Shown: positions 1 to 61,686 of the stretch, in pieces
Layout: each line of letters opens with the position of its first letter
How positions within the stretch are numbered: the stretch's first letter is position 1
Source of the DNA: Deltaproteobacteria bacterium
Lineage (GTDB): Bacteria > Myxococcota_A > Polyangia > Polyangiales > JADJMO01
Reading direction: 5' to 3'
Length of the DNA stretch: 61,686 nucleotides
Assembly: GCA_025363655.1 (NCBI GenBank)
Contig: JANYDK010000095.1
Coordinates: 1 to 61,686 of the forward strand
Translations under genes and position numbers: made by a program
Notes under the pieces: generated by a model
What the model saw: the letters and a program-made list of their open reading frames with translations, nothing else
Told to the model about the DNA's origin: nothing
The model's database searches: none

Positions 1-109
1 CGATGGATTCTACAACCCTTCTCGTCGGCACTCGGCGATCGACTACGTCAGTCCAATTGAGTTTGAATTGCATTTCATGAACAAGAAAGTTACGCAGTTG
101 GCAGCATAG
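1..109 (+). CDS. IS3-family transposase OrfB, C-terminal fragment (cut by window edge)
   Basis: In the frame starting at base 2 the sequence reads DGFYNPSRRHSAIDYVSPIE, then about 15 more residues to a TAG at 107-109. The pattern FYN-x2-RRHSA-x2-Y-x-SP-x-EFE is the hallmark of the C-terminal end of IS3-family DDE transposases (rve domain), which catalyse copy-out/paste-in transposition of the element. Only the last 35 residues are visible, so whether the upstream gene is intact cannot be judged. There is no competing good frame in this stretch. Confidence 0.72.
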   Translation, partial: DGFYNPSRRHSAIDYVSPIEFELHFMNKKVTQLAA

Positions 110-140
110 CCCCACCGTCCACGACAGCGGGGGAGCTCCA
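1..140 (+). mobile_element. Right end of an IS3-family insertion sequence (partial, runs off the left edge)
   Basis: The first 109 bases encode the C-terminus of an IS3-type transposase. About 30 bases of GC-rich sequence follow, ending near GGGGGAGCTCCA at 129-140, which I take as the right terminal inverted repeat because IS3-family elements usually stop shortly after the orfB stop codon and end in CA. The exact end is an estimate, since the left inverted repeat is outside the window. Immediately afterwards an open frame for a polymorphic-toxin domain begins without a start region of its own, which supports a junction here. Confidence 0.55.
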
Positions 141-144
141 GGCC

Positions 145-516
145 TTGGTGCCCGAGCTGGGTGAAGCCGAGGGCGCCGTGCCACAAGGCAGCGTTGGAGC
201 CGCGCGTCGACTGGAGTTCGAGGCATCGGCGAAGCATCCTGTCGGCGTCGCGCCTCGGCCTGGGGTGAGTCCCGGTCCCGTTAATGGGCAAGCTGTACTC
301 GACTCCTCCGTGACAATTTCGCCTAACACACCGCGACGAGTGGGCATCGACTATGAGACAGGTGAATTTGCGGTATTTGACGAGACCCATCCTGGCAAGG
401 GTATCTTCCACGGCCATATACGCGCGTGGAACCAGCTCGATCAGAGGATGCAGAATGCCTTGAAATGGTCAGGGATGGCGGACCGTAAGGGAAATATTCT
501 TGTAGGTGGCGAATGA
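145..516 (+). pseudogene. C-terminal tip of a polymorphic toxin, 5'-truncated by the IS
   Basis: The frame is open from base 67, inside the IS, to the TGA at 514-516. The only start-like codon near its left end is a TTG at 145 without a ribosome binding site. The last ~70 residues (NGQAVLDSSV, RRVGIDYETGEFAVFDE, GIFHGHIRAWNQL, then MQNAL and a terminal GMADRKGNI) have the look of the small RNase-type toxin domains that cap Rhs/CDI/T6SS polymorphic toxins; I recall the type 17 family but cannot confirm it. The Gly/Pro-rich stretch before it is a typical linker. I infer that the delivery part of the protein was removed by the IS insertion, leaving a probably silent toxin tip. The immunity gene overlaps its stop codon (ATGA). 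Confidence 0.6.
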
Positions 517-878
517 GATACAAAGAGCCGGACCAGCTGAACAAAGAGTTGGCTGAGGTCGAACTTCAGAGCGGTGACCCTTATAGAATAAGGGAAGCTC
601 TTGTCGCGCTGTCACTGAACGAGCCCGACGGGGAATGGGCGCAGGAAGTGTGCTTGACGTTTGCTGCCAGCTCCGATGCCAGTATTCGCGCGATTGCTGC
701 CACTTGCCTTGGTCACCTAGCCCGCATACATCGGGCGCTGGATCTGAACAAGGTTGTTCCAGTTCTCAAGAACATGATGCAAGACGCAGAAATCGCGGGG
801 TATGTGGAAACCGCTCTGGATGACATCAAGATGTTCATGGACCGCCGCACGGTAGAAAGGATATGGGCCGAGTCGTAG
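513..878 (+). CDS. HEAT-like immunity protein of the adjacent toxin
   Basis: A 121-aa acidic, all-helical protein whose ATG (513) overlaps the toxin stop codon as ATGA, the usual coupling of toxin and immunity genes. Residues ~45-110 contain repeat-like helical pairs (SSDASIRAIAATCLGHLARI and LNKVVPVLKNMMQDAE) resembling HEAT repeats, as in many immunity proteins of polymorphic toxin systems. It would be cytosolic and bind the toxin tip. Its base composition is visibly lower in GC than the genes that follow, consistent with transfer as a module. The immunity role is inferred from position and fold. Confidence 0.6.
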   Translation: MRYKEPDQLNKELAEVELQSGDPYRIREALVALSLNEPDGEWAQEVCLTFAASSDASIRAIAATCLGHLARIHRALDLNKVVPVLKNMMQDAEIAGYVETALDDIKMFMDRRTVERIWAES

Positions 879-999
879 TCGCTGCGGTGCCTATTTCGGG
901 ACGCGCGAGGCTCGAAAGTGAACGCCGACGACTTCGCGTGCCTCCACTTCGCCGCCGAGATCGACGCCGCACCTTCGGACGGACTGATAGCCTGCCGCC

Positions 1000-2007
1000 A
1001 TGTCGAGTCGTGCGGTCAGCCGAGGTATTCTCGTGCTCTCGATGGCGACGATGCTCGCCAGCGCGATCGCGATGGGTTGCTCATCGTCCAAATCCCTTTT
1101 GCCCTACGATTTCAGTCAAGCCCTCTGTCGTCGGCTCAGTCAGTGCTGCGCAACTGCCGGGTTCACCATCGATGCGAGCCAGTGCGTCTCAGCCGAGACG
1201 TCCGGCGGCAATGGCTACGTGTTCGACCCCGATGCTGCTCAACGGTGTCTCGATGCGCACGACGCCGACCCGACGGGCGTGTGCCTTCGCGGTGCCCCGC
1301 CAGCGTGTGATGGCGTCTATCGCCAGCCCAACCTCCCACCTGGCCAGCCGTGCGCGTACGATGGCTTGTGCGAAGCCGATAGTTGGTGCATAGGCGCGTA
1401 CGGCGCCAAGGTCTGTGTCCGCGTTCACGGCGGAGTCGACGGCGATGGACCGTGCGTTGGAAACGTCGACCTTGCAGGGACGCGAACCTACCCCGCATCG
1501 GCGACCGTAAAGGCTGACGGCGTGGTGTGCGGGCCAGGATTCTATTGCGACGGGAATTGCCACGCGCTTCCCAGGGCGGGGCAGCCGTGCGCGCCGATTG
1601 GGTGCGCCGACGGATTCGGCTGCAATACCAGCCCGTCGCCACACTGCGAAGCATATGCAGGCGAAGGCGAGACCTGTCTTGCTACCATGGCGTGCGCGTC
1701 TCCAACCAGTGGCTACTCGCTCCCCAAGAGCACGTGCGGCCCGGGACTCGACTGCGGACCCAGCGGCACTTGCCAGAAGTTGCCCAAGACAGGAGCTTCT
1801 TGCGGAGCGTGCTGCGGCGACGGCAGCTATTGCTCCTCGTCGACGTGCGCCCAGCCGCTCTCAGCGGGCGCTCGCTGCCAATGCACCGCTTCAGAGCAGG
1901 AGGACTGCGCGCAGTGCGCCTCGGGGGTATGCGTCAATGGCGTGTGCCAAGCCATCTACAAGTCGTTGGCTTCCGTGTGTTCGGGATGGGTCCGCCGGCC
2001 CGGATAA
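1000..2007 (+). CDS. Cysteine-rich lipoprotein, function unknown
   Basis: A 335-aa protein with an N-terminal signal (GILVLSMATMLASAIA) and a lipobox-like AMGC at residues ~24-27, so it is probably a lipidated envelope protein. The mature part opens with a small helical domain holding a CRRLSQCC motif and then becomes a chain of short Cys-rich units of the type G-x2-C-x-n-G-x2-C (for example CGPGLDCGPSGTCQKL), found in many secreted myxobacterial proteins. The architecture is shared with the lipoprotein at 40137-41198. The start ATG at 1000 gives a complete signal peptide. No catalytic motif was seen. It converges with the next gene. Confidence 0.7.
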   Translation: MSSRAVSRGILVLSMATMLASAIAMGCSSSKSLLPYDFSQALCRRLSQCCATAGFTIDASQCVSAETSGGNGYVFDPDAAQRCLDAHDADPTGVCLRGAPPACDGVYRQPNLPPGQPCAYDGLCEADSWCIGAYGAKVCVRVHGGVDGDGPCVGNVDLAGTRTYPASATVKADGVVCGPGFYCDGNCHALPRAGQPCAPIGCADGFGCNTSPSPHCEAYAGEGETCLATMACASPTSGYSLPKSTCGPGLDCGPSGTCQKLPKTGASCGACCGDGSYCSSSTCAQPLSAGARCQCTASEQEDCAQCASGVCVNGVCQAIYKSLASVCSGWVRRPG

Positions 2008-2092
2008 CCGACGGATTGGGCACTGTCCGTGCTCGGCGACAGTCGCGATGAAGACCGATGGTGCCGCACGACTCAACGTCGCTCGGCTCTCT

Positions 2093-3676
2093 TCAACGAC
2101 GACGACGACGAACGAGAATGCCGAGCGCTCCAGCCGCCGCAGCCGCCGGCCACGCGAAGATTGGGCGCTCGGTTCCAGGGATGGTGCAACCGCACCCACC
2201 CGAGCTCCCCGCGTCGTCGGTGCCGCCATCTCCAGACGTCGATCCATCGGTGCCCGGCGTGCTGCTGTCGGTGCCCGGCGTGCCCGTGTCCGTGCCCGGC
2301 GCGCCCGTATCGGTCCCCGGCGTGCCGGTGTCGGTCGTCGGACCGGTGTCGGTGCCCGGTCCGGTGTCGGTTCCTGCGTCGGTTCCACCGGGGCAGACCG
2401 TCGGCGTCTTCGCGGCGATGCGCACCACGCGACCACCATCGAGGAGCGCGACGTAGAGCGCGCCATCGGGGCCTTTGCGAATCGACACCGGCGCGTTGTC
2501 GAAGCTCGCGAAGTCGGTGCGCTTGGTCGATGCCAAACCATCGCGCGCGGCGTTGGCCGGCAGCGTCCACATCTTCTTCGCGCTGCTGTCGGCGAAGTAA
2601 TAGAGGTTCTGGAACGCCGTCGGGAACGTGCACCAATCGTCGACGACGCCGCCGGTGATCGCGGTGCAGTCGCCGTCTTCAGTCGCCGTCGCGCCCTTGT
2701 GGAGGCAGTTGTAGATGGGCTCGACGCAGTCACCCGACGGCGTCACGTCGTTGCACTTCGTCACGGGATAGCCGTGAAATCCTTCGCGCCACGGCCAGCC
2801 GTGGTGACGACCCTTCTGCACGATCGTCACCTCTTCGTAGGTGACCTCGCCGACGTCGCCGACCCAGAGCAGCCCCGTCTTCGCGTCGAAGTTGAAGCGC
2901 CACGGGTTGCGAAAGCCCCACGCCCAGATCTCGGTGCGCGGCGCGCCAGTCGTCGCCGAGATCGCGTTTCCGCAGCTCGCGCCGCACGCCGTCACTGCCG
3001 CCACCGCGGCCAGCGGGTTGTCGCTGGGGATCGTCCCGTCGAGGTTGATGCGGAGGATCTTGCCGTTGGCGTTGGTGAGGCAAGTGCCGAAGTAATTGCC
3101 GATGACGCCGCCAGGGGCGACGTTCGAGTTGCAGCCGGTGTCGCCGACGCCGATGTAGAGCTTCCCGTCAGGACCCACCGCGAGGCCACCGCCGTCGTGA
3201 TTTTGTGGGCCGCGAAGACCACGCACGAGGATTTTCTCGGTGGTCTTGTCGAGCGTGTTGTCGTCCTTGAGGACGATGGAGACGACGCGGTGACGATCGA
3301 GATCGGTGCCGCCGACCGACGCGTCGGCGGAGTAGTAGAAGAAGACCGTCTTGTTGGTGGCGAAGCTCGGATGCATCGCGACGCCGAGAAGACCTTGCTC
3401 GGAGATGGTGTTGACCGCGAAGTTGCCCGCTGTGACCACCGTGCCGTCGGTCTTGCGCACATAGACCGTGCCGCTCTTCGAGGTCGCGACCATTCGCCCG
3501 TCAGGGAGGAACGCGAAGTCGGTCGTCGCACCTAGCCCCTTGGCATAGTCGGCGAGCGTGAAGTTGGTCGCCGGTGCGCCGGTCGCCAGTGCATCGGCGT
3601 GCGCGCTCGGTGCGAACGCGAAGGCTGCAAGAGCGCCGGCGAGACCGAGGGCGGAAAAGGCGAAGGTCGTGCGCAT
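2093..3676 (-). CDS. Secreted PQQ-type glucose/sorbosone dehydrogenase-like protein with MYXO-CTERM tail
   Basis: A 527-aa protein in three parts. Residues 1-27 are a signal peptide ending AHA. Residues ~40-415 form a beta-propeller of the glucose/sorbosone dehydrogenase family, recognisable from GLLGVAMHPSFATN, NHDGGGLAVGPDGKLYIGVG, EIWAWGFRNPWRF and GPDGALYVA. Residues ~418-490 are a Thr/Asp/Gly/Pro linker made of TDTGTPG-like repeats. The last ~37 residues are the sorting tail: a Cys-Gly-Cys group, a hydrophobic stretch and five arginines. Family members oxidise sugars with PQQ; the actual substrate is unknown. In myxobacteria this tail type is processed for cell-surface display. The start at 3676 is the only one giving a full signal peptide. 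Confidence 0.88.
   Translation of the reverse strand: MRTTFAFSALGLAGALAAFAFAPSAHADALATGAPATNFTLADYAKGLGATTDFAFLPDGRMVATSKSGTVYVRKTDGTVVTAGNFAVNTISEQGLLGVAMHPSFATNKTVFFYYSADASVGGTDLDRHRVVSIVLKDDNTLDKTTEKILVRGLRGPQNHDGGGLAVGPDGKLYIGVGDTGCNSNVAPGGVIGNYFGTCLTNANGKILRINLDGTIPSDNPLAAVAAVTACGASCGNAISATTGAPRTEIWAWGFRNPWRFNFDAKTGLLWVGDVGEVTYEEVTIVQKGRHHGWPWREGFHGYPVTKCNDVTPSGDCVEPIYNCLHKGATATEDGDCTAITGGVVDDWCTFPTAFQNLYYFADSSAKKMWTLPANAARDGLASTKRTDFASFDNAPVSIRKGPDGALYVALLDGGRVVRIAAKTPTVCPGGTDAGTDTGPGTDTGPTTDTGTPGTDTGAPGTDTGTPGTDSSTPGTDGSTSGDGGTDDAGSSGGCGCTIPGTERPIFAWPAAAAAGALGILVRRRRR
2238..2400. repeat. In-frame minisatellite coding the TDTG/PGTD linker
   Basis: Imperfect tandem units around GTGCCCGGCGTGCCCGTGTC (12-24 nt periods) encode the PGTDTG linker of the sugar dehydrogenase-like gene on the minus strand. 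A similar TDTG-coding tract occurs at about 48590-48740 in another MYXO-CTERM gene. Length variation by slippage is plausible and would stay in frame. Confidence 0.7.
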
Positions 3677-3707
3677 GCGCCCAGCATGTCACGACCTTGA
3701 ACAATCG

Positions 3708-3724
3708 CCCTCTTCGAAAGAGGG
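3708..3724. other. Perfect 7-bp hairpin in the gap before the sugar dehydrogenase gene
   Basis: CCCTCTT, a 3-nt loop CGA and AAGAGGG form a perfect hairpin 32 bp upstream of the start codon of the minus-strand dehydrogenase gene. It lacks a T-run. It may be an operator-like palindrome or part of the transcription end of the small gene upstream. Confidence 0.35.
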
Positions 3725-3750
3725 GACAAAGATGCGGGTTTCAGGCCTCA

Positions 3751-3770
3751 CCCCGCAAGATTTTGCGGGG
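3751..3770 (-). terminator. Hairpin 14 nt after the 56-aa gene
   Basis: CCCCGCAA, loop GATT and TTGCGGGG make a perfect 8-bp stem with a tetraloop, placed just downstream of the stop codon of the minus-strand small gene (3785). It has no T-run, so it is a weak or Rho-assisted terminator at best; position and stability are the support. Confidence 0.45.
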
Positions 3771-3784
3771 AAGAGACCTCGATG

Positions 3785-3955
3785 TCAGGTGCCCAGCTCG
3801 ACGATGATCACGCCGCGATCGATGTCGTCCTCGACTTTCGGACGACGCATCGGTTCGGGGTGCACGAGAGGCAGCTCGAGGTGCAACGGACGCTCATGTT
3901 GGCGCCGGTCCTCTTCACGTTTTCTGATCTGCTCGATGATGAACGGAGGAAGCAT
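3785..3955 (-). CDS. 56-aa conserved-looking small protein
   Basis: The frame starts MLPPFIIEQIRKREEDRRQH, continues through a Pro/Leu-rich middle (LHLELPLVHPEP) and ends DDIDRGVIIVELGT, giving 56 residues. The ATG is preceded by a near-perfect Shine-Dalgarno, AAGGAGGT, and by a good promoter at 3980-4007. The N-terminal part is a basic/acidic amphipathic helix and the C-terminal RGVIIVEL a hydrophobic strand. I have the impression that short proteins of this layout (PPFIIE-x-IRRRE ... RGVIIIEL) occur widely in Proteobacteria and Myxococcota without a known role, but cannot check. It is probably cytosolic. It would be missed by any 60-aa length cut-off. Confidence 0.75.
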   Translation of the reverse strand: MLPPFIIEQIRKREEDRRQHERPLHLELPLVHPEPMRRPKVEDDIDRGVIIVELGT

Positions 3956-3979
3956 CTCGGACCTCCTTCCCTTGCCACG

Positions 3980-4007
3980 AATCTAGCAATGACGATACCA
4001 GGGTCAA
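3980..4007 (-). promoter_or_regulatory. Sigma-70-like promoter of the 56-aa gene
   Basis: Reading the minus strand, TTGACC (4007-4002), a 16-bp spacer and TAGATT (3985-3980) match -35 and -10 elements (5/6 and 4/6), and the -10 has an upstream TGC (extended -10). The leader would be about 20 nt and holds the strong ribosome binding site. It is one of the few consensus-like promoters in the window. Confidence 0.6.
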
Positions 4008-4110
4008 GTTGCCGACCCAAGCTCGGACTGCTTCGGCAACCGAGCGATGGGACGGCCCGTCGAGAACTTCATTGAGGCCCGGCCAATCCGTGGAATCCTT
4101 GCCCCTTCCG

Positions 4111-5466
4111 ATGCGCCGGGTTCCCCGACCGTCTCTTTTGCGTGTGAGCCGTCACATGTGGGCGTTCTCGTTCGCGTTCGGCAGCGTCATGACGTTGACG
4201 TCGACCGCGACATCGGCGCCCTTCGATCCCGACTCGACCGACTGGGAAGGTTGCTCGCGTCTCATCGAGGTGGCGCGGGAAGAGCTCGGCCCGTCGCGCG
4301 TCCTCGTGCTCGACGAGGTCGACTACGAAAAGCTCGGTCCCGCCGATGGATTGCTCCTCATTCATCCCGAGGGTTCCTACGATCTCGACGAGTTGGCCAC
4401 CTTCATGAAGCAGGGTGGGAGGCTCGCGGTCGCCGACGATTTCGGGGACGGCAATCGTCTCCTCGAGCGCTTCCGCATCGAGCGCGGGCCGGCGCCGTCC
4501 GATCCGCTGCAAATGCTCCACGGCAATCCACAGCTGCCGATCGCCATCCCTGCGTCAGGTCACCCCATCGTCGCCGATGTCGGACAAGTCGTGCTCAATC
4601 ACCCGACGACGGTGAGCCACCCCGATTTGTCGGTGCTCCTTCGCATTCCGCGCGCGGGTGGTGATCAAGGGCCCGAGGTCGCGCTCGCTGGACAGGTCGG
4701 CGAAGGGCGCCTCGTCGCCATCGGCGATCCGTCGATTTTCATCAACTCGATGATGCGCTACCCGGGCAATCGCTCGCTCGCGCGCAACCTCGCGGCGTAT
4801 CTGCTCGATGCCGGCGGTGAGCACAAACACGACGCCAAGCTGACCATCGTCCACGATCACTTCCGTGAGCGCGGCTCGCTCGGCGGCGGCGTCACCGGCT
4901 CCATTCGCGATCGTCTGCGCGGCTTCTTCTCCGCCGTCGACGGCGTTCGTCGCGAGGGCTTCGGCGGCATCGCCTCGCGGGTCGTCGCGCTCGGCATCGC
5001 GGTCGCGGCGGCGATCTGGGTCGTTCTCCGCGCCATGCTCCGCTCGAAGATCCCTCGGCCCCGCTACGCCGGTGAAGATCCGGAGGCGCTCTCGGTTGCG
5101 CGCGGGCTCGACGATCCGCGCCTCTCCTCGCTGCTCGCGCGGGGCAGTCGGCGGCTCTTTGGCGGGCGACCGAAGCCGACGACGGCGGGGCTCTCGGCGG
5201 TCCACGAGGCGCTCGATGCTGCCGTCGCCGCGCGTGAAGATCTCGCGCAGCTGCCGCGCGCACAAGGCGTGGGCAAGCTCGCCGCTGAAGCGGGACTTTC
5301 TGCACCCGAAGTGCAACAAGTCGAGAAGGCGTTCACCCGGCTTCGCAACGGCATCGGGGCCGCGGCGGTCGGTGGGCGCAGCGGAGCCTCGCTGACCAAG
5401 GGCGAGGCCACGCTCTTTGGTCGCGTGCTCGCGCCAATCGCTGATAGCCTCCGCATCGCGCGATGA
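4111..5466 (+). CDS. DUF4350-type membrane protein of a MoxR/DUF58 operon
   Basis: About 451 aa from the ATG at 4111; an ATG at 4156 is equally possible, and both leave the signal sequence MWAFSFAFGSVMTLTSTATS. Residues ~40-240 form the DUF4350 / GATase-like domain (SRVLVLDEVDYEKL, GLLLIHPEGSYDL, RLAVADDFGDGN, GRLVAIGDPSIF), followed by one transmembrane helix near residue 300 (VVALGIAVAAAIWVVLRAML) and a cytosolic C-terminal helical part. Genes of this family sit beside MoxR ATPases and DUF58 proteins and are thought to help assemble or activate membrane or secreted complexes; the client here is unknown. Its stop overlaps the moxR start (ATGA), so translation is coupled. Confidence 0.75.
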   Translation: MRRVPRPSLLRVSRHMWAFSFAFGSVMTLTSTATSAPFDPDSTDWEGCSRLIEVAREELGPSRVLVLDEVDYEKLGPADGLLLIHPEGSYDLDELATFMKQGGRLAVADDFGDGNRLLERFRIERGPAPSDPLQMLHGNPQLPIAIPASGHPIVADVGQVVLNHPTTVSHPDLSVLLRIPRAGGDQGPEVALAGQVGEGRLVAIGDPSIFINSMMRYPGNRSLARNLAAYLLDAGGEHKHDAKLTIVHDHFRERGSLGGGVTGSIRDRLRGFFSAVDGVRREGFGGIASRVVALGIAVAAAIWVVLRAMLRSKIPRPRYAGEDPEALSVARGLDDPRLSSLLARGSRRLFGGRPKPTTAGLSAVHEALDAAVAAREDLAQLPRAQGVGKLAAEAGLSAPEVQQVEKAFTRLRNGIGAAAVGGRSGASLTKGEATLFGRVLAPIADSLRIAR

Positions 5467-6482
5467 CCGCTACATCTTCTCCCGCGACCTCTCCCGCGAC
5501 CCAGGTCGAGGCCCCGCTCGCGACGTCCACGTCGGCGACCCAGCAAGAGGTCGACGCCGCCCGCGGCCCGCTCGATGCGCTCCGTGCAGCCGTCGCCCGC
5601 GTCTACCTCGGCCCGGCGCGCACCATCGATTTGCTCCTCCTCGCCTTGCTCGGCCGTGGCCATGCGCTCCTCGAAGGCGTCCCCGGCGTCGCCAAGACCA
5701 CGCTCGTGAAGGCGTTCGCCACCGCGCTCGGTTGCTCGGTGCGCCGCGTCCAATTCACGCCCGATTTGCTGCCGAGCGACATCACTGGCACCTACGTGCT
5801 TTCGCCGAAGGACGGCACCTTCAACCTTCGTCCCGGCCCCATCTTCGCCAACGTCGTCCTCGCCGACGAGATCAACCGCGCGCCGGCGAAGACGCAGGCC
5901 GCGCTCCTCGAAGCGATGCAAGAGAAGCAGGTCACCATCGAGGGCGATCGCTTCGAGCTGCCGCCGCCCTTCATCGTCCTCGCGACGCAGAACCCGATCG
6001 ATCTCGAAGGCACCTATCCGCTCCCCGAAGCGCAAATCGACCGATTTTTGCTGCACGTCGCGATGGGCTACCCCTCGGCGCGCGAAGAGGTCGAGATGCT
6101 GAAGACGCACGGCAGCCAGGCGCCACACGTCGCCGCGCAGCTCGATCCGGCTCGGGTGGCGGCGCTGCAGGCGCTCACTCCGCGCATCCACGTCGAGGAC
6201 GACATTCTCGATTACATCGTGGCGATGTGCACCTTCACCCGCAAGCATCCGCGCGTGGTGCTCGGCGCGTCACCGCGTGCGTCGCTCGCGCTCGCCACCT
6301 CGGCGCGCGGCATCGCGCTCCTCAAAGGCCGCACCTTCGTCACGCCCGACGACGTGCGAGACGTCGCGGTGCCGACGCTGTCACACCGTCTCATTCTCGT
6401 CCCCGAGCTCGAAGGCGACGCCAAGGCGCGCGCCGGCGTGGTCGAAGAGGGCATCGCGCGCGTCCCCTATCGACGTGGATGA
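5463..6482 (+). CDS. MoxR-family AAA+ ATPase
   Basis: A 339-aa AAA+ ATPase. Walker A is GVPGVAKTT at residues 72-80, Walker B VVLADEINRAPAKTQAALLE follows, sensor 1 lies in FIVLATQNPIDLEGTYPLPE, and the C-terminal lid contains ASPRASLALATSARG. These are the family hallmarks of MoxR, an ATP-driven chaperone that works with VWA-domain partners. The N-terminal 30 residues are Thr/Ser/Pro-rich and poorly conserved. It lies between DUF4350 (4-bp overlap) and DUF58 (12-bp gap), the standard gene order, so the three proteins very likely act together at the membrane. Confidence 0.92.
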   Translation: MTATSSPATSPATQVEAPLATSTSATQQEVDAARGPLDALRAAVARVYLGPARTIDLLLLALLGRGHALLEGVPGVAKTTLVKAFATALGCSVRRVQFTPDLLPSDITGTYVLSPKDGTFNLRPGPIFANVVLADEINRAPAKTQAALLEAMQEKQVTIEGDRFELPPPFIVLATQNPIDLEGTYPLPEAQIDRFLLHVAMGYPSAREEVEMLKTHGSQAPHVAAQLDPARVAALQALTPRIHVEDDILDYIVAMCTFTRKHPRVVLGASPRASLALATSARGIALLKGRTFVTPDDVRDVAVPTLSHRLILVPELEGDAKARAGVVEEGIARVPYRRG

Positions 6483-6494
6483 AAGGACGGGGCG

Positions 6495-8144
6495 GTGCAC
6501 ACGAACCCCCGCCCCTCGACGATCGCGACCGCGATCACCGGCGTCGCGCTGGTGCTGCTGGCGATCGCGACGCGCCGGCCGGAGGCAGCCCTCGCCGGTG
6601 GAGCGCTCCTCGCCGCGGTCGCTTGGGGTCGAGCCTCGACGCGCGGTGACATCGCGCGCGCTCGTCGAGCCGGCTTCGAGATGGTGTGGCGTGAGCAGAG
6701 TCGCCGTGCGCGTTTGGCCGTCGGTCAATCGCGCGTCTTCGTCGCCGAGCTGAGAAACAGGAGCGATCGCGTCGTCCACGTCGACAGCCTGCGCGCCGTC
6801 GCCAGCGAAGGACTGCGCGCCGAGGTGCGACCGCACGAGCTCGACGTGCTTCCGGGCGGCTTCGCGCGCATCGAGGTCGAGGTCACCGGTCGTCGCGTCG
6901 GACGGCGTGGCGTGCATGGGCTCGCGCTCGGAGCCGGCGGCGTCGGCGCTGCCTTCGAAGTGCCGCTCACCTTCGCCAACGTGCTCGGCGTCGAGGTGGT
7001 GCCGCGCGCGGTGGCCAGCGGGCTGCAGTTGCCGCGCGGTGGCCGTCTCCGCGCCGATCCCGCGCCCGGTCGTTCGCGCAGTCGCAAGGGCGACGGCACC
7101 GAGCTTCGTGAAATTCGCGACATCGTCCCTGGCGATTCCTTCCGAAAAATCGCCTGGAAAGCCTCGGCGCGTCGCGGGCGCCTGCTCGTGCGCGAGATGG
7201 AGGTCGAGGAGCGTGACGTGGTCTGGCTCGTCGTCGACGTCGCCGCCGAAGGGTGGGCGGGCCCGATCGGCGAGTCTCCGCTCGATCGCGCGGTCGACAC
7301 TGCGTCTGCTTATGCCATCGAGCGCGCGCGTCATGGTGCGGCGGTCGGCGTCGCGCTCGTCACCGATCACATCGTCGCGTGGAGCCCTCCGGCGCGAGGC
7401 GGTGCCGATCTCGATCGCCTCGGCGCGATCTGGCTCGACGCCATCGATCCTTACGGCGCCGATCGTTGCGGCATGGCCATCGACGAGCTCTTGCGGCTCG
7501 CCATCGAGCACGCGCGTCCGCTCGATCCGGCGGGCCTCGCCGATCTTCCCAAGGGCGACGTCGATCGCCTGCTTTCGCGGCTCGAAGGGCTCCGTGTGCG
7601 CGCGCCGTTCCAAGGTCCGGCTCCGCGTCCGGCGGCGGTCAACGAAGCGCGCGATCGGCTCGTTCGTCATTATGTAGCGAGCTTCGGGCTCGACGTGCCG
7701 GCGCGTGGCTCGGGCGCGATGGTCACCGCAGGCATCGCCGACGCGCTTCGTCGCATCCATCGCGCGCGTCCTCGCGCCACCGACGTGGTGGTGATCGCGC
7801 CGGCGCCGCCGGTGGCCGGTGACGAGCTGCGCGACGCCGTCACTCGCGTGCGCAAGCGTGGCGTGAAGGTTCGTTGGGCTACCGTCGATCCGACGCATGG
7901 TCTCGATGCGCCCGAAGGTGGTGAGCTCGTCACCCGCGCCATCGAGGTCGAGCGCGCCATCGCCATGAAAGAAGCGACCACCCAGCTCACTGCCATCGGC
8001 GTGCGGCTCGTCGAGGCGCGCAGCCTGGTGAAGAAGCATCCGGCGCACCGCTACGAAGACGTGCACGAGCGCCTCGCCGGTGAAGGGCCGAACGCTCCGC
8101 CCGGGCCGCCTGCGCCCACTCCCCACGAGGGCGACGGCCGGTGA
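6495..8144 (+). CDS. DUF58 (VWA-like) membrane protein
   Basis: A 549-aa protein starting at a GTG with a purine-rich ribosome site (AAAGGACGGGG). Two hydrophobic segments in residues ~10-45 anchor it. The central DUF58 core is shown by GTELREIRDIVPGDSFRKIA followed by WKASARRGRLLVREMEVEE, and a VWA-type fold with VVWLVVDVAAEG and a DRAVDTASAYAIERARHGAA helix follows. DUF58 proteins pair with MoxR ATPases. At 549 aa it is longer than usual (300-450), with a C-terminal VWA-like half (VVVIAPAPPVAGDELRDAVT). Its last codons overlap the rsmA start (GTGA). Confidence 0.85.
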   Translation: MHTNPRPSTIATAITGVALVLLAIATRRPEAALAGGALLAAVAWGRASTRGDIARARRAGFEMVWREQSRRARLAVGQSRVFVAELRNRSDRVVHVDSLRAVASEGLRAEVRPHELDVLPGGFARIEVEVTGRRVGRRGVHGLALGAGGVGAAFEVPLTFANVLGVEVVPRAVASGLQLPRGGRLRADPAPGRSRSRKGDGTELREIRDIVPGDSFRKIAWKASARRGRLLVREMEVEERDVVWLVVDVAAEGWAGPIGESPLDRAVDTASAYAIERARHGAAVGVALVTDHIVAWSPPARGGADLDRLGAIWLDAIDPYGADRCGMAIDELLRLAIEHARPLDPAGLADLPKGDVDRLLSRLEGLRVRAPFQGPAPRPAAVNEARDRLVRHYVASFGLDVPARGSGAMVTAGIADALRRIHRARPRATDVVVIAPAPPVAGDELRDAVTRVRKRGVKVRWATVDPTHGLDAPEGGELVTRAIEVERAIAMKEATTQLTAIGVRLVEARSLVKKHPAHRYEDVHERLAGEGPNAPPGPPAPTPHEGDGR

Positions 8145-9019
8145 GCGACGAAACGCCGACGGCCGAAGGGTTCGTCGATCCCCGCGTCCTCCTCCGCCGC
8201 TACGAGCTGCGCCCCAAGCGCTCGTTCGGGCAGAATTTTCTCGTCTCCGAGCGGGTGGTGCAAAAGATAGCGGAGTTATGCACCGCCGATTCGCCGCAGG
8301 TCGTCGTCGAAATCGGGGCCGGTCTCGGCACGCTCACCTCGGCGCTGCTCGCCCGCGCGCCACGCGTCGTCGCCATCGAGCGCGACCGCGATCTCCTGCC
8401 GGTGCTCGAGAAAGAGTTCGAAGGCGCGATCACCCGCGGCGGTCTTCGGCTGGTCGAGGCCGACGCCGCGCAGGTCGATTTTCGAGAGCTCTTCGGGGAC
8501 GCCGAGCGCGTCGTCCTCGCGGGCAACCTTCCGTATCAAATCACCGGACGTCTCATCGAGCGCGCCACCGAGCTCGGCACGCGCGTGCAAAGGCTGGTGG
8601 TGATGGTGCAACGGGAGGTCGCCGATCGTCTGATCGCGCCGCCCGACGGCGACTCTTACGGACAGCTCTCGATCTTCGCGCAGGCTGGTTTCACGGTGAA
8701 ACGTGAGCTCCTCGTCTCGGCCGGATGTTTTCATCCGCGGCCCGAGGTGGAGAGCGCGGTGGTGTCGTTCACTCCGCTGGCGACGCCGCGCGCCGAAGAG
8801 ACGCCGACCTTTCGCCGCGTCGTCCACGCTGCCTTCGCGGCCCGTCGCAAGACGCTGCGCAACGCGTTGGCTGCCCTCCTCGGGGAGCCTGGCGCGAAGG
8901 ACGCCGTCGCCACCACGGGCATCGATTTGCAACGCCGCGGCGAGACTTTGAGCGTCGAAGAGCTCGCCGCCATCGCCCGCGCGCTCGATGTCGCGCGCAC
9001 CGGCGAAGCGAACACGTAG
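8141..9019 (+). CDS. rsmA: Ribosomal RNA small subunit methyltransferase A
   Basis: A 292-aa enzyme that dimethylates two adjacent adenines in the 3' terminal helix of 16S rRNA (A1518/A1519 in E. coli numbering). Seen are the N-terminal PKRSFGQNFLVSE, SAM motif I VVEIGAGLGTLTSALL, the acidic VAIERDRDLLPVLE, and the catalytic NLPY in LAGNLPYQITGRLI. The C-terminal domain is present (FHPRPEVESAVVSF, FAARRKTLRNAL). The length is normal. Translation starts at a GTG overlapping the DUF58 stop, so this housekeeping gene rides on the MoxR operon. Confidence 0.95.
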   Translation: MSDETPTAEGFVDPRVLLRRYELRPKRSFGQNFLVSERVVQKIAELCTADSPQVVVEIGAGLGTLTSALLARAPRVVAIERDRDLLPVLEKEFEGAITRGGLRLVEADAAQVDFRELFGDAERVVLAGNLPYQITGRLIERATELGTRVQRLVVMVQREVADRLIAPPDGDSYGQLSIFAQAGFTVKRELLVSAGCFHPRPEVESAVVSFTPLATPRAEETPTFRRVVHAAFAARRKTLRNALAALLGEPGAKDAVATTGIDLQRRGETLSVEELAAIARALDVARTGEANT

Positions 9020-9078
9020 GCCCCAAACCGAGCGCAACACGGAGCAACGAAGCACCCCGTTCCTCTTGCCTCTCGAGC

Positions 9079-10302
9079 CTATTTTCGCAGCTGCGTCAGC
9101 GAGCCGAGCACCGGCGTGAGTGATGGATCGACGACGGGCGGCGCCTTCTCGCTCTCGCGTTCGCTCTCGACGATTTTTCGTGCGCGCGCACGCAAGCGCT
9201 CGAGCGCTTGGCTCCGAGAGTCGGCGTCGATGATCATGGGGCCCGCCTCGGCACGTTGCACGGGCCTCACGGAAACGGGAGCGACTGGCGCGACGATGGG
9301 TGGCGCGGGAGAGGCGATTGGCGGAGCCGCGAGCTCGACGGGCAGAACGATCGGCGCCGGTGCCTCGGATCGCGCCAGGAGCGGTATCGGCTCGGACACG
9401 GGCTCGATTCCTGGCAACGACGACGGCTCGGAGAGCGATTCGGCGGCCGGATGCGCAGCGTCGAGATCGTCGAGCATGCCTTGGGGATCGCCGAGGTCGC
9501 GAGACTCGCCGACCCCACCTTCGGCGTCGAGACCGTCAGGACCATCCAGCCCTTCGAGATCGACTGGCGCGATGTCGTGATCGTCTTGCTCGTCTTGGTC
9601 GTCTTGCTCGTGGCCTTGCGCTTCGCTGGCGGCGACCGGCGGCTGCTGCACGGTGAGATCGTCGAGCCCTGCGTTGGAGAGCTCGTGCGCTTCGATCTCG
9701 CCGTCGTCGACCTCTTCCGCGTCGTCGAGATCGTCTTCCGGTTCAGGAAGGTTCGGCATCAACGGCGGCGGAGGTGCGGCGGCGAACGGCGCGGCGCTCG
9801 GAAGAGACGGTCGCACCGAAGGGAGGCCCGGCGGACGAGTCGGCGGCCTCGGCATTCCCGAGCTTCGCGCGGTGACCGGGAGCGGGGGCGGCGTTCCCGA
9901 GGGGCGCGGCTGGGGCGGCGGCGGTGGCGTGTTCGGGCGCGACGGCGAAGGCGTCGGGTGACGTGCCGGGGCCATCGAGCGCTTCTCTTCGCGCATCACC
10001 ACGGCGCGATCGAGGAGCGTCTTGCTCTTCACGTCGAGCCGCGTGAACCGGAGCATGAGGGCAGCCTCTTCGTTCGGCGTTCCCGCGCGGAACCCGACCA
10101 CGCGACCTTCGCCGCGCATCACCGGAGTGCCGTCTTTCAAGGCGATTTCGAATCGGAGCACGACGCCGTTGGGACGGCTCTGCGCCCCGATGAGGACGAC
10201 GCCCGTTCTCGTGAAGGCGCTCGCCTCGGCCTCGAGGAGCTCCCTCTCGGTGGCGAACGGCCGTAGCACGCGCAATGCGACCGGCGGGGAGCTGTGAGCC
10301 AT
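9079..10302 (-). CDS. PilZ-like domain protein with long disordered tail
   Basis: From the ATG at 10302 the protein is ~407 aa. Residues 1-115 look like the PilZ variant common in myxobacteria (FTRTGVVLIGA, GEGRVVGFRAG, AALMLRFTRLDVKSKTLLDR), a fold that can bind c-di-GMP; I do not see a clean RxxxR + DxSxxG pair, so binding is uncertain. The rest is low-complexity: Pro-rich (PNTPPPPPQPRP), then strongly acidic (DDLDDAEEVDDGE, DEQDDHD), then a basic helix near the end (ALERLRARARKIVESERES). The frame is open further upstream, but that extension would overlap the divergent gene and lacks domain character. Confidence 0.7.
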   Translation of the reverse strand: MAHSSPPVALRVLRPFATERELLEAEASAFTRTGVVLIGAQSRPNGVVLRFEIALKDGTPVMRGEGRVVGFRAGTPNEEAALMLRFTRLDVKSKTLLDRAVVMREEKRSMAPARHPTPSPSRPNTPPPPPQPRPSGTPPPLPVTARSSGMPRPPTRPPGLPSVRPSLPSAAPFAAAPPPPLMPNLPEPEDDLDDAEEVDDGEIEAHELSNAGLDDLTVQQPPVAASEAQGHEQDDQDEQDDHDIAPVDLEGLDGPDGLDAEGGVGESRDLGDPQGMLDDLDAAHPAAESLSEPSSLPGIEPVSEPIPLLARSEAPAPIVLPVELAAPPIASPAPPIVAPVAPVSVRPVQRAEAGPMIIDADSRSQALERLRARARKIVESERESEKAPPVVDPSLTPVLGSLTQLRK

Positions 10303-10370
10303 GCCAGGCCCTACGTTCGCTCTGCTGGAGAGGGCGGGCAACTCAAAGGCAGCCAAGGGAGAGAAAAACC

Positions 10371-10421
10371 GCACCCGCGCCTGCGCCCGCGCCCGCACCC
10401 GTACCCGCGCCCGCGCCCGTG
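10371..10421. repeat. CGCCCG-type hexanucleotide microsatellite
   Basis: About eight imperfect copies of GCGCCC/GCACCC/GTACCC lie in the 144-bp gap between the divergent PilZ-like and zincin genes. They look like a slippage-prone spacer; no promoter is recognisable around them. Confidence 0.6.
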
Positions 10422-10446
10422 CTCCGCTCGTGCTAACGCGATCGGA

Positions 10447-11730
10447 GTGGCTCCGCGGATCGGTGTTCCCTTCGACGTGACGCTGCCGAGCGGCGTGCGG
10501 GTCACCGTGTGCGCGAAATCACGTGACCAGAAGCCGCCGAGCGATCTCGCCACACTGATCGATTCCAGTGGCGTCGAGTGCTCGGTCGATCTCTTCACCT
10601 TGCCGCTCGCCGATGCCAACGTCGTCGAAGGAATCCTCGCCTTCCTCGGTGCGATCGGCGCTCCACCGCAGAAAATCGAGTGTCGAAACTGTCGGGAAGA
10701 GGTCGAGGTCGATGCCCGCGCGCACGTGCAGCTCGCGCCATTGCTCATGCCGCAAGGAGATCCAGAGCTCGATCCGAAGGTCGACGAGGAGCGCACCTAC
10801 CCTCTGCCGCGGCCGCTGCGAATCGGGCGGTCGCGCACCGTGACTTCTTTCGTGCTCGGGCGCTCGACGTTGCGGGACGTCGTTCGACTTCGTCAGCTCC
10901 TCGGCGCGCCGGGGACGCCGCTGCCGCTCGAGGCCTCGTTCGTGCGGGCGCTTCGGCTCTCGTTCGATCAGGTCGCGAGCCCGACGGCGATTGCCCGCGC
11001 GCTGGTGCGCCTGTCCGACGACGACTTCGACGCGACCTACGCGGCGATCGCCGAGGCGTGGGATGCGCAGCATTACGTGCCGCGGCTCCTCGCGCCCGTT
11101 CCCTGTCCGAAGTGTGGCGCGCGGCACGATCTGCCGGTGCCGGCGAATCGTCCGATCGAGCTATTTTTGCCGCGATCGGAAGTCGGCGACGGTGCGTTTC
11201 CCTCGCTCGAGGAGTTTCGCCGAATGGCGCTCGTGCTCGCGCGCGAGGTGATGGCGGCAGCGGGGTTCTCCGAGGGCTCGGGCGTCGAGATCCTCGTCGA
11301 CGATGGGGTGCCCCCTTGTGACGACGGTGGCGAGCCGCTCCTCGGCAGCTACACGCCGGCGCCCGAAGGCGAGGCCGAGGCGCTCCGGCCGACCCCCGCG
11401 CCCTTCGAAATCGCCCTCTATTTCCGGACCTTTCGCGCGATGTACGAGGACGAGCCGTACGACGTCGAGGCCGAGATTCGCGAGACCCTGGAGCACGAGC
11501 TCGAGCACCACCAGAACCACCTCGCGGGGGACGATCCGCTCGACGACGAAGAGCGCGCCGAGATCGTGCGCGAGCGGACGCGGCTCGTCGGCAAGCGCAG
11601 CACCCCCGCGGAGTTGGTCTCGAGCGTCGGCTTTCTCGCAGGTGACTTCGGTCGCTTCCTTCGCGTCACCTGGCCGCTCTGGCTCATCGCCCTCGTCGTG
11701 TTCCTCGTCATGCTCGGTTCGGAGCGTTGA
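10447..11730 (+). CDS. Tail-anchored zincin-like metallopeptidase with two zinc-knuckle pairs
   Basis: About 427 aa from the GTG at 10447 (VAPRIGVPFDVTLPSG), chosen because everything upstream is low-complexity repeat. Two CxxC pairs (ECRNC and PCPKCGARHDLPV) flank a helical middle and look like halves of one or two zinc ribbons. Residues ~330-385 carry IALYFRTFRAMYED followed by TLEHELEHHQNHL: the HELEH is an HExxH zinc site in a context like the minimal zincin family (PF06262 type). The protein ends with a single transmembrane helix (TWPLWLIALVVFLVMLG) and a short tail, so the peptidase faces the cytosol. The substrate is unknown. Confidence 0.68.
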   Translation: MAPRIGVPFDVTLPSGVRVTVCAKSRDQKPPSDLATLIDSSGVECSVDLFTLPLADANVVEGILAFLGAIGAPPQKIECRNCREEVEVDARAHVQLAPLLMPQGDPELDPKVDEERTYPLPRPLRIGRSRTVTSFVLGRSTLRDVVRLRQLLGAPGTPLPLEASFVRALRLSFDQVASPTAIARALVRLSDDDFDATYAAIAEAWDAQHYVPRLLAPVPCPKCGARHDLPVPANRPIELFLPRSEVGDGAFPSLEEFRRMALVLAREVMAAAGFSEGSGVEILVDDGVPPCDDGGEPLLGSYTPAPEGEAEALRPTPAPFEIALYFRTFRAMYEDEPYDVEAEIRETLEHELEHHQNHLAGDDPLDDEERAEIVRERTRLVGKRSTPAELVSSVGFLAGDFGRFLRVTWPLWLIALVVFLVMLGSER

Positions 11731-11771
11731 TTCTCCCGTTTGCCCAGCTGACTTTGGGCAATGAACGCGGT

Positions 11772-11799
11772 TTGACAATCGCGAATGTACGAGTAATGT
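11772..11799 (+). promoter_or_regulatory. Sigma-70-like promoter of the 154-aa basic protein
   Basis: A perfect TTGACA (11772-11777), a 16-bp spacer and TAATGT (11794-11799) lie about 70 bp before the ATG at 11872. The surrounding 100 bp are noticeably AT-richer than the genes. Confidence 0.6.
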
Positions 11800-11871
11800 G
11801 CGCGGAGTGTGCGACGAGGTTTCTCGCACAAAATATCGACTGTTTCGTGCCCTTCCACTGGAGACGTGACC

Positions 11872-12336
11872 ATGGCCAAGGCGAAGGCGAGCGCGCGTCC
11901 GGCGAATCGGCGAGGCAGCCCGGAGGCGGTCGAGAAGCGCAAGGTCGCCCGCATGTTCAACGACCTCCTCGGCGGTCGCGGTCCCTCTTCGCAGAAGCTC
12001 GACGGGCGCACCGAGAAGCGACGCCAGCGCCTTCTTCGTGAGCTGGAACAGGGTCAGGCGCACGGCGCACGCGAGCTCAAACCGCTCGACATCCTCCAGC
12101 GCGTGCAAGAGCTCCTCGAGCTCGGCGAGCCCGTCGCCAACATCCGAAAAGTGAGCAAGGTGCCGAAGACGCCGGTGCAGAACGAAGGCATCGTCGAGTT
12201 GGTAAAGCGTCTGCACAATGCCTACGCTTTTCGGCCAGAGGCGTACCGCTTCGTCGGTATCTCCGAAGAGGCTCTCGCCGAAGCCGGCGTCATTCACGTC
12301 GAAGGCAGCGGTCGCGGCACCAAAAAGAAGAAATGA
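11872..12336 (+). CDS. Conserved basic hypothetical protein (154 aa)
   Basis: From the ATG at 11872 (MAKAKASARPANRRG) the protein is 154 aa, with a Lys/Arg-rich disordered N-terminus, helical segments (VEKRKVARMFNDLL, RRQRLLRELEQGQ, LDILQRVQELLELG), a central VSKVPKTPVQ turn, a second helical block (GIVELVKRLHNAYAF) and a poly-Lys end. It resembles no enzyme. The charge pattern suggests a nucleic-acid or ribosome-associated protein; that is inference. It has its own promoter, and its 3' end sits 50 bp before the parvulin ATG. The frame is open upstream but the extension is in AT-rich promoter sequence. Confidence 0.6.
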   Translation: MAKAKASARPANRRGSPEAVEKRKVARMFNDLLGGRGPSSQKLDGRTEKRRQRLLRELEQGQAHGARELKPLDILQRVQELLELGEPVANIRKVSKVPKTPVQNEGIVELVKRLHNAYAFRPEAYRFVGISEEALAEAGVIHVEGSGRGTKKKK

Positions 12337-12386
12337 TCTTCTCCGGCGCGTTTGACCGCGTCCGGTCGCCGACCTACCCGATCACC

Positions 12387-13328
12387 ATGCGTCGTCACGG
12401 GCTCAGGTCGCTCCTGCCGCTCCTTGCTGCCGGGCTCGTCGCCCTCGGCACCGGGCTGGCCACGGCCCAGCAGCCAGACCCCGATCCGGTCGTCGTCAAA
12501 ATCGGCGACAAGCTCGTCCGCGCCTCGACGCTGAAGCGCGCCCTCGCCGGCGTGCCCAAGTTCGAGCTCAACGCCTTGGGCACCACCAAGCTGGCCGTCT
12601 TGAAGAAGTACGTCGACGAGGCGATCGTCCACGAAGAGCTGCTCGCCGAGGCCGCGCGTCGCAAGGGCGCCTTGGACGATCGCATGGTGACGGTGCAATT
12701 GCGCAAGGTGCTGGCCGGCGCGCTCGTCCGCAAAGAGCTCGGGGCGGTCACCAAAGAAGGCATCACCGGGGCTGAAATTCAGGCCTATTACGACGCGCAT
12801 CTCTCCGAGTACCAAACGCCCGAGCGCGTTCGGCTCTCGCACATCATCCTCGCGACCAAGGTCGAGGCCGACACGCTCCTCGCCAAAGTGCTCGCCGATC
12901 CGACCCGCGAAGGTTGGGCGAAGCTCGCCGCCGACAACAGCCTCGATCCGAACACCAAGCGCACCGGTGGCGATCTCGGCTTCGTCTCCGCCGACGGTCG
13001 TTCGAGTGAGCCGAAGGTCGTGGTCCCGCTGAAGCTGGTCACTGCCGCCTTCGCGCTCAAGGACGGAGACATCGGAAAAGAGCCCGTCCAGAGCGATGCC
13101 GGTTGGCACCTCATCTGGCGTCGCGGTCATGTGCCGGCGATGACCCGCACGGTCGCGATGGAAGAGGCGACCATCCGCGAGCTCCTCTTCGAGCAAAAGC
13201 AGCAGGCGACGTACAAGAGCCTCCTCGATCGGCTGCACGGCTCGAATCCGCTGCAACTCGACGACGAGCTGGTGCCGATTCCGTCCATCTCCGTCGGCCC
13301 GCGCCCCGTCCCTTTGGGCGGGAAGTAA
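12387..13328 (+). CDS. Exported parvulin-type peptidyl-prolyl isomerase (SurA/PrsA-like)
   Basis: About 313 aa from the ATG at 12387, the start that gives a clean signal peptide (LLPLLAAGLVALGTGLATAQ). The N-terminal helical region (VVVKIGDKLVRASTLKRAL, VLKKYVDEAIVHEELLAEAA) is the SurA-N/PrsA chaperone part. Residues ~135-245 are the parvulin domain (RVRLSHIILAT, KLAADNSLDPNTKRTGGDLG, AFALKDGDIG, SDAGWHLI). It would help fold outer-membrane or secreted proteins in the periplasm. A strong hairpin follows at 13352-13377. One PPIase domain is present, against two in E. coli SurA. Confidence 0.85.
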   Translation: MRRHGLRSLLPLLAAGLVALGTGLATAQQPDPDPVVVKIGDKLVRASTLKRALAGVPKFELNALGTTKLAVLKKYVDEAIVHEELLAEAARRKGALDDRMVTVQLRKVLAGALVRKELGAVTKEGITGAEIQAYYDAHLSEYQTPERVRLSHIILATKVEADTLLAKVLADPTREGWAKLAADNSLDPNTKRTGGDLGFVSADGRSSEPKVVVPLKLVTAAFALKDGDIGKEPVQSDAGWHLIWRRGHVPAMTRTVAMEEATIRELLFEQKQQATYKSLLDRLHGSNPLQLDDELVPIPSISVGPRPVPLGGK

Positions 13329-13351
13329 GCGAGTCGACTCTACAGGGCGAA

Positions 13352-13377
13352 AAGGCCGGCGATTGCGCGCCGGCCTT
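13352..13377 (+). terminator. Strong GC hairpin after the parvulin gene
   Basis: AAGGCCGGCG, loop ATTGCG and CGCCGGCCTT form a perfect 10-bp stem 24 bp after the stop codon and 33 bp before the folP start. There is no T-run after it beyond TT; strength and location support a terminator that separates the two units. Confidence 0.6.
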
Positions 13378-13410
13378 GATGGATCGCGGCTCGGCTGCTA
13401 CCGCTCGATC

Positions 13411-14355
13411 GTGGCCTCGGGGGACTTCGACCCGCAGGCGGTGATCCTCCGTCTGCGTGCGTGGGTGCGTGGTGCCTCGGGTGCCGCGGAGGGACCGGTG
13501 CGTCCGGCGATCGTCGGCGTCCTCAACGTCACGCCCGACTCCTTCAGCGACGGCGGGCGCTACCTCGACGTCGCCGCGGCATCGGCCCAGGCGGCGCGGC
13601 TCCTCGAAGATGGCGCCGACGTCCTCGAGATCGGCGGCGAATCGACGAGGCCGGCCGGCAGCGTCTACGGCGCGGGCCACGTGAAGGTCGACGACGCGAC
13701 GCAAATCGCCCGTATTTTGCCGGTGATCACGCATGCCGCGCGAGAGCTCCGCGCGCTCGTTGCCGTCGACACCACCTCGGTCGTGGTCGCCGAGGCTGCC
13801 CTCGAGGCTGGCGCAGCGATCGTCAACGACGTGTCGTGTCTGGCCGACGTCGCGCTCGCCGAGCTGGTGGCGAAGCGTTCGGCGTGGCTGGTCTTGATGC
13901 ACAGCCGGCCAGGCGCGGCCTCGGCGTACGACGACGTCGTCGAAGACGTCGCGCGTGAATGGTCGGCTGCCCGCGATCGCGCCGTCGCCGCGGGCGTGCC
14001 TCGTGAGCGCATCGTGATGGATCCCGGCATCGGCTTCGGCAAAGGTGCGGCCGACAACTTCCGCATCCTCGCGTCGATCCCTCGCTTCCTCGAGCTCGGT
14101 CATCCCGTCTATGTCGGCGCCAGTCGCAAGGCCTTCATCGCTGCCGCGGAAGAGCGCGCGTTCGGGGTCCGTGCTGCTTCGACCGATCGCCTCGGGGGAA
14201 CGCTGGCCGCGTCGCTGCTCGCTGCGCGTTTCGGCGCGGCTGCGCTCCGCGTCCACGAGCCGGCCCCACTTCGCCAAGCCCTCGCCGTCGAGTCGGCCAT
14301 TCTCGGCGCGCGCTCTGCAACGACTGTAGCGAGTGGAGAGAAGGGGAGAAGCTGA
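13411..14355 (+). CDS. folP: Dihydropteroate synthase
   Basis: About 314 aa from the GTG at 13411. The enzyme joins 6-hydroxymethyl-dihydropterin pyrophosphate and p-aminobenzoate in folate synthesis. Diagnostic segments are VGVLNVTPDSFSDGGRY, GADVLEIGGESTRPA, AIVNDVSCL, LVLMHSRPG, ERIVMDPGIGFGK and VGASRKAFI, all in the normal order. It is the first gene of a folP-cdaA-cdaR unit; its TGA shares a base with the cdaA ATG (TGATG). The same linkage of folP and the diadenylate cyclase gene is known in several phyla. Confidence 0.95.
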   Translation: MASGDFDPQAVILRLRAWVRGASGAAEGPVRPAIVGVLNVTPDSFSDGGRYLDVAAASAQAARLLEDGADVLEIGGESTRPAGSVYGAGHVKVDDATQIARILPVITHAARELRALVAVDTTSVVVAEAALEAGAAIVNDVSCLADVALAELVAKRSAWLVLMHSRPGAASAYDDVVEDVAREWSAARDRAVAAGVPRERIVMDPGIGFGKGAADNFRILASIPRFLELGHPVYVGASRKAFIAAAEERAFGVRAASTDRLGGTLAASLLAARFGAAALRVHEPAPLRQALAVESAILGARSATTVASGEKGRS

Positions 14356-15467
14356 TGCTCGACGGCTTCTCGCAGCTCTTCGCGCCGCGGCCTTTCTGGC
14401 AAATTCTCGCCGATTTCGCCGACGTCGCGATCGTCGGCTACCTCGTCTATCGCGTGCTCCTCGTGCTCCGCGGGACGCGCGCGATGCAGATGGGCTTCGG
14501 CCTCCTCGTCCTCGGCGGCATCTACGTCGTCGGCAAATGGATGGGACTCGTCACCCTGGTGACGCTCCTCTCGACGCTCCTCTCGTCGATCATCTTGGTC
14601 GTCGTCGTCGTCTTCCAGAGCGATCTTCGCCGCGGCCTCATGCGCGCGGGCACGCGTCCGCTCTTCGTCGGGCTCACGCGTGACGACGAGGCGAAGGTCA
14701 TCGAAGAGATCATCGCCGCCGTCACCGAGCTGGCGCGCCTTCGCCACGGGGCGATCATCACCTGGGAGCGCGACGCCAACCTCGACGAGTTCATCGTCGG
14801 CGCCGGCACCGAGATCGACGCCAAGGTCTCGCGCGAGCTGCTCGTCTCGCTCTTCGTCCCCGTCGGCGAAAACAAGCTCCACGACGGCGCGGTCATCATC
14901 CGCAACTTGCGCATCGCGCACGCCGGCGTCTTCTTCCCGATGCCCGAGAAACATGGCCTCGACAAGCAGTTCGGGTCGCGTCACCGCGCGGCCATCGGCA
15001 TCACCGCCGACACCGACGCGCTCGCCATCGTCGTCTCGGAAGAGCGCGGGACGATCATGTTCTGCTTTCAAGAGAACCACGTCGACAACGTCACGCCCGA
15101 CGCGCTCCGCAATCTCCTCCGTCGCTACGAGCAGCCGAAGAAGCGGAAGGCGCCGCGTAACACCGTGCCGCCGTCGTCGCGTCGCAACACGCAGTCGATC
15201 GCGCCGCCCCCGCCGCCGCCGCCCCCGTCGTCGTCGCGGGCCAGCATGAGCGCGAGCGCGACGCCGTTGCCTGCGCCGGTGAAGCTCTCGACCGGACCGG
15301 TGGTCGTGCGCCCCGCGCCGCCGACGACGCAGCGGCAGACGACGTACGGCGCCGATGCTCCGCCCGTCTCGCAGCGTGAGCCCGTGCCGCCGTCGACGCC
15401 GCGACCCGCATCGTTGCCGCCGCCTGCCGCAGCCGAAGCTCCTCCCGAAGAAGGCACCGACCAATGA
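14355..15467 (+). CDS. cdaA: Membrane diadenylate cyclase (CdaA/DacA type)
   Basis: A 370-aa enzyme that condenses two ATP to c-di-AMP. Three transmembrane helices lie in residues ~17-87. The DAC domain follows, with the catalytic DGA at 177-179 (KLHDGAVIIRN) and RHR at 209-211 (FGSRHRAAIGI). The cyclase ends near residue 263. An unusual ~105-residue tail rich in Pro, Ser and Arg (including a run of about nine prolines) has no counterpart in Bacillus CdaA (273 aa) and is probably disordered. The downstream cdaR-like gene overlaps by ATGA, so the regulator pair is preserved. Confidence 0.92.
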   Translation: MLDGFSQLFAPRPFWQILADFADVAIVGYLVYRVLLVLRGTRAMQMGFGLLVLGGIYVVGKWMGLVTLVTLLSTLLSSIILVVVVVFQSDLRRGLMRAGTRPLFVGLTRDDEAKVIEEIIAAVTELARLRHGAIITWERDANLDEFIVGAGTEIDAKVSRELLVSLFVPVGENKLHDGAVIIRNLRIAHAGVFFPMPEKHGLDKQFGSRHRAAIGITADTDALAIVVSEERGTIMFCFQENHVDNVTPDALRNLLRRYEQPKKRKAPRNTVPPSSRRNTQSIAPPPPPPPPSSSRASMSASATPLPAPVKLSTGPVVVRPAPPTTQRQTTYGADAPPVSQREPVPPSTPRPASLPPPAAAEAPPEEGTDQ

Positions 15468-16450
15468 GCCGCGTCGACGAAGAGCCGGCAATTCCGTCGA
15501 TCGGCACGCGCGTGCTCTCGCGGCTCACCGAGAATTCGGTGCTGAAGGTGGTCTCGCTCGCCATCTCGATCGGGCTCTACGTGGTCCTCCACAGCGGCAG
15601 CGACGCGCAGCGCACCATCGAGGTCGAGGTCTTCGAACGCACCCCCGACGATACGAACATCGTCCACCTGACGCCGATCCCTTCGCGCGTGCGCGTCACC
15701 GTCAAAGGGCCGCGCGGGCTCCTCGACGAGCTCGGCACCAACGTCGAGCCGGTGACCATCGATCTCTCGAAGGCGCCGGCGCGGGTGAACCTCGGCAACC
15801 TCGATTTCAAGCTCCCGACGGGCGTGCAGAAGGTCCAGGTGGTGCCCACCTACGTCAGCCTTCGTTGGGACACGAAGATCACCAAACGCATCCCCGTCGA
15901 GGTCACGTGGACCGCGCCGCCCGAAGGGCTCGCGATCAAGAACCTCGTCGCCGATCCCTCGAGCATCACCGTCAGCGGGCCGAAATCGCTGATCGACGTC
16001 ATGCAGCGTCTGCGCACCAACGGCCTCGATCTCGCGCACCGCGACGCGGGGAGCCACACCCAGAGCCTCTTCGTCGACCTCAGCGAGAACCCGGCGCTCG
16101 TCGGCGCGCAGCTCGGCCTCGACGCGATGGTCAAGCTCTCGATCGACACCGTCGAAGCGCGCTTCGATCTCGTCGCCGAGACCAAGACGCGGACCTTCCC
16201 CAACCTGGTGGTGCTGGCGACCGGCGGCAAAGGCGTGACGTTGCGACCGCCGAAGGTCACCGTCGTCGCCACCTGTCCACCGCGGCGCGCCGACGAGCTC
16301 GTTGCCGACGCGATCATCCCCAAGATCGATCTCGAGGCGCTCGGCCCCGATTTCGCCAAAAAAGGGCCTGAAGAGACCGACGTCAAGCTCGAGATCCCCG
16401 GCTGCACGGACGTGACGGTGAGCCCGCCGCGCGTCGCCGTCACGCGTTGA
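15464..16450 (+). CDS. YbbR/CdaR-like regulator of the diadenylate cyclase
   Basis: A 328-aa protein with one N-terminal transmembrane helix (VLKVVSLAISIGLYVVL), then extracytoplasmic beta-rich YbbR repeats visible as recurring patterns such as RVRVTVKGPRGLLDEL, IKNLVADPSSITVSGPKSLID and VEARFDLVAETKTRTF. In Bacillus the homologue CdaR binds and tunes CdaA. The immediate overlap with cdaA argues for the same role here. There is no glmM immediately downstream, unlike Firmicutes; the following gene is a CoA-ester dehydratase. Confidence 0.85.
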   Translation: MSRVDEEPAIPSIGTRVLSRLTENSVLKVVSLAISIGLYVVLHSGSDAQRTIEVEVFERTPDDTNIVHLTPIPSRVRVTVKGPRGLLDELGTNVEPVTIDLSKAPARVNLGNLDFKLPTGVQKVQVVPTYVSLRWDTKITKRIPVEVTWTAPPEGLAIKNLVADPSSITVSGPKSLIDVMQRLRTNGLDLAHRDAGSHTQSLFVDLSENPALVGAQLGLDAMVKLSIDTVEARFDLVAETKTRTFPNLVVLATGGKGVTLRPPKVTVVATCPPRRADELVADAIIPKIDLEALGPDFAKKGPEETDVKLEIPGCTDVTVSPPRVAVTR

Positions 16451-16506
16451 ACACGAACTTCGCGAAGCAACGAAGCGAAACAACTTCGCGAACCAAGAGG
16501 AGCGAG

Positions 16507-17949
16507 ATGAAGACCGCTGAAGAGTACGTGGCGAGCTTGCGCGCGCGGAACGTGCGCCTCTTCATCAAGGGTCAGCGCGTCGAGAGTCCGGTCGATCATC
16601 CGAACGTCGCGCCGTCGATCCGCACCGTCGCCGAGAGCTATCGGCTGGCTCACGATCCCGAGCACCGCGAGCTCTTCACCGCACACTCGAAGCTCATCGA
16701 CGCACGCGTCAACCGCTTCACCCATCTCTTCGAGTCACGCGACGATCTGCTGAAGAAGCTCGACATGCAGCGCGTGCTCGGGCGCCTCACCGGAACCTGC
16801 TTCCAGCGCTGCGTCGGGATGGACGCGGTCAACGCGCTCTTCAACACCACCTTCGAGATGGATCGCAAAGAGGGGACCGGCTATCACGCGCGGTTCCTCT
16901 CGTATCTCGCGCACGTGCAGCGCGACGACCTCGTGCTCTGCGGTGCGATGACCGATCCGAAGGGTGATCGGCGCAAGGCCCCGATCGAGCAGCCCGATCA
17001 GTACTTGCGCGTGATCGAGCGTAAAAAAGGCTCGATCGTCGTGCGTGGGGCGAAGATGCACCAGACCGGCGTCGTCAACTCGCACGAGATCGTGGTCATG
17101 CCGGGGCGCTCGCTCTCGGCGAGCGAAGGCGACTTCGCGGTCTCGTTCGCGGTGCCCACCGACGCCAAGGGCATCACCCTCGTCTATGGCCGCCAGCCGA
17201 GCGACGATCGACGCAGCGGCTGCGAGCTCGATCAAGGCAACGCGCGCTACGGCGGGCAAGAGGCAGTTGTCATTTTCGACGACGTCGAGGTGCCGATGGA
17301 TCACGTCTTCATGCTCGGCGAGACCTCGTGGGCGACGCCGCTCGTGGAGTACTTCGCGGGGCACCATCGCGCGAGCTATGGCGGCTGCAAGCCGGGCAAC
17401 GCCGACGTGCTCATCGGCGCGGCGGCGCTCATCGCTCGGCTCAGCGGCACCGAGAAGGCCTCGCACATCCGCGACAAGCTGGTGGAGATGACGCACCTCA
17501 CCGAGACGATGCACGCCGGCGGCCTCGCGGCGGCGACGAAGGCGAAGATGACGCCGGCGGGCACCGCGATGGTCGATCCGCTCCTCGCCAACGTCTGCAA
17601 GCAGAACGTCACCCGCATTCCCTACGAGCTGACGCGCCTCGCCGAGGACATCGCCGGCGGCCTGCTCGTCTCGTTGCCTGCCGCGGAAGACCTCGATCAC
17701 CCGGAGTACGGCGAAGCATTACGACGTTATGTGACCGGCGCGCGCGGCAACGCCGACGATCGCGCGCGTGTGCTGCGACTGATCGAAAATATGTGCCTGG
17801 GCTCGACCGCGGTGGCGATTCGCACCGAGTCGATGCACGGCGCCGGCTCGCCGCAGGCTCAGCGGGTTCGCATCGAGGCGCAGGGTGATTTCGACGGGAA
17901 GGTCGCCGACGCTGCGCGCATCAGCGGCGCGACCGTGCCTGAATCGTAG
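16507..17949 (+). CDS. 4-hydroxybutyryl-CoA dehydratase-like flavo-iron-sulfur enzyme
   Basis: A 480-aa member of the 4-hydroxyphenylacetate 3-hydroxylase (HpaB) superfamily; the start has AGAGGAGCGAG before the ATG. The four [4Fe-4S] ligands of Clostridium AbfD (C99, C103, H292, C299) are matched in spacing by C98, C102, H287 and C294 (TGTCFQRC and HHRASYGGC), and the catalytic tyrosine is Y291. HpaB monooxygenases lack this set. The family converts 4-hydroxybutyryl-CoA to crotonyl-CoA. No other gene of that pathway is nearby, so the metabolic setting is unknown. It follows cdaR by 56 bp on the same strand. Confidence 0.87.
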   Translation: MKTAEEYVASLRARNVRLFIKGQRVESPVDHPNVAPSIRTVAESYRLAHDPEHRELFTAHSKLIDARVNRFTHLFESRDDLLKKLDMQRVLGRLTGTCFQRCVGMDAVNALFNTTFEMDRKEGTGYHARFLSYLAHVQRDDLVLCGAMTDPKGDRRKAPIEQPDQYLRVIERKKGSIVVRGAKMHQTGVVNSHEIVVMPGRSLSASEGDFAVSFAVPTDAKGITLVYGRQPSDDRRSGCELDQGNARYGGQEAVVIFDDVEVPMDHVFMLGETSWATPLVEYFAGHHRASYGGCKPGNADVLIGAAALIARLSGTEKASHIRDKLVEMTHLTETMHAGGLAAATKAKMTPAGTAMVDPLLANVCKQNVTRIPYELTRLAEDIAGGLLVSLPAAEDLDHPEYGEALRRYVTGARGNADDRARVLRLIENMCLGSTAVAIRTESMHGAGSPQAQRVRIEAQGDFDGKVADAARISGATVPES

Positions 17950-18253
17950 GCCGTCGCCGCTCCGATTTCGAACGAGACAGTCTCATCCCCGGGCCTCGCC
18001 GGAGCCCCTGCGCTCCTAGCGCCATCGCACGTCGAAGAACGCGCCTTGCGGCAAGGTCGAGTGCGTGATGCGCACCTCTCGGCGACCGGCTGCGCGGAGC
18101 AACGCCTCGATGGCGCTGGCGAGGCCGATGCGCTGGGAGGGAGACCTGCGACGCGACCGGTGTTCGTGCGCGGCGCACCTCATTTTTCGAGCACGGCGTG
18201 TCGACCTCGCGACAGCGGTGGCCAGCGCCGCCGTGCCCCGATACGTTCGGAGC
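17950..18253. other. Intergenic region with one weak small reading frame
   Basis: There are 304 bp between the dehydratase and the TerB-like gene. It contains no clear promoter, terminator or RNA. One minus-strand frame (18016-18183) has protein-like character and is listed separately. Confidence 0.5.
18016..18183 (-). CDS. Possible 55-aa small protein
   Basis: The frame runs from an ATG at 18183 to a TAG at 18016. It has a basic N-terminus, a plausible helix (RIGLASAIEALLRAAG) and strands REVRITHSTLPQGAFFDVRW. The amphipathic pattern and ordered hydrophobics are better than in the shadow frames around it, but there is no good ribosome site. It could also be the remnant of a longer gene. No function is suggested. 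Confidence 0.35.
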   Translation of the reverse strand: MRCAAHEHRSRRRSPSQRIGLASAIEALLRAAGRREVRITHSTLPQGAFFDVRWR

Positions 18254-18616
18254 ATGGACAAGGAGCTCTCGCACAAGGTGTGTCGTTTGATCGCCGGGCT
18301 CGTCGTCTCCGATGACGACCTCGACTCTTCCGAGGATGCGTTCATCGATCGCATGCTCCTCAAGTTCGGCATCCCCCAGGACGAACGCGACACCATCTTC
18401 CCCATCGTCGACAAGACCGAAGCCAAGTCGGCGATGCAGGATCTACCCGCCGACGTGCAGCAAGAGGCGGTCAAGCTCCTCCTCGAAGCCGCGGTCGCCG
18501 ACGGCAAGGTCGTCACCGAAGAGCGCGCGTACCTTCATGCGGTCGCCGAGGCGATCGGGATCTCTGCGGGCGCCATGAATCAGAAAATCGACGACGCCTT
18601 GGCCAAGCGCGGCTGA
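18254..18616 (+). CDS. TerB-like small helical protein
   Basis: A 120-aa acidic protein from the ATG at 18254. Its pattern, two acidic helical repeats each ending in D-x-(D/K)-hydrophobic-(S/T)-x-E-E (VSDDDLDSSEDAFIDRML and VADGKVVTEERAYLHAVAEA), matches the TerB / DUF533 tellurite-resistance family fold, in which the acidic turns may bind metal. The role in this organism is unknown. It stands alone and converges with the aminotransferase gene 6 bp away. Confidence 0.65.
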   Translation: MDKELSHKVCRLIAGLVVSDDDLDSSEDAFIDRMLLKFGIPQDERDTIFPIVDKTEAKSAMQDLPADVQQEAVKLLLEAAVADGKVVTEERAYLHAVAEAIGISAGAMNQKIDDALAKRG

Positions 18617-18622
18617 GCACTC

Positions 18623-19834
18623 TCAGCCTCGCGCGATTGATTGCACGACGCGTTCGATTCCATCGGTAAAATCGGCCTCGTTCGGTAGGAGAGAGACGAC
18701 GAGGTAGCCCTCGCGGTCGAGCTCGAAGAAGTAGCCGGGCTGGATCACGACGCCTTCGGTCGTCAGCAGATGAAGTGCCCACTCGTCCTCGTCGCGCGTG
18801 CGCGGCACGTCGAGGATCGCGTACCAACCGCCGTCGCTCGGCAGGCGTCGAATCGGCGAGCCTTCGGGAAGACGCGCGATGGCGGCGTCGAGGGCGGCGA
18901 GGTTTCGATCGGTGCGCTGGCAGAGTGCGGCTTGCACCGGCGCGCGTGCGTCGAGCAGCTCGGGGAGCGCGCGGGCGACCGGCGTTCCCACCGAGAGGAA
19001 GGTGTCGGCGATGATCTCGAGCCTGGGCGCGGCGGCGGCGATCAACTCGTCGTCGCCGAGCATCACCGTCCAACCGAGCTTAAGCTGCGGGAGCGCCAGC
19101 ACCTTCGAGAGCCCGCTCATGACGAAGGTGAGCGCGCGCGCCCGATGCGACGGATCGGCGAACGAAGGCAGTCGATCGCTCGGCAGCGCGCCGCGTGGAT
19201 AGTCGGCGAAGACCTCGTCGACGATCACCGCGAGCCCATGTTTTGCCGCAAGCTCGTCGATGGCGGCGGCGTCGTCGCGTCGCGTGAAGGCGCCGGTCGG
19301 GTTGTTGGGGTGGACGAGGAGGATCGCGCGCGTCTTCTCGCCGATGGAGGTGCGCAGCTGATCGAGGTCGACGCGGAAGCCCTCCTCGCGCACGAGCGGA
19401 TAAGGCACGAGCCGCAGGTCCTCGAGCGTCGCCAGAAAATCGAAGAGCGGATAGCTCGGCTGAGGGACGAGCACCTCGTCGTCGCGATTGGCGAGCAGCT
19501 TGAAGAGCCAACTGTAGGCTTCGCTGGTGCTCGCCGAGAGGACGATGCGCGACGGATCGATGCGCGCACCTCGCCTGGCGTAGTAGCGAGCGACCGCCTC
19601 GCGCGCCTCGGGATGCCCGAACGCGTCGGGCTCGTAGGTGGTCCCACGTACGTGTCCGAGTAGTGACACGAGCGGCTCGGCGTCGAAGATGGAGCACTTC
19701 GTCGGGTTCGACTCGGTGAGATCGCTCGAAATCACGCCTTTCATGCGCGCGCTCGCGATCGCCCTACTCAGCTCGTTTTCGGATAAGTTCCACCCTGTTC
19801 GCTTCGAAAACGGCGGAATTTCAGGCACTGGCAT
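18623..19834 (-). CDS. PLP-dependent class I/II aminotransferase
   Basis: A 403-aa fold-type I aminotransferase. The PLP lysine is K244 in FVMSGLSKVLALPQLKLGW. The pocket motifs ILLVHPNNPTGAF (N178/P179) and AVIVDEVFADY (D206, Y212) precede it, and the C-terminal substrate-carboxylate region VSLLPNEADF lacks an obvious Arg in the usual place. It resembles alanine/aspartate/aromatic-type enzymes, but the donor and acceptor cannot be told. The N-terminus (MPVPEIPPFSKRTGWNLSEN) fits the family start. A 9-bp tandem repeat lies just upstream. Confidence 0.85.
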   Translation of the reverse strand: MPVPEIPPFSKRTGWNLSENELSRAIASARMKGVISSDLTESNPTKCSIFDAEPLVSLLGHVRGTTYEPDAFGHPEAREAVARYYARRGARIDPSRIVLSASTSEAYSWLFKLLANRDDEVLVPQPSYPLFDFLATLEDLRLVPYPLVREEGFRVDLDQLRTSIGEKTRAILLVHPNNPTGAFTRRDDAAAIDELAAKHGLAVIVDEVFADYPRGALPSDRLPSFADPSHRARALTFVMSGLSKVLALPQLKLGWTVMLGDDELIAAAAPRLEIIADTFLSVGTPVARALPELLDARAPVQAALCQRTDRNLAALDAAIARLPEGSPIRRLPSDGGWYAILDVPRTRDEDEWALHLLTTEGVVIQPGYFFELDREGYLVVSLLPNEADFTDGIERVVQSIARG

Positions 19835-19836
19835 GG

Positions 19837-19855
19837 TTCCGATACATTCCGATAC
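19837..19855. promoter_or_regulatory. Tandem TTCCGATAC direct repeat, operator-like
   Basis: TTCCGATAC occurs at 19837-19845 and again at 19847-19855, a 10-bp period (one helical turn), two bases upstream of the aminotransferase start codon and about 105 bp before the divergent DUF4234 gene. A regulator or translational-control site is possible; it is only a pattern. Confidence 0.35.
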
Positions 19856-19960
19856 GTCCTTGTATCTGTTGGCGCCTGGCGCTTACCATGCCCGGAGAGC
19901 CTTGCAGTTCCCACCCAACTTGACCCTTGCACCATCCTTGCGAGGGGGGAGTCTCACACG

Positions 19961-20317
19961 ATGAATCAGCCGATGGCCGCAGGCGGCCCCGTTGGAACGA
20001 CCCGCAATCCGGTGATGGTCCTCATCATCAGCATGATCTGTGGCATCTATGGCCTCATCCAGATCTTCTCGATGATCGGCGAGCTCAAGGCCTATCTCCA
20101 GAAGGACGAGATCCAGGCCTGGCACGTGCTCATCCCCTACTACAACATCTACTGGCTCTGGGTGAAGGTGCCCAAGTGGGTCGGTGAGGCGAAGCAGAAG
20201 GCCGGCTGCGCCGACCCCAACCCGTCGGGCATCGTCCTCTACATCTTCGTCGGCCTCTACGCCCTCGCGAACGATCTGAACCAGGTATGGAATCCGCGCG
20301 GTCTCCCCTCGGGCTGA
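19961..20317 (+). CDS. DUF4234-like small membrane protein
   Basis: A 118-aa protein with a short polar N-terminus and three or so hydrophobic segments (VMVLIISMICGIYGLIQIF, VLIPYYNIYWLWVKVPKWV, GIVLYIFVGLYALANDLNQV). The IYGLI ... IPYYNIYWLW ... ALANDLNQVW layout is that of DUF4234, a family of inner-membrane proteins of unknown role. A GAGGGGGG ribosome site precedes the ATG. It overlaps the next gene by 31 bp. Confidence 0.75.
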   Translation: MNQPMAAGGPVGTTRNPVMVLIISMICGIYGLIQIFSMIGELKAYLQKDEIQAWHVLIPYYNIYWLWVKVPKWVGEAKQKAGCADPNPSGIVLYIFVGLYALANDLNQVWNPRGLPSG

Positions 20318-20721
20318 TCGGCGCCGGTACCCCCGGACGTCGTGCCGCCGTCGCTGCCCTCATCATGGGGGGAGTGGCGGCGGTGCTCGTTTTTGGCTCG
20401 TTTCCCATTTGTCCGGTGGCCATCTTCCTTCATCGGCCGTGTCCCGGATGCGGCATGACCCGCTCGGTGATCGCCGCCGCGCACGGACACTTCGCCGAGT
20501 CGCTGCATCACCATCCGCTCGGCTTGATCATGGGCCCGGTGGTCGCGGTCGCGCTCGTGCGCAACTACTTCGGGTACGTGAAGACGGGCCTCTGGGGCGC
20601 GGGTGAGAACGCGAAGGGGCGCTTCGCCAACGTCGCGCTCATCGTCCTCGGCCTCGCCTTCTTCGGCGTCTGGATCGCGCGCTTCTTCGGAGCCTTCGGC
20701 GGGCCCGAACCGGTGGGCTAG
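20287..20721 (+). CDS. DUF2752 membrane protein
   Basis: A 144-aa protein with the family signature CPVAIFLHRPCPGCGMTRS followed by a short amphipathic loop (HGHFAESLHHHPLG) and two further membrane helices. DUF2752 proteins are small polytopic proteins of unknown function in many phyla; the paired cysteines suggest metal or redox chemistry. The start at 20287 overlaps the DUF4234 gene by 31 bp and keeps the first helix intact; a later ATG (20365) would cut it. DUF4234 and DUF2752 probably form one transcription unit. Confidence 0.8.
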   Translation: MESARSPLGLIGAGTPGRRAAVAALIMGGVAAVLVFGSFPICPVAIFLHRPCPGCGMTRSVIAAAHGHFAESLHHHPLGLIMGPVVAVALVRNYFGYVKTGLWGAGENAKGRFANVALIVLGLAFFGVWIARFFGAFGGPEPVG

Positions 20722-20785
20722 CGGTTCGACCGCAATGGCACGTGTGGCGGCTGCGCCGGCCTTTGGCCTTTCGGAACTCTTCTCG

Positions 20786-22033
20786 TCACGCAGGAGCATG
20801 GCGGCGGAGCAAGGGCACTGCGCGCCAGTGGGCATCGATCGCTGCGCGCATTCGAATCGGGAGGTCGCAGCTACCGGCCTCCCAGCTGTCCCGTGCGCGC
20901 GAGATTCCAGCGTTCACCTCGTCGGCCGCCCACGCTCGTGACGCTGCCGAGAAGGCAGCCAGCTGCTCGACGTCGAGCCTCTCGAATCGACGCTCGCCGC
21001 CGAGCCGAAGCGCTAGCTCGGGACCGCGTCGTTTCGCCCACCCGAGATGGTCCCAGGAAATGGTCGCGACGAGGTCGTAGCACGGCGACAGGGTAGGGCG
21101 CTGCCGGTCACCCCACACGATTGTCCAGTTCTTGAGGTGTGCGTCCGTGTTCCCGGAGGCGATCATGAAGCCGATTCGGCGCGCCATTTCGCGCCCGTCC
21201 TCTTCACCGCAGACGTCTGTGATCAATCGAAGCGCGCCATCGAAGGAGACCTTGGGATCGCCGTCGCCGTACTTGTCTTGCGGTCGCATCGCGAGCGCTT
21301 GACAGAGGTCTTCTTGGTGGATTCGACTTCCGTCGTCGCGCCGGTCGAAGCGCATCACTGCGTAGGCGAGCGCATGCTCCGAGACCCAGCCGTCGGGGAT
21401 TCCGTCCAGTCGGTCGAAGGCGATGGTCATGTGAGGGGGCACCACGAAGCCAGCGTGCTTCGCCCAGGTCATCGTGGCTGCTTCCACCGCCGCGAGCTCG
21501 GGATACTCGTGTCCGGCGATCTTGACGATCCACTCGGAATTGCCGCTCCGCGCGGGAAGAACCAAGCGCTCGTTGACCATGGACATCGAGAACTTCATCT
21601 GGATGCCCGTGAGGCCAGACATGCGCATCGACTCGCGGTCGTCGGTGGACGCCGCGTCGACGCTTGCGCTCTCGTCGCGCGCTGGTCTTTCCTGATGCCC
21701 ATCCGCGGTTCGCGCTTCGACGGCGCCGATGAGGTCAGTGCCGAGGGCGCGTAGCAATTCAAAGGACTGTCCCTCTCGGAGCCCATGTAGTGCGGAGAGC
21801 CGAAGCCTGAGCTCGCTGCCCCGCTCGGGCAGGAGGTTGTCGAACCAGACGGGAAGCCCGTTCGCATCGGCCCGAGGCCTCGAGTCTCGGAGAAAGTCCA
21901 CACCGAGCCTCGGCGTTTGGCCACCCTGAATCCAGGCTAGATCTGGAGCGAAGCGTGCCATGCCGTGGCGATCTTGGGAGAGTTCGCCAACGTCGCAGGC
22001 GGGCAGTGCGATTCGGAGGTACCGCTGACGCAT
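20786..22033 (-). CDS. HipA-family Ser/Thr kinase
   Basis: A 415-aa HipA-like kinase. The N-terminal subdomain has FDNLLPERG at 65-73. The Gly-rich/ATP part reads SGLTGIQMKFSMSMV (139-153), the lysine IVKIAG follows, and the active-site motif GNTDAHLKNW (D297, H299, N302) and the metal aspartate D320 in CYDLVAT are intact, so the kinase should be active. HipA enzymes phosphorylate aminoacyl-tRNA synthetases (GltX, TrpS) or other targets and are normally neutralised by HipB. No HTH/HipB gene is present; instead the gene overlaps a DUF262 gene (TGATG), implying a different partner. GC content and codon use look slightly lower than in the neighbours. Confidence 0.88.
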   Translation of the reverse strand: MRQRYLRIALPACDVGELSQDRHGMARFAPDLAWIQGGQTPRLGVDFLRDSRPRADANGLPVWFDNLLPERGSELRLRLSALHGLREGQSFELLRALGTDLIGAVEARTADGHQERPARDESASVDAASTDDRESMRMSGLTGIQMKFSMSMVNERLVLPARSGNSEWIVKIAGHEYPELAAVEAATMTWAKHAGFVVPPHMTIAFDRLDGIPDGWVSEHALAYAVMRFDRRDDGSRIHQEDLCQALAMRPQDKYGDGDPKVSFDGALRLITDVCGEEDGREMARRIGFMIASGNTDAHLKNWTIVWGDRQRPTLSPCYDLVATISWDHLGWAKRRGPELALRLGGERRFERLDVEQLAAFSAASRAWAADEVNAGISRARDSWEAGSCDLPIRMRAAIDAHWRAVPLLRRHAPA

Positions 22034-23706
22034 CACTCGCCTGCGGCCGACCGGGTCGGCGATCGATCGTAGTAGCTTTCAGCTGACAGGATTCGCGGTG
22101 CGCCCGCCTCTGTACGGCGCGCGAGAAATGACAAGACCGTTACGCGAAGTCGAGAGGCGCGCCGCTCGAGAAACGTTGCCGCATCGCTGGCCTTCAGTAG
22201 CGCGAGACCCTGTTCGTCGATCAAGTGGCTCTCGAGGGCTTGTCGATCGCGCTCCCAACTCCAACGCCGGAGTTCGGTCTTGAGGTCGGTGTGAGACTTG
22301 TCGAGGAGCACTCGGTTGGCACCGCTTCGAGCTCGCTCGCGGAGGTGATCCTCAATGGTGTCGACCCGAAAAATTTCCCGGGCGACGCGATCTCCGCCGG
22401 TGAGCAACGCTCTCCAGGACACCGGCCCCTCGAGATCTCGTGGGACTTGCTCGAGGAGCGCGAGCAGCTCGACGCGGCTCGCGGCGTGGGTGGCGTGAAA
22501 TCGATCCAACGTCCACTCGCGCTGCACGGGTTCTCCGACCTCGTCGAGTAGGCGCTCGATGGAGCCGCCCATGTCGTCGGCCCTAATCGCCCTCGCTTGA
22601 TAGCGCATTGCCGAGACAGCCGCCCGCTGGTGCACGCCCGTCGCGACACCACGCCATGCCCAGCGGACCAGCGCTCGACGCGTCGTGGCGTCGGGCTCGG
22701 GGAAGAGATGAAACCACTTTGCGAGGAGCACGAAGACGACGGGGTAAGGAATGAATGCATATGCGGGAATTCCCGCACCAGGCTCGGAAGCAGTGGTTGG
22801 CGCCGAGAGGAAGCTCACGGTTCGGCGGAGCGCCTCGGCGGCGTCGGTTTGGCCGACGACCTTTGCCACGTCGGCCTCGGCGATGTCTTCGAGCCGCTTG
22901 CTGGGATCAAGCCCGCTCATCGCTAGAAGTGCCTTCAGGACCTCGGTGCGGGGCGGCTCGCCGAAACCATCGAGGTCGGTTGCTCCCTGCAGCGCCGAGA
23001 GATCGATGCTCCTGCGTTGACCAGAGGGTTGGGGGCTCTGGCCCAAGAGGGCCTGAAAGACCTCGTCCGCCCGCATGCGCACGCCCGTGCTGTTTAGGCG
23101 CGCGAACACTCCGCGCAGAGCGTCCACATCGTCGGTCTCGACGACGTAGCCCGGAAGCTCGTAGTCGAGCAAGCGCTGTTGCACTTCTTCTACCCGCGAC
23201 TTCTCCTCATCCGACAGATCGCATTCGGGAAACCATCGCCCCAATCGCCGTAGGTCGCCGAGCGTTTGCAGGGGCACGTGACGTCGCGTGGTATCCACCG
23301 ACGTCGGCCCTGAAAGGAAGGTGTCGGTTGCGGGATCGAAGCGGATGTCCCAGCGGGGGTCACCCCCTTGATCGAGATCGAGGAGTGTTGCAGCCAGCGC
23401 GGTCACCCGCTGCTGACCATCGACGATGAACCACCCATCCGCGACCGCGGGCACCTCGATCGTTGCGTTGCCCACCCTCAGGCCTTCCTCGGCTGCGAAA
23501 GGACGCTTCCAAAAGAGCAGCGAACCAACCGGATAGCCTCGCAAGATGCTGTCGAAGAGCTTTACGACATCCTCGGCCTTCCACCGAAGTGGGCGCTGAA
23601 ACGGCGGAACCCGCACCGCGCCATCGTGCACCCTCCCAATCAGCTTGCGAACGGTCAGTGTCGTCGCCGCTGGGGGCTTCGGAAGCGGCACGTAGAGCGT
23701 CGACAC
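22033..23706 (-). CDS. DUF262 (GmrS-like, ParB/sulfiredoxin fold) protein without HNH domain
   Basis: About 557 aa from the GTG at 23706 (VSTLYVPLPK). The DUF262 core is in the N-terminal half: VRVPPFQRPLRW (32-42), the nucleotide-handling DGQQR at 96-100, and later VFARLNSTGVRMRADEVFQA. In type IV restriction enzymes such as GmrSD this domain is an NTPase/DNA-phosphodiester module normally followed by an HNH (DUF1524) nuclease. Here the C-terminal 300 residues are helical (FVLLAKWFHLFPEP, RRALVRWAWRGVATG) and I see no HNH motif. The overlapping HipA kinase is therefore the likely effector partner. The frame is open upstream but runs into the neighbouring oxidoreductase. Confidence 0.8.
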   Translation of the reverse strand: MSTLYVPLPKPPAATTLTVRKLIGRVHDGAVRVPPFQRPLRWKAEDVVKLFDSILRGYPVGSLLFWKRPFAAEEGLRVGNATIEVPAVADGWFIVDGQQRVTALAATLLDLDQGGDPRWDIRFDPATDTFLSGPTSVDTTRRHVPLQTLGDLRRLGRWFPECDLSDEEKSRVEEVQQRLLDYELPGYVVETDDVDALRGVFARLNSTGVRMRADEVFQALLGQSPQPSGQRRSIDLSALQGATDLDGFGEPPRTEVLKALLAMSGLDPSKRLEDIAEADVAKVVGQTDAAEALRRTVSFLSAPTTASEPGAGIPAYAFIPYPVVFVLLAKWFHLFPEPDATTRRALVRWAWRGVATGVHQRAAVSAMRYQARAIRADDMGGSIERLLDEVGEPVQREWTLDRFHATHAASRVELLALLEQVPRDLEGPVSWRALLTGGDRVAREIFRVDTIEDHLRERARSGANRVLLDKSHTDLKTELRRWSWERDRQALESHLIDEQGLALLKASDAATFLERRASRLRVTVLSFLARRTEAGAPRILSAESYYDRSPTRSAAGE

Positions 23707-23771
23707 GGGTGCCGTGTCAGCAAATGGGCGGGCCACCGACTCAATATCGCACGATCGCCGCGCGATGGCCT

Positions 23772-24827
23772 CTATGGGCACTCCTGCCCGCAGCGCAGCA
23801 GCAGCTTGCCCTTGGTGCGGCGAGTCTCCAGCAGATGGTGCGCCTCGGCGACGTCTTCCATCGCGAAGATGCGATCGACGTGCGGCGCGATTTTTTTCTG
23901 CGTATGCAGCGCCAAGAGCTCGTCCATGCCGCGGCGAAGGCGAGGGAGATCGTCCCACAGGAGGAGGATCTGCACGCCGGCGATCGCCCTATTTTCCTCG
24001 ATCAATTGGAAGGGGTGGAAGATGCCGCCGCGGAGCAGCTCGGCGCCGGCCTTGAGCCACGCGAGCGGATTGCGTCGCGAGTCGGGCGCGACCTGCGCGG
24101 CGCCGATGGTGATGACGCGTCCGGTGCGCGCGAGGCAGCGATACCCTTTGCGCAGACCTTCGCCGCCGAGCGAGTCGAGCACCACGTCGACCCCGCGCCC
24201 GTTCGTGAGGCGCCTGATTTCGAGCTCGAAGTCGCTCTTCGTGTAGTCGATGCCGTGATCGAGCCCGTGCTCTTTGGCGAACGCGAGCTTCTCCGCGCTG
24301 CTGGCGGTGCCATAGGTGACGAGCCCGTGATGCTTCGCCAGCTGCAACGCCGCGAGCCCGACGCCGCCCGCGACGGCTTGGATGAGAAGCGTTTCACCGC
24401 TGCGAACACGGGCGATTTCCATCAGCGAGTGCCAGGCGGTCATGTAGACGGCGGGGATCGCCGCCGCGTCTTCGAGCGACATCGCGTCGGGAATCACGTA
24501 GGCGCGCGCCGCTTCGACGACGATGCGCGAAGCGTATCCGCCGAAGCGCGTGATGCCGCAGACGCGCTCACCGACCTTCGGTGAAGTGACGCCAATACCG
24601 ACCGCGCGCACCGTGCCGCTGATTTCGAACCCGACGCACGTCGGCGGCGGAGGTGCCCACTTGTAGAAGCCGCGACGCGCGAGGACGTCGGCGTAGTTGA
24701 CGCCGGCGAAGGCGACGTCGACGACGATTTCACCAGGGCCTGGATCGCGCACGACGGAGCGCTCGACCTGGAGCACGGAGGTGTCGCCGAACTTTCGAAA
24801 CACGACCCGCCGGGCGTCGGTGCTCAT
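23772..24827 (-). CDS. Quinone oxidoreductase, MDR family (VAT-1/QOR-like)
   Basis: A 351-aa medium-chain dehydrogenase/reductase without the zinc ligands of alcohol dehydrogenases. Features are VAFAGVNYADVLARRG, PTCVGFEISGTV (catalytic-domain core), the Rossmann AVAGGVGLAALQLAK and the GVDVVLDSLGGEGLRKG segment typical of quinone reductases. It probably reduces quinones or enones with NADPH. The start ATG at 24827 gives the family N-terminus (RRVVFRKFGDTSVL). It is 65 bp upstream of the DUF262 start on the same strand, but there is no functional link in sight. Confidence 0.88.
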   Translation of the reverse strand: MSTDARRVVFRKFGDTSVLQVERSVVRDPGPGEIVVDVAFAGVNYADVLARRGFYKWAPPPPTCVGFEISGTVRAVGIGVTSPKVGERVCGITRFGGYASRIVVEAARAYVIPDAMSLEDAAAIPAVYMTAWHSLMEIARVRSGETLLIQAVAGGVGLAALQLAKHHGLVTYGTASSAEKLAFAKEHGLDHGIDYTKSDFELEIRRLTNGRGVDVVLDSLGGEGLRKGYRCLARTGRVITIGAAQVAPDSRRNPLAWLKAGAELLRGGIFHPFQLIEENRAIAGVQILLLWDDLPRLRRGMDELLALHTQKKIAPHVDRIFAMEDVAEAHHLLETRRTKGKLLLRCGQECP

Positions 24828-24921
24828 GGGGGCGACGTAGCACGAGACGGGGGAGAGCGAGAGGAACACGGGGCAACGGAGCAGCCTGAAGCTGGAGGAG
24901 CGAGAGGGCGGAGTCGCAGCT

Positions 24922-26040
24922 TCAATCGATGACGGAGAAGCTGATTCGGCCGACCAGCTGTCCGTCTTCCGTCTCGACGTCGACCGTCCAGTCGCCGCTC
25001 AGCTTGGTCGGCAGGGTCTCGGCGGTGAGCGCGCTCTTGAGGCGGAGCGTGCCCGGCGCAGGGCCTTCGACGCGCGCAGTGTCTTCGCTCGAGAGGTGCA
25101 CTTCGTCGCCGTCGAGCCGCCAGACGTGACGAAGTCGATCGCCTTCGCCGCCGGGCGCGACGATGTCCGTCACCGCGTAGATTTGCCTGATTTTCGAGGC
25201 GTGGAGTGATTTGACCTCCATCGCCAGGCGACCGTCGGGGAGGGTCTCGGGGCCGACCGCGCCCTTCGAGAGGTGCATCGGCACCGGCGGGACGATGGAG
25301 CGGAAGAAGTACGTGGTGGAGACGAAGCCAGTCGCGGAGACCAAGAGGAAGAGGATGTAGGTCGGGTGATTCTTCAGCGTTCGCCACTGCACGTTGAGCG
25401 TCCAGAACGCGAGCGTGGCGGCAAGCGCGGCGCCGAGCAGCGTGTACATCGTCCGCGTGTTGGGGAAGAGCGCCGGGATCACCAGATTGATGCAGGAAAA
25501 AAGGGTGACGCCGTGGAAGAGCGCGGCGAACCCTCGGCGCTTCATGACGTAACGATCGAAGACGATGTCGAGCGTCGAGAGGAGCGCGCAGGTGCCGAGC
25601 GCGATGACGAAGAAGAAGTTGGGTGCGCCGACGGTGGCGCTCTTCCAATAGAAGGGGAGGAGAAAGAAGAGCATCCCCTGGTAGAGGTTCTTCAGGACGT
25701 ACGTCATCACGAAGAAGCGGATGCGCGCCTTGGCGGTCGCTTCGTCGAGGTTCTGCTGCGCGGCGCCCGAGCCATAGAGGCTGAAGAAGACGAGCACCAG
25801 CAGCCACGCTGCGCCGACCGAGACGGCGAGGAAGCGCGCGCGCTCGAAGCCTTTCTGCGCGAACATGACGACGAACGAGCCGAGCGTCAGCGCGTAGAAC
25901 GAGTGGAACCACCAGAGCTTGCTGCCGTGCCGCCCGAGCACCGACTTGAGGCGATCGATGATCGCGTCGATCAAGGGAAACCCGCGGGAAAGTAGGGGCT
26001 TCCGGGTGGCGCTCACCGTCGCAACGTCGCGCAACCGCAC
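24922..26040 (-). CDS. Polytopic membrane protein with C-terminal DUF2914 domain
   Basis: A 372-aa protein with about seven transmembrane helices in residues ~40-255 (for example FYALTLGSFVVMFAQ, FLAVSVGAAWLLVLVFFSLY, PTYILFLLVSATGFVSTTYF; the DUF5924 type) and a C-terminal ~65-residue beta domain with LPTKLSGDWTVDVETEDGQL and RISFSVID, the DUF2914 signature. Family proteins are uncharacterised; the extracytoplasmic DUF2914 domain resembles ligand-binding beta sandwiches. The first ~20 residues are dispensable for the fold, so a later start is possible. Confidence 0.8.
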   Translation of the reverse strand: MRLRDVATVSATRKPLLSRGFPLIDAIIDRLKSVLGRHGSKLWWFHSFYALTLGSFVVMFAQKGFERARFLAVSVGAAWLLVLVFFSLYGSGAAQQNLDEATAKARIRFFVMTYVLKNLYQGMLFFLLPFYWKSATVGAPNFFFVIALGTCALLSTLDIVFDRYVMKRRGFAALFHGVTLFSCINLVIPALFPNTRTMYTLLGAALAATLAFWTLNVQWRTLKNHPTYILFLLVSATGFVSTTYFFRSIVPPVPMHLSKGAVGPETLPDGRLAMEVKSLHASKIRQIYAVTDIVAPGGEGDRLRHVWRLDGDEVHLSSEDTARVEGPAPGTLRLKSALTAETLPTKLSGDWTVDVETEDGQLVGRISFSVID

Positions 26041-26065
26041 GCTCGCGGCAAGGGCGAGACGGGGC

Positions 26066-27391
26066 TCAGGTGAGACCAGGCAGAGGACCGCGGCCGCACG
26101 CCTTGCCGAAGGTCTGCACGTCGCCCATGCCCATCGCGTGGCAGAGCGAGACGAGCAGTCGATCGTGCGGCGGCCCGTGGCTCTTGCCGGGCTCGTTCGG
26201 GTAGCGAAGGTAGCGTCCAGGACGCAGGCCGCCGGCGCGACCGGCGAGGACGAAGGGAATGTCGTCGTGGGCGTGGACGTCGCCGCGCGAGAGCTCGTTG
26301 GCCCAGAGCACCACCGAGTGATCGAGCATCGTGCCGTCGCCCTCGCGCACTTCCTTCATGCGTTGGAGGAGGTAGGCGAACTGCTCGGCGTGCCAATGGA
26401 GAATCTTCGCCAACGCGCCGCTCCCCTTGCCGTCGACCTCGCCGGGAAGGTGCGTGATTTCGTGATGCTCCTGCGAGAGGCCGAGCCATCGATACGAGAG
26501 GTGCGAGACGGCGTTGCCGAGCATCAGCGTCGAGACGCGCGTGAGATCGCAGGCGAGCGCGGTCACCAAGAGATCGATTTGCATGCGCGCGTGCGCCGGT
26601 ACGTTCGCTTCGGCGACCGCCAGTCGCTCGGGCGGATGGGGGACGATGCACGAAGATTTGCCCTGCGCCCTAGCGCGCTCTTCGAGCTCGTGCACGGCCT
26701 CGAGGTGGGCGGCGAGCTTCTCCCGATCGGCGCCAGAGAGCCTTGATTTCAAGCCCGAGAGCTCGCGATCGATGGCCGCGAGGACGCTCTTCCGCCGCTC
26801 GCGTCGATCGCGCAACGCCGCCTCGTGTCCCGCGCCGGCTCCGAAGAGGCGGCTGAACACACGCGCCGGATCGTTCTCCACCGGCAACGGCCTGGCGGCG
26901 CCGCGATAGCTGATGTGCGAGCCGACGCCGCCTTGCGCGACGCCGACGCCGAGCTCGAGCGAGGCATGCGGCGTCCCTCCCGAGACGTGCCGCGCGATCA
27001 CTTGATCGACGGAAATTCCGCCGCCGATGCCGTTGTTCGGACCGGGGATGAGATCGACCGCCGTCAGTAGATGTCCAGTGCCGCGTGCGTGACCATCGCC
27101 GACGTCGGAGAGGCACGACTCCATCGCCACGCCGTGGAGCACGAGCAAATCGCGTTGATGCGCGGCCAGCGGCGCGAGGATGGGGCCGAGATCGAAGGAG
27201 TGCTCCGAGCCTCGCGGAGGCCACATCGACGGGATCGTCCCATTGGGCGTGTAGACGATCACGAGGCGCCTCGGCCACGGCTCCGGCGAGCCCTTCGCTT
27301 CCCGCAACGAGTGGAAGAGCGGCAGCACCAGGCCACCGGCCGTCGCACCGAGGGCGCCGAGCGAGCCGAGGAAACGTCGACGATCGATCAC
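26066..27391 (-). CDS. DUF1552 protein with Tat-type signal
   Basis: A 441-aa protein from the GTG at 27391, beginning VIDRRRFLGSLGALGATAGG, a twin-arginine signal. The body is DUF1552 (RLVIVYTPNGTIPSMWPP, LLVLHGVAMESCLSDVGDGH, WLGLSQEHHEITHL, SVVLWANELSRGDVHAHDD), a family that belongs with the alkaline-phosphatase-like DUF1501 group and is always found next to DUF1592/DUF1588 cytochrome-like proteins in Planctomycetes and Myxococcota. The role is unknown; export to the periplasm is predicted. Its GTG overlaps the stop codon of the DUF1592 gene (GTGA), so they are co-translated. Confidence 0.87.
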   Translation of the reverse strand: MIDRRRFLGSLGALGATAGGLVLPLFHSLREAKGSPEPWPRRLVIVYTPNGTIPSMWPPRGSEHSFDLGPILAPLAAHQRDLLVLHGVAMESCLSDVGDGHARGTGHLLTAVDLIPGPNNGIGGGISVDQVIARHVSGGTPHASLELGVGVAQGGVGSHISYRGAARPLPVENDPARVFSRLFGAGAGHEAALRDRRERRKSVLAAIDRELSGLKSRLSGADREKLAAHLEAVHELEERARAQGKSSCIVPHPPERLAVAEANVPAHARMQIDLLVTALACDLTRVSTLMLGNAVSHLSYRWLGLSQEHHEITHLPGEVDGKGSGALAKILHWHAEQFAYLLQRMKEVREGDGTMLDHSVVLWANELSRGDVHAHDDIPFVLAGRAGGLRPGRYLRYPNEPGKSHGPPHDRLLVSLCHAMGMGDVQTFGKACGRGPLPGLT

Positions 27392-29073
27392 GGTGCGTCC
27401 TCGAGCTTGCCCTCGAGTTTGCCCTCGAGACGACCTTCGAGTCGGAACGCGACGCTCTCGGCGATGGCGCGCGGAAGGACGCGGACGTCGTAGCCGTGTT
27501 CGGCGAAGCGTCGCGAGAGCTCGCGCAAGGTTGCATCGTCCTGAGAGAGCTCGCGCCTCCCGAAAGCGAAGCGAAACCACTGCTTCACGTAACAGCTGCG
27601 CGCGTCGTCGCTCTCGGCGAGGAGACGCGAGAGGGCGGGCTCGCCGTCGAAGTCACCGCCCGGTTTCGCGAAGGTGAGCGTGCCGGTGGCGTCGATCGGA
27701 TGCTTGCTCTCGAGGAGTCGAAAGCGACCGACGCCGTCGAAGTGCTCGAGCGCGAAGCCGAGCGGATCGATCTTGTCGTGGCAGGTCGCGCAACGCGGAT
27801 CGAACTCGTGCAGCTCGAGGCGCGCGCGGGTCGTCGAGCGGGGATCGATCTTCGGCGGCGTCGCCACCACGTCGTCGGGAGGAGGATCGAGCGGCTGACA
27901 GAGAAGACGTTCGCGGATGAACTTTCCCCGACGCACCGGCGCGCTCTGATCGGGGTGAGCCTGCGCTGCGAGGAACGCGCCGAGGCCGAGAATTCCGAGG
28001 CGTCGTGAGGGGTCGATCGTAAGACGATGGAATCCGAGCGCGTCGAGCTCCTTGCCCGGGAGTGGACGCGGCAGGCCGTAGAAGCGCGCGAGCGTGGAGT
28101 CGACGAAGGTGTAGTCGGCGAGGAGGAGTTGCGAGAATCGACCGTCGTTCCAGAAGACGTCGTCGACCAGGAGCGCGGCCTCGTGGCGCAATCGCATCCG
28201 CAAATCGGCGTCCCATCCGGGGTAGACGGCTTCGACTTTGTTCGTCTCGAGGACGGCGTCGAGCTCGAGCCACTGCGCGGAGAAACGCGCGACGCGCTCG
28301 CGGGCACGTGGATCAGCGAGCATTCGATCGGCTGCTTTGGCGACCTCTTCCGTGGTGTGGAGCTTGCCGGCCTCGGCGGCGCCGAAGAGCGCCTCGTCGG
28401 GCATCGTCCCCCAGAGCAGATACGAGAGCCGCGACGCACGAGCGAAGTCGTCGATCGGGCCTTCTTCGATGCGATAGAGGAAGCGCGGCGACTGCAGCAT
28501 GGTCTCGAGCACCCGCTCGATGCCGGCGACGAAGTTGGTAGTGGCGCGCTCTTCGCGGAAGACGTCGAGGTAGCTGGCGACGGTGGCGACGTCGAGGGGG
28601 CGGCGAAATGCACGCTTTCCGAAGCTCTCGATGAAGTTCTCGGCGCAGCGGAGCTCGCCTTCGATGTCGATCGGCGCGCAGCCGATGAGGCCGGGATCGC
28701 GTTCGAGCGCGCTCTTCGCGAGCTGCTCGGCGGCCTCTGCGTAGTGCTCGGCGAGGAGCGGCGTCACCGTCAGCGCGTCGGCGCGGTTGTCGAAGTCACG
28801 GGTGTCGACGTCGGGCGCGAACCGCTTGCTCGGCTTCGAATCGTCGCCGAGCAGATCGCGAATCGTCGCATCGTACTCGCCGTGGGTGAGACGTCGAATC
28901 GGCTCGGGACCGAGCGTGTGCGTCTCGTCGAGGTGCAGGGCACCGGGAGTCGTCGTCGCCATCGGTAGCGGAGCGCGCGAAAAACTTCGCTCCGCCGACG
29001 GCATGACGCACGTGAGCGAAATGAGCGCAGCGGCAAGCAGCGCCGCGCGCGACGTGAACCTCCCTCCCGACAC
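27388..29073 (-). CDS. DUF1587/1592/1588/1585 multidomain protein with CxxCH
   Basis: About 561 aa from a GTG at 29073 that gives a compact signal peptide (RAALLAAALISLTCVMPS); a GTG at 29133 is also possible. Domains run in the usual order: DUF1587 (PIRRLTHGEYDATIRDLLG), DUF1592 (RASRLSYLLWGTMPDEALF), DUF1588 (RLGILGLGAFLAAQAHPD, PVRRGKFIRERLLCQP) and DUF1585, with a CATCHDKIDPLGFALEHFD heme-c-type CxxCH. These proteins pair with DUF1552 and are thought to be periplasmic redox or carbohydrate-related proteins; no activity is known. Its last residues are a small tandem repeat (EGRLEGKLEGKLED). Confidence 0.88.
   Translation of the reverse strand: MSGGRFTSRAALLAAALISLTCVMPSAERSFSRAPLPMATTTPGALHLDETHTLGPEPIRRLTHGEYDATIRDLLGDDSKPSKRFAPDVDTRDFDNRADALTVTPLLAEHYAEAAEQLAKSALERDPGLIGCAPIDIEGELRCAENFIESFGKRAFRRPLDVATVASYLDVFREERATTNFVAGIERVLETMLQSPRFLYRIEEGPIDDFARASRLSYLLWGTMPDEALFGAAEAGKLHTTEEVAKAADRMLADPRARERVARFSAQWLELDAVLETNKVEAVYPGWDADLRMRLRHEAALLVDDVFWNDGRFSQLLLADYTFVDSTLARFYGLPRPLPGKELDALGFHRLTIDPSRRLGILGLGAFLAAQAHPDQSAPVRRGKFIRERLLCQPLDPPPDDVVATPPKIDPRSTTRARLELHEFDPRCATCHDKIDPLGFALEHFDGVGRFRLLESKHPIDATGTLTFAKPGGDFDGEPALSRLLAESDDARSCYVKQWFRFAFGRRELSQDDATLRELSRRFAEHGYDVRVLPRAIAESVAFRLEGRLEGKLEGKLEDAP
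27400..27447. repeat. 12-bp tandem repeat at the 3' end of the DUF1592 gene
   Basis: Four units of CTCGAGNNTGCC type (27400-27411, 27412-27423, 27424-27435, 27436-27447) encode the (L-E-G-K/R) tail just before the stop codon that overlaps the next start. Confidence 0.7.
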
Positions 29074-29186
29074 TGCGCCGATCCTACCGAGTTTCCCGTC
29101 TGCGGCGAGCTGGCCAGATGTGCGGTGCGGCACCTTGCGCTGGCACAGGCCCTACTTGCTCATCGACGGATACGGTCGAGAGAGCG

Positions 29187-29822
29187 CTACGGCCCCTTCG
29201 CAGCATTCTCCGCATGCGCAGCCGACGCCGGCGGAATGCGAAGGATCATCGCCAAGACCACGACGTGCAGCGCCAGCACCAAGGCGGCGAACGCCCAGAG
29301 CATGGGCGGTACTCGCTTGCGCTCCTTCGGCGCGATCTCGGGCGTCACCACTTCGAGCTCGACGAGCAGGCCGTGCGCGGTGAAGCGACAATGACGATCG
29401 CGCGTCAGCGGGAAGAGCGTGAGGTCGCCGCGTCGTACGAGCACTGCATCGCGACGTGCGCCATGGAGGACGTGGCCACGATCGGAGAGGACCGCTCGCG
29501 TGATGCGAGAGTCGCGCGGGTCGCGGGCATCGCCGATCACTGCAGCCATTCCCTCGTCGAACTTCACGACGATGGGGCTTCGTGTCGGCTCTCCTGGTTT
29601 CGGTGCGGCGATGAAGCCGTGCTCACCTCTCTCGAGGGTATCCGCGATGACGAAGCCGGTCGGCTCGCAGAGGTGAGTGACGTCGAGCGGGGTGTTGCCC
29701 CAAGAGATGCGCACCTCGACCCAGTTGGGCGCGCGAGCCAGACCGGAAGTGCTCGGGGGCGTGACGAGCCGCAGGTGCGGATGACGCGACGACGGCTGGG
29801 GAGCTTTGCGGAGGGCGGGCAC
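29187..29822 (-). CDS. Single-pass membrane protein with a beta-rich cytosolic domain, unknown function
   Basis: I prefer the GTG at 29822 (211 aa), preceded by GAAGGGAAG; an ATG at 29903 adds 27 residues of poor protein character. The body has NWVEVRISWGNTPLDVTHL and later LFPLTRDRHCRFTAHGLLVE; a 'W-G-x-n-L-x-V-x-H-L' opening is common in myxobacterial FHA-adjacent and AgmX-like envelope proteins, so this may be a related sensor domain. A transmembrane helix lies near the C-terminus (PMLWAFAALVLALHVVVLAM) with a short Ala-rich end. No catalytic residues were recognised. It lies between two other membrane-protein genes. Confidence 0.6.
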   Translation of the reverse strand: MPALRKAPQPSSRHPHLRLVTPPSTSGLARAPNWVEVRISWGNTPLDVTHLCEPTGFVIADTLERGEHGFIAAPKPGEPTRSPIVVKFDEGMAAVIGDARDPRDSRITRAVLSDRGHVLHGARRDAVLVRRGDLTLFPLTRDRHCRFTAHGLLVELEVVTPEIAPKERKRVPPMLWAFAALVLALHVVVLAMILRIPPASAAHAENAAKGP

Positions 29823-29907
29823 CTTCCCTTCAAAGATGCGCCGGCTGCCCCAGATGTTCCAGTGCCGAGCTGCGAGGCCGCATTTCACGGCGCAGCCCGT
29901 CATCGTA

Positions 29908-29922
29908 TAGATCGACTATCTA
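29908..29922. promoter_or_regulatory. Small inverted repeat TAGAT-N5-ATCTA
   Basis: TAGAT (29908-29912) and ATCTA (29918-29922) flank CGACT in an AT-rich patch between the minus-strand genes ending at 29924 and starting at 29822 (or 29903). An operator is possible, but it is short. Confidence 0.25.
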
Positions 29923-29923
29923 G

Positions 29924-30637
29924 TTATTTGGTGCGGCCGCTCGCCGAAGGAGCTGGCTTGCCGGGTGGCTTGCCCGACGCTCCGCCCGAGGCCGAGCCCG
30001 ACGCCGCGCCGCCCGCCATCTCGGCCATCGCCTGCGCCCAGAGTGCCGGCGAGTGGATGATGCGCAACGAAGGCTGCTCGTCGACGGTCATCACGACCGC
30101 GCCCGCGAGGGGACCGGAGACGATTTTCTGCGCCTTGATGCCCTCTTCGGGGGCCTTCAAATCTTCGAGCTCGCCGTTCTCGGAGAACATCGAGGGCGGG
30201 ACGGCGGCGCCGAACTTCCATTGCCACAGGTCGGGCTTGCCGACGAAGGTGATGAGCACCGGCTGCTTGAGGCCGGGGAGATCGTAGAGGTAGACGAGCG
30301 TCGCCCCCTGCGGATCTTTCATCTTCTGGGTGGGGCTATTCCCCTCGGGATCTTTGATGATCGCCGCGAGCTTCGCCACCAGCGGCGCGAGCGGGTTCGC
30401 TCCAGCGGTGCCGTTGGGCGCCGGCAATCCGCCGCCGAGGCCGCCGCTCGCACGCGGCTTGGGAACGCCGAGGACGAGCGGATCTTCGGAGGCCGAGGCG
30501 CTCGCGACTGGTTTGAAGTTGTCGGTGGTGACTGGCGTCGGTGCAGGTTTGCTGAGGTCGATGATGACCTTCACACCCGCGATCGCCATGCCGATGCCGA
30601 GGACCCACTTGAGGATGTTCTGCGTCTGCGCGCTCAC
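29924..30637 (-). CDS. Membrane-anchored hypothetical protein (237 aa)
   Basis: It starts at a GTG with AAGGGG upstream. Residues ~9-28 (ILKWVLGIGMAIAGVKVIID) form a membrane anchor or uncleaved signal. A Pro/Ala/Gly linker follows, then a globular part (QGATLVYLYDLPGLKQPVLI, DLWQWKFGAAVPPSMFSENG, SGPLAGAVVMTVDEQPSLRI) and a Ser/Gly/Pro/Ala tail. No family is recognised. The tail composition suggests a cell-envelope protein. Confidence 0.6.
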   Translation of the reverse strand: MSAQTQNILKWVLGIGMAIAGVKVIIDLSKPAPTPVTTDNFKPVASASASEDPLVLGVPKPRASGGLGGGLPAPNGTAGANPLAPLVAKLAAIIKDPEGNSPTQKMKDPQGATLVYLYDLPGLKQPVLITFVGKPDLWQWKFGAAVPPSMFSENGELEDLKAPEEGIKAQKIVSGPLAGAVVMTVDEQPSLRIIHSPALWAQAMAEMAGGAASGSASGGASGKPPGKPAPSASGRTK

Positions 30638-30714
30638 GGCCCCTTCATGCGGCGCCTCTGGGCGAGATGCAATCGGCCAAAGTCACGGGGCAATCTTTGG
30701 CGAAATGAGGGCTC

Positions 30715-31812
30715 TCAGAGCGGGAGGACGCCCTCGACGCTCTCGAGGAGACGGAGGCGCCATTGGGTCACCGGGCTCGTGCCGTCGAGGAGGGCGGCGG
30801 TCTCGTCGAGCACCTGATCGAGCGGAAAACGTCGAATGGATGGGTCATTGGTGCGTGAGCCGCCCTGCACGGTGGCGAGCCAAGCCACCATCTCGCCCGA
30901 GGCGCCGGCGAGCAGCGCTTCGACGGCGGCGAGCCCGAGGCGATTGCCGAGCATGCGATCGAAATAGGAAGGTGCCCCGCCGCGGACGAGGTGACCGAGG
31001 ACGGTCGCGCGGACTTCGATCGTCGCGTCGAGCGCGCGCATCCGCTCTTCGACGATGCGCACCAACTTGGTGCAAGGAATCGCGACGCCCTCCGCCTTGA
31101 GCACGAGCACGCGACGCTTGTCGCCGGCCTTGCCGAGCCCCGCGCGGACCAACTGCTCGACGGCGTCGAGGACCGCTTCTTCGCTGCGACCATGCTCGGG
31201 GAGGAGCACGCCGTCGGCGCCGACCGCGATCGCCGCGGCCATCGCCAAGTAACCCGATCGACGCCCCATCACTTCGACCACGAAGGCGCGTCGATGCGAG
31301 CTCGCGGTGTCGGCGATTTTATCGCACGCGTCGACGATGGTGTTGAGCGCGGTGTCGACGCCGAGCGCGGACGAGGTGCAACCGATGTCGTTGTCGATCG
31401 AAGCGGGGATGCCCATCACCTTGACGCCGTGCTCGCTTCCGAGGGCACGCGCGCCGGTGAGCGAGCCGTCGCCGCCGATGACGACGAGCCCGAGCATGCC
31501 TTCGATGCGCTTCGCCGCCGTGCTTCGACCCTCGGCGGTGCGAAAGCGTGGCGAGCGCGCCGAACCGAGCGTGGTGCCGCCGAGGCCGCTCAATCGATCG
31601 ACCTCTGCCGCGGCACGAAATTGGCCGTTTCCGTCATCGAACGTGAGCGGGCGGAAGCGACCGTCGATGAGGCCGTCGTAGCCGTCTTCGACGCCGACGA
31701 CGCGAAGACCACGCGCGGCACCGACCTTGGCGACGGCGCGTACGGCGGCGTTCATGCCCGGCGCATCCCCGCCGGAGGTGAGGACGGCGAGGGTGCGAGG
31801 ATCGTCGGGCAT
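30715..31812 (-). CDS. pfkA: ATP-dependent 6-phosphofructokinase
   Basis: A 365-aa PfkA-family kinase of glycolysis. Seen are LTSGGDAPGMNAAVRAVA (ATP site), VIGGDGSLTGA, the catalytic IPASIDND, VVEVMGRRSGYLAM and the C-terminal GHLVRGGAPSYFDRMLGNR. GGDGS rather than GGDD/GGDA, together with PASID instead of PKTID, points to ATP and not pyrophosphate as the phosphoryl donor. The length (E. coli 320) is at the upper end because of a C-terminal extension. The start at 31812 is fixed by the family N-terminus. It follows the methyltransferase gene by 10 bp. Confidence 0.92.
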   Translation of the reverse strand: MPDDPRTLAVLTSGGDAPGMNAAVRAVAKVGAARGLRVVGVEDGYDGLIDGRFRPLTFDDGNGQFRAAAEVDRLSGLGGTTLGSARSPRFRTAEGRSTAAKRIEGMLGLVVIGGDGSLTGARALGSEHGVKVMGIPASIDNDIGCTSSALGVDTALNTIVDACDKIADTASSHRRAFVVEVMGRRSGYLAMAAAIAVGADGVLLPEHGRSEEAVLDAVEQLVRAGLGKAGDKRRVLVLKAEGVAIPCTKLVRIVEERMRALDATIEVRATVLGHLVRGGAPSYFDRMLGNRLGLAAVEALLAGASGEMVAWLATVQGGSRTNDPSIRRFPLDQVLDETAALLDGTSPVTQWRLRLLESVEGVLPL

Positions 31813-31822
31813 CGCGCGGATT

Positions 31823-33310
31823 CTATCCAATCTCCAACGCGCCGTGCGCGAGTGCGCTCCGCAAGTGGGGCGCCAGCTTCTGACGCGCCTCGTCGATGGT
31901 GACATTCCAATTCTCGGCGACGAATGCCGCTGCCGCCGCCGCGCTCTCCGACATGTGGACGAGCGAGAGGAACAAGAACGAATCGTGCGCGAGGGGATAG
32001 TTGGTGACCATCGCCTTGTCGGAGAAGCGCGCGAAGAACGTCGGCGGCGCCTCGGGCGAGGGGGTGTCGCGCTCTTCGACGAACGACGTGCGCTTGGGGA
32101 CGCGCAGCTTGGCGGCGAAGAGAGCTGCGTCGTCGCCTTGCAAGAGAGTGTGCGCCGCGAGGAAGCGATCGACCCGCAATCGCGAGGGAAAAATGGCCTC
32201 CAGACCGCGCACGTCGATCGTCGCGTCGAAGCCCGACGCGCGAGCATTCTGTCGACGCACGACGGTGATCGTCGGCCTCACGCCGATGACCGAGTGACGC
32301 TCGAAGTGGGTGAGCCGCGCCTCGGCATCGGTGGCGAAGGCCTCGTCGAGGAGCGGATGCTCGGCAGCGGCGTACCCGGCCGCGTGCACCTGCGTGCTCA
32401 CCCGCGGACCCCGCAACACCAGCAAATCGAGCTCGCGCGAGGGGAGGCCGCTCCGTAGCCGCGCGGTCAAATCGTCAGAGGCGAGCTCGGGCCACTCGAC
32501 CCACGTCACGAGGACGCCGTCGTCCGCGAGGAGCTTCGGGGCCTCGGCGAGGACGCGCATCGGCAGCTCGTCGCCGCGCGCGCCGCCATGGAGATACGTC
32601 GACGCCTTGCTCCCTTCGTGCCTGGCGACGAACGGCGGCTGCGAGACGATGACGTCGAAGCGGCGATCGCGCACGGCCTCGAACATGTCGCCGACGACGA
32701 GCTCGACGTTGTCGATCCCATTGAGCGCAGCGTTGACGCGGGCGAGCGTGATCGCGCGCGGGTTGATGTCGAGCCCGACCACGTGATCGACCTGCCGCGC
32801 GAGCGCGAGCGCGCTCGGACCTGCGCCGCAGCCGAAATCGAGCGCCGTCGCCTTCCGCTGGCTCGGCACCGCGGCGCGCGAGAGCGCCAACGTCGACGAA
32901 CCCGAGCCCATCACCGCATCGTCACCATGGGTGAGATCGTCGACGAACACGTAGAGGTCGGCGTGGAGCGTGAGGAGGAAGGGAGAGACCCAGCTCGTCT
33001 CGACGGTCTCGATCGCGCCGATCTCGGCGAGGCCGGAAAATAGGTCGTCTCCGAGCACCGCGCGCGCCTCGCGTTCGGTCACCGGATCGCCGTAGGCAAA
33101 GAGTCGCAGCGCCCACGCAGCCTCGGTCGCGTGCTTGCGCAAGTGCATGACGCGCAGCGGGCCGCGCAGCTCGTAGGCGACGCGTTCGATCGGCCGCGTC
33201 ACGTTCGCGATCGTCTGGTTGCTCACGCCGATGCTGGAGAGCCGCTGTCCGAGCGCGCGCCAACGTTCGTCGCCGAGCGAGGTGAGCCGCGAGGCATCGG
33301 GGAGGGGCAT
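31823..33310 (-). CDS. Class I SAM methyltransferase (MTS/RsmC-PrmC-like)
   Basis: A 495-aa protein. An N-terminal ~150-residue helical/winged-helix-like domain (LRKHATEAAWALRLFAYGDP) precedes a methyltransferase core with motif I ALDFGCGAGPSALALA, acidic motif VVGLDINPRAITLA and the post-motif FDVIVSQPPFV, where the PPF replaces the NPPY of N5-glutamine/N6-adenine enzymes. A C-terminal ~150-residue domain of unknown type follows. The substrate may be RNA, protein or a small molecule; it cannot be determined here. It is the first gene upstream of pfkA on this strand. Confidence 0.78.
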   Translation of the reverse strand: MPLPDASRLTSLGDERWRALGQRLSSIGVSNQTIANVTRPIERVAYELRGPLRVMHLRKHATEAAWALRLFAYGDPVTEREARAVLGDDLFSGLAEIGAIETVETSWVSPFLLTLHADLYVFVDDLTHGDDAVMGSGSSTLALSRAAVPSQRKATALDFGCGAGPSALALARQVDHVVGLDINPRAITLARVNAALNGIDNVELVVGDMFEAVRDRRFDVIVSQPPFVARHEGSKASTYLHGGARGDELPMRVLAEAPKLLADDGVLVTWVEWPELASDDLTARLRSGLPSRELDLLVLRGPRVSTQVHAAGYAAAEHPLLDEAFATDAEARLTHFERHSVIGVRPTITVVRRQNARASGFDATIDVRGLEAIFPSRLRVDRFLAAHTLLQGDDAALFAAKLRVPKRTSFVEERDTPSPEAPPTFFARFSDKAMVTNYPLAHDSFLFLSLVHMSESAAAAAAFVAENWNVTIDEARQKLAPHLRSALAHGALEIG

Positions 33311-33350
33311 CGCCTGAGGAGGGTAGCGGCGAACAGGCGGGTTTTGGCGG

Positions 33351-34523
33351 CTACTTGCAGCTCCCGTCGCCTTGCGGGGTCAGATCCCAATTGCAGCAGC
33401 ACTTGGTCCCCGGCACCCCCGGGTGATGCGGCTCCGGCCCTGCGGGACAATCGTACGAGCCTATCTTGCACGACCCGCCGCCACCGCCGGGTGGCCACGC
33501 GCTGCTCGGGCCGAGGCACGGCACGTAGCGCACCTTGGAGATGCGGCAGCTGCCGTTGATGCCGTCGGCGCCGCAGAGGTGGTTGAAGGTGCCGGTGTCG
33601 AGATCGAAGTGCGGATGGTTGTTCGACGCGCACCAATCGCAGTCGGCCTTGGTGGTGACGCATCCGCGACCGCAACACTGATCGTGCAGCCCCGGCACGC
33701 CGCCGACGCAGGCGCAGTTCGGCTCCATGTCGGGCGCGCTCACGCATGGGCCGCACTCTTGGAAACCCGAGCCACCGCATCGGCAGTAGCCGCCGCAACG
33801 ATCGGTGAGCGCGACGATCGCCTTCCCGCCTGGACCTTCGATCTCGTAACAGAGCCCCGACGCTTCGGTGAGCCCGAGCCCCCAGTTGCTCACCGTCTTG
33901 CCGGTCGCCGGATCGATCGCGAGCTGACTGTTTCCCACCACCATCGGACTCGACGCCGCGATCCCGACGCACGTCCCACTCCCACTCGCCCCTTCGCACA
34001 GGGGAAATCCAGCCGCTTTCGCGATCGTCGCCGCCGTCACCTCGGGGAACTCGAGCTGGGTGACGCCATGACAGCCGCCCGTCGAGAGCGTGCAGTAGTA
34101 CGTCGCCCACGCCTCGGGCAACGTCTTCAAACCGGCGTAGCTCCCTTGGAACGTGCACGCGCCATCGACGCACTTTCCGAGCGCGGGCGGACACGTCTCC
34201 GCCGTGCAGACGACCGGTGGAAGACAGACGTCGATGCCGTCGGCGACATGGAGGGCTTGGCCCTTTCCTCCGTAGCCGCAGCTCGGCCCTGCAGGCGCAT
34301 CGGGCAAGGGAGCGCCATCGCCGACGTCACTCGGCGGGACCGCCACGCCGTCGGTGCCATCGGGCCCGCTGCCCCCATCGTGGGGACTCGAGTCCGTGGT
34401 TGCGCTCGAGTCTACGCTGTCGATGCTCGTGTCGGAGGCGCCGGTGCCGCCGAGGGAGCTCCCACCGCAAGCAGGAATGAGCAGGAAAATAGCGGTGATG
34501 AGCCACGGAGGGCGAGGGAGCAT
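33351..34523 (-). CDS. Lipoprotein with a Cys-rich double-psi beta-barrel (expansin/GH45-like) domain
   Basis: A 390-aa protein from the ATG at 34523, with LITAIFLLIPAC as signal and lipobox (the C at residue ~19). After a Ser/Asp/Gly/Pro linker (~20-80) comes a disulfide-rich domain with the expansin/DPBB markers ATYYCTLSTGGCHG, IVALTDRCGGYCRCGG, HPHFDLDTGTFNHLCG and SCRISKVRYVPC. HFDL and the T-x-T/A-T-Y-Y start are the conserved expansin and GH45 landmarks. Bacterial members bind or loosen cellulose or cell-wall glycan. It carries over 30 cysteines. The substrate is unknown. Confidence 0.65.
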   Translation of the reverse strand: MLPRPPWLITAIFLLIPACGGSSLGGTGASDTSIDSVDSSATTDSSPHDGGSGPDGTDGVAVPPSDVGDGAPLPDAPAGPSCGYGGKGQALHVADGIDVCLPPVVCTAETCPPALGKCVDGACTFQGSYAGLKTLPEAWATYYCTLSTGGCHGVTQLEFPEVTAATIAKAAGFPLCEGASGSGTCVGIAASSPMVVGNSQLAIDPATGKTVSNWGLGLTEASGLCYEIEGPGGKAIVALTDRCGGYCRCGGSGFQECGPCVSAPDMEPNCACVGGVPGLHDQCCGRGCVTTKADCDWCASNNHPHFDLDTGTFNHLCGADGINGSCRISKVRYVPCLGPSSAWPPGGGGGSCKIGSYDCPAGPEPHHPGVPGTKCCCNWDLTPQGDGSCK

Positions 34524-34578
34524 GAAGTGTTGCCGAGCAACCTCCGCGCCTGAGGCTCGAGGGCTTTGGGCCCCGCAC

Positions 34579-36297
34579 TCACCCCTTGGTGAACGGCAGA
34601 TACTCCGCCTTCCAAGCCCTCGCCCGCACGAAGCCGTCAATCTCCGCCTCCGCAATCGGCTTCCCCGCGACGCCATTCTTCTGCGCCTCGCGCACCACCG
34701 CCGTGGCCACGCGCAGCGAGACCTCGCGCAGCTCTTCGACCGGCGGATAGATGCGACCATGCGGCACGTGCCGCTCTGCCGTGTACGCGGCCAGCGCCTC
34801 TGCACCTGCGAGCACCATGTCGTCGGTGATTTCGCGCGCCTCGCAGAGGATCGCGCCGAAGCCTAGGCCTGGGAAAATGAAGGCGTTGTTGCCTTGCCCG
34901 ATCTCGACCATCGCGTCGCCGACCTTCACCGGGGCGAAGGGGCTGCCGGTGGCGACGAGCGCGCGACCGTTGCTCCACGCGAAGATGTCTTCCGGCAACG
35001 CTTCGCAGGAGCTCGTCGGGTTGGAGAGCGGGAAGATCATCGGACGATCGATGTTGGCGGCCATCGCGCGGACGATCGGTTCGTTGAAGGTGTTGGGCTG
35101 GCCGGAGAGGCCGAGGAGCACCGTTGCCTTGGCGCCGTGGATGGTCTCGATGAGCGTCGGCACCTGGCCTGCACACTTGAAATCAGGCAGTTTCGCCATG
35201 TCTTGGGCGAAGGTGCGCTTGTAGTCCTCCATCGCGCGGGAGGTCGTCAGGAGGCCCTTCGAGTCGAGGACGAAGATGCGTGCGCCGGCCTCTTCGCGCG
35301 TGAGGCCGTCGCGCACCATGCCCTCGCGAATGGCCCACGCGACGCCTGCACCGCCGGCGCCGGCGCCGTGGATGACGACGCGCTGATCGCGAAGGCGCGT
35401 GCCGGACAGCAGACATGAAGAGATGACGCCCGCGAGCGCGACCGCGCCCGTGCCTTGGATGTCGTCGTTGAACGAGGGCGTGACCTTGCGGTAGCGCTCG
35501 AGGACGGTGAACGCGGTGTCCTTGGAGAGGTCTTCCCACTGGATGAGCGCGCGCGGATAGCGAACGCGAATCGCGGCCACGAAGGCGTCGATGAACGCGA
35601 GGTAGGACTCGCCACGCAGACGCGGCTGACGGACGCCGAGGTAGAAAGGGTCTTCGACGAGATCTAGGCGATCGGTGCCGACGTCGAGGCCGACTGGCAT
35701 GATGTGGAAGGGGCTGACGCCGCCGGCGACGGTGTAGAGCGCGAGCTTGCCGATGGAGATGGCGAGGCCGCCGTAGCCTTGATCGCCGATGCCGAGGATC
35801 GCCGACGAGTCGGTGGCGACGATCATGCGCACGTCTTCGAGCGGATAGTTGCCGATGACGTCGACCGCGCGTGCGACGTTGTCGGTCGAGAGCGAGAGGC
35901 CGCGCGCGTTTTGGTAGAGGTGGCTGTACTGCCGCACGGCGTCGCCGACGGTCGGCGTGTAGACGATGGGCAGCATCTCGGCGAGGTGCTTCTCGACGAG
36001 CGCGTAGAAAAGCACTTCGTGTCGCTCTTGGAGCGCGCGCAGATATTGATACTTGGCAATCGACGTCGGCTCGCGCCGGAAGCCGTTGTAGACGCGCTCG
36101 ACCTGTTGATGAATGTCGTTCACCAGCGGCGGCAAGAGCCCGTCGAGCCGCAGCTCGATGCGCTCGTCGCGCGTGAAGGCCGTTCCCTTGTTCACGAGCG
36201 GGAGGCGCAAGAGCGCCATGCCGTCGATGTGGGTCACGAAGTGCTCGTTCCCGTGCGCATCGCGGCGGAGGTCGAAATATCGGCTGATGCGTGACAT
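34579..36297 (-). CDS. NAD-dependent malic enzyme (MaeA/ScfA type)
   Basis: A 572-aa oxaloacetate-decarboxylating malate dehydrogenase (E. coli MaeA is 565 aa). The start at 36297 ([20 protein letters not shown]) matches the family N-terminus, while the frame upstream is non-coding in character. Seen are [33 protein letters not shown], the metal/substrate signature [15 protein letters not shown], and the NAD site [17 protein letters not shown]. It converts malate to pyruvate + CO2 with NAD(P)H formation. There is a 55-bp gap to the next gene and no obvious operon partner. Confidence 0.93.
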
Positions 36298-36426
36298 GGG
36301 CAAGAGCCTAATCACGCCTTTCGACGTGCGTCTTGCCCGTTTAGCCGCGTCGTCCGCTACGCACTCGGTGGGTGCGCGGAAAGGGACGCCGATGCGTTCG
36401 GTCGATGCAGAACGTACCATTCGCCG

Positions 36427-37476
36427 ATGGCCCGGCCGATGTCGCGCGATGCTGCCGAAGCGGCCCTTCGGCTCGGTGGATCGGCCCGCGGCGAGGCGCT
36501 TCGCCGGCTGCCCGACGACGTCGATCCGGAGCTCGTCGCCGGTATCGTCCTCGATGCGGCACGCCAAGCGAACTGGTGGGGCTTCGCGCGCGCCTGTCGT
36601 CGATTGCCTGAGCCGGTGGTTCGTCGAGTGCTCGCCGGCCTCGAGACGTCGAGCTCTTCGCTTTCGGTCTTCGTGCGTGAGTCGATTCGTCTCCGCGCCG
36701 CCGACGCTTCGCTCGCCTCCACCTGGGACGACACCCTCGGCGCGCTGCTCGATCTCGATTGCAGCTATGCGTGGGGCTCGAAGCAGCGGCGCGACAAGCT
36801 CGCCAAGCTGGCCGGCGACAGGCGCTTTCTCGGCGCCTGCCAAGCGGCGTCGTCGGGCTGCGAGCTGGCCTCACTCCCGATGTTGGCGGTGCTGGCGGTC
36901 GATGGCTCCGACACCTCCATCGACGCGCTGATGCCGCAGTTCGTGCATGCGACCGAGTCGAAAGGGACGCGGCTCGATCGCCTCGAGCGGCTGCGTACGC
37001 ACGCGCGCGACACGCCGGCGATGCGCGCGATGTTGCGTGAGATCGAAGAGTTGCTCGGCGCGCGCAAGGCCAGCTCGCCGGCCCTCGCCCTCGCCGGCCC
37101 GATCGGCCTCGGGAGCCTCGAAGAGCTCTGGTTTCACGCCTATTTCTTCTCGGCCGAGGACGCCACTGCGAGCATCACGCGCTTCCAGGCCAACGTCGAC
37201 GTCGACAGTCGTCGTGATCGCTGGTTCGCGGTGCACATCCACGTGTCGACCCAGCAGATGCCCGGCGAGCCCCCCGAGGGCATCTCCTTCGAGCTCGGCA
37301 AAGTGCATCGCGACACGTTCGGCATCGGCCCTTGCGCGCCCGAAGAGCTCCCCACGTGGCTCTCCCGGCTCGCACGCGATCGCGGCTTTGCCTGGGATTT
37401 CCAGCAGGCCGGCATGCGCACCGGGCTCCGCGGGAAGAAGCGCGACGCAGTGCTGGGATGGCTCCGCAGCGGCTAG
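36427..37476 (+). CDS. Hypothetical protein (349 aa)
   Basis: I do not recognise the family. The N-terminal two thirds are helical and Ala/Leu/Arg-rich ([49 protein letters not shown]) and could form HEAT-like repeats. The C-terminal third is mixed alpha/beta ([39 protein letters not shown]). No signal peptide or membrane helix is seen. Its TAG stop is part of a CTAG that is also the stop of the convergent LysE gene. Confidence 0.6.
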
Positions 37477-38117
37477 AGAATCAGCTGTCGCACGGCATCG
37501 ACGGCCAGCCAGAGGCCGATCCCCACGAGCACGACGCCGAGCCCGCGGGTCACGCGGTGGATCGTCCGCGGCGTCATCGCCCGTTCCCCGCGACGTGCGA
37601 GCGCGAGGAGCACCATGAACCAACCGATGACGCCGACGAAGGCGCCGAGCGCGGACCACGCAGGGTGCTCACTCGCCGCCTGAAGCTGCGAATGCCCAGA
37701 AATCGCCGCTGCGACGCCGATCCACGTCACGAGAAAGCCCGGGTTCAGCGCCACCAGCGAGAAGCCGACGAGGTAGTGCGAGCGTCCGCTCGACGCGGTG
37801 ACCGGCGCGACGGGTTGGCTGCTCGGTGCTCGCTTGGCGATCATGGCGGCACCGAGGACGAGGATGATCACCGCCGCGCTTGCGCGTGCGATCGGGATCG
37901 CCTTGGGAGATGAGGCGAGCACCGTGCCGAGGCCGAGGAACGCCACCAGCGCCCAGAGACCTTCCGCGGCCGCACCTCCGACCGCCAGCCGCACACCGCG
38001 GCGAGGATCGCGTTCGAGCCCGCTCGTCACGATCAGGAGCGCGAGCGGCCCAGCCGCCGGGATCGAGGAGGCGAAGCCGAGCGCGCATCCAATCAGCCAC
38101 GCGATCAGCGAACTCAC
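37473..38117 (-). CDS. LysE/RhtB-family translocator
   Basis: A 214-aa six-helix membrane protein starting at a GTG (38117). The first helix and loop (IAWLIGCALGFASSIPAAGP) carry the family's G-x3-S-x-x-P-G-P-like motif; further helices include AAAEGLWALVAFLGLGTVL, SHYLVGFSLVALNPGFLVTW and IGWFMVLLALARRG. LysE proteins export basic or neutral amino acids; the substrate here is unknown. It is divergent from the sulfatase gene, with 23 bp between start codons, and shares a CTAG stop with its convergent neighbour. Confidence 0.82.
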   Translation of the reverse strand: MSSLIAWLIGCALGFASSIPAAGPLALLIVTSGLERDPRRGVRLAVGGAAAEGLWALVAFLGLGTVLASSPKAIPIARASAAVIILVLGAAMIAKRAPSSQPVAPVTASSGRSHYLVGFSLVALNPGFLVTWIGVAAAISGHSQLQAASEHPAWSALGAFVGVIGWFMVLLALARRGERAMTPRTIHRVTRGLGVVLVGIGLWLAVDAVRQLIL

Positions 38118-38140
38118 GACGTCGAGAGTATCCTTGCGCC

Positions 38141-39991
38141 GTGAGCGCGGTGAGCCTGGTGCGTGCTTCGATCGTCCGCGCGTGCGCCGTTCTCTCCGCG
38201 CTCTTCGTCGCCAAGGCCACGCTCGTGGGGCTCCGGGTGCTCGATCGGCACGGCGCCGCGCTCCGTTCGATGTGGACGCCGTTCGTCTTCACCTACCAAG
38301 ACGTCTGGCTCGCGCTGGTCGTCCTCGCGCTCGATGTCACCCTGGTCGTGCTCGTCGACCGGGGCGGGCTCCGTTGGCCACGGGTCGCGAGCGCGCTCCG
38401 CATCATCTTCTACGTCGCCCTCGCGGGATGGGCGGCGATCAACGTCCCGGTCGCGCGCGTCTTCGGCACGCCCCTCACCTGGACCATGCTCGGCGCCGCC
38501 GGCGGGGCCCTCAAAGACTCCATTTTGCCTTATTTTTCCCGCTCGAACCTCCTCGGCGTGCTCGTCGTCGTCGCGGCCGCAGCGGTGCTCCCTTTCCAGC
38601 TCTCCAAGCTGCGCACGATGCGCGTGCCGATCGTCCTCGGCGTCTTCTCGGGGCTCGCGCTCGTCCTCGGACCGCCCGGCACCCGTCGCCTCGAGTGCTT
38701 CGGCCTCCATCGCAACGCCACCGTCACGGTCGTGCGAAGCCTCTGGCAACGGCGCGCGCACCTCGATGGGATCGATGGGGTCGATGGAAGCCCGAAGGGT
38801 GCGCCGATCGTTCCATCCGGGCGCGCCCTCGACCTCTCCCACCTCGGCGGCGCGGCGCGCGGCAAGAACGTCGTCTGGGTGATCCTCGAATCGACCGGCG
38901 CGCGCTACTTGAAGCCGTATGGCGCCGACGTCGATCCGATGCCGAACTTGACCCGCTTGGCGGAGCACGCGGTCATCTTCGACAACGCGTACGCGGTGCA
39001 CCCCGAGAGCATCAAGGGCCTCTACAGCATGCTCTGCTCGGTGGCGCCGGCGCCCCACGTCGAGGTCGAGGCCTACGCCGCCGACAAGCTGCCGTGCACG
39101 TCGATCGCCGCGCGCTTCGCGGAGGCCGGCTACCAGACGGGCTTCTTCCACTCGGGCCGCTTCGCCTATCTCGGCATGACCTCGGTGGTCGAGAACCGCG
39201 GCTTCGCGCGCCTCGACGACGCAGGAAAAATAGGGGGAAAATTCGAATCGAGCTTCGGCGTCGACGACGCATCGACGGCCCGACGAACGCTCGCCTTCAT
39301 CGACGAGCGCAAGGCAGGCGACAAGTTCGAGAAGTTCTTCGCCGTCTACAGCAACATCTCCGGGCACCACCCGTACACGACGCCCGGCGAGGGCGCGCGG
39401 CCCTTCGGCGAGGACGACGACTACCATCGCTACCTCAGCGATCTCTTCCGCGGCGATCTCGCGCTCGGCATCTTGATCGAGGGTTTGCGCACCCGAGGTC
39501 TCCTCGAAGACACCCTCTGGGTCATCCACGGCGATCACGGCGAGGCCTTTTTCCAGCACGAAGGCAACTTCGCGCACACGCTCTTCGTCTACGAAGAGAA
39601 CGTCCACGTGCCGCTGATCATCGTCGTCCCCGGCGCGCTCGAACGCCCGGTGCACGCTCCGCAAATCGCCAGCCTCGTCGACCTCGCCCCGACGATGGCC
39701 GACCTCGCGTCGCTGAAGGCGAGCCCCGAGTGGCAAGGCGGCTCGCTCCTCGCACCGACCCCGCGCGTGGCGAGGTTCTTCGTCGATCAGGCGGTGTGGC
39801 AGGACGGGCTGCGCGACGGCGATTGGAAGTTCATCACCGAGATCGATTCGGGGAGGTCACGGCTGTTCGACGTGGCGAATGATCCGGACGAGCGGGTCGA
39901 TGTGTCGGCGTCCGATCCGGAGCGGGTGGAGAGGTATCGCGCGCACTTGCTCGCGTGGCAGGCGCGCGCGCGGGAGTTGGTGGGCAGGTAG
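38141..39991 (+). CDS. Membrane-anchored sulfatase / LTA-synthase-like alkaline-phosphatase-superfamily protein
   Basis: About 616 aa from the GTG at 38141. Residues 1-180 hold about five transmembrane helices (TPFVFTYQDVWLALVVLALD, ILGVLVVV-type segments). The extracytoplasmic catalytic domain follows: VVWVILESTGARYLKPYG, MPNLTRLAEHAVIFDNAYAV, WVIHGDHGEAFFQHEGNFAH (metal-binding DHG) and PLIIVVPGALERP. This is the layout of LTA synthase / phosphoglycerol or phosphoethanolamine transferases. The position of the usual Cys/Ser/Thr nucleophile reads AVHPESIKGLYSML, so either S of PES or a Thr elsewhere must serve; the activity is uncertain. Confidence 0.78.
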   Translation: MSAVSLVRASIVRACAVLSALFVAKATLVGLRVLDRHGAALRSMWTPFVFTYQDVWLALVVLALDVTLVVLVDRGGLRWPRVASALRIIFYVALAGWAAINVPVARVFGTPLTWTMLGAAGGALKDSILPYFSRSNLLGVLVVVAAAAVLPFQLSKLRTMRVPIVLGVFSGLALVLGPPGTRRLECFGLHRNATVTVVRSLWQRRAHLDGIDGVDGSPKGAPIVPSGRALDLSHLGGAARGKNVVWVILESTGARYLKPYGADVDPMPNLTRLAEHAVIFDNAYAVHPESIKGLYSMLCSVAPAPHVEVEAYAADKLPCTSIAARFAEAGYQTGFFHSGRFAYLGMTSVVENRGFARLDDAGKIGGKFESSFGVDDASTARRTLAFIDERKAGDKFEKFFAVYSNISGHHPYTTPGEGARPFGEDDDYHRYLSDLFRGDLALGILIEGLRTRGLLEDTLWVIHGDHGEAFFQHEGNFAHTLFVYEENVHVPLIIVVPGALERPVHAPQIASLVDLAPTMADLASLKASPEWQGGSLLAPTPRVARFFVDQAVWQDGLRDGDWKFITEIDSGRSRLFDVANDPDERVDVSASDPERVERYRAHLLAWQARARELVGR

Positions 39992-40136
39992 GTGAGCGAA
40001 AAGCCAGGAGTGCGAAGCGAGGGCGCGCTTCAGGGACACCAGCTCGTCGTCAGCGTCCGCTGAAGCCGTATCCCTGCCGCGGGAACTCGGCGATCTCGCG
40101 CTCGGGTGGCCGGCGCCGCCGATCTCCCTTCTTCGG

Positions 40137-41198
40137 TCACCCTCCGGCGCAATAGGTCGCAGTCCCGAACTCCACATACGGATCGCTGCACTTGCCGGTC
40201 TGGCACGACCAACTGGCGCACTCGAGATCTCCCGCGCAGGCGGTGCCGGAGGGCGCACCGACGGCGCAGTGACCGGACTTGCACGTGTTCCCGAAGCCGC
40301 ACGAGGCATCGAGCCCGCCGCTGCAGGTGCCTCCGAGCGCGGTGGCGGCATGGCAGACGGGGCTGGCCACCGTGTAGTCGCAGTAGAGGCTCGAGCCGCG
40401 GCAGTAGCGAATGGTGCTGCCGAAGTAGTTGCAGCGCTCGCTCGCGCCGACGATTTGGTACGCACGGCAGCGTGAGGTGGAGGCGTCGCAGAACGCCGTC
40501 ATGTCTGGTTGGGCGTGACAGTCGCTGTGGTAGGTGCAGGCCGTGCCGGGCAGTTTCGTGCCGTTGAAGAGCTGCGAGCAGGGCACGAACTGGTCGAGGT
40601 AGGTGAGGAGCTTCGGCGCGCAAGAGCCTTCGAGCGAACGCAGCGCAGCGGCGCAGGCATCGAGCCAAGCTCCATCGAAGGTGGCCTTGCCGACGCTGAC
40701 GGCGTCGACGCGCTGATCGCACCAGGAGTGCGCGACGTCGCGACACCCGAGCTCGTCGAAGCTCACGCCACGGCTCGTGCAACACGACCGTTGCTCCGCG
40801 CCGCACGACGCATCGGCGATGACGTCGCAGACGCTCCCGAGGGGCACGTCGGAAGGCACGTCGGAAGGCGCGTCGGACGGCGCGGTGTCTAGGCCGACGT
40901 CGAAGGCATCGTCGAAAGGCGCATCGGTGGTGGCATCGAAGGACGCATCGATCGGAGCATCCGAAACATCGAAAGTCGCGTCGGAAGTGGCGTCGAAGTC
41001 GGGCGCTCCGTCCACGGGCGGCGTGACGTCGGGGCGTGAGGTGTCGCTGCGGGAGACGTCGGGCAGGGTGTTCGTGTCGGCGCTGGAGTCTTCGCCGCCG
41101 GCGTCCTCGTCGAGCGCGCCGTCGAGCGCCACGCGTCCACACGCGGTGACGCCGAGACACGCGCTGAGCGCGCCGAGGAGGACGGAACGACGAATCAT
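40137..41198 (-). CDS. Cys-rich lipoprotein with Asp-rich linker
   Basis: A 353-aa protein with signal and lipobox GALSACLGVTACG (C20), then a ~100-residue Asp/Ser/Pro/Ala low-complexity linker (repeats such as DAPSDVPSDVP, DATFDVSDAP), then a folded part that begins CDVIADASCGAEQRSCCTS and holds about 20 cysteines, with C-terminal units like GNTCKSGHCAVGAPSGTAC. It shares the CRRLSQCC-like opening and the CxSGxC units with the lipoprotein at 1000-2007. Surface exposure is likely; the function is unknown. It lies 48 bp after the large kelch lipoprotein on the same strand. Confidence 0.72.
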   Translation of the reverse strand: MIRRSVLLGALSACLGVTACGRVALDGALDEDAGGEDSSADTNTLPDVSRSDTSRPDVTPPVDGAPDFDATSDATFDVSDAPIDASFDATTDAPFDDAFDVGLDTAPSDAPSDVPSDVPLGSVCDVIADASCGAEQRSCCTSRGVSFDELGCRDVAHSWCDQRVDAVSVGKATFDGAWLDACAAALRSLEGSCAPKLLTYLDQFVPCSQLFNGTKLPGTACTYHSDCHAQPDMTAFCDASTSRCRAYQIVGASERCNYFGSTIRYCRGSSLYCDYTVASPVCHAATALGGTCSGGLDASCGFGNTCKSGHCAVGAPSGTACAGDLECASWSCQTGKCSDPYVEFGTATYCAGG

Positions 41199-41246
41199 CC
41201 TCGGAGTGTAGCGGACGCGAAGGCGCCAGACGCCCCGAAGGCGAGG

Positions 41247-44200
41247 TCAGCTTCGACGGGTGCCGTTGCCGCGACGTCGGCGGGCGAGCCCGAGCAACAG
41301 TGTCAGCGCCGCCGCGCCGAAGCCGAGTTGCCCCTCCGAGCCTTGGACCTCTCCGACGTTGCAACCCCCGCCCTGCGATTCGGTGGAGGGCACCACGCAC
41401 GCCTTCACGTCGGTCTGGCAGACCGTCGCCGGCGCGCAGTCGTCGGAAGAGGCGCACGCCTTGCTGCACAGTCCGTCGCTGCCGCATCGATACGGCAGAC
41501 AGCTCGTGCTGACGCCCGATTTGTCGATGGAGGAGAGACCGTCGTCGCTGCAGGTCGCGCCTTGAACGCAGCTGCCCGTCTTGCACGTGAAGCCACTCGC
41601 GCATTGATCGTCGGTGCTGCAGGTGGAGCCGCACCCGCTCGGGGCGGCGACGTCGCATGCATACGGCACGCACGACTTCGGATCGGGATAGCCGCACCCT
41701 CCCTTGCCGTCGCAGGCGCCCTTCTTCTGGAAGCGCTTGTCGGCGGTGCAGCTCGCCGTTCCGCAGATGGTCGTCGTGCCGTTGACGAAGCCGGCGCACT
41801 TGTCGCGCGCGGCCCCGTTGCAAGCCGCCTTCGCGCAATCGGCCGCGTCGAGCGCGTCGCAGGCGGCGCGCCCTTTGCCGATCGCGTGAGGTGCGCCGGT
41901 GACCGGGGTGCACGAGCCCTCGCTCCCCTTGATGTCGCAGGCCTCGCACTGACCATCGCAGCTCTTGTCGCAGCAAAGGCCGTCGACACAGTGCGCGCTC
42001 GCGCACTCGCCGGCAGCGCCGCAGCTCGCGCCCGCCCCCTTCAGACAGGTCCCCGCGCTCGCACCCGGACCGGCGCAGGCCGCGCCGGAACCGCAGCTGG
42101 CGACGCCGCAGCAGACGCCGTCGGTGCAGTGACCGGAAGTGCACTGCGAGTCGCCGGCGCAGCTCTCGCCGAGCGCCTGCACGCCGACGCACGCGCCGGC
42201 CTTGCAGAAGTTGGCCTTGGCGCAGCCGCTGTCGTCGGCGCACGACGTGAGGCACGCGGTCGCCCCGCAGGCGTAGGCGCCGCACGAGCGGGTGGACGAC
42301 TTGCACGTCCCGCTGCCGTCGCACGTCGAGACGTCGTTCTCGATGCCGGCCGCGCAGCTCGCGACGCCGCACGAAGCGCTCGGCGCCGAGTCATGGCAGG
42401 CCTTGGCGTCGGTGCCGTTGCAGCGCAGCCCGCACGCGAGGTCGGTGGGCGTGGCGCTGCATGCCGGGTGCCCCGGAAGCGGCTGCCCGACGATCGGCGT
42501 ACAGGTTCCCTCCGCGCTCGGAAGATTGCACGATTCGCAGGAGCCGGAGCAGCTGCTGTTGCAGCAGAAGCCGTCGATGCAGTTGCCGCTGTCGCACTCG
42601 GCCGGCGTCGCGCACTTCGAGCCGTTGAGCTTGGCGCACTTGCCCTTGCTCTTCACCGAAGCATTGCACGACGCTCCGCTGCCGCAGGTCGCCGAACCAC
42701 AGCAGACCCCATCCGTGCAGAAGCCGCTCGGACAGGCCGTCGCGTCGGTGCACGCGTTGCCGAGCCCTTCGAAGGGAACGCAGAGCCCACTCTTGCAGTA
42801 GTTGCCTGAAGAGCAGTCGCCCTTCGCGGTGCACGTCTTGGCGCACGCGCTGCCGCTGCACTTGTAGGTGCCGCAGTCGCCGCCGCCGGCGGTGCATGAG
42901 CCCGCGCCGCTGCAGAAGCCGAGCTGCGCGTAGGTCGAGACGGCGCTCCCGTCGGTGCACGTCGCCGCGCCGCACGTCTTCGTGCCGCTCGGATAGGTGC
43001 ATGCCGAGGTGGTCGTGCCGTCGCAGGTCGGTCCGCAGGTGGTGCCAGCCCCGGTGCCGGTGCACGCCGTGCGCGTCCCGTGGGGAATGCCGCTCACCGC
43101 GGTGCACTTGCCGACCGAGCCGCCGGCGTCGCAGGCCTGGCACTGGCCATTGCAGGCGGAGTCGCAGCAGACGCCGTCGACGCAATTGCCGGTGCCGCAC
43201 TCGCTGCCCGCGGTGCACGCAGTACCGCCGGCCTTCGCGCACTTGCCTGGCGAGGTCGGAAGGTTGCAGGCGAAGCCCGCGCCGGTGCACGCGGTGTTGC
43301 AACAGACGCCGCTCGCACAGTTGCCGCTCTGGCAGCTCGTGCTGCTCGCGCAGGTGCTGCCGTTGGCGGCCTTGAGCTGGCAGGCGCCGCCGCTGCAGTA
43401 GTAGCTGGACGACGCGCAGTCGGTGTCGACGGTGCAGGAGGTCTTGCAGGCGGTGGCGCCGCAGGTGAACGCGCTGCAAGGCGTGGTGGTCTGCGTGCAG
43501 CCGCCTCCGCCGTTACAGTTGCCGAGGTTGGTCTGCACGCCGGCGCTGCAGGAGAGCGCGCCGCAGCTCGAGCCTGCACCGGGATAGACGCAGGACGCCG
43601 CGCTGCTGCCGTTGCAAGTGGATCCGCACGCGCCACTGCCGCCGCAGGCGGCGCGAGCACCGCGCGGCGAACCGATGATCGTCGTGCAAATGCCCGGGGA
43701 TCCCGGTTCGGCGCAGGCCTGGCACTGCCCCGGGCAGGCCGAGGTGCAACAGACGCCGTCGACGCAGTTTCCCGCGCCGTCGCCACATTCCGAGCCCGCG
43801 CTACACGCCGCTCCACTGCTCTTCAAGCACGTACCGGGCGCGCGCGCGTAGTCGCACCGCTGCCCGCCGCCCGAGCATGCCGAGCCGCAGCAGTAGCCGT
43901 TGGCGCAGAAACCGGAGGCGCAGTCCGTCGTGATGGCGCACGTCTGACCGATGGACTTCTTACAGACGCCGCCCGGCGTCGCGCACGTGAAGCCGGGCGC
44001 GCAGCTCGACGTCGAGCAGCACGTCGAATTGACGCAGTGATTCGACGAGCACTGCGAGTCCAACGTGCAAGCAGTGCCGTTCGGCGGCTGGCAGGCAGCT
44101 GCGGTCGAGCTCCCGTTACACAACGTGGAGCCGGCACAACGGCCGCGCGGATCTGCCGAGCCGGACGCGACGTTCTTGCAGACACCCGGCGAGGCCGGAT

Positions 44201-46157
44201 CGACGCACGTCTGACACGTGTCGCAGTTTTGCTCGCAACACGTCCCCTCGATGCAGTACGCCGCCGCCCCGCCTGCGTTCATGTCGCAGTCGGCGTCGAC
44301 GGAGCACGAGCCGCCTCGCACGTAGAGCTCGAAGCTGTCGGCGCGATAGCCAAACGAATAGCCGCCGGCGCGGAACATCCGGCGACGCGCAGGATCGTAG
44401 GCCAGCTTCGGATCGTCGCTGTTGAAGGTCCCCACTCCCGAGTAGCACGGCGCGCCGCCTTCGCTGACGCCGCAGAGCAGATTCCACTTGTTGGTTGCGG
44501 GATCGAATTCCCACGTGTCGTCGCCGCTCTCGGCGCCAGCTCCATTCGAGCGATAGCCTCCTACGAGGATGAATCGCGCGCGGTTGCTGTCCCATGCGAG
44601 GCCTGCGTCGAGTCGCCCGCTCGGGCCAGGCGTGCAGAACGGCCTTCCCGGTGACCCACACACCGGTGTCCACGTCGAGGTGGCGGGGTTGAGGAGCCAA
44701 GTGTCCGAGAGGAAGCCGTTGCTCCCGGAGTAGCCGCTGTTGTAGCCGCCGAAGAGGAGAATCGTGCTCGGCGAGCCGGCCATCGACGCGTTACGACGAA
44801 CGACGGGCCGAGTTCCCACGGCGGTCACCTGCGTGAAGGTGTTCGCCGGCGCGGAGCTCGACAGCACCCAGAGGTCGGCCGCCGGCTGACCCGACGAATC
44901 CTTGCCATCGACGGCGAAGTTTGCCGAGAGGGGCAGGGAGGTAGCCACCGTGCCGCCGAGCACCACCAGGTAGTTGCTGGTGGAGGCCATCGCGTGATCT
45001 TTTCGTGCGGTGATGCCACACGCGGGCGAGCCGATGCCGCAAAAAGGTCCCCAGCCGAAGCCATCGGAAAACGCCGAGGCGTTGAGGAGCGTTCCGCAGC
45101 CCGCCCCCGTACATCCTCCGAAATAGACGTATTGGCCTTTCCACGTCGCGGCCGCGTGGCCTGCCGTCGGGTTGACGACCGGATCGGCGATGTCGATCCA
45201 GCTCGTTCCATCCCAACGAAACGCTTCCGCCGTCTGCGTCGGACCGATCTTCTCGCCGCCGAAGATGACGATTCCAGGAGCGCCCGCGCTGACGTACGCA
45301 AGCGCCGTATGGTTGCGTGCGGCGGGCGACCCCGGAATCGGCGTTCGCGCGATCCAGGTAGGTACGCTCACGACGGGATCGACGACGATGGGATAGGTGA
45401 GGCCCTTCGGATCGATCGTCAGTGTGAGCTCGTCGCCCGCGAGCTCCATCGCCACCTCGCGGCGCGTCCCCTGCGCATCGACCAACCAGGGCGTCTCGAT
45501 GCGCAGCGCTGGGTCGTTGCGCTTATCCAAGAAGTCGATCGACGTGCCAGTGCGCTGCACGTGCAGGCCCTTACCCATCGCGACCGTCCAGCGGAACGTG
45601 GTCGGTGCTTTGGCGTCCTTGAGCAAGAGCGTCCACTCGGCGTGTCGCTCGGCGCTCGTGGCGGCGATGTCGGTCGAAGCGTATGCGTCATCCCAATAGA
45701 CACGGCCCTCATCGAGGGCGCCTACGGCTGGACGCGCTCCGATCGGCGTCAGTCGCAACGACCACGCTTCACTTCGCGCCGGGCTGAAGCGCAACGCGCG
45801 ATCGGCTTGGCTGGGGAACGTAGCGCCGAGGTGGCTCGGGTCGACCCGACCGTCCTTGCGAAAGGCAGCCGAGGCGAAGAGCGACTCGTGCTCTGCCAGA
45901 CCTTCGAGCCGAGGCTGGAGCGCCGTCGCGAGGGGTGCGTAACCGCCGATGAGCGCGTCGATTTTTCGATGTGCGACGACGTCGTGGACGGCAGGCGGCG
46001 GCGCCACGGTGGCAACGGCCGGAGCGGCGGCAGGCGCATCCGGAATCGACGCCGTCGCGTCCATGCCCGCGTCTGGTTGGCCATCCGGCACGTTCGTCGT
46101 GCAGGCCATCATCCACGTCGCAACGACAACTCCGCCAAACCTACGCGCGCTCGCCAT
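41247..46157 (-). CDS. Giant surface lipoprotein: kelch-like propeller plus ~1000-residue Cys-rich repeat region
   Basis: 1636 aa from the ATG at 46157, with a signal ending ATWMMAC (lipobox-like). Residues ~20-290 form a novel N-domain. Residues ~300-600 contain six blades with the kelch-type double glycine (VIFGGEKIG, YVYFGGCTG, VVLGGTVAT, LLFGGYNSG, ILVGGYRSN, MFRAGGYSF). Residues ~605-1595 are Cys-rich modules that alternate CxSGxCxxGxCC and QCxAC-x-G-S-x-G-x-CxxxxG-x-PHG patterns, well over a hundred cysteines. The end is a MYXO-CTERM-like tail (GGGCNVGEVQG, then a hydrophobic helix and RRRR). It is probably an adhesin or display protein. An AT-rich TACTATTTTAT patch at about 46228 may be part of its promoter. 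Confidence 0.8.
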   Translation of the reverse strand: MASARRFGGVVVATWMMACTTNVPDGQPDAGMDATASIPDAPAAAPAVATVAPPPAVHDVVAHRKIDALIGGYAPLATALQPRLEGLAEHESLFASAAFRKDGRVDPSHLGATFPSQADRALRFSPARSEAWSLRLTPIGARPAVGALDEGRVYWDDAYASTDIAATSAERHAEWTLLLKDAKAPTTFRWTVAMGKGLHVQRTGTSIDFLDKRNDPALRIETPWLVDAQGTRREVAMELAGDELTLTIDPKGLTYPIVVDPVVSVPTWIARTPIPGSPAARNHTALAYVSAGAPGIVIFGGEKIGPTQTAEAFRWDGTSWIDIADPVVNPTAGHAAATWKGQYVYFGGCTGAGCGTLLNASAFSDGFGWGPFCGIGSPACGITARKDHAMASTSNYLVVLGGTVATSLPLSANFAVDGKDSSGQPAADLWVLSSSAPANTFTQVTAVGTRPVVRRNASMAGSPSTILLFGGYNSGYSGSNGFLSDTWLLNPATSTWTPVCGSPGRPFCTPGPSGRLDAGLAWDSNRARFILVGGYRSNGAGAESGDDTWEFDPATNKWNLLCGVSEGGAPCYSGVGTFNSDDPKLAYDPARRRMFRAGGYSFGYRADSFELYVRGGSCSVDADCDMNAGGAAAYCIEGTCCEQNCDTCQTCVDPASPGVCKNVASGSADPRGRCAGSTLCNGSSTAAACQPPNGTACTLDSQCSSNHCVNSTCCSTSSCAPGFTCATPGGVCKKSIGQTCAITTDCASGFCANGYCCGSACSGGGQRCDYARAPGTCLKSSGAACSAGSECGDGAGNCVDGVCCTSACPGQCQACAEPGSPGICTTIIGSPRGARAACGGSGACGSTCNGSSAASCVYPGAGSSCGALSCSAGVQTNLGNCNGGGGCTQTTTPCSAFTCGATACKTSCTVDTDCASSSYYCSGGACQLKAANGSTCASSTSCQSGNCASGVCCNTACTGAGFACNLPTSPGKCAKAGGTACTAGSECGTGNCVDGVCCDSACNGQCQACDAGGSVGKCTAVSGIPHGTRTACTGTGAGTTCGPTCDGTTTSACTYPSGTKTCGAATCTDGSAVSTYAQLGFCSGAGSCTAGGGDCGTYKCSGSACAKTCTAKGDCSSGNYCKSGLCVPFEGLGNACTDATACPSGFCTDGVCCGSATCGSGASCNASVKSKGKCAKLNGSKCATPAECDSGNCIDGFCCNSSCSGSCESCNLPSAEGTCTPIVGQPLPGHPACSATPTDLACGLRCNGTDAKACHDSAPSASCGVASCAAGIENDVSTCDGSGTCKSSTRSCGAYACGATACLTSCADDSGCAKANFCKAGACVGVQALGESCAGDSQCTSGHCTDGVCCGVASCGSGAACAGPGASAGTCLKGAGASCGAAGECASAHCVDGLCCDKSCDGQCEACDIKGSEGSCTPVTGAPHAIGKGRAACDALDAADCAKAACNGAARDKCAGFVNGTTTICGTASCTADKRFQKKGACDGKGGCGYPDPKSCVPYACDVAAPSGCGSTCSTDDQCASGFTCKTGSCVQGATCSDDGLSSIDKSGVSTSCLPYRCGSDGLCSKACASSDDCAPATVCQTDVKACVVPSTESQGGGCNVGEVQGSEGQLGFGAAALTLLLGLARRRRGNGTRRS

Positions 46158-46273
46158 GGGTCCCCTTGTCCGACGGCCTTGCCGCCCTCTTCGGGTCACC
46201 TAGTCGGTTTTTCTTCGCTCCGGATAAAATAGTAGATCTCGGCGTGGGCAGCCACCCGAGCGACACGAGACTG

Positions 46274-47128
46274 TCACTGCAACGCCAGGATCCGCTCTCC
46301 TATCTGCACATCGCGTCCAATCGCAGGCAACGCATCTTCTCGAACTGCACTCCCGACAAGACCCTCCGGCAACACCATCACCACCGTGCTCCCGAAGCGA
46401 AAGTGCCCCAGCTCCTCCCCCTTCGCGACCCCACGACCGAGCGCGAAAGGACGCGGCCCGACCCACGCGCTGCGCGCATGCCCGAAGAGCTCGATCCCGC
46501 CAATCACGCTGGCCCCGACCATCACCATCAAGACTTCGTGGCCGCCGATCACCATTCGCAAGACCGCGCGCTCGTTGCGCTCGTAGATGCCCGGCACGTG
46601 ACGTAGCGCGTCCTCGTTCTGCGGAAAGAATCGGCCGGCGATCCAGCGAACGTCGAGGAGTTGTGCGTCGAAGGGCGCGTGCACGTAGTGGTAGCCGCGC
46701 GGAGACAAGAAGGTCGTCACGTAGGCGCCGCCTTGGTACTTCGCGAGATCCCAACGCGGGGAGGTCGGCGCGCCGCCGTGCACCACGCGATCGAGCGAGA
46801 GCGGGACGCCCTTCACCTGGAGAATCGTGTCGCGATCGACGCGACCGGCGCCGACGATGCGGCCATCGCACGGCGCCACCAGCCCCTCGCCGAGGGGACG
46901 CGCGCCCGGACGCAGACGTCGCAGGAAGAAGTCGGAGAGCGATTCGTAGCGTCGATCTTCGAAGTCACCCAGCTCGATGTCGTCGCGGCGCACCCACGCC
47001 GCGATGGCCGCGTCGACCGCCCAGCGTGGCCTACGCAGTCCGGTGATCGTCGCCGCCGTGCGGTTGATGACGCCGTGAGGGAGCGCCGGATAGAGCTGGA
47101 AAAATGGCTCCGTTCGCCAGAAGCTCAT
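46274..47128 (-). CDS. psd: Phosphatidylserine decarboxylase
   Basis: A 284-aa pro-enzyme that decarboxylates phosphatidylserine to phosphatidylethanolamine. Seen are ESLSDFFLRRLRPGARPL, APCDGRIVGAGRV, QVKGVPLSLDRVV, GYHYVHAPFDAQLLDV (active-site His) and the self-cleavage site in HFRFGSTVVMVLPEG, where the GST serine becomes the pyruvoyl group. The order and length fit bacterial Psd (class I). Its ATG overlaps the stop of the desaturase-methyltransferase gene, so it is the last gene of a three-gene lipid operon. Confidence 0.93.
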   Translation of the reverse strand: MSFWRTEPFFQLYPALPHGVINRTAATITGLRRPRWAVDAAIAAWVRRDDIELGDFEDRRYESLSDFFLRRLRPGARPLGEGLVAPCDGRIVGAGRVDRDTILQVKGVPLSLDRVVHGGAPTSPRWDLAKYQGGAYVTTFLSPRGYHYVHAPFDAQLLDVRWIAGRFFPQNEDALRHVPGIYERNERAVLRMVIGGHEVLMVMVGASVIGGIELFGHARSAWVGPRPFALGRGVAKGEELGHFRFGSTVVMVLPEGLVGSAVREDALPAIGRDVQIGERILALQ

Positions 47129-48441
47129 CGCGGCCGCTCACTCGCGGGACGGACGACGTTCAAGCGCTTGAGGAGCCACCAGGCGATCGACGTGCCCTCG
47201 CCGGTGCGCCGCCAGCTCCAGTCGTGCACCAAGGTGAGCGTGCGCGCGTGGGTGACGGCAGTGCGCTTTCCGACGAAGGCGAGGGGGACGATGACGAGAT
47301 CGAACTCGCACTCGCCCGTCTCGTCGGTCTCGTCGGTCTCGTCGCTCGCGCCTTCACGATCGCCATCGAAACGCGCGTGACGGAGCTCGACGCCGTCGAG
47401 TGCGCTCTCGCGTTCGAGCTCTCGTTTCGCGATCGCGAGGTTGGGTGCGCTCGCGTCGATGACGACGAGGCGTCGTCCTGGCAAGAGCCGCTGCATCACC
47501 AAGACCGTGCGGGGAAAGAGGCCGCCGCCGACGATGCAGATGCGATGGATGCGCTCTTGCCCGAGCTTCGGCAACACCCTGGCGAAGGCGCGCACGTGCG
47601 CTTCGACCACGAATTTTCGAATGAACGACGACGACAACGGCAAGCGTTCGAGCCCGCCGAGCAGGTGCGCGATGCCGAGTTGGAGCGCGGCGCGCGCGCC
47701 TTCGAGGAAACGGAGGACTGGAGGGAACGCGCTCTCGCGGGCTCCGGGCGTCGCCTTCGCTCGAGTGCGCAGTGACGGCAACGTCGTCCAGTGCGCGGAA
47801 GGACGCAGGTGATGCTCGGCGTGGAAGCCGTCGTTGAGCCAGAGTCGGTTGTAGAGCGTGCCGTAGTGGCTGATGCCGACGCGGAGATCGGGGGGCGAAG
47901 TCTCGCCCGAGCGGTGCTCGAAGTGACCCTGCAGGAAGCAGAGAAACATCCCGAGGGCCCAGCCGGGGAGGTACGCGTAGAGCGCGAAGTTGGGGACGAA
48001 GGCGACGAGCGCGAGCCAGGTCGCGATCACGCCTGCGCACTCGACGATGCCCGACGCGCCGAGCCGAAGACGTGGTCCTGTCGAAGGCTCACCGGCGTGA
48101 TGCCAGAGGTGTCGCTGCTTCCAAATCGTCTGCGGCACCCCGAGGACGATCGAGAGCGCGAAGGAAAACGCCTGGTTTGCCCGGCGCCCGACGAAGATCG
48201 GGTTGTGCAGATGGTTGTGCGAGACGGTGTTCGACGACCACCAGATCCCGACGCCGACGAAGGCCGCCGATGCGAGGGCGGCCGGGATGCTGAGCGGCAT
48301 GAGCGTCAGCATGCCGATGAAGGCGATGAAGGCGAGGGCATGCGCAGAGGCGATGACGACGAGGGCCGCGTCGCGCGGAGAGTGTCGAAACACCCCCGCG
48401 CGCGCGGCGATCGTCGAGGGAGGCAAGACCTCCGCGTTCAT
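47125..48441 (-). CDS. Fatty-acid desaturase fused to a C-terminal SAM-methyltransferase-like domain
   Basis: A 438-aa protein from the ATG at 48441. Residues ~20-250 are a membrane desaturase: two pairs of hydrophobic helices and the three His boxes HNHLH (75-79), HLWHH (111-115) and HAEHH (207-211), with H173/H176 between, which hold the di-iron centre. Residues ~275-438 form a Rossmann-like domain whose motif I is HRICIVGGGLFPRTVLVM, followed by an acidic LVVIDASAPNLAIAKRELE, as in SAM-dependent methyltransferases; a DETDETDET insert sits within it. I do not know this fusion. The likely chemistry is desaturation plus methylation of an acyl chain. Confidence 0.75.
   Translation of the reverse strand: MNAEVLPPSTIAARAGVFRHSPRDAALVVIASAHALAFIAFIGMLTLMPLSIPAALASAAFVGVGIWWSSNTVSHNHLHNPIFVGRRANQAFSFALSIVLGVPQTIWKQRHLWHHAGEPSTGPRLRLGASGIVECAGVIATWLALVAFVPNFALYAYLPGWALGMFLCFLQGHFEHRSGETSPPDLRVGISHYGTLYNRLWLNDGFHAEHHLRPSAHWTTLPSLRTRAKATPGARESAFPPVLRFLEGARAALQLGIAHLLGGLERLPLSSSFIRKFVVEAHVRAFARVLPKLGQERIHRICIVGGGLFPRTVLVMQRLLPGRRLVVIDASAPNLAIAKRELERESALDGVELRHARFDGDREGASDETDETDETGECEFDLVIVPLAFVGKRTAVTHARTLTLVHDWSWRRTGEGTSIAWWLLKRLNVVRPASERPR
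47318..47344. repeat. Three 9-bp GTCTCGTCG units
   Basis: Perfect tandem repeat encoding DETDETDET within the methyltransferase-like half of the desaturase fusion gene. Slippage would change copy number without breaking the frame. Confidence 0.75.
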
Positions 48442-49232
48442 CCGCGTCGGAATCCGCGTCGGCGAGTTGCGAGGAGCCCGAGGGCCATCAGCGAGACGAC
48501 GCCGAAGCCGACCGCGCCCGTTGCCGAACCGTAGCTGCAACCTCCGCCGCCGTCCGAACCGCCGGGAGAAGCCGTTCCTGTATCGGCTGCAGGCGTGCCG
48601 GTGTCGGTCGTCGGCGTTCCCGTGTCGGTCGGCGTCGTGCCGGTGTCGGCCTTGGTGCCCGTGTCGGTCGTCGTGCCGGTATCGGCAGCCGTTCCGGTGT
48701 CGGTTTTGGGACTCGTGTCGGCACCTCCGGTGTCGGACGGTCCTGCGTCGCCAGTCGTACCGTCACACTTCGCGGCGACCTGCGTGCCGCACTCGCCGAC
48801 GCCGAACACGTCCATGGTGCCCACGCCGAGATCGTAGGTGTCGGCGGTGCCGAGCGCGGTCCCCTCGGTGTGCACCGTCACCGATGGCACCTTCGAGAGC
48901 GAGCCGAAGCCGCGGCAGTGTCCCGACGCGATCACGCCTTCGATCTCGCCCCATTGCATGCGGCAGAGCGACTCGCTGCCTGCAGGACACTTGAAGTGAA
49001 GATAGCCGCAGCTCGGCGGCGTGCTGAACGAATACGAAGGCGGCGTGCCGCCGAGGTTGAGCTCGAAGGTGCCGTGGATGACGAACTCGGTGGCCGACGC
49101 CTTGTCGGGGATCCACTGCACCGAGCGCGGCGCGGTGATGACCCCGAACGGATCGCTCGCGAACGCGCTCGTCGACGTCCCGACGGACGCGAGCACCACA
49201 CCGAAGCATGCCAAAGCGAATTTGTGTTTCAT
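48438..49232 (-). CDS. Secreted MYXO-CTERM protein, first gene of the lipid operon
   Basis: A 264-aa protein with a signal peptide (MKHKFALACFGVVLASVGTS, cleaved after AFA), a ~130-residue folded domain (ATEFVIHGTFELNLGG, CGYLHFKCPAGSESLCRMQ, TYDLGVGTMDVFGVGECGT) with six cysteines, a TDTGTTTDTG linker (~residues 165-225), and a sorting tail (GGGGCSYGSATG, hydrophobic helix, RRRGFRRG). The function of the domain is unknown. GAGGAGC lies before the ATG. Its stop overlaps the desaturase start (ATGA), so a secreted surface protein and two lipid enzymes are made from one message. Confidence 0.8.
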   Translation of the reverse strand: MKHKFALACFGVVLASVGTSTSAFASDPFGVITAPRSVQWIPDKASATEFVIHGTFELNLGGTPPSYSFSTPPSCGYLHFKCPAGSESLCRMQWGEIEGVIASGHCRGFGSLSKVPSVTVHTEGTALGTADTYDLGVGTMDVFGVGECGTQVAAKCDGTTGDAGPSDTGGADTSPKTDTGTAADTGTTTDTGTKADTGTTPTDTGTPTTDTGTPAADTGTASPGGSDGGGGCSYGSATGAVGFGVVSLMALGLLATRRRGFRRG

Positions 49233-49425
49233 GGGAAGGGCTCCTCATGACGTGCATGCGGGGATGACGGAGGGACCTTCACGAAAAACGACGGCGCCAC
49301 GAAATCGCCGAAAAGTGCCGCCTGCGCACGACGCCATCCGCAACGACCACGGGGGAGGGTATTCTCGGCGGCCCACCAGCAGTTCGGCAGCGGAGCGCGG
49401 CGCACGTCGAAGGACCAGAGAGCGG
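49233..49425. promoter_or_regulatory. Divergent intergenic region driving the lipid operon and the T6SS-type operon
   Basis: The 193 bp between two divergent operons. A TATTCT at 49360-49365 could be a -10 for the plus-strand operon, but no matching -35 is seen. The region must hold both promoters; they are probably not sigma-70 consensus. Confidence 0.35.
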
Positions 49426-49785
49426 ATGATCACGATACGCAACGAGCAGCTGCGCGCGTTTCAAGAGGCCGATCGCGCGCGGTTCATCCGACAAACGGTC
49501 GCCATGGTGCGCGACTGCTACGCCGAAGAAGCCGGCGCTCTCTGCGGTGACCCGCTCGACCTGGGCGCGCTCTCCGAGCTGGTGACCGCCCTCGTCAGCG
49601 CTGCCAAAGACTACGGGCTCGACGACGAAGCCGACGTCGAGCGCTTCGTCGAGCTCAGCTTCGATCACGGGCCGGGGTTCGAGGCCAGTCCCGACCTGGC
49701 GTGGGCGGGCGCCATCCTGAAGGGCCCCGGCAGCAGCACCGCCAAGATCGCACGCATCGATGGGCGCCTCGAAAGCGAGGACTGA
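49426..49785 (+). CDS. Small conserved T6SS-associated protein (119 aa)
   Basis: From the ATG at 49426: MITIRNEQLRAFQEADRARF, then VAMVRDCYAEEAGALCGD, ALSELVTALVSAAKDYGLDD and VERFVELSFDHGPGFEASPD. Proteins of this layout (MITIR-x-EQ ... R-F ... A-x2-YGI-x2-E-x-DV-x-R-Y-hydrophobic-D-L-M-F ... G-x-DFD) occur in type VI secretion gene clusters next to VgrG/PAAR effectors and adaptors; this is from memory and no function is established. It is the first gene of the 10-kb operon, 2 bp before the first metallopeptidase. It is probably cytosolic and helical. Confidence 0.62.
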   Translation: MITIRNEQLRAFQEADRARFIRQTVAMVRDCYAEEAGALCGDPLDLGALSELVTALVSAAKDYGLDDEADVERFVELSFDHGPGFEASPDLAWAGAILKGPGSSTAKIARIDGRLESED

Positions 49786-49787
49786 GG

Positions 49788-52700
49788 ATGCCCAAGAAGA
49801 AGGGACGCAAGAACAAGAGTCCCCGCAAGCCCGGCAAGAAGGTCGGCAGCGGAAGTCTGCCCTGCCAGACGGGCACGGTCCTCGCCATCGTCGAGTACGC
49901 CGATCGCAAGCAGCCGCTCGACGGCATCAAAATCACGCTCGCCAACGACGACGTCACGCACGGGCCGACGCTGACCGCGGGCGGCAGCGTGACGTTCGCC
50001 GACGTACGCAAGGGCGACTACGACGCAACCATCGACGAGGGCGACGTCGACGCCGCGAACGCGCACGTGGTCAGCCTCGAGGAGCAGCCCGTCACCGCCG
50101 CGGTCGGCAAGATCGAGAGGGTCTATTTCAGGGTCGAAAGGCTGGTCTTGAAGCTGACCAAGGTCGACCTGCAGTTCGCGTCGGGCGCCGAGAACCTCGA
50201 GATCCAATACGACATCAAGTGGATGACCGAGCGCACCGTGACCTTGCGGATCCTCGGCAACGACGACGAGCTGCTCCACGAGGTCGAGCTCTCCGACGAC
50301 GAGTCGGCGGACGGCACCGGCAAGGTGCTGCAGTGGACGGGCGAGATCACCCAAGGCGTCAAGACGGGGCTCTTCGCCTGCCCGCTCGACGGTCCCTTCA
50401 AGGTGCAACTGCTGAGCGACGGCATGACGACGTCGGAGCTGCCGTTCGACATCGTCTACGCGTCGCTCGCGCTCGAGCTCGCTCCGTGGGCCGACCTCTA
50501 CAAGGCGCACACCAAGCTGACGAGCCTCGACGCACCAGTCGGTGACGACGGGAACATGCGCGCGTGGGTCGCCTACAAATTGAACGACCTCGGCTTCTGG
50601 GCCGGCCCGCCCGACGGCACCAACAGCGATGAGCTGAAGCGCGCGATCCGCGCCTTCCGCCTCGCTCACCCGGAGCTCTGCGTCTTCAAGACCGACAAGG
50701 CGTTCTACGAGCGCAGCGGCGGCGCCAAAGAGATGGTGCTCTCGGCGCAAGATTCCTTCTTCGCCATCGACAAACCGCTGCAGACGCAGCTCGAGTCGGA
50801 CTCACCCAAGGTCGAGCGGCAGGCGCTGAGCGACAAGACCGCGATCGCCGACGCAGGCAAAGGGACGAAGCTCTTCGTCGACAACACGCGCTACCACATC
50901 GCCGAGTTCGCCGAGTTCAACGCGCCCAACGCCCCGCGGAACAAGTACGCCGCCGAACAGGCGTGGCTCGGCCGGCCGCACCTGCCGATTCGTTGTCAGG
51001 TCACGCTGAAGGACAAGACGGGCGCCGCGAAGAAGGCGCCGAAGGGCATCGGCAAGGTGCCGATCCTCTGGTCGTGGACCGACGTCGCCGAGGCCGATCT
51101 ACGCGCGAAGAGCCTCGCGCCCGAGCTGCCCGCCTACAAGACCGACGAGCCGAGCCGTGTCGGTGACTACGTGAAAGACGCACAGACGGCCGCCAAGCCG
51201 GGCACGCGCCATGGCGTCAACGTCACCCGCGGCGGCATCCTCGATGGCACCGACGGCGACGCGCTCGCGCCGCTCGTCGTCAGCGCCACGCTCAACGACA
51301 GCGCCACGAACAAGGCCGGCAAAGGCGTCGTCGCGCGCGGCTCGGTGGCAGCCGATCGCAAAGAGGTCCTCGGCGCGCCGGTGCTCTATCTCAAGCCCTC
51401 GAACGTCGCCGGTGACAGCTACCAAGTGCAGGCGGCGCTCTTCCTCGAAGACGAGCCCAACGAGGCGAAGCTGACGCCGCGGCACACGGGCGTCGCTCCC
51501 GCCAAGACCGGCCTGGTGGCGATTTGGCGTCGGCTGCGCATCGCCGCCTACGTCGCCTGGCCGAAGCGCGCCGCCTTCGGCCTCGCCGGCGAGCTCGCCA
51601 AGATCAAGAAAGAGTTCGAGCCCTGCCTCGTCGAGCTCGACATCTCGGGGGTCGAGGAGCTCGAGGCGAAGAATCTGGTGACAGACCCAGATTTTCAGGC
51701 CGTTTTGGAAGACGCCAAGATCGAAGACGTCGAGACCAACGGCTATCTCGAGGCGGTGAAGCTCCGGAAGTTCTCCGACAAGTCCGTGTATCCGGGCAAC
51801 CCCGAGGACTGCGAGTCGACCTTCGATGCGTTCGTCAATCGACTCGTTCCGAAGGACTCGGCCCACGCGCGCGTGCTCGCCAAAGCGTGGAAGGACCACG
51901 GCAAGGACGCCGACGTCATAGCAGCGGGCACGCACTTCGACACCGCGCTGCCGACCCTGCCGTTCGCGCCACTCGTGCGGAGCGGGACGAAGATCACCGC
52001 GGTGCAAATCGAAGAGCTGCTCTTGCCCAAGCCGGTGGTCGACGAGGTCACCGCGTACGTCGACGGCAAGAGCTACGACGCGACGCAGACCGCGGCGATG
52101 TCGATCTACCTGCGCGATCTCGGCACGTGGGACACCGACAACCTCTACAGCGAGCTCCTCCAGGGCCAGATCACCGCGGTGACGGTGAAGACGACCTTCA
52201 AGGACAGCGTCACCAAGCTCTTCCGCACCGCGCCGCTCGATCTGCGAAAATGGGTGATTCGTCGCCGCGTCGGCCGCCTCGCCGGTCTCGTCAACGCGCG
52301 GCTCGCCGAGAAGACCGACATGGTGACGCGCAAGCACCTGGCGACGAACGCCAAGGTGTGCGACGGCGCCATCCTCCTCGACTACGCCACCAGCGAAGAG
52401 GTCGACATCCGCGGCGAGAAGTTCGTCGTCGACGGCGTCGCCTTCGGTGGCCTCAACGGCGTCGCGATGCTCGACCAAGGACTGAAGTCGAACTTCTACT
52501 CGCTCGCCGCGCACGAGATCGGTCACTGCATGTTCCTCCAGCACTGGAAGAACGCGCCCACTGCCGTCGCCGCCAACCACGACCAGGCCGACGACAACTG
52601 CATGATGAGCTACCCGGTCTATTACAAGATGGCGGACTGCAACGAGGCCGAGCGCGCCGCGTTTCTCCAGATGCAGTACCTGGGCAGCGAGCACTCGACC

Positions 52701-53393
52701 AAGGCGCACTACTGCTACGACAAGTTCAAGCCGCACTTCTGCGGGAAGTGCAACCTGCAGATCCGCGGTTGGAAGCTCGACGGTGGCGAGCCGGCACGCG
52801 CGCCGGCACGCGCGGCCGTCGTCCCGGTCAAGCCGGTCTCCGTCAAGCTGGTGCGCGACACGGTCGCCGGCAACGGCAAGTCGGCGACGTACGCCGACAA
52901 AGATCTCACCACCATCGGCGTCAGCTTCTATCCGTCGCACAAGGCTGGCGCGCACAGCGCGGCGCACCTGGCGTTCCGGCTCTCGGCGCTCCCCGAGTTC
53001 CCACGCACCTTCGGCGACAGCCTCGACGCCGCGCTCGATCCCGGGACCTTCCGCGTCGAGGTGAAAGATCCGAACCTCGCCGTCGCCGTCGTCTACGTAA
53101 CGCTCGAGGCGCTGCGCCCGACCTATCCAGGCCCAGCTTGGACCGAGTTCACCGGTGAAGAGCGCAAGCGGCGCGCGCTCGTCGAGGTCGAGTGCGCGCC
53201 CATCGCCGGCGACCCGCACGTCTATCGCTCCCGCTATTTGCGCCTGGTGACCGACGAGTACGACCACAAGGAGCTCGCCGGCTCCAAACAAGGATTGCTC
53301 GTCACCGACATGGTGAAGAAGGACAGCGACGCCGACGACGACGCCGTGGAGATCCTCGATCAGAAAATCCGCGTCTGGTACGACCCGAGCTAG
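49788..53393 (+). CDS. 1201-aa zinc metallopeptidase with peptidoglycan-binding domain (putative T6SS effector)
   Basis: From the ATG at 49788 (MPKKKGRKNKSPRKPG), a basic N-terminus without a signal peptide. Residues ~20-230 are beta-rich carboxypeptidase-regulatory/Ig-like domains. Residues ~250-297 are a PG_binding_1 domain (AWVAYKLNDLGFWAGPPDGT, RAIRAFRLAHPEL). The catalytic domain has AAHEIGHCMFLQHW: H909, E910, H913 and H919 fit the metzincin pattern HExxHxxxxxH, and a Met-turn follows at 939-940 (NCMMSYP). A Cys-rich HFCGKCNLQIRGW and a C-terminal beta domain complete it. The lack of a secretion signal, the wall-binding module and the operon context suggest a cargo effector acting on peptidoglycan cross-links or proteins. 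Confidence 0.72.
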   Translation: MPKKKGRKNKSPRKPGKKVGSGSLPCQTGTVLAIVEYADRKQPLDGIKITLANDDVTHGPTLTAGGSVTFADVRKGDYDATIDEGDVDAANAHVVSLEEQPVTAAVGKIERVYFRVERLVLKLTKVDLQFASGAENLEIQYDIKWMTERTVTLRILGNDDELLHEVELSDDESADGTGKVLQWTGEITQGVKTGLFACPLDGPFKVQLLSDGMTTSELPFDIVYASLALELAPWADLYKAHTKLTSLDAPVGDDGNMRAWVAYKLNDLGFWAGPPDGTNSDELKRAIRAFRLAHPELCVFKTDKAFYERSGGAKEMVLSAQDSFFAIDKPLQTQLESDSPKVERQALSDKTAIADAGKGTKLFVDNTRYHIAEFAEFNAPNAPRNKYAAEQAWLGRPHLPIRCQVTLKDKTGAAKKAPKGIGKVPILWSWTDVAEADLRAKSLAPELPAYKTDEPSRVGDYVKDAQTAAKPGTRHGVNVTRGGILDGTDGDALAPLVVSATLNDSATNKAGKGVVARGSVAADRKEVLGAPVLYLKPSNVAGDSYQVQAALFLEDEPNEAKLTPRHTGVAPAKTGLVAIWRRLRIAAYVAWPKRAAFGLAGELAKIKKEFEPCLVELDISGVEELEAKNLVTDPDFQAVLEDAKIEDVETNGYLEAVKLRKFSDKSVYPGNPEDCESTFDAFVNRLVPKDSAHARVLAKAWKDHGKDADVIAAGTHFDTALPTLPFAPLVRSGTKITAVQIEELLLPKPVVDEVTAYVDGKSYDATQTAAMSIYLRDLGTWDTDNLYSELLQGQITAVTVKTTFKDSVTKLFRTAPLDLRKWVIRRRVGRLAGLVNARLAEKTDMVTRKHLATNAKVCDGAILLDYATSEEVDIRGEKFVVDGVAFGGLNGVAMLDQGLKSNFYSLAAHEIGHCMFLQHWKNAPTAVAANHDQADDNCMMSYPVYYKMADCNEAERAAFLQMQYLGSEHSTKAHYCYDKFKPHFCGKCNLQIRGWKLDGGEPARAPARAAVVPVKPVSVKLVRDTVAGNGKSATYADKDLTTIGVSFYPSHKAGAHSAAHLAFRLSALPEFPRTFGDSLDAALDPGTFRVEVKDPNLAVAVVYVTLEALRPTYPGPAWTEFTGEERKRRALVEVECAPIAGDPHVYRSRYLRLVTDEYDHKELAGSKQGLLVTDMVKKDSDADDDAVEILDQKIRVWYDPS

Positions 53394-53413
53394 GGCATCC
53401 CGAGGAGGACGAG

Positions 53414-54856
53414 ATGGCGTGGTTCGATGAAAAGGCCAACGAAGATTTCTTCGCCGGGCCCGCGGCCGTCAAGCCCGACACGGACAAGGACGACTGGGTC
53501 GACGCAGCCGTCGCACAAATCAAGCCGCCCATGATGAAGAAGGCGGCGATGCAGATGGACTGCCGCGCGTACTTCGTCGAGTTCACTGGGCAGAAGACGA
53601 CCGACGACTTCTGTCAGTGGGTGAAGAAACGAGAGCAGGCCAAGGCGCAGGTCGCGCTGCAGCCCAAACCCGTCGTCGTCGCCAAGCCGACGGTGCTCAA
53701 AGAGACGCCGCCGCCGGCCATCGCGCTCAAGGATCTGCCTGTTTTCTCGGCCTCCGCGGTCAAGGCCGAGATCGCCGTCGGTCACGAAGGTCTCGCCAAG
53801 AAGCGCATCAAGCTCCGCTATCACCTCCTGCCGAACGACAACGCCACCAAGGCCGAGCTCGAGAAGGCTGCCACGAAGCGCACCCTGAAGTGGGTGCGAC
53901 GCGTCTTCGCCTCGGCCAATCTTTCGCCGAAGATCCTCGGCATCGACGAGATCACGAACATCGCCGACAACACGCTCTCGGTCGTCGGCGTGAAGGTCCC
54001 CGGCTACGCCAAGCCGAAGCTGCCGTCGGGCAAGAACAAGACGGCCGGCGACTCGAAGATCACCCTCGTCCTCACCGACAGCGGCAGCGTCGCCGAGACC
54101 ATCGAGATCCCTCTCACCGCCGACGAGTCGACCGAGGACATCGCCAAGGACATCGCTCGCGTGCTCGGCGCGAAGGGTTACGTCGTCGTCGGGCCGACCA
54201 CGCATCTGAGCGACGCTGCGCACTTGACGTCGCACGACCTCGTCATCACCAAGGGCGGCCAACCGGTGCAAATCAAGGCCTCGCACGACGATGCCCAGCT
54301 CGGCGACGCACCGGGCGGAGCGTTCGACGTGCTCGAGGTGCCGACCCTCGGCAAGGGCATGGACAACGAGGACGGGCTCTACGGCGGCTCGCCGATCCAG
54401 CGAAAAATCCTCCGCCTCGGCGCGTCGGGCGACGATCAAATCGACATCTACGTGCTCCCCAAAGGCGGCCTCAACGGGCGCGCCTATCCCGTCTACGACG
54501 AGGTCAAAGGCGCGAAGTCGCCGGCCGCGCCCTATCGCAACGCGGCGTATCTGACGCACTGGAGCACCGGCGATGCCAAGGGCGTCGTCTTCGACGATCA
54601 GCTAGAGGTCTCGCCCTTCACGCTCCCACACGAGATCGGCCACGTCCTCGGCGACACCGGCCACACCGGCGCCGACGGCGAGCTCATGAACGGCGGTTGG
54701 AGCAAGGACAACGGCCTCCTCGCCAACAAGCGCGTCTACGGCAAACCGCTGCTCGTCGGCTCGCTCGACTTCGGCACCGAGCAACCGCGCGCCGATCAGG
54801 ACATGAGCGCCGAGCTGCGTTCTCGCGGCAACAAGAAGGTCCTCGACCCCTGGTGA
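53414..54856 (+). CDS. 480-aa second zinc metallopeptidase of the operon
   Basis: The ATG at 53414 has an excellent ribosome site (GAGGAGGACGAG). The N-terminal ~90 residues include MDCRAYFVEFTGQKTTDDFC and a Pro-rich linker; a long central region (VKVPGYAKPKLPSGKNK, ADESTEDIAKDIARVLGAKG) precedes the catalytic site TLPHEIGHVLGDTGH: H406, E407, H410, then G413 and H417. In a standard metzincin the third His would be at +10 (416); here a Gly occupies it and the His is at +11. GELMNGGW after it could be the Met-turn. No signal peptide. It is not an obvious paralogue of the other two peptidases except around the motif. Confidence 0.7.
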   Translation: MAWFDEKANEDFFAGPAAVKPDTDKDDWVDAAVAQIKPPMMKKAAMQMDCRAYFVEFTGQKTTDDFCQWVKKREQAKAQVALQPKPVVVAKPTVLKETPPPAIALKDLPVFSASAVKAEIAVGHEGLAKKRIKLRYHLLPNDNATKAELEKAATKRTLKWVRRVFASANLSPKILGIDEITNIADNTLSVVGVKVPGYAKPKLPSGKNKTAGDSKITLVLTDSGSVAETIEIPLTADESTEDIAKDIARVLGAKGYVVVGPTTHLSDAAHLTSHDLVITKGGQPVQIKASHDDAQLGDAPGGAFDVLEVPTLGKGMDNEDGLYGGSPIQRKILRLGASGDDQIDIYVLPKGGLNGRAYPVYDEVKGAKSPAAPYRNAAYLTHWSTGDAKGVVFDDQLEVSPFTLPHEIGHVLGDTGHTGADGELMNGGWSKDNGLLANKRVYGKPLLVGSLDFGTEQPRADQDMSAELRSRGNKKVLDPW

Positions 54857-54930
54857 GCGTCTTGGTCGAACTCTCTGCGGCGATGTGATGTACTCGCCGC
54901 CTCGCTCTGGCCCACAACCGAGGTGAACGC

Positions 54931-57354
54931 GTGGCGGACGTCGACGTCTTCGAGACAAGCCGAGTGGTGCTTCGCTGTACCGTCGTTCGCGGGCAGGCAA
55001 AGAGCAACAAGGCCACCTTCAAGGTGATGCGCGGAGGTACGGCCTTCCTCACGAAGGAGGTCACCCTCGCGGGTGACAAGGCCTATCTCACCATCGAGAA
55101 GCTGGACGAGGTCAAGGCCGACGAGAAGAACTGGGAGCTCACCTACTCGGTGACGTGCGACGGCGAGGCCCAGGACAGCACCGAGGTCTACAAAGTCTGG
55201 CCGCTCAAGCTCAAGCTCAAGGCGGTCGACGACAAGGCCAAGGCCTTCAAGGGTGTCCAGTTCGTCGTCAAGCAGGCGGGTGGCGGCGGCATGTCCGCGG
55301 TCGGCTGGGACGAGGGCTTCGCGCGCACGCGCCCCGACGGCACCGTCGTCCACTTCTTCAAGCGCGCCGGTGACTTCTCCGTCGACGTCGTCGGCGCGCA
55401 CCGCATCACCAAATGGAACAAAGAAGCCTTTCGTGATCTCGAGGCCGAGGTCGACGATCGCACCGATCCGGAGTTCGAGACGCCGGCGCAGCCCGCCGAC
55501 AAGAAGCAGCTCATCAACCTCGACTCCGCCTCGAACGGCGCCGACGGCAAAGGCAGCCTCGTCACTTTCACCGTCTACTCGAAGGGCCCCGGCGGAAGCG
55601 GCAAGGGCGGCAAGACCAAGAACAAGATCTTCATCGAGGTCACGTTCGGCCAAGAGAAGGCGCTCGCCAACACCGGACCGTTCGGCTCGAAGCGCAACAA
55701 CCCCGAGCGCGCGCTGATCGGTGCGCTCGACATCAAGCCGGCGCAGGCGCGCAAAGAGAAATACACCGGCTACGTCGAGCTCCCCTCCGACGGCGGCAAC
55801 GCCACGTTCCAAGTGCAGCTCGGCAAGGCCGGCGGCGACAAGTGCACCGTGAAGATCGGCGGCACCCCCGACTGCAACGGCGGGCCCGAGCGCACGTTCA
55901 TCAACTGGAATCGTCTCTATTACGTGGTGTATGCGCCCGACTTCATGCCGCTCGTCGACAAGGACGTGGACGGGAAGGCCTGCAAAGATCTCCCCGCCAA
56001 CCTCGTCAGTCAGATCAAGCTGCGCGGTGACGAGGCCTTCTTCGAGTACGTGCTCAAAGATTCGCACACGTTCGCCGAGGCGGCGGCGACGCCAGGGTGC
56101 GTGAAGCCGGGTGCGTTCATCGGCAGCGCGTCGCCCAAGGTCTACCTCTTGAGCGACCACTCGGCCCCGCACGAGCCGGCCGGCGCGCCCGACAAGACCG
56201 ATCGCCGCGTGATGATCGTCAAGCTCTGCGACAAGAACCTCTACTTCGAGGGCTCGGCCTCCACGGTGAGCCGCACCGCCACCGCCAATCCCTTCGAAGA
56301 GACCTCGGCGCGCTACTTCGTCAAGGTCTCGGGGAAAGATGGCACCAACGCGGTGAAGAGCATCGCCTGGGCGGCCGACCTCACGGCGGCGACCTACTTC
56401 ACCTCCCCTACCAAGACATGGAAGGACGCCGCCGCACCGACGACGGGCGGCGCCGTCAACGGGCAGGTCGTCATCCACGAGATGCTCCAAGATCAGCGGC
56501 TCGTCCTCACGTTCGAGAAGCCGATGATCGGCCACATCAAGCAGACGCTCTCGTCGACCGAGCAGGCGAAGATCAAGCCCTTCATCGACGGGCTCCTCGC
56601 CTCCGCCGACACGCTGCGCGCACAGGGAAACAAGGTCAAATTCGAGCTCATCGCCGAGTCCGGCAACGATCGCCGCAACGCGCGCTTCACGCTCGTCAAG
56701 GGCTTGGTCGACACCGCGTTCGACAGCTCGCCCAACCGTCGGAAGATCTCCACGCACTTCGGCGTCGACGACCTGGGAGTCGCCAAGAGCGGCAACCTCG
56801 ATCCGGTCGCCGACGTGACCGAGGTCGACATGAAGAAATTCCAAGTCGCGTTGCCCGGCGTGCCCGGTCAGCTCGTCAACGCCACGGTCGCGCCCGCCGA
56901 CGGCACGCACCGAGGCAAGTGCCCCATCAAGCTGACGATCCGCTACGAGGTCGCCAAGTCGGGCCTCGGCCTCTGTCAGAACCGCGAGAACCTCGTCGTC
57001 TTCGTCGCCGCCGCGCCCGACTGCACCACCGACACGCTCCTCCACGAGCTCGCCCACGCGATGGGCCTCGTCTACTACGCCGGTCAAACGGGGCGATACG
57101 GCGTGATTCCTCCAGGAGAGACGTTCCCCGTCGCCGTGGCCGCAGGCAACGCCTACATCGATCACGGCGGCTCGGGCTCGCACTGCGCGCACTCCTGCGC
57201 CGACAAGTCACTGCCGTCCTTCCAGGGCGCCAACAAAGGCACGTGCATCATGCTCGATTGGGGTCCGAGCACCTCGCCCAGCATCGCGACCGACGGCTTC
57301 TGCGACGAGTGCAAGCGCTACATCCGTGCGACCGACCTGAGTTGGCTCGAGTAG
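54931..57354 (+). CDS. 807-aa third zinc metallopeptidase of the operon
   Basis: It starts at a GTG with GAGGTGAACGC upstream and has no signal peptide. Residues ~1-170 hold two beta-sandwich modules (VVLRCTVVRGQAKSNKATFK, LKLKLKAVDDKAKAFKGVQF). A large middle part (residues ~200-640) is unknown. The catalytic site is near the C-terminus: TLLHELAHAMGLVYY (H705, E706, H709), then HGGSGSHCAHSC and GTCIMLDWG (M774). I recall HGGxGxHC ... C-x-M arrangements in T6SS/VgrG-associated peptidase-like proteins, which would supply the third zinc ligand. The last residues carry FCDECKRYIRATDLSWL. The role as effector is inferred from context. Confidence 0.7.
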   Translation: MADVDVFETSRVVLRCTVVRGQAKSNKATFKVMRGGTAFLTKEVTLAGDKAYLTIEKLDEVKADEKNWELTYSVTCDGEAQDSTEVYKVWPLKLKLKAVDDKAKAFKGVQFVVKQAGGGGMSAVGWDEGFARTRPDGTVVHFFKRAGDFSVDVVGAHRITKWNKEAFRDLEAEVDDRTDPEFETPAQPADKKQLINLDSASNGADGKGSLVTFTVYSKGPGGSGKGGKTKNKIFIEVTFGQEKALANTGPFGSKRNNPERALIGALDIKPAQARKEKYTGYVELPSDGGNATFQVQLGKAGGDKCTVKIGGTPDCNGGPERTFINWNRLYYVVYAPDFMPLVDKDVDGKACKDLPANLVSQIKLRGDEAFFEYVLKDSHTFAEAAATPGCVKPGAFIGSASPKVYLLSDHSAPHEPAGAPDKTDRRVMIVKLCDKNLYFEGSASTVSRTATANPFEETSARYFVKVSGKDGTNAVKSIAWAADLTAATYFTSPTKTWKDAAAPTTGGAVNGQVVIHEMLQDQRLVLTFEKPMIGHIKQTLSSTEQAKIKPFIDGLLASADTLRAQGNKVKFELIAESGNDRRNARFTLVKGLVDTAFDSSPNRRKISTHFGVDDLGVAKSGNLDPVADVTEVDMKKFQVALPGVPGQLVNATVAPADGTHRGKCPIKLTIRYEVAKSGLGLCQNRENLVVFVAAAPDCTTDTLLHELAHAMGLVYYAGQTGRYGVIPPGETFPVAVAAGNAYIDHGGSGSHCAHSCADKSLPSFQGANKGTCIMLDWGPSTSPSIATDGFCDECKRYIRATDLSWLE

Positions 57355-57366
57355 CGCGCGAGGAGA

Positions 57367-58401
57367 ATGTCGATGCAAGGCTTCATGCAGCTCCTCCCGG
57401 GCGAATATTTCACCGATCCGTTCAAGAACGAGTCGACGGTGATCGACGGTCTCTTCGCCAGCGCGTTCACCGGCGTGGCGCTCGATGCGCCCGCGCTCGT
57501 CGAGCTCGATCTGCGCACCACCGTGCCGATCCTCGCGCTCCGCGTCTGGCCCAATCGCGAAAAGCCGCAGCTCGATTTCGAACAGACGGCGATCCTCACC
57601 GCCGTCGACCTCCGCAGCAACTTCGTGCACGTCGGTACCGCGTTCGATCTCGGCGGTCGCGGTCGTGGGCAGCCGCCCGATCCGCCCACCTCCGACGCCG
57701 AAGAGCTGCCCGAAGGGATGAACGCGCAGCCGTACGACATCGACGCGCGCAAGCGGCTCGGGCTGCCGTGGGAGCGCTCGCTCTTGCTCGTCACCATCTT
57801 CGCGCGCGACCAGCAGACCAATCGCGTGCGGGTCACGCTCGATCAGTCGCAGGCCTCCTATCGCGATCCCGAGGTCGAGCGTTTCCTCGAAGAGCGGCGC
57901 AAGCTCGAGCCGCCGTGGCCGATCGCGCCCCATCCCGTGCGCGGCACGCCGTTGCCGAGCTACGAGAAGCAGCCCGCCTCGCCGCCCGTGCCCGAGTCGC
58001 ACGGCGTCGCTCTCGTCGCGCCGCGTCTCGTCTCGCAAGACCCGACCGCCACCGTCATCGTGCACGGCAGCTTCCGTCTACCGCTCGAAGCGGGTCGTCG
58101 CGTGCGCGTCGAGCATCACGCCATCTATCCGCACGGCGCGCCGGCCGCGGTGGCGCCGATCACCCTCGTCGTCACCGGCTCGATCGTCGCGGTCCCCTTC
58201 GTCTTCCGGCTCGTCTGCCCGGCGGCCATCGTGCCTCGCAGCGACGGCGAAGACTTGGTCGGTCACTTCGCGCTCGATCTGCAGCTGCTCGGCAACCTCA
58301 AGCGCCTGGCGCAGACGAACTTCCTCTACGCGTTCGCGGGCGAGACGATGTCGGGGCCGACCGCGATCGCGATCGTCGCCGAGACAAAGCGGCCGCGATA
58401 G
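57367..58401 (+). CDS. Beta-rich protein of unknown function in the T6SS-type operon (344 aa)
   Basis: It begins MSMQGFMQLLPGEYFTDPFK. Two beta-rich halves are joined by a Pro-rich middle (PHPVRGTPLPSYEKQPAS, PPDPPTSDAEELPEG). Segments such as VELDLRTTVPILALRVWP and TATVIVHGSFRLPLEAGR look like sandwich or jelly-roll strands; VEHHAIYPHGAPAAVAP may be a loop. No motif, signal or membrane helix is present. The start is preceded by GAGGAGAATG. Position among effectors suggests a chaperone, immunity protein or structural cargo, but that is a guess. Confidence 0.55.
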   Translation: MSMQGFMQLLPGEYFTDPFKNESTVIDGLFASAFTGVALDAPALVELDLRTTVPILALRVWPNREKPQLDFEQTAILTAVDLRSNFVHVGTAFDLGGRGRGQPPDPPTSDAEELPEGMNAQPYDIDARKRLGLPWERSLLLVTIFARDQQTNRVRVTLDQSQASYRDPEVERFLEERRKLEPPWPIAPHPVRGTPLPSYEKQPASPPVPESHGVALVAPRLVSQDPTATVIVHGSFRLPLEAGRRVRVEHHAIYPHGAPAAVAPITLVVTGSIVAVPFVFRLVCPAAIVPRSDGEDLVGHFALDLQLLGNLKRLAQTNFLYAFAGETMSGPTAIAIVAETKRPR

Positions 58402-58410
58402 GATCTGGAC

Positions 58411-59019
58411 GTGCTCCACCGCTTCTCCCGCAGCGCGAGCGACTACCGCCTGGTGGTGGGCCACGAGGGCCTCCCGTCGCACGAAGGCGTCGAGGTGGTC
58501 TTCCGCTCTTCGGCCGAGGCGGTCGCGTTCTTGCGACATTCGTCGCATGGCTTCGACGCGCAACGCTCGTTTCGGCGCTTGCTCCTGACCGAGCGCCCCG
58601 GGATGGATCTCGGCGGGCTCACCCACGAGGAGGTGCTCGGTCTAGTCGGTCTCCTCATCGTGCAGCGGCGTGTTCGCGTCTACGAAGAGGTGCGCGCGCC
58701 AATCCGCATCCAACTCCCGGACGAGCCCGAAGAGGAGGTGCTCGGACCTGCCTCGGTGCACGAAGGGTTCGGCATCGCCGCCGACGCGGTCATCGAAGGA
58801 CCGCCGCTCTTCGACACCGGCATCGAGTCCGACGAGCCGCAGCTCCTCGAGTTCACCATCACCTACGAGCCGCCGCCGCTCGAAGAGAACGACGCCGACG
58901 CGCTCGACGTTGCCACGCAAGCCGAGGCGCTGAAGGACGCTGCCAAGGACGGCGTGCCCTTCTGTGCGGAGTGCGAGCGACTGAAGAAACAGCAAGCGGC
59001 CGAGCGAGCGTCGGCATGA
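58411..59019 (+). CDS. Hypothetical acidic protein with CxxC (202 aa), upstream of the DUF4123 gene
   Basis: It starts at a GTG with AGGATC. The N-terminal half is alpha/beta (SASDYRLVVGHEGLPSHEGV, SAEAVAFLRHSSHGFDA) and includes a helix LTHEEVLGLVGLLIVQRRVR; the second half is acidic and low in structure (LPDEPEEEVLGPASVHEGFG). It ends with FCAECERLKKQQAAERAS, one CxxC. No family is recognised. The stop codon overlaps the DUF4123 ATG, so the two proteins are probably made in equal amounts; a role in effector loading is possible. Confidence 0.55.
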   Translation: MLHRFSRSASDYRLVVGHEGLPSHEGVEVVFRSSAEAVAFLRHSSHGFDAQRSFRRLLLTERPGMDLGGLTHEEVLGLVGLLIVQRRVRVYEEVRAPIRIQLPDEPEEEVLGPASVHEGFGIAADAVIEGPPLFDTGIESDEPQLLEFTITYEPPPLEENDADALDVATQAEALKDAAKDGVPFCAECERLKKQQAAERASA

Positions 59020-59534
59020 GCGGCGATCGTCGGCGCTTCTCGCCGCACCTCGTCGGTGGCCCGGTGCCCTGCTACGCGGTCCTCGACGGCGCGCGCGATC
59101 CGCGCGTGTTCGACATGGCCGTCGGCAGCGGCGCGCCCTACGAGTGCCTCTACGCCGGCAACATCCCCTACGAGCTCGCCGAGGTCGCGCCCTATCTCGT
59201 GCAGCTGCGGCCGAACGATCCGCTCGCCTTCGAGCTGCTCGACGCGTGTTGGGGCGACTCGTGGGGCATCTTCCTCCACTCGCGCGCGCCGCTCGAGGAG
59301 CTGCGCAAACACTTCCGACGCTTCCTCCGCGTCATGACCGAGGACGGCAAGAAGCTCGTCTTTCGCTACTACGATCCGCGCGTCTTCCGCGTCTACCTTC
59401 CGACATGCAACGCCGCCGAGCTCGAAGCGTTCTTCGGCCCCGTCGATCGCTACTTGGTCGAGGACGACGACGGCGCCCAGCTCAACGTCTACGGATGCGA
59501 CGCGGGCCGACTACTGACGCTCGCACGTCGCTGA
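59016..59534 (+). CDS. DUF4123 effector adaptor (T6SS-type)
   Basis: A 172-aa protein from the ATG at 59016. The family landmarks are all present: CYAVLDGARDPRVFDMA, ECLYAGNIPYELAEVAPYLV, WGDSWGIFLHSRAPLEELRK, HFRRFLRVMTEDGKK and VFRYYDPRVFRVYLPTC near the C-terminus. DUF4123 proteins (Tec/TEC adaptors, e.g. VasW in Vibrio) bind specific effectors and load them on VgrG spikes of type VI secretion systems. Here it is the last gene of the metallopeptidase operon, which is the strongest sign that these peptidases are secretion cargo. No VgrG is in the window. Confidence 0.85.
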   Translation: MSGDRRRFSPHLVGGPVPCYAVLDGARDPRVFDMAVGSGAPYECLYAGNIPYELAEVAPYLVQLRPNDPLAFELLDACWGDSWGIFLHSRAPLEELRKHFRRFLRVMTEDGKKLVFRYYDPRVFRVYLPTCNAAELEAFFGPVDRYLVEDDDGAQLNVYGCDAGRLLTLARR

Positions 59535-59570
59535 GCTCTCGCTGCAGCGGCGGGTTGAACTCTCGAGGGC

Positions 59571-59619
59571 CCCCGCCCATAGGCGGGGTGAGACTCGAAC
59601 GCCCCGCCCATAGGCAGGG
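59571..59619. repeat. Two copies of a CCCCGCC-CATA-GGCGGGG hairpin
   Basis: The first copy (59571-59588) is a perfect 7-bp stem with loop CATA. The second (59602-59619) has one mismatch (GGCAGGG). They lie between the DUF4123 stop (59534) and the tRNA-His fragment. They can act as a terminator of the operon. The sequence between the copies (GACTCGAAC) resembles a TpsiC-loop on the minus strand, so they may be tRNA-locus debris. Confidence 0.5.
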
Positions 59620-59626
59620 TGAAACG

Positions 59627-59676
59627 TGGGGTGACCGACGGGACTCGAACCCGCGACAACCTGAACCACAATCCGG
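59627..59676 (-). tRNA. 3' fragment of tRNA-His (anticodon GTG), probable attachment site
   Basis: On the minus strand, from 59676 to 59627, the sequence contains an anticodon loop TTGTGGT (GTG at 59669-59667), the 3' stem TCAGG, a T-arm (GCGGG-TTCGAGT-CCCGT), the acceptor 3' strand CGGTCACC and an encoded CCA. The 5' anticodon stem is mismatched (CCGGA), and no D-arm or 5' acceptor strand exists upstream. This is therefore half of a tRNA gene, as left at one end of an element integrated into the 3' part of a tRNA-His gene. The integrase starts 7 bp away. Confidence 0.75.
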
Positions 59677-59682
59677 AAACCG

Positions 59683-60960
59683 CTATTGCCCCACCCCTTC
59701 CTCGTCGCCTCGTTGCGAGTTTTCGGCCTGAATCTCGGTGGTCAAGCGCCGGTCGGCCTCGCTTGGCACGGTCGTTCCCTCATCGGCGTGCACAGCCGGG
59801 GCACATAGTTGGCGCACCGGAATCGGCGAGGAAAGCCGCGCTTCGATAAGCCTGCCGACCCCGCCTGCATCGATCTGGCCGTAGACGCGCTCCAGCATCT
59901 TGGTGTCGACGTGGCCGAGCACTTTGGAGATCAGGTAGGTGTCCACGCCGCGCTGGAGCAGCCACGAAGCGAACGTGCGGCGCAGGTCGTTCGCGGATAG
60001 TCCTCCTAGGACGTGTGCGCCGGGAAACTTTTGACGCCACCTCGCAAGCCCGGGCTTTCGCACGGCGACCGGAATCTCTGACCCGTTCGCGTCGACCCAT
60101 CGAGCGATGCCGGTACGCAGACACGCGGCCTTCATGTCGCGATGCATGGCACCCTTGCCCCAAACCTGGAGCAGAAGCCCTGACTTCGGAGCGCCGTCGA
60201 GAGCGCGTCGAACGTAGGCCAGCGTCAGGCTGGTGATGGGAACGAAGCGCTTGGAGCGCGCGGTCTTGGTGCCGCGGATGTGGATCCGCATGGAGTCGAG
60301 GTCGATGTCCTCCACCATCGCGCTCCCGGCTTCGCTATACCTGCACCCGGTCGCGATGCAGAACGCGACGAACCGCGCGCGCTCCGCGGGAAACGCGTCG
60401 ACGAATCGCGGCGCGTCGTCCTCCTCGAGGAACCCGGTACGCGGCACGTACTTCGCGGAGAAGTGGCGCGGCATCACCTCGGCCGGCGTGCGCACGAACT
60501 CCCCGCGATGCTTGGCGAGCGCGAGCGCGCCGGTGAGCGCGATGAGGTCCTTCGAGATGCTGTTGCTATGCGCGCCCTCGCTCTTACGCAACTCGACGTA
60601 GAGAGCGACCGTTCGCGCGTCGATCCAGAACAGCGGAGGGTCTGACACGCCGCGGTCAGCGAAGACGAGCGCGAATCCGCGCGTAAGGTGGCGTGAGCGC
60701 TCCAGGTAGAACTGGCGCGTGGCCGGCGATAGATCGCGATCGTCGCATTCCGCTAGGAACCGATCGCAGGCCTCGGAGAGTTTGGTTTCGTGCGCGGCAC
60801 GATAGGTTGGGTCGACCTGCCGGCGTTCGAGGTCCGCGGCGGCGAGCTCCGCTGCTTTGCGGTCCGTGCAATGCGTGGAGACGCGGAGGGCTCGCCCGCC
60901 CTGGAGGTTTGGGATTCGCGCCCACCAGATAGCCCCGCGCTTGTAGATCTTCGGTGACAC
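59683..60960 (-). CDS. Tyrosine-recombinase integrase
   Basis: A 425-aa phage/ICE-type integrase, started at a GTG (60960) preceded by GGAGGAACT. The N-terminal ~60 residues are an AP2-like arm-binding domain (IYKRGAIWWARIPN), followed by a SAM-like core-binding domain (~60-165) and the catalytic domain: R207 in IATGCRYSEAG, K232 in the beta-hairpin, R327 in SANDLRRTF, H350 in ISKVLGHVD and nucleophile Y360 in ERVYGQ. The first His of HxxR is replaced by Asn (N324). A ~65-residue acidic tail follows the tyrosine. It lies beside the tRNA-His fragment, its presumed target. Confidence 0.92.
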   Translation of the reverse strand: MSPKIYKRGAIWWARIPNLQGGRALRVSTHCTDRKAAELAAADLERRQVDPTYRAAHETKLSEACDRFLAECDDRDLSPATRQFYLERSRHLTRGFALVFADRGVSDPPLFWIDARTVALYVELRKSEGAHSNSISKDLIALTGALALAKHRGEFVRTPAEVMPRHFSAKYVPRTGFLEEDDAPRFVDAFPAERARFVAFCIATGCRYSEAGSAMVEDIDLDSMRIHIRGTKTARSKRFVPITSLTLAYVRRALDGAPKSGLLLQVWGKGAMHRDMKAACLRTGIARWVDANGSEIPVAVRKPGLARWRQKFPGAHVLGGLSANDLRRTFASWLLQRGVDTYLISKVLGHVDTKMLERVYGQIDAGGVGRLIEARLSSPIPVRQLCAPAVHADEGTTVPSEADRRLTTEIQAENSQRGDEEGVGQ

Positions 60961-61124
60961 AGTTCCTCCACCCAAGCGTTGAATCGCGACCGCTTTACTC
61001 GTAGATGTTTACCGACCCGAAACGCGCCCATGCGGTGCATGTGCTCGCGCGCTGTCGAGATAGGGAGGCCCATCGTCGTGGCGACGTCCTCGGGGCTCAT
61101 GAAGTCCAATTCCGCCCCGCTCAC
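60753..61124 (-). CDS. Excisionase-like helix-turn-helix protein
   Basis: It starts at a GTG (61124). The first ~60 residues (DFMSPEDVATTMGLPISTAR, MGAFRVGKHLRVKRSRFNAW) are a MerR/excisionase-type HTH: sequence reader, wing with VGKHLRVKR, then FNAWVEEL. Such proteins direct excision or regulate the integrase. The frame does not stop before the integrase start but continues 208 nt into it in another frame; those last ~65 residues (Ser/Arg/Pro-rich) look like an unselected overlap. The functional domain is therefore only the N-terminal half. Confidence 0.65.
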   Translation of the reverse strand: MSGAELDFMSPEDVATTMGLPISTAREHMHRMGAFRVGKHLRVKRSRFNAWVEELCHRRSTSAGLSGGRESQTSRAGEPSASPRIARTAKQRSSPPRTSNAGRSTQPIVPRTKPNSPRPAIGS

Positions 61125-61175
61125 GTGGCCCTCTTCGCTGCGGCCTTCTCGGCCATCGCGGCGTGGCGGTGAGTC

Positions 61176-61628
61176 CTACTGCGCGCGTTCTCGTACATGA
61201 CTGGTCACCTCGGTAGAGGCGAGGCCAGCCCGCAGTAGATCGATTTGGTAGGCACGCAGCATGCGCGCCTCCACGTGAAAGAGACCCTGTGCTCCGCGAC
61301 ATGGCGGAGGAGGGACGAGTGCAGAGACGTTTCGGAGGACCCACGCGTACGCGTCGGCGGGGCACGCGACGCACGCGGCTTCTTCGTCGTCCTCGGTCAT
61401 GGGCCGCACGTCGACGAGCTCGGCGACGGCGATGAGGACGCCGCGCGGCGCGTCGGCGAATCCGTGGAGTGCGATGCCATCGCGATCACGCGCGAGTCCC
61501 GAGACGATCGCGAGCGGCCCACGATAGTGCGTGAGCCACGTGCGCACCTCGATGGTCTTGCGGCCTTCCGCGATCATGGAGGCCCACGGCTGCCGCACGG
61601 AGAGGGCGCGGATGGTCTTCTCGCTCAC
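61176..61628 (-). CDS. ASCH-domain protein
   Basis: A 150-aa protein from a GTG at 61628 (VSEKTIRALSVRQPWASMIA), with the ASCH hallmarks: LSVRQPWASMIAEGRKTIEV with the G-x-K-x-x-E motif and RGVLIAVAELVDVRPM. The ASCH fold is related to PUA and binds RNA or nucleotides; phage and mobile elements often carry one, with some members acting as RNA-modification readers or nucleases. Two Cys (CVACPADA) follow. It is cargo of the element and is translationally coupled to the gene upstream (GTGA). Confidence 0.82.
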   Translation of the reverse strand: MSEKTIRALSVRQPWASMIAEGRKTIEVRTWLTHYRGPLAIVSGLARDRDGIALHGFADAPRGVLIAVAELVDVRPMTEDDEEAACVACPADAYAWVLRNVSALVPPPPCRGAQGLFHVEARMLRAYQIDLLRAGLASTEVTSHVRERAQ

Positions 61629-61686
61629 GGTGCCACCGCGCGAAGTGTCGGTCGCGCGAGCGCGAGGACGTCGGAGATGGGGTGCG
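61625..61686 (-). CDS. C-terminal end of an unknown element gene (cut by window edge)
   Basis: A frame on the minus strand reads HPISDVLALARPTLRAVAP and stops with TGA at 61627-61625, overlapping the ASCH start as GTGA. The overlap style and the helical look suggest a real gene end; too little is visible to say more. Confidence 0.4.
   Translation of the reverse strand, partial: HPISDVLALARPTLRAVAP

Follow-up and report, generated by a model that had tools for sequence, protein, structure and literature searches.

Does a frame of only 56 codons, short enough to fall under the usual length cut-offs, encode a protein, and what could such a protein do? The frame lies on the minus strand of the 61.7-kb stretch of DNA analysed here (the window), and runs from an ATG at 3955 to a TGA at 3787..3785 (CDS 3785..3955; product MLPPFIIEQIRKREEDRRQHERPLHLELPLVHPEPMRRPKVEDDIDRGVIIVELGT). 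A Shine-Dalgarno sequence, AAGGAGGT, is located at 3968..3961, 5 nt 5' of the ATG, and by raw count 106 of 118 family loci have a Shine-Dalgarno core of 4 nt or more. Among 13 hand-picked pairs, 12 are informative (L024 and L025 are identical) and give dN/dS values of 0.07-0.40 with an excess of changes at the third codon position in each, indicating that selection on the family is purifying. All 117 homologous spans tested keep the frame open; the other frames that are ever open are so in 88, 42, 34 and 30 of these, an openness that high GC explains in part. A preliminary description of this DNA had proposed the 56-aa gene and its ribosome site, and had named a frame without conservation or synonymous bias as the result that would speak against it. 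Both proposals are borne out, with the frame kept in 53 of 56 relatives and dN/dS as given above.

The 53 relatives with a homologue include all 47 of the good-quality genomes. A profile of 39 diverse members matches 250 of the 377 Myxococcota genomes searched, covering 159 of 234 genera and, among good-quality genomes, 177 of 235. By hand count it reaches 66 of the 69 genomes from the same order and 28 of the 33 from the same class; a narrower profile matches 218 of the 377. For the 127 phylum genomes without a match to the 39-member profile, the function is either not indispensable in every lineage or the protein has diverged there. In its own genome the gene is single-copy, the next-best match having an E-value of 0.197 compared to 1.7e-18, and two matches are listed in 26 of the 250 genomes. 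Seven second copies (L160-L166) keep the end motifs described below, one of them (L164) ending in RGPVEIQIW; no common neighbourhood was seen for these seven, and ORF calling is unreliable at such high GC. A contig scan confirmed 96 loci; among the best 80 of these, the titles name Myxococcota, Deltaproteobacteria or plainly uncultured organisms. No match came from four plasmid records of other phyla, a small sample that shows little, or from plasmid and phage collections searched with the window protein. The protein thus belongs to an unnamed small-protein family, found in almost every genome of the order and widely across Myxococcota.

The expression signals are equally well defined. On the minus strand a -35 hexamer TTGACC (4007..4002) is separated by 16 nt from the -10 hexamer TAGATT (3985..3980), which together with a preceding TGC forms an extended -10 element (3988..3980). 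Compared to sigma-70 extended -10 promoters, i.e. a TTGACA-like -35, a spacer of 16-18 nt and a TGn-TATAAT-like -10, the site matches 9 of 12 positions plus the TG at a spacer of 16. It is the only site of 9/12 with TG extension on either strand of the window, where a first-order Markov null yields a mean of 0.15 (20 runs), and the small gene is the only place in the window where a promoter, a Shine-Dalgarno sequence of at least 6 nt and an ORF are combined. The preliminary description was therefore right in reading TTGACC-N16-TAGATT with an extended -10 at 4007..3980, and its remark that few genes of the window are so canonical holds in the strict sense that no other extended -10 site in the 61.7 kb is of this quality.

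Conservation of the promoter was scored as at least 8 of 12 positions, a 16-nt spacer and a distance of at most 260 nt from the start. A site with a spacer of exactly 16 is found in 59 of 78 order loci, while shuffled sequences give a mean of 1.3 and a maximum of 4; the 78 loci omit L107, L108 and L112, which lie outside the order, and this count supersedes a cruder scoring in which 55 of 81 loci were above the 95% level of letter-shuffled sequence. The other 19 of the 78 have no site with a 16-nt spacer. Spacers of 14, 15 and 17-20 occur in 1-5 order loci each and a spacer of 13 in 17, an excess that probably comes from reading the same T/A-rich site in a shifted register. The spacer letters vary among the order loci, except for TTGC or TTAT ahead of the -10. 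The ATG follows at 19-107 nt in most of them, and at a greater distance in L074 and L091. This variation argues that the promoter is kept for itself and is not a by-product of sequence similarity. Judged by its elements, the conserved promoter is of the housekeeping (extended -10) type, so that transcription is most likely constitutive. That 59 of 78 order loci keep it, versus 1.3 after shuffling, supports the prediction of steady expression, which is likely also to be strong.

Taken together, it is near certain that 3785..3955 is a true protein-coding gene and that the family is real. The shortness of the frame would suit a chance ORF carrying chance signals, a reading to which we assign practically no weight: homologues in 53 of 56 relatives and 250 of 377 phylum genomes, the codon-position bias, the sole promoter site of its kind and the conservation of this promoter all stand against it, and conservation and codon-position bias by themselves refute it. 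An Rfam scan of 3500..4300 returned one match, far below its cut-off and thus a chance match.

3' of the stop codon, a hairpin of 8 pairs, CCCCGCAAAATCTTGCGGGG (CCCCGCAA-AATC-TTGCGGGG), is located at 3770..3751 on the minus strand. The surrounding 71 nt fold with -31.1 kcal/mol (z -3.67), and none of 200 shuffles is equally stable. The stem-loop previously proposed past the stop is therefore present and folds stably, while the terminator role ascribed to it is not supported. An intrinsic (Rho-independent) terminator combines a GC-rich hairpin with an immediate T-run; here the T-run is missing, and both a terminator scan and a stem-plus-T test miss the hairpin, which is thus no textbook intrinsic terminator. 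Across the family 12 of 117 loci pass the stem-plus-T test, with 1.2 expected from shuffles. Between the small gene and the downstream GSDH gene there is a second hairpin, CCCTCTT-TCG-AAGAGGG (3724..3708, minus strand), with CGATTGTT after it, which may be a terminator or else a leader of the GSDH gene.

What kind of protein is encoded? Members comprise 52-68 residues, except for L054, whose frame extends to 150. Three motifs are common to them: MLxxFIIEQIRRRE opens the sequence, LELP (LELPLP) lies in the middle and RGVIIIDL at the end, with a charged, variable linker separating the last two. In the window protein these correspond to MLPPFIIEQIRKREED (codons 1-18, 3902..3955) and, according to the family alignment, to ELPL (codons 27-30, 3866..3877) and RGVIIVEL (codons 47-54, 3794..3817), all on the minus strand. 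Met1, Leu2, Ile6, Ile7 and Ile10 are nearly invariant: in a tally of 114 sequences, from which four divergent ones had been omitted beforehand, Leu2 and Ile10 are found in all and Ile6 and Ile7 in 113. As Leu2 follows the start codon in every tallied sequence, the start is fixed. In the 94 of 118 sequences in which both patterns were found, the distance from the start to LELP is nearly constant (25.1 +/- 1.5 residues), and the linker from LELP to GVVII measures 20.1 +/- 2.8 residues (range 15-33). The V/I-rich C-terminal segment is present in 107 of 118 sequences, the remaining 11 not fitting the pattern; 34 of the 107 end exactly at the motif, and most others extend by 1-8 residues. AlphaFold2 predicts a single helix (residues 4-21) for the window protein, with a pLDDT of 76.7, a low pTM of 0.29, and the C-terminal block at 76 without assigned structure. 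A second member, which we take to be Myxococcia-like (the class label is a guess), gives the same picture (pLDDT 74.4, pTM 0.30).

With basic residues behind its invariant, hydrophobic MLxxFIIxxI start, the N-terminal helix could lie in the membrane surface, as in a peripheral membrane peptide of the SpoVM type. Against this, residues 2-13 of five members have only modest hydrophobic moments (0.28-0.43 at 100 degrees). The mostly acidic residues 8 and 14 and the negative net charge, -1 to -4 in the five, are unusual for membrane-binding helices, and we consider such a role improbable. A hydrophobic stretch of transmembrane length is absent from the sequence.

Family libraries do not name the protein. 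The window protein matches no family in Pfam or NCBIfam, and searches with 19 members against PHROGs and Pfam and with 39 against NCBIfam and Pfam gave only single-member matches with E-values of 0.06 or worse. The best match among PDB sequences (E 0.81) is a helical chance match. Judged by titles and the beginnings of abstracts, none of the papers listed in literature searches treats the small protein; the portion of PMC11444678 consulted lists a lytic transglycosylase and not the small protein. The family is therefore new, yet of a known kind, that of conserved small proteins.

As a pointer to function, the neighbouring genes are of use within the order only. Divergent from the small gene, on the plus strand, family search and synteny place a DUF4350 protein (PF14258; 4156..5466, predicted start), a MoxR AAA ATPase (AAA_3; 5463..6482) and a DUF58 protein (6495..8144) as first to third genes of an operon, followed by a KsgA/RsmA-type rRNA adenine dimethylase (RrnaAD; 8141..9019). 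In 73 of 80 order-centred loci the small gene is located beside DUF4350-MoxR-DUF58-KsgA or directly beside KsgA. Of these 80 loci, drawn from the species collection, DUF4350 is the divergent neighbour in 51 and KsgA directly so in 19; in 3 the small gene precedes DUF4350 with the same orientation, and 7 have neither. MoxR is present in 53 of the 54 DUF4350-adjacent loci. This arrangement would be expected for a subunit or regulator of the MoxR-DUF58-DUF4350 module and/or KsgA, co-regulated through the shared intergenic region and influencing either ribosome maturation or the MoxR ATPase. However, the 19 KsgA-adjacent loci have no adjacent DUF4350, and neither MoxR nor DUF58 was found in them. 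In a further 37 loci, which belong to different orders and classes, we found none of the seven genes that neighbour it in the window, KsgA and the operon included, and the protein is still conserved. With these 19 and 37 exceptions the operon and KsgA are not obligate neighbours, and inherited gene order explains the remainder, so that a dedicated role in the module appears unlikely. The link is probably one of inherited gene order, not of function; being confined to the order it cannot explain the family, and may still matter inside the order. Since none of the 37 outside loci shares the window neighbours, gene context names no partner.

The 19 KsgA-adjacent loci (L036, L038 and 17 others) represent a sublineage without DUF4350-MoxR-DUF58 in between, in which KsgA and the small gene are arranged head to head; most of them carry the promoter TTGTCA-16-TATATT. 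On the other side of the small gene, the gene for the GSDH-domain protein (2093..3676, minus strand) is adjacent in only 2 of 80 relatives' loci and hence falls outside the conserved set. At its C-terminus this protein has repeats rich in Asp, Thr and Gly together with a Cys-Gly-Cys segment, a hydrophobic stretch and a tail of Arg residues, presumably resembling a myxobacterial C-terminal sorting signal.

Outside the order, the neighbour labels AgmX, Rossmann-type, FtsH, TilS and FHA are our own readings of the sequences and are to be taken as assumptions. In L139, L143, L144, L145, L147 and L149 a gene 59-129 nt upstream of the small gene, with the same orientation, codes for a presumed Rossmann-type protein, and the two possibly form one operon. 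A presumed AgmX-like ORF is adjacent in L112/L130 (one and the same contig stretch), L125, L127, L128 and L129. Both clusters look like local inheritance. A toxin-antitoxin pair is not indicated, as, among ORFs of at least 80 aa, none recurs as a neighbour in order and outside loci alike, and the neighbour clusters compared likewise contain no constant neighbour that could be the maturation enzyme of a RiPP precursor. For a leader peptide or uORF a downstream gene in the same direction would have to recur; GSDH is downstream in 2 of 80 loci and DUF4350, in the same direction, in 3 of 80.

A relative of the protein is also encoded on one contig of a viral collection (IMGVR_UViG_3300047440_000580; 73,655 bases), at L168:10001-10162. 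This 53-aa copy, MLDAFIIDEIRRREE...DRGVTIIDM, has both motifs and a short linker, and shares 41-53% identity with the six cellular members in the alignment. Its gene is located directly behind a 118-aa ORF and ahead of a 58-aa ORF and a HAD_SAK_2 gene. We take the contig as a phage fragment; besides the HAD_SAK_2 protein it encodes a phage-family helicase (E 1.1e-93), an RtcB ligase (6.7e-139) and a KaiC-type ATPase, and phrog_2, one common phage family, was not found on it.

Based on these features our best reading, offered tentatively, is that of a constitutive, soluble, largely disordered adaptor that docks with both ends. The two-ended docking is inferred entirely from the anatomy, namely the motifs, their spacing and the predicted helix. 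The N-terminal helix, with its invariant Met-Leu start and the hydrophobic residues Phe5, Ile6, Ile7 and Ile10, would bind one partner surface, and the V/I-rich RGVIIIDL segment, acting as an added β-strand, would bind either another surface of it or another partner, while the acidic/basic, Pro-rich linker would only set the reach between the ends. Strand addition is a guess from composition, as AlphaFold2 assigns no β-strand to the C-terminus. The phage copy fits a docking role in that it retains both ends with a shortened linker between them, and for the same reason we propose that the partner should be a conserved Myxococcota machine. A wider version, in which a phylum-wide constitutive adaptor plugs into a core Myxococcota machine by helix and strand and phages copy it to reach the same machine, is more speculative and on balance doubtful.

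Two further explanations start from the same features. A regulator directed at a protease or polymerase (for example a degradation adaptor or inhibitor) and borrowed by phages would be a special case of docking. The phage-borne copy, the two-ended architecture and the short exposed hydrophobic C-terminal tail, which in 34 of 107 members ends at the motif, are consistent with it; the protein matches no described family, and the extension of the tail by 1-8 residues in most other members makes a strict C-terminal degron unlikely. We do not expect this special case to apply. Alternatively, the V/I-rich segment of 107 of the 118 sequences and the charged, R/E-rich helix might drive homo-oligomers, i.e. 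a self-assembling scaffold or filament peptide. The segment is, however, a single short stretch, we know of no assembly motif resembling it, and monomer predictions cannot reveal oligomers; self-assembly seems to us quite improbable.

The proposed docking adaptor can be readily tested, as it involves one small gene, usually single-copy, in culturable hosts such as Sorangium cellulosum, which carries L057-L059 and L064. Its retention in most of the phylum, the rigidly conserved promoter and the phage copy point to a shared core process that the libraries have missed. If the partner were indeed a core machine that phages also target, this would be more than a new small-protein family, namely a nameless hub. 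The genomes of Myxococcota are large, their behaviour is complex and they make many secondary metabolites, and to our knowledge their small proteins are hardly charted; probably many soil bacteria share this unstudied one.

Several known systems invite comparison. Pup, like the predicted product, is a disordered, charged and partly helical protein of about 60 aa; it has a C-terminal Gly-Gly-Glu/Gln. Among the 118 sequences of our family none has a C-terminal GGE or GGQ; their ends are V/I-rich with variable extra residues. Amphipathic membrane peptides of the SpoVM type possess a hydrophobic N-terminal helix from Met1, which the family has in common with them, whereas it differs by its acidic helix residues, long charged tail and conserved C-terminal motif. 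Two-ended peptide regulators of the MciZ type have about 40-60 aa and a helix and a strand, and bind their partner by strand addition. The family, from a different phylum, is similar in size and in the proposed helix and strand, a likeness drawn from general description. With other conserved bacterial small proteins that lack a family model it shares a short ORF, its own promoter and ribosome site, purifying selection and its absence from the libraries, and it differs from these by its phylum-wide spread, its strictly spaced conserved promoter and its phage-borne copy.

Follow-up and report, generated by a model that had tools for sequence, protein, structure and literature searches.

The MYXO-CTERM/MrtX pathway concerns proteins that end in a tripartite tail, made of a cysteine, a transmembrane (TM) helix and an arginine-rich end, and such proteins are universal in the phylum considered here (PMC11980579). 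In the Archaea Haloferax and Methanosarcina, archaeosortase A is found with PssA and PssD, a Psd-type enzyme being tied to the attachment of lipid to surface proteins that are sorted at their C-terminus; in Haloferax the archaeosortase substrates depend on both enzymes for their lipid modification and processing (PMC7157517). These systems use ether lipids, and in Methanosarcina the gene of the sorting enzyme adjoins pssA and pssD. In Neisseria, PptA, a relative of the PE-using EptB of E. coli, works in the periplasm with PE as donor and places phosphoethanolamine on surface pilin and on lipoproteins (PMC4010543). Acyl-lipid membrane desaturases (PF00487) are marked by three His boxes. LtaS and the phosphoglycerol transferases combine about five TM helices with an extracytoplasmic PF00884 domain that follows them, and the catalytic residue of LtaS is a threonine.

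The DNA analysed here, which we call the window, is a stretch of 61,686 nt (contig JANYDK010000095.1 of assembly GCA_025363655.1, from a Deltaproteobacteria bacterium of the Polyangiales, JADJMO01). It holds a set of four genes (Table 1) that recalls each of these systems and departs from each of them. One product, termed the partner, has the tripartite tail, but the MYXO-CTERM/MrtX pathway is phylum-wide whereas the gene set is sporadic and comes without a myxosortase. A Psd-type enzyme is shared with the archaeal systems, which lack the desaturase-SAM fusion, the LtaS-like enzyme and a single dedicated partner. PptA and EptB, which we take to belong to the same superfamily as the LtaS-like protein, have neither a dedicated Psd nor a desaturase, and the window protein has no match to the EptA-type N-terminal domain. 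From LtaS the window protein differs by its score (32 bits with the NCBIfam equivalog, whose cut-off is 970), by a serine in the motif PESIKG and by its diderm host. Finally, the desaturase half has the three His boxes and a PF00487 score over the cut-off, as acyl-lipid desaturases do, but it is a short form joined to a SAM domain.

Table 1. Features of the window discussed in the text
Feature	Position	Strand	Basis
LtaS/EptA-like sulfatase-superfamily membrane protein, 616 aa	38141..39991	+	PF00884 E=5e-36
Cys-rich putative lipoprotein, 353 aa	40137..41198	-	
Kelch/Cys-rich repeat protein, 1650 aa	41247..46199	-	
Psd2, 284 aa	46274..47128	-	PF02666 E=4e-47; TIGR00163
Desaturase/SAM-domain fusion, 438 aa	47125..48441	-	ORF; PF00487 E=3e-16
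Class-I SAM-type Rossmann domain of the fusion, predicted, residues ~272-430	47152..47628	-	AlphaFold fold; GGGxFPR loop
Membrane di-iron desaturase domain of the fusion, residues ~18-233	47743..48390	-	PF00487; His boxes
Partner surface protein, 264 aa	48438..49232	-	ORF; family alignments
C-terminal MYXO-CTERM-type tail in the partner (G231-C232, invariant; TM helix; RRR end)	48441..48542	-	sequence; homologue alignments
Protein of ~1200 aa	49788..53393	+	

Layout of the locus

The genes of the partner, of the fusion and of Psd2 form an operon (46274-49232), with ATGA at both junctions. The original prediction, read from the letters of the window and its open reading frames, had this right, coordinates included. 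At related loci a few bases separate the partner and fusion genes, and the fusion/Psd ATGA is kept in several. Where the prediction fell short is in its extent, as it left out the gene of the LtaS/EptA-like protein, on the opposite strand, which is co-inherited with the other three and is, judging from the comparisons given below, the fourth member of a module. We chose GTG as the start of that gene. A PF00884 membrane protein lies near the operon at most loci scanned, and it is convergent in many; in the window, the genes of the putative lipoprotein and of the Kelch protein stand between it and Psd2. No sortase or CPBP protease was seen among the scanned neighbours in the window, and the eleven-odd CPBP genes of the window's genome are all on other contigs.

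The four protein families

Psd2 scores 160.9 bits with PF02666 (cut-off 22) and 141 bits with TIGR00163 (cut-off 111.75). The motifs xDG, YHxxH and FGST are conserved in an alignment of 15 operon Psds, and in a tree these form a separate clade, with F-GST in 15/15 as against L/I-GST in 19/19 housekeeping enzymes. Psd2 is one of two Psd genes in the genome of the window; at least two are found in 20 of the 22 genomes that carry the fusion, against one of 26 sampled non-carriers. As a second Psd in most carriers, in a clade of its own and with its catalytic residues kept, Psd2 is a module-specific paralogue of phosphatidylserine decarboxylase, and bulk PE probably has another source.

The fusion protein begins with a desaturase domain (PF00487, 60.4 bits, cut-off 29.7) whose His boxes, H75xxxH79, H111xxHH115 and H207xxHH211, are invariant in an alignment of 16 homologues; a search of this half against PDB sequences returned no match at E up to 10. 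That it is joined to a SAM-type Rossmann domain, as was originally proposed, is borne out by the PF00487 match, the predicted fold and the loop GGGxFPR, a SAM loop that is invariant in 20/20 homologues from across the phylum, together with Asp329 (after strand 2), His406, Trp408 and Lys425. The AlphaFold model has a mean pLDDT of 78.5, with about 84-95 in the core of the C-terminal domain, and the predicted structure of that domain is a class-I SAM-methyltransferase fold, with which Foldseek agrees. The best structural matches are histamine methyltransferase and DnrK (Z ~13), with MtNAS at 11.8, class-I folds all scoring alike (Z 11-13). No Pfam or NCBIfam model matches the domain above cut-off. 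Below threshold, the best Pfam match of its homologues, in some members only, is to Methyltransf_31 (E ~8e-5), with Methyltransf_25 also present; NAS (nicotianamine synthase) is weakly matched by 5/11 members (E up to 0.1, best 8.5e-4), and the window's own domain has no Pfam match at E 0.01. The loop, in the form GGGxFPR[ST], presumably resembles that of NAS. We regard the domain as an unnamed family with a predicted class-I SAM-methyltransferase fold, for which the sub-threshold Pfam matches make methyl transfer likely and aminocarboxypropyl transfer possible. A methylated or cyclopropane acyl chain is a possible product, among several options.

The two halves always occur together, with no split version in searches of 193, 377 and 309 genomes. 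When the fusion profile was run against the 377 genomes, it found no separate SAM domain at E <=1e-10, and plain desaturases of the phylum (six such listed) reached only about 43-48 bits. The fusion gene is cut by contig ends in two genomes, G517 and G552; in G517, where the halves lie at contig ends, the cause is most likely a break in the assembly. The original prediction had called this fusion unfamiliar, and in the open-licence literature we found no desaturase-methyltransferase fusion of this kind. The family thus appears to be undescribed.

The partner consists of a signal peptide, a domain of about 125 aa with four conserved cysteines, a linker rich in D, T and G, and the MYXO-CTERM-type tail. 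The signal peptide, the invariant cysteine, the TM helix and the arginine-rich C-terminus of a MYXO-CTERM protein are all seen in the sequence and in the alignments. No Pfam model matches it above cut-off; in NCBIfam, two models of families that bear MYXO-CTERM match at E 0.001-0.007, with no match to a curated MYXO-CTERM domain model. Its predicted fold bears a weak likeness to OB folds, the best match having a Z of 6.0 over 84 residues. The linkers are variable among homologues, with no conserved Ser/Thr site seen. The protein is a MYXO-CTERM protein of a new family, whose domain appears to be undescribed. Extra copies of its domain exist in two genomes, at three loci of G192 (L145, L146 and L147) and on two contigs of G522 (C5 and C283). 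One, in G192, has a MYXO-CTERM-like tail and adjoins a short-chain dehydrogenase; the others have no such tail, and one of them shows a possible lipoprotein signal.

The LtaS-like protein has, by hydropathy, about five TM segments followed by a catalytic domain that matches PF00884 with 125 bits. Its residues E250, S290 (in PESIKG), D465 and H466 are invariant in the homologue alignment, so that the metal-site residues are kept and a serine stands at the nucleophile position. It falls far below the curated cut-offs of the EptA-type (CptA) models.

Distribution and co-inheritance

Our genome searches covered the phylum and groups within it. The fusion was found in 10/193 relatives, 14/377 genomes of the phylum and 18/309 of the class, which comes to 22 distinct genomes, spread over 16 genera of about ten families. 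The module is present in about 4-6% of the sampled genomes; many of these are fragmentary MAGs, and the counts are lower bounds that ignore shared ancestry. The distribution is sporadic, two genera (g2 and g100) each having one carrier and one non-carrier. A scan of a bacteria-wide collection with short peptide patterns returned only two myxobacterial loci.

Gene order is conserved, as the original prediction would have it: a Psd gene lies directly downstream of the fusion in 21 of the 22 carriers, and a partner homologue directly upstream in 15. The exception for Psd is G492, where the partner, fusion and LtaS-like genes are together and the single Psd is elsewhere. The partner domain is present in 19/22 carrier genomes; it is located elsewhere in three (G001, G313 and G522), and in G355 it probably lies upstream across a contig break.

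Close homologues of the LtaS-like protein (>400 bits) occur in 12 of the 377 phylum genomes, all of them among the 14 carriers of the fusion, the best match in a non-carrier being 338 bits and the following one 185. This threshold was chosen after the gap had been seen; it then held in the 309 class genomes, where exactly the 18 carriers, seven of them new relative to the 377-genome sample, have a match above it and the best non-carrier reaches 235 bits. The N-terminal domain of the partner, searched for independently in the 377 genomes, is found in exactly the 12 that have a close LtaS-like homologue, all other matches covering linker and tail only. Three carriers, G313, G555 and G562, have the LtaS-like gene at a distance from the fusion (in the last case some 2.3 Mb off on the same contig); linkage is therefore not the cause of the co-occurrence. 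The hypergeometric p of the overlap, 6e-21, takes no account of shared ancestry and says no more than that the overlap is far from chance. Pairwise evolutionary distances correlate among the four families (r 0.68-0.88). The four genes are a co-inherited, dedicated module.

Two variants deserve mention. G252 and G427, of one family, have the fusion and Psd (at loci L150 and L078) without the partner domain or a close LtaS-like homologue. The fusion can thus act without them, and the arrangement is possibly an ancestral or reduced form. In G216, which has no fusion, two LtaS-like proteins, on contigs C11 and C25, score 313-338 bits; they are the nearest outgroup of the family in the sample.

A proposed special lipid for one surface protein

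Since the four families are co-inherited, even where the LtaS-like gene is unlinked, our preferred reading, held tentatively and at a little under an even chance, is that the four components form a dedicated envelope module by which one surface protein is coupled to a special phospholipid. Positive loops and the usual topology of desaturases suggest that Psd2 and the fusion face the cytoplasm, and the catalytic domain of the LtaS-like protein, like the partner, would face the periplasm. PE would be made by Psd2 at the cytoplasmic face; the fusion would then oxidise the lipid, by desaturation or hydroxylation, and modify it with SAM, most likely on the acyl chain, else on the ethanolamine head. 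Once moved to the periplasmic leaflet, the lipid would serve as donor for the LtaS/EptA-like enzyme, which would transfer a group, most likely the phospho-head-group, to the cognate partner or to its glycan; the protein would then travel to the surface by way of myxosortase and type II secretion. Least certain among these steps are what the acceptor is and which group is transferred. Both ends of the scheme have precedents, PssA/PssD in Haloferax (PMC7157517) and PptA in Neisseria (PMC4010543).

Several observations speak against this scheme. If only the head group were transferred by the LtaS-like enzyme, it is hard to see what a modified acyl chain would be for. The operon Psd is absent from G492, and G252 and G427 lack two of the four components; the linker offers no conserved Ser/Thr, and the LtaS-like protein is far below the LtaS and EptA cut-offs. 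The further proposal that this is an unrecognised bacterial modification of surface proteins, in which one cognate sorted protein receives a lipid-derived group from a Ser-type LtaS-like transferase, the dedicated phospholipid coming from its own decarboxylase and a fused desaturase/SAM enzyme, we consider rather unlikely. As a phosphotransferase, the LtaS-like protein would be an unusual one for a diderm.

It may be instead, and we give this a real if lesser chance, that the product of the module is an unusual phospholipid serving the whole envelope, with a role in stress or membrane properties; the LtaS-like enzyme would remodel or turn over the lipid, or build a glycerophosphate or phosphoethanolamine polymer, and the MYXO-CTERM protein would bind the product without being modified. 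All three enzymes belong to families that act on lipids or head groups, which suits this account, as do the two genomes with fusion and Psd but no partner, the three in which the partner domain lies apart from the fusion, and the G192 paralogues without the MYXO-CTERM tail. The partner domain is, on the other hand, co-inherited almost as strictly as the enzymes are, and its place as first gene of the operon at 15 loci favours a one-to-one relation.

A variant of the second step, compatible with any of these readings, has the SAM domain act on the head group, either by N-methylating the PE made by Psd2 or by a NAS-like aminocarboxypropyl transfer, the LtaS-like enzyme then transferring the resulting phospho-head-group. 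The Psd and LtaS/EptA families both handle head groups, and the weak NAS matches beside those to Methyltransf_25/31, the MtNAS structural match and the presumed likeness of the loops point the same way. We nonetheless hold the variant to be unlikely: it leaves the fused desaturase unexplained, and the matches are below curated cut-offs in a domain that all class-I folds resemble to the same degree.

Quite improbable, in our view, is a reading in which the invariant cysteine in the tail is lipidated with this lipid as donor, the module serving the anchoring of the partner or of many proteins. MYXO-CTERM proteins have yet to be assigned a lipid donor and an acyltransferase (PMC11980579), the partner has the required cysteine, and the archaeal PssA/PssD are required for lipidation of archaeosortase substrates (PMC7157517). 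Yet MYXO-CTERM is phylum-wide, MrtX cleaves it in E. coli without these genes (PMC11980579), and the module has no sorting protease. The original prediction linked a special lipid to the anchoring of surface proteins; co-inheritance strongly suggests that a special lipid is linked to one such protein, but with the tail universal and the module so sporadic (14/377 and 18/309), the module is not the general anchoring machinery, and it is unlikely to take part in anchoring MYXO-CTERM proteins at large. The idea that the cysteine, once cleaved and lipidated, is carboxyl-methylated in the manner of ICMT, the third step of CAAX processing, was set aside, as that cysteine is on the periplasmic side of the inner membrane (PMC11980579) while the usual desaturase topology would place the SAM domain in the cytoplasm.

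The identity of the MYXO-CTERM lipid and its route of attachment are a standing question (PMC11980579), for which the module gives a handle on a single protein. A surface-protein family co-inherited with its own lipid enzymes makes a small gene set, amenable to joint deletion or expression.

Other genes of the window

The 1650-aa Kelch/Cys-rich repeat protein, encoded directly 3' of psd2 on the same strand, has its own C-terminal MYXO-CTERM-type tail (GGC...RRRR); none was seen beside the module at the other loci. The 353-aa putative lipoprotein has a low-complexity stretch rich in D and S, and a Pfam search with it gave zero matches. Beyond the operon, the ~1200-aa protein has a weak peptidoglycan-binding match and, by eye, a motif like that of zinc metalloproteases (AAHEIGHCMF); it is followed by large ORFs that have no Pfam matches, and together they are possibly a secretion-related or effector-like cluster.
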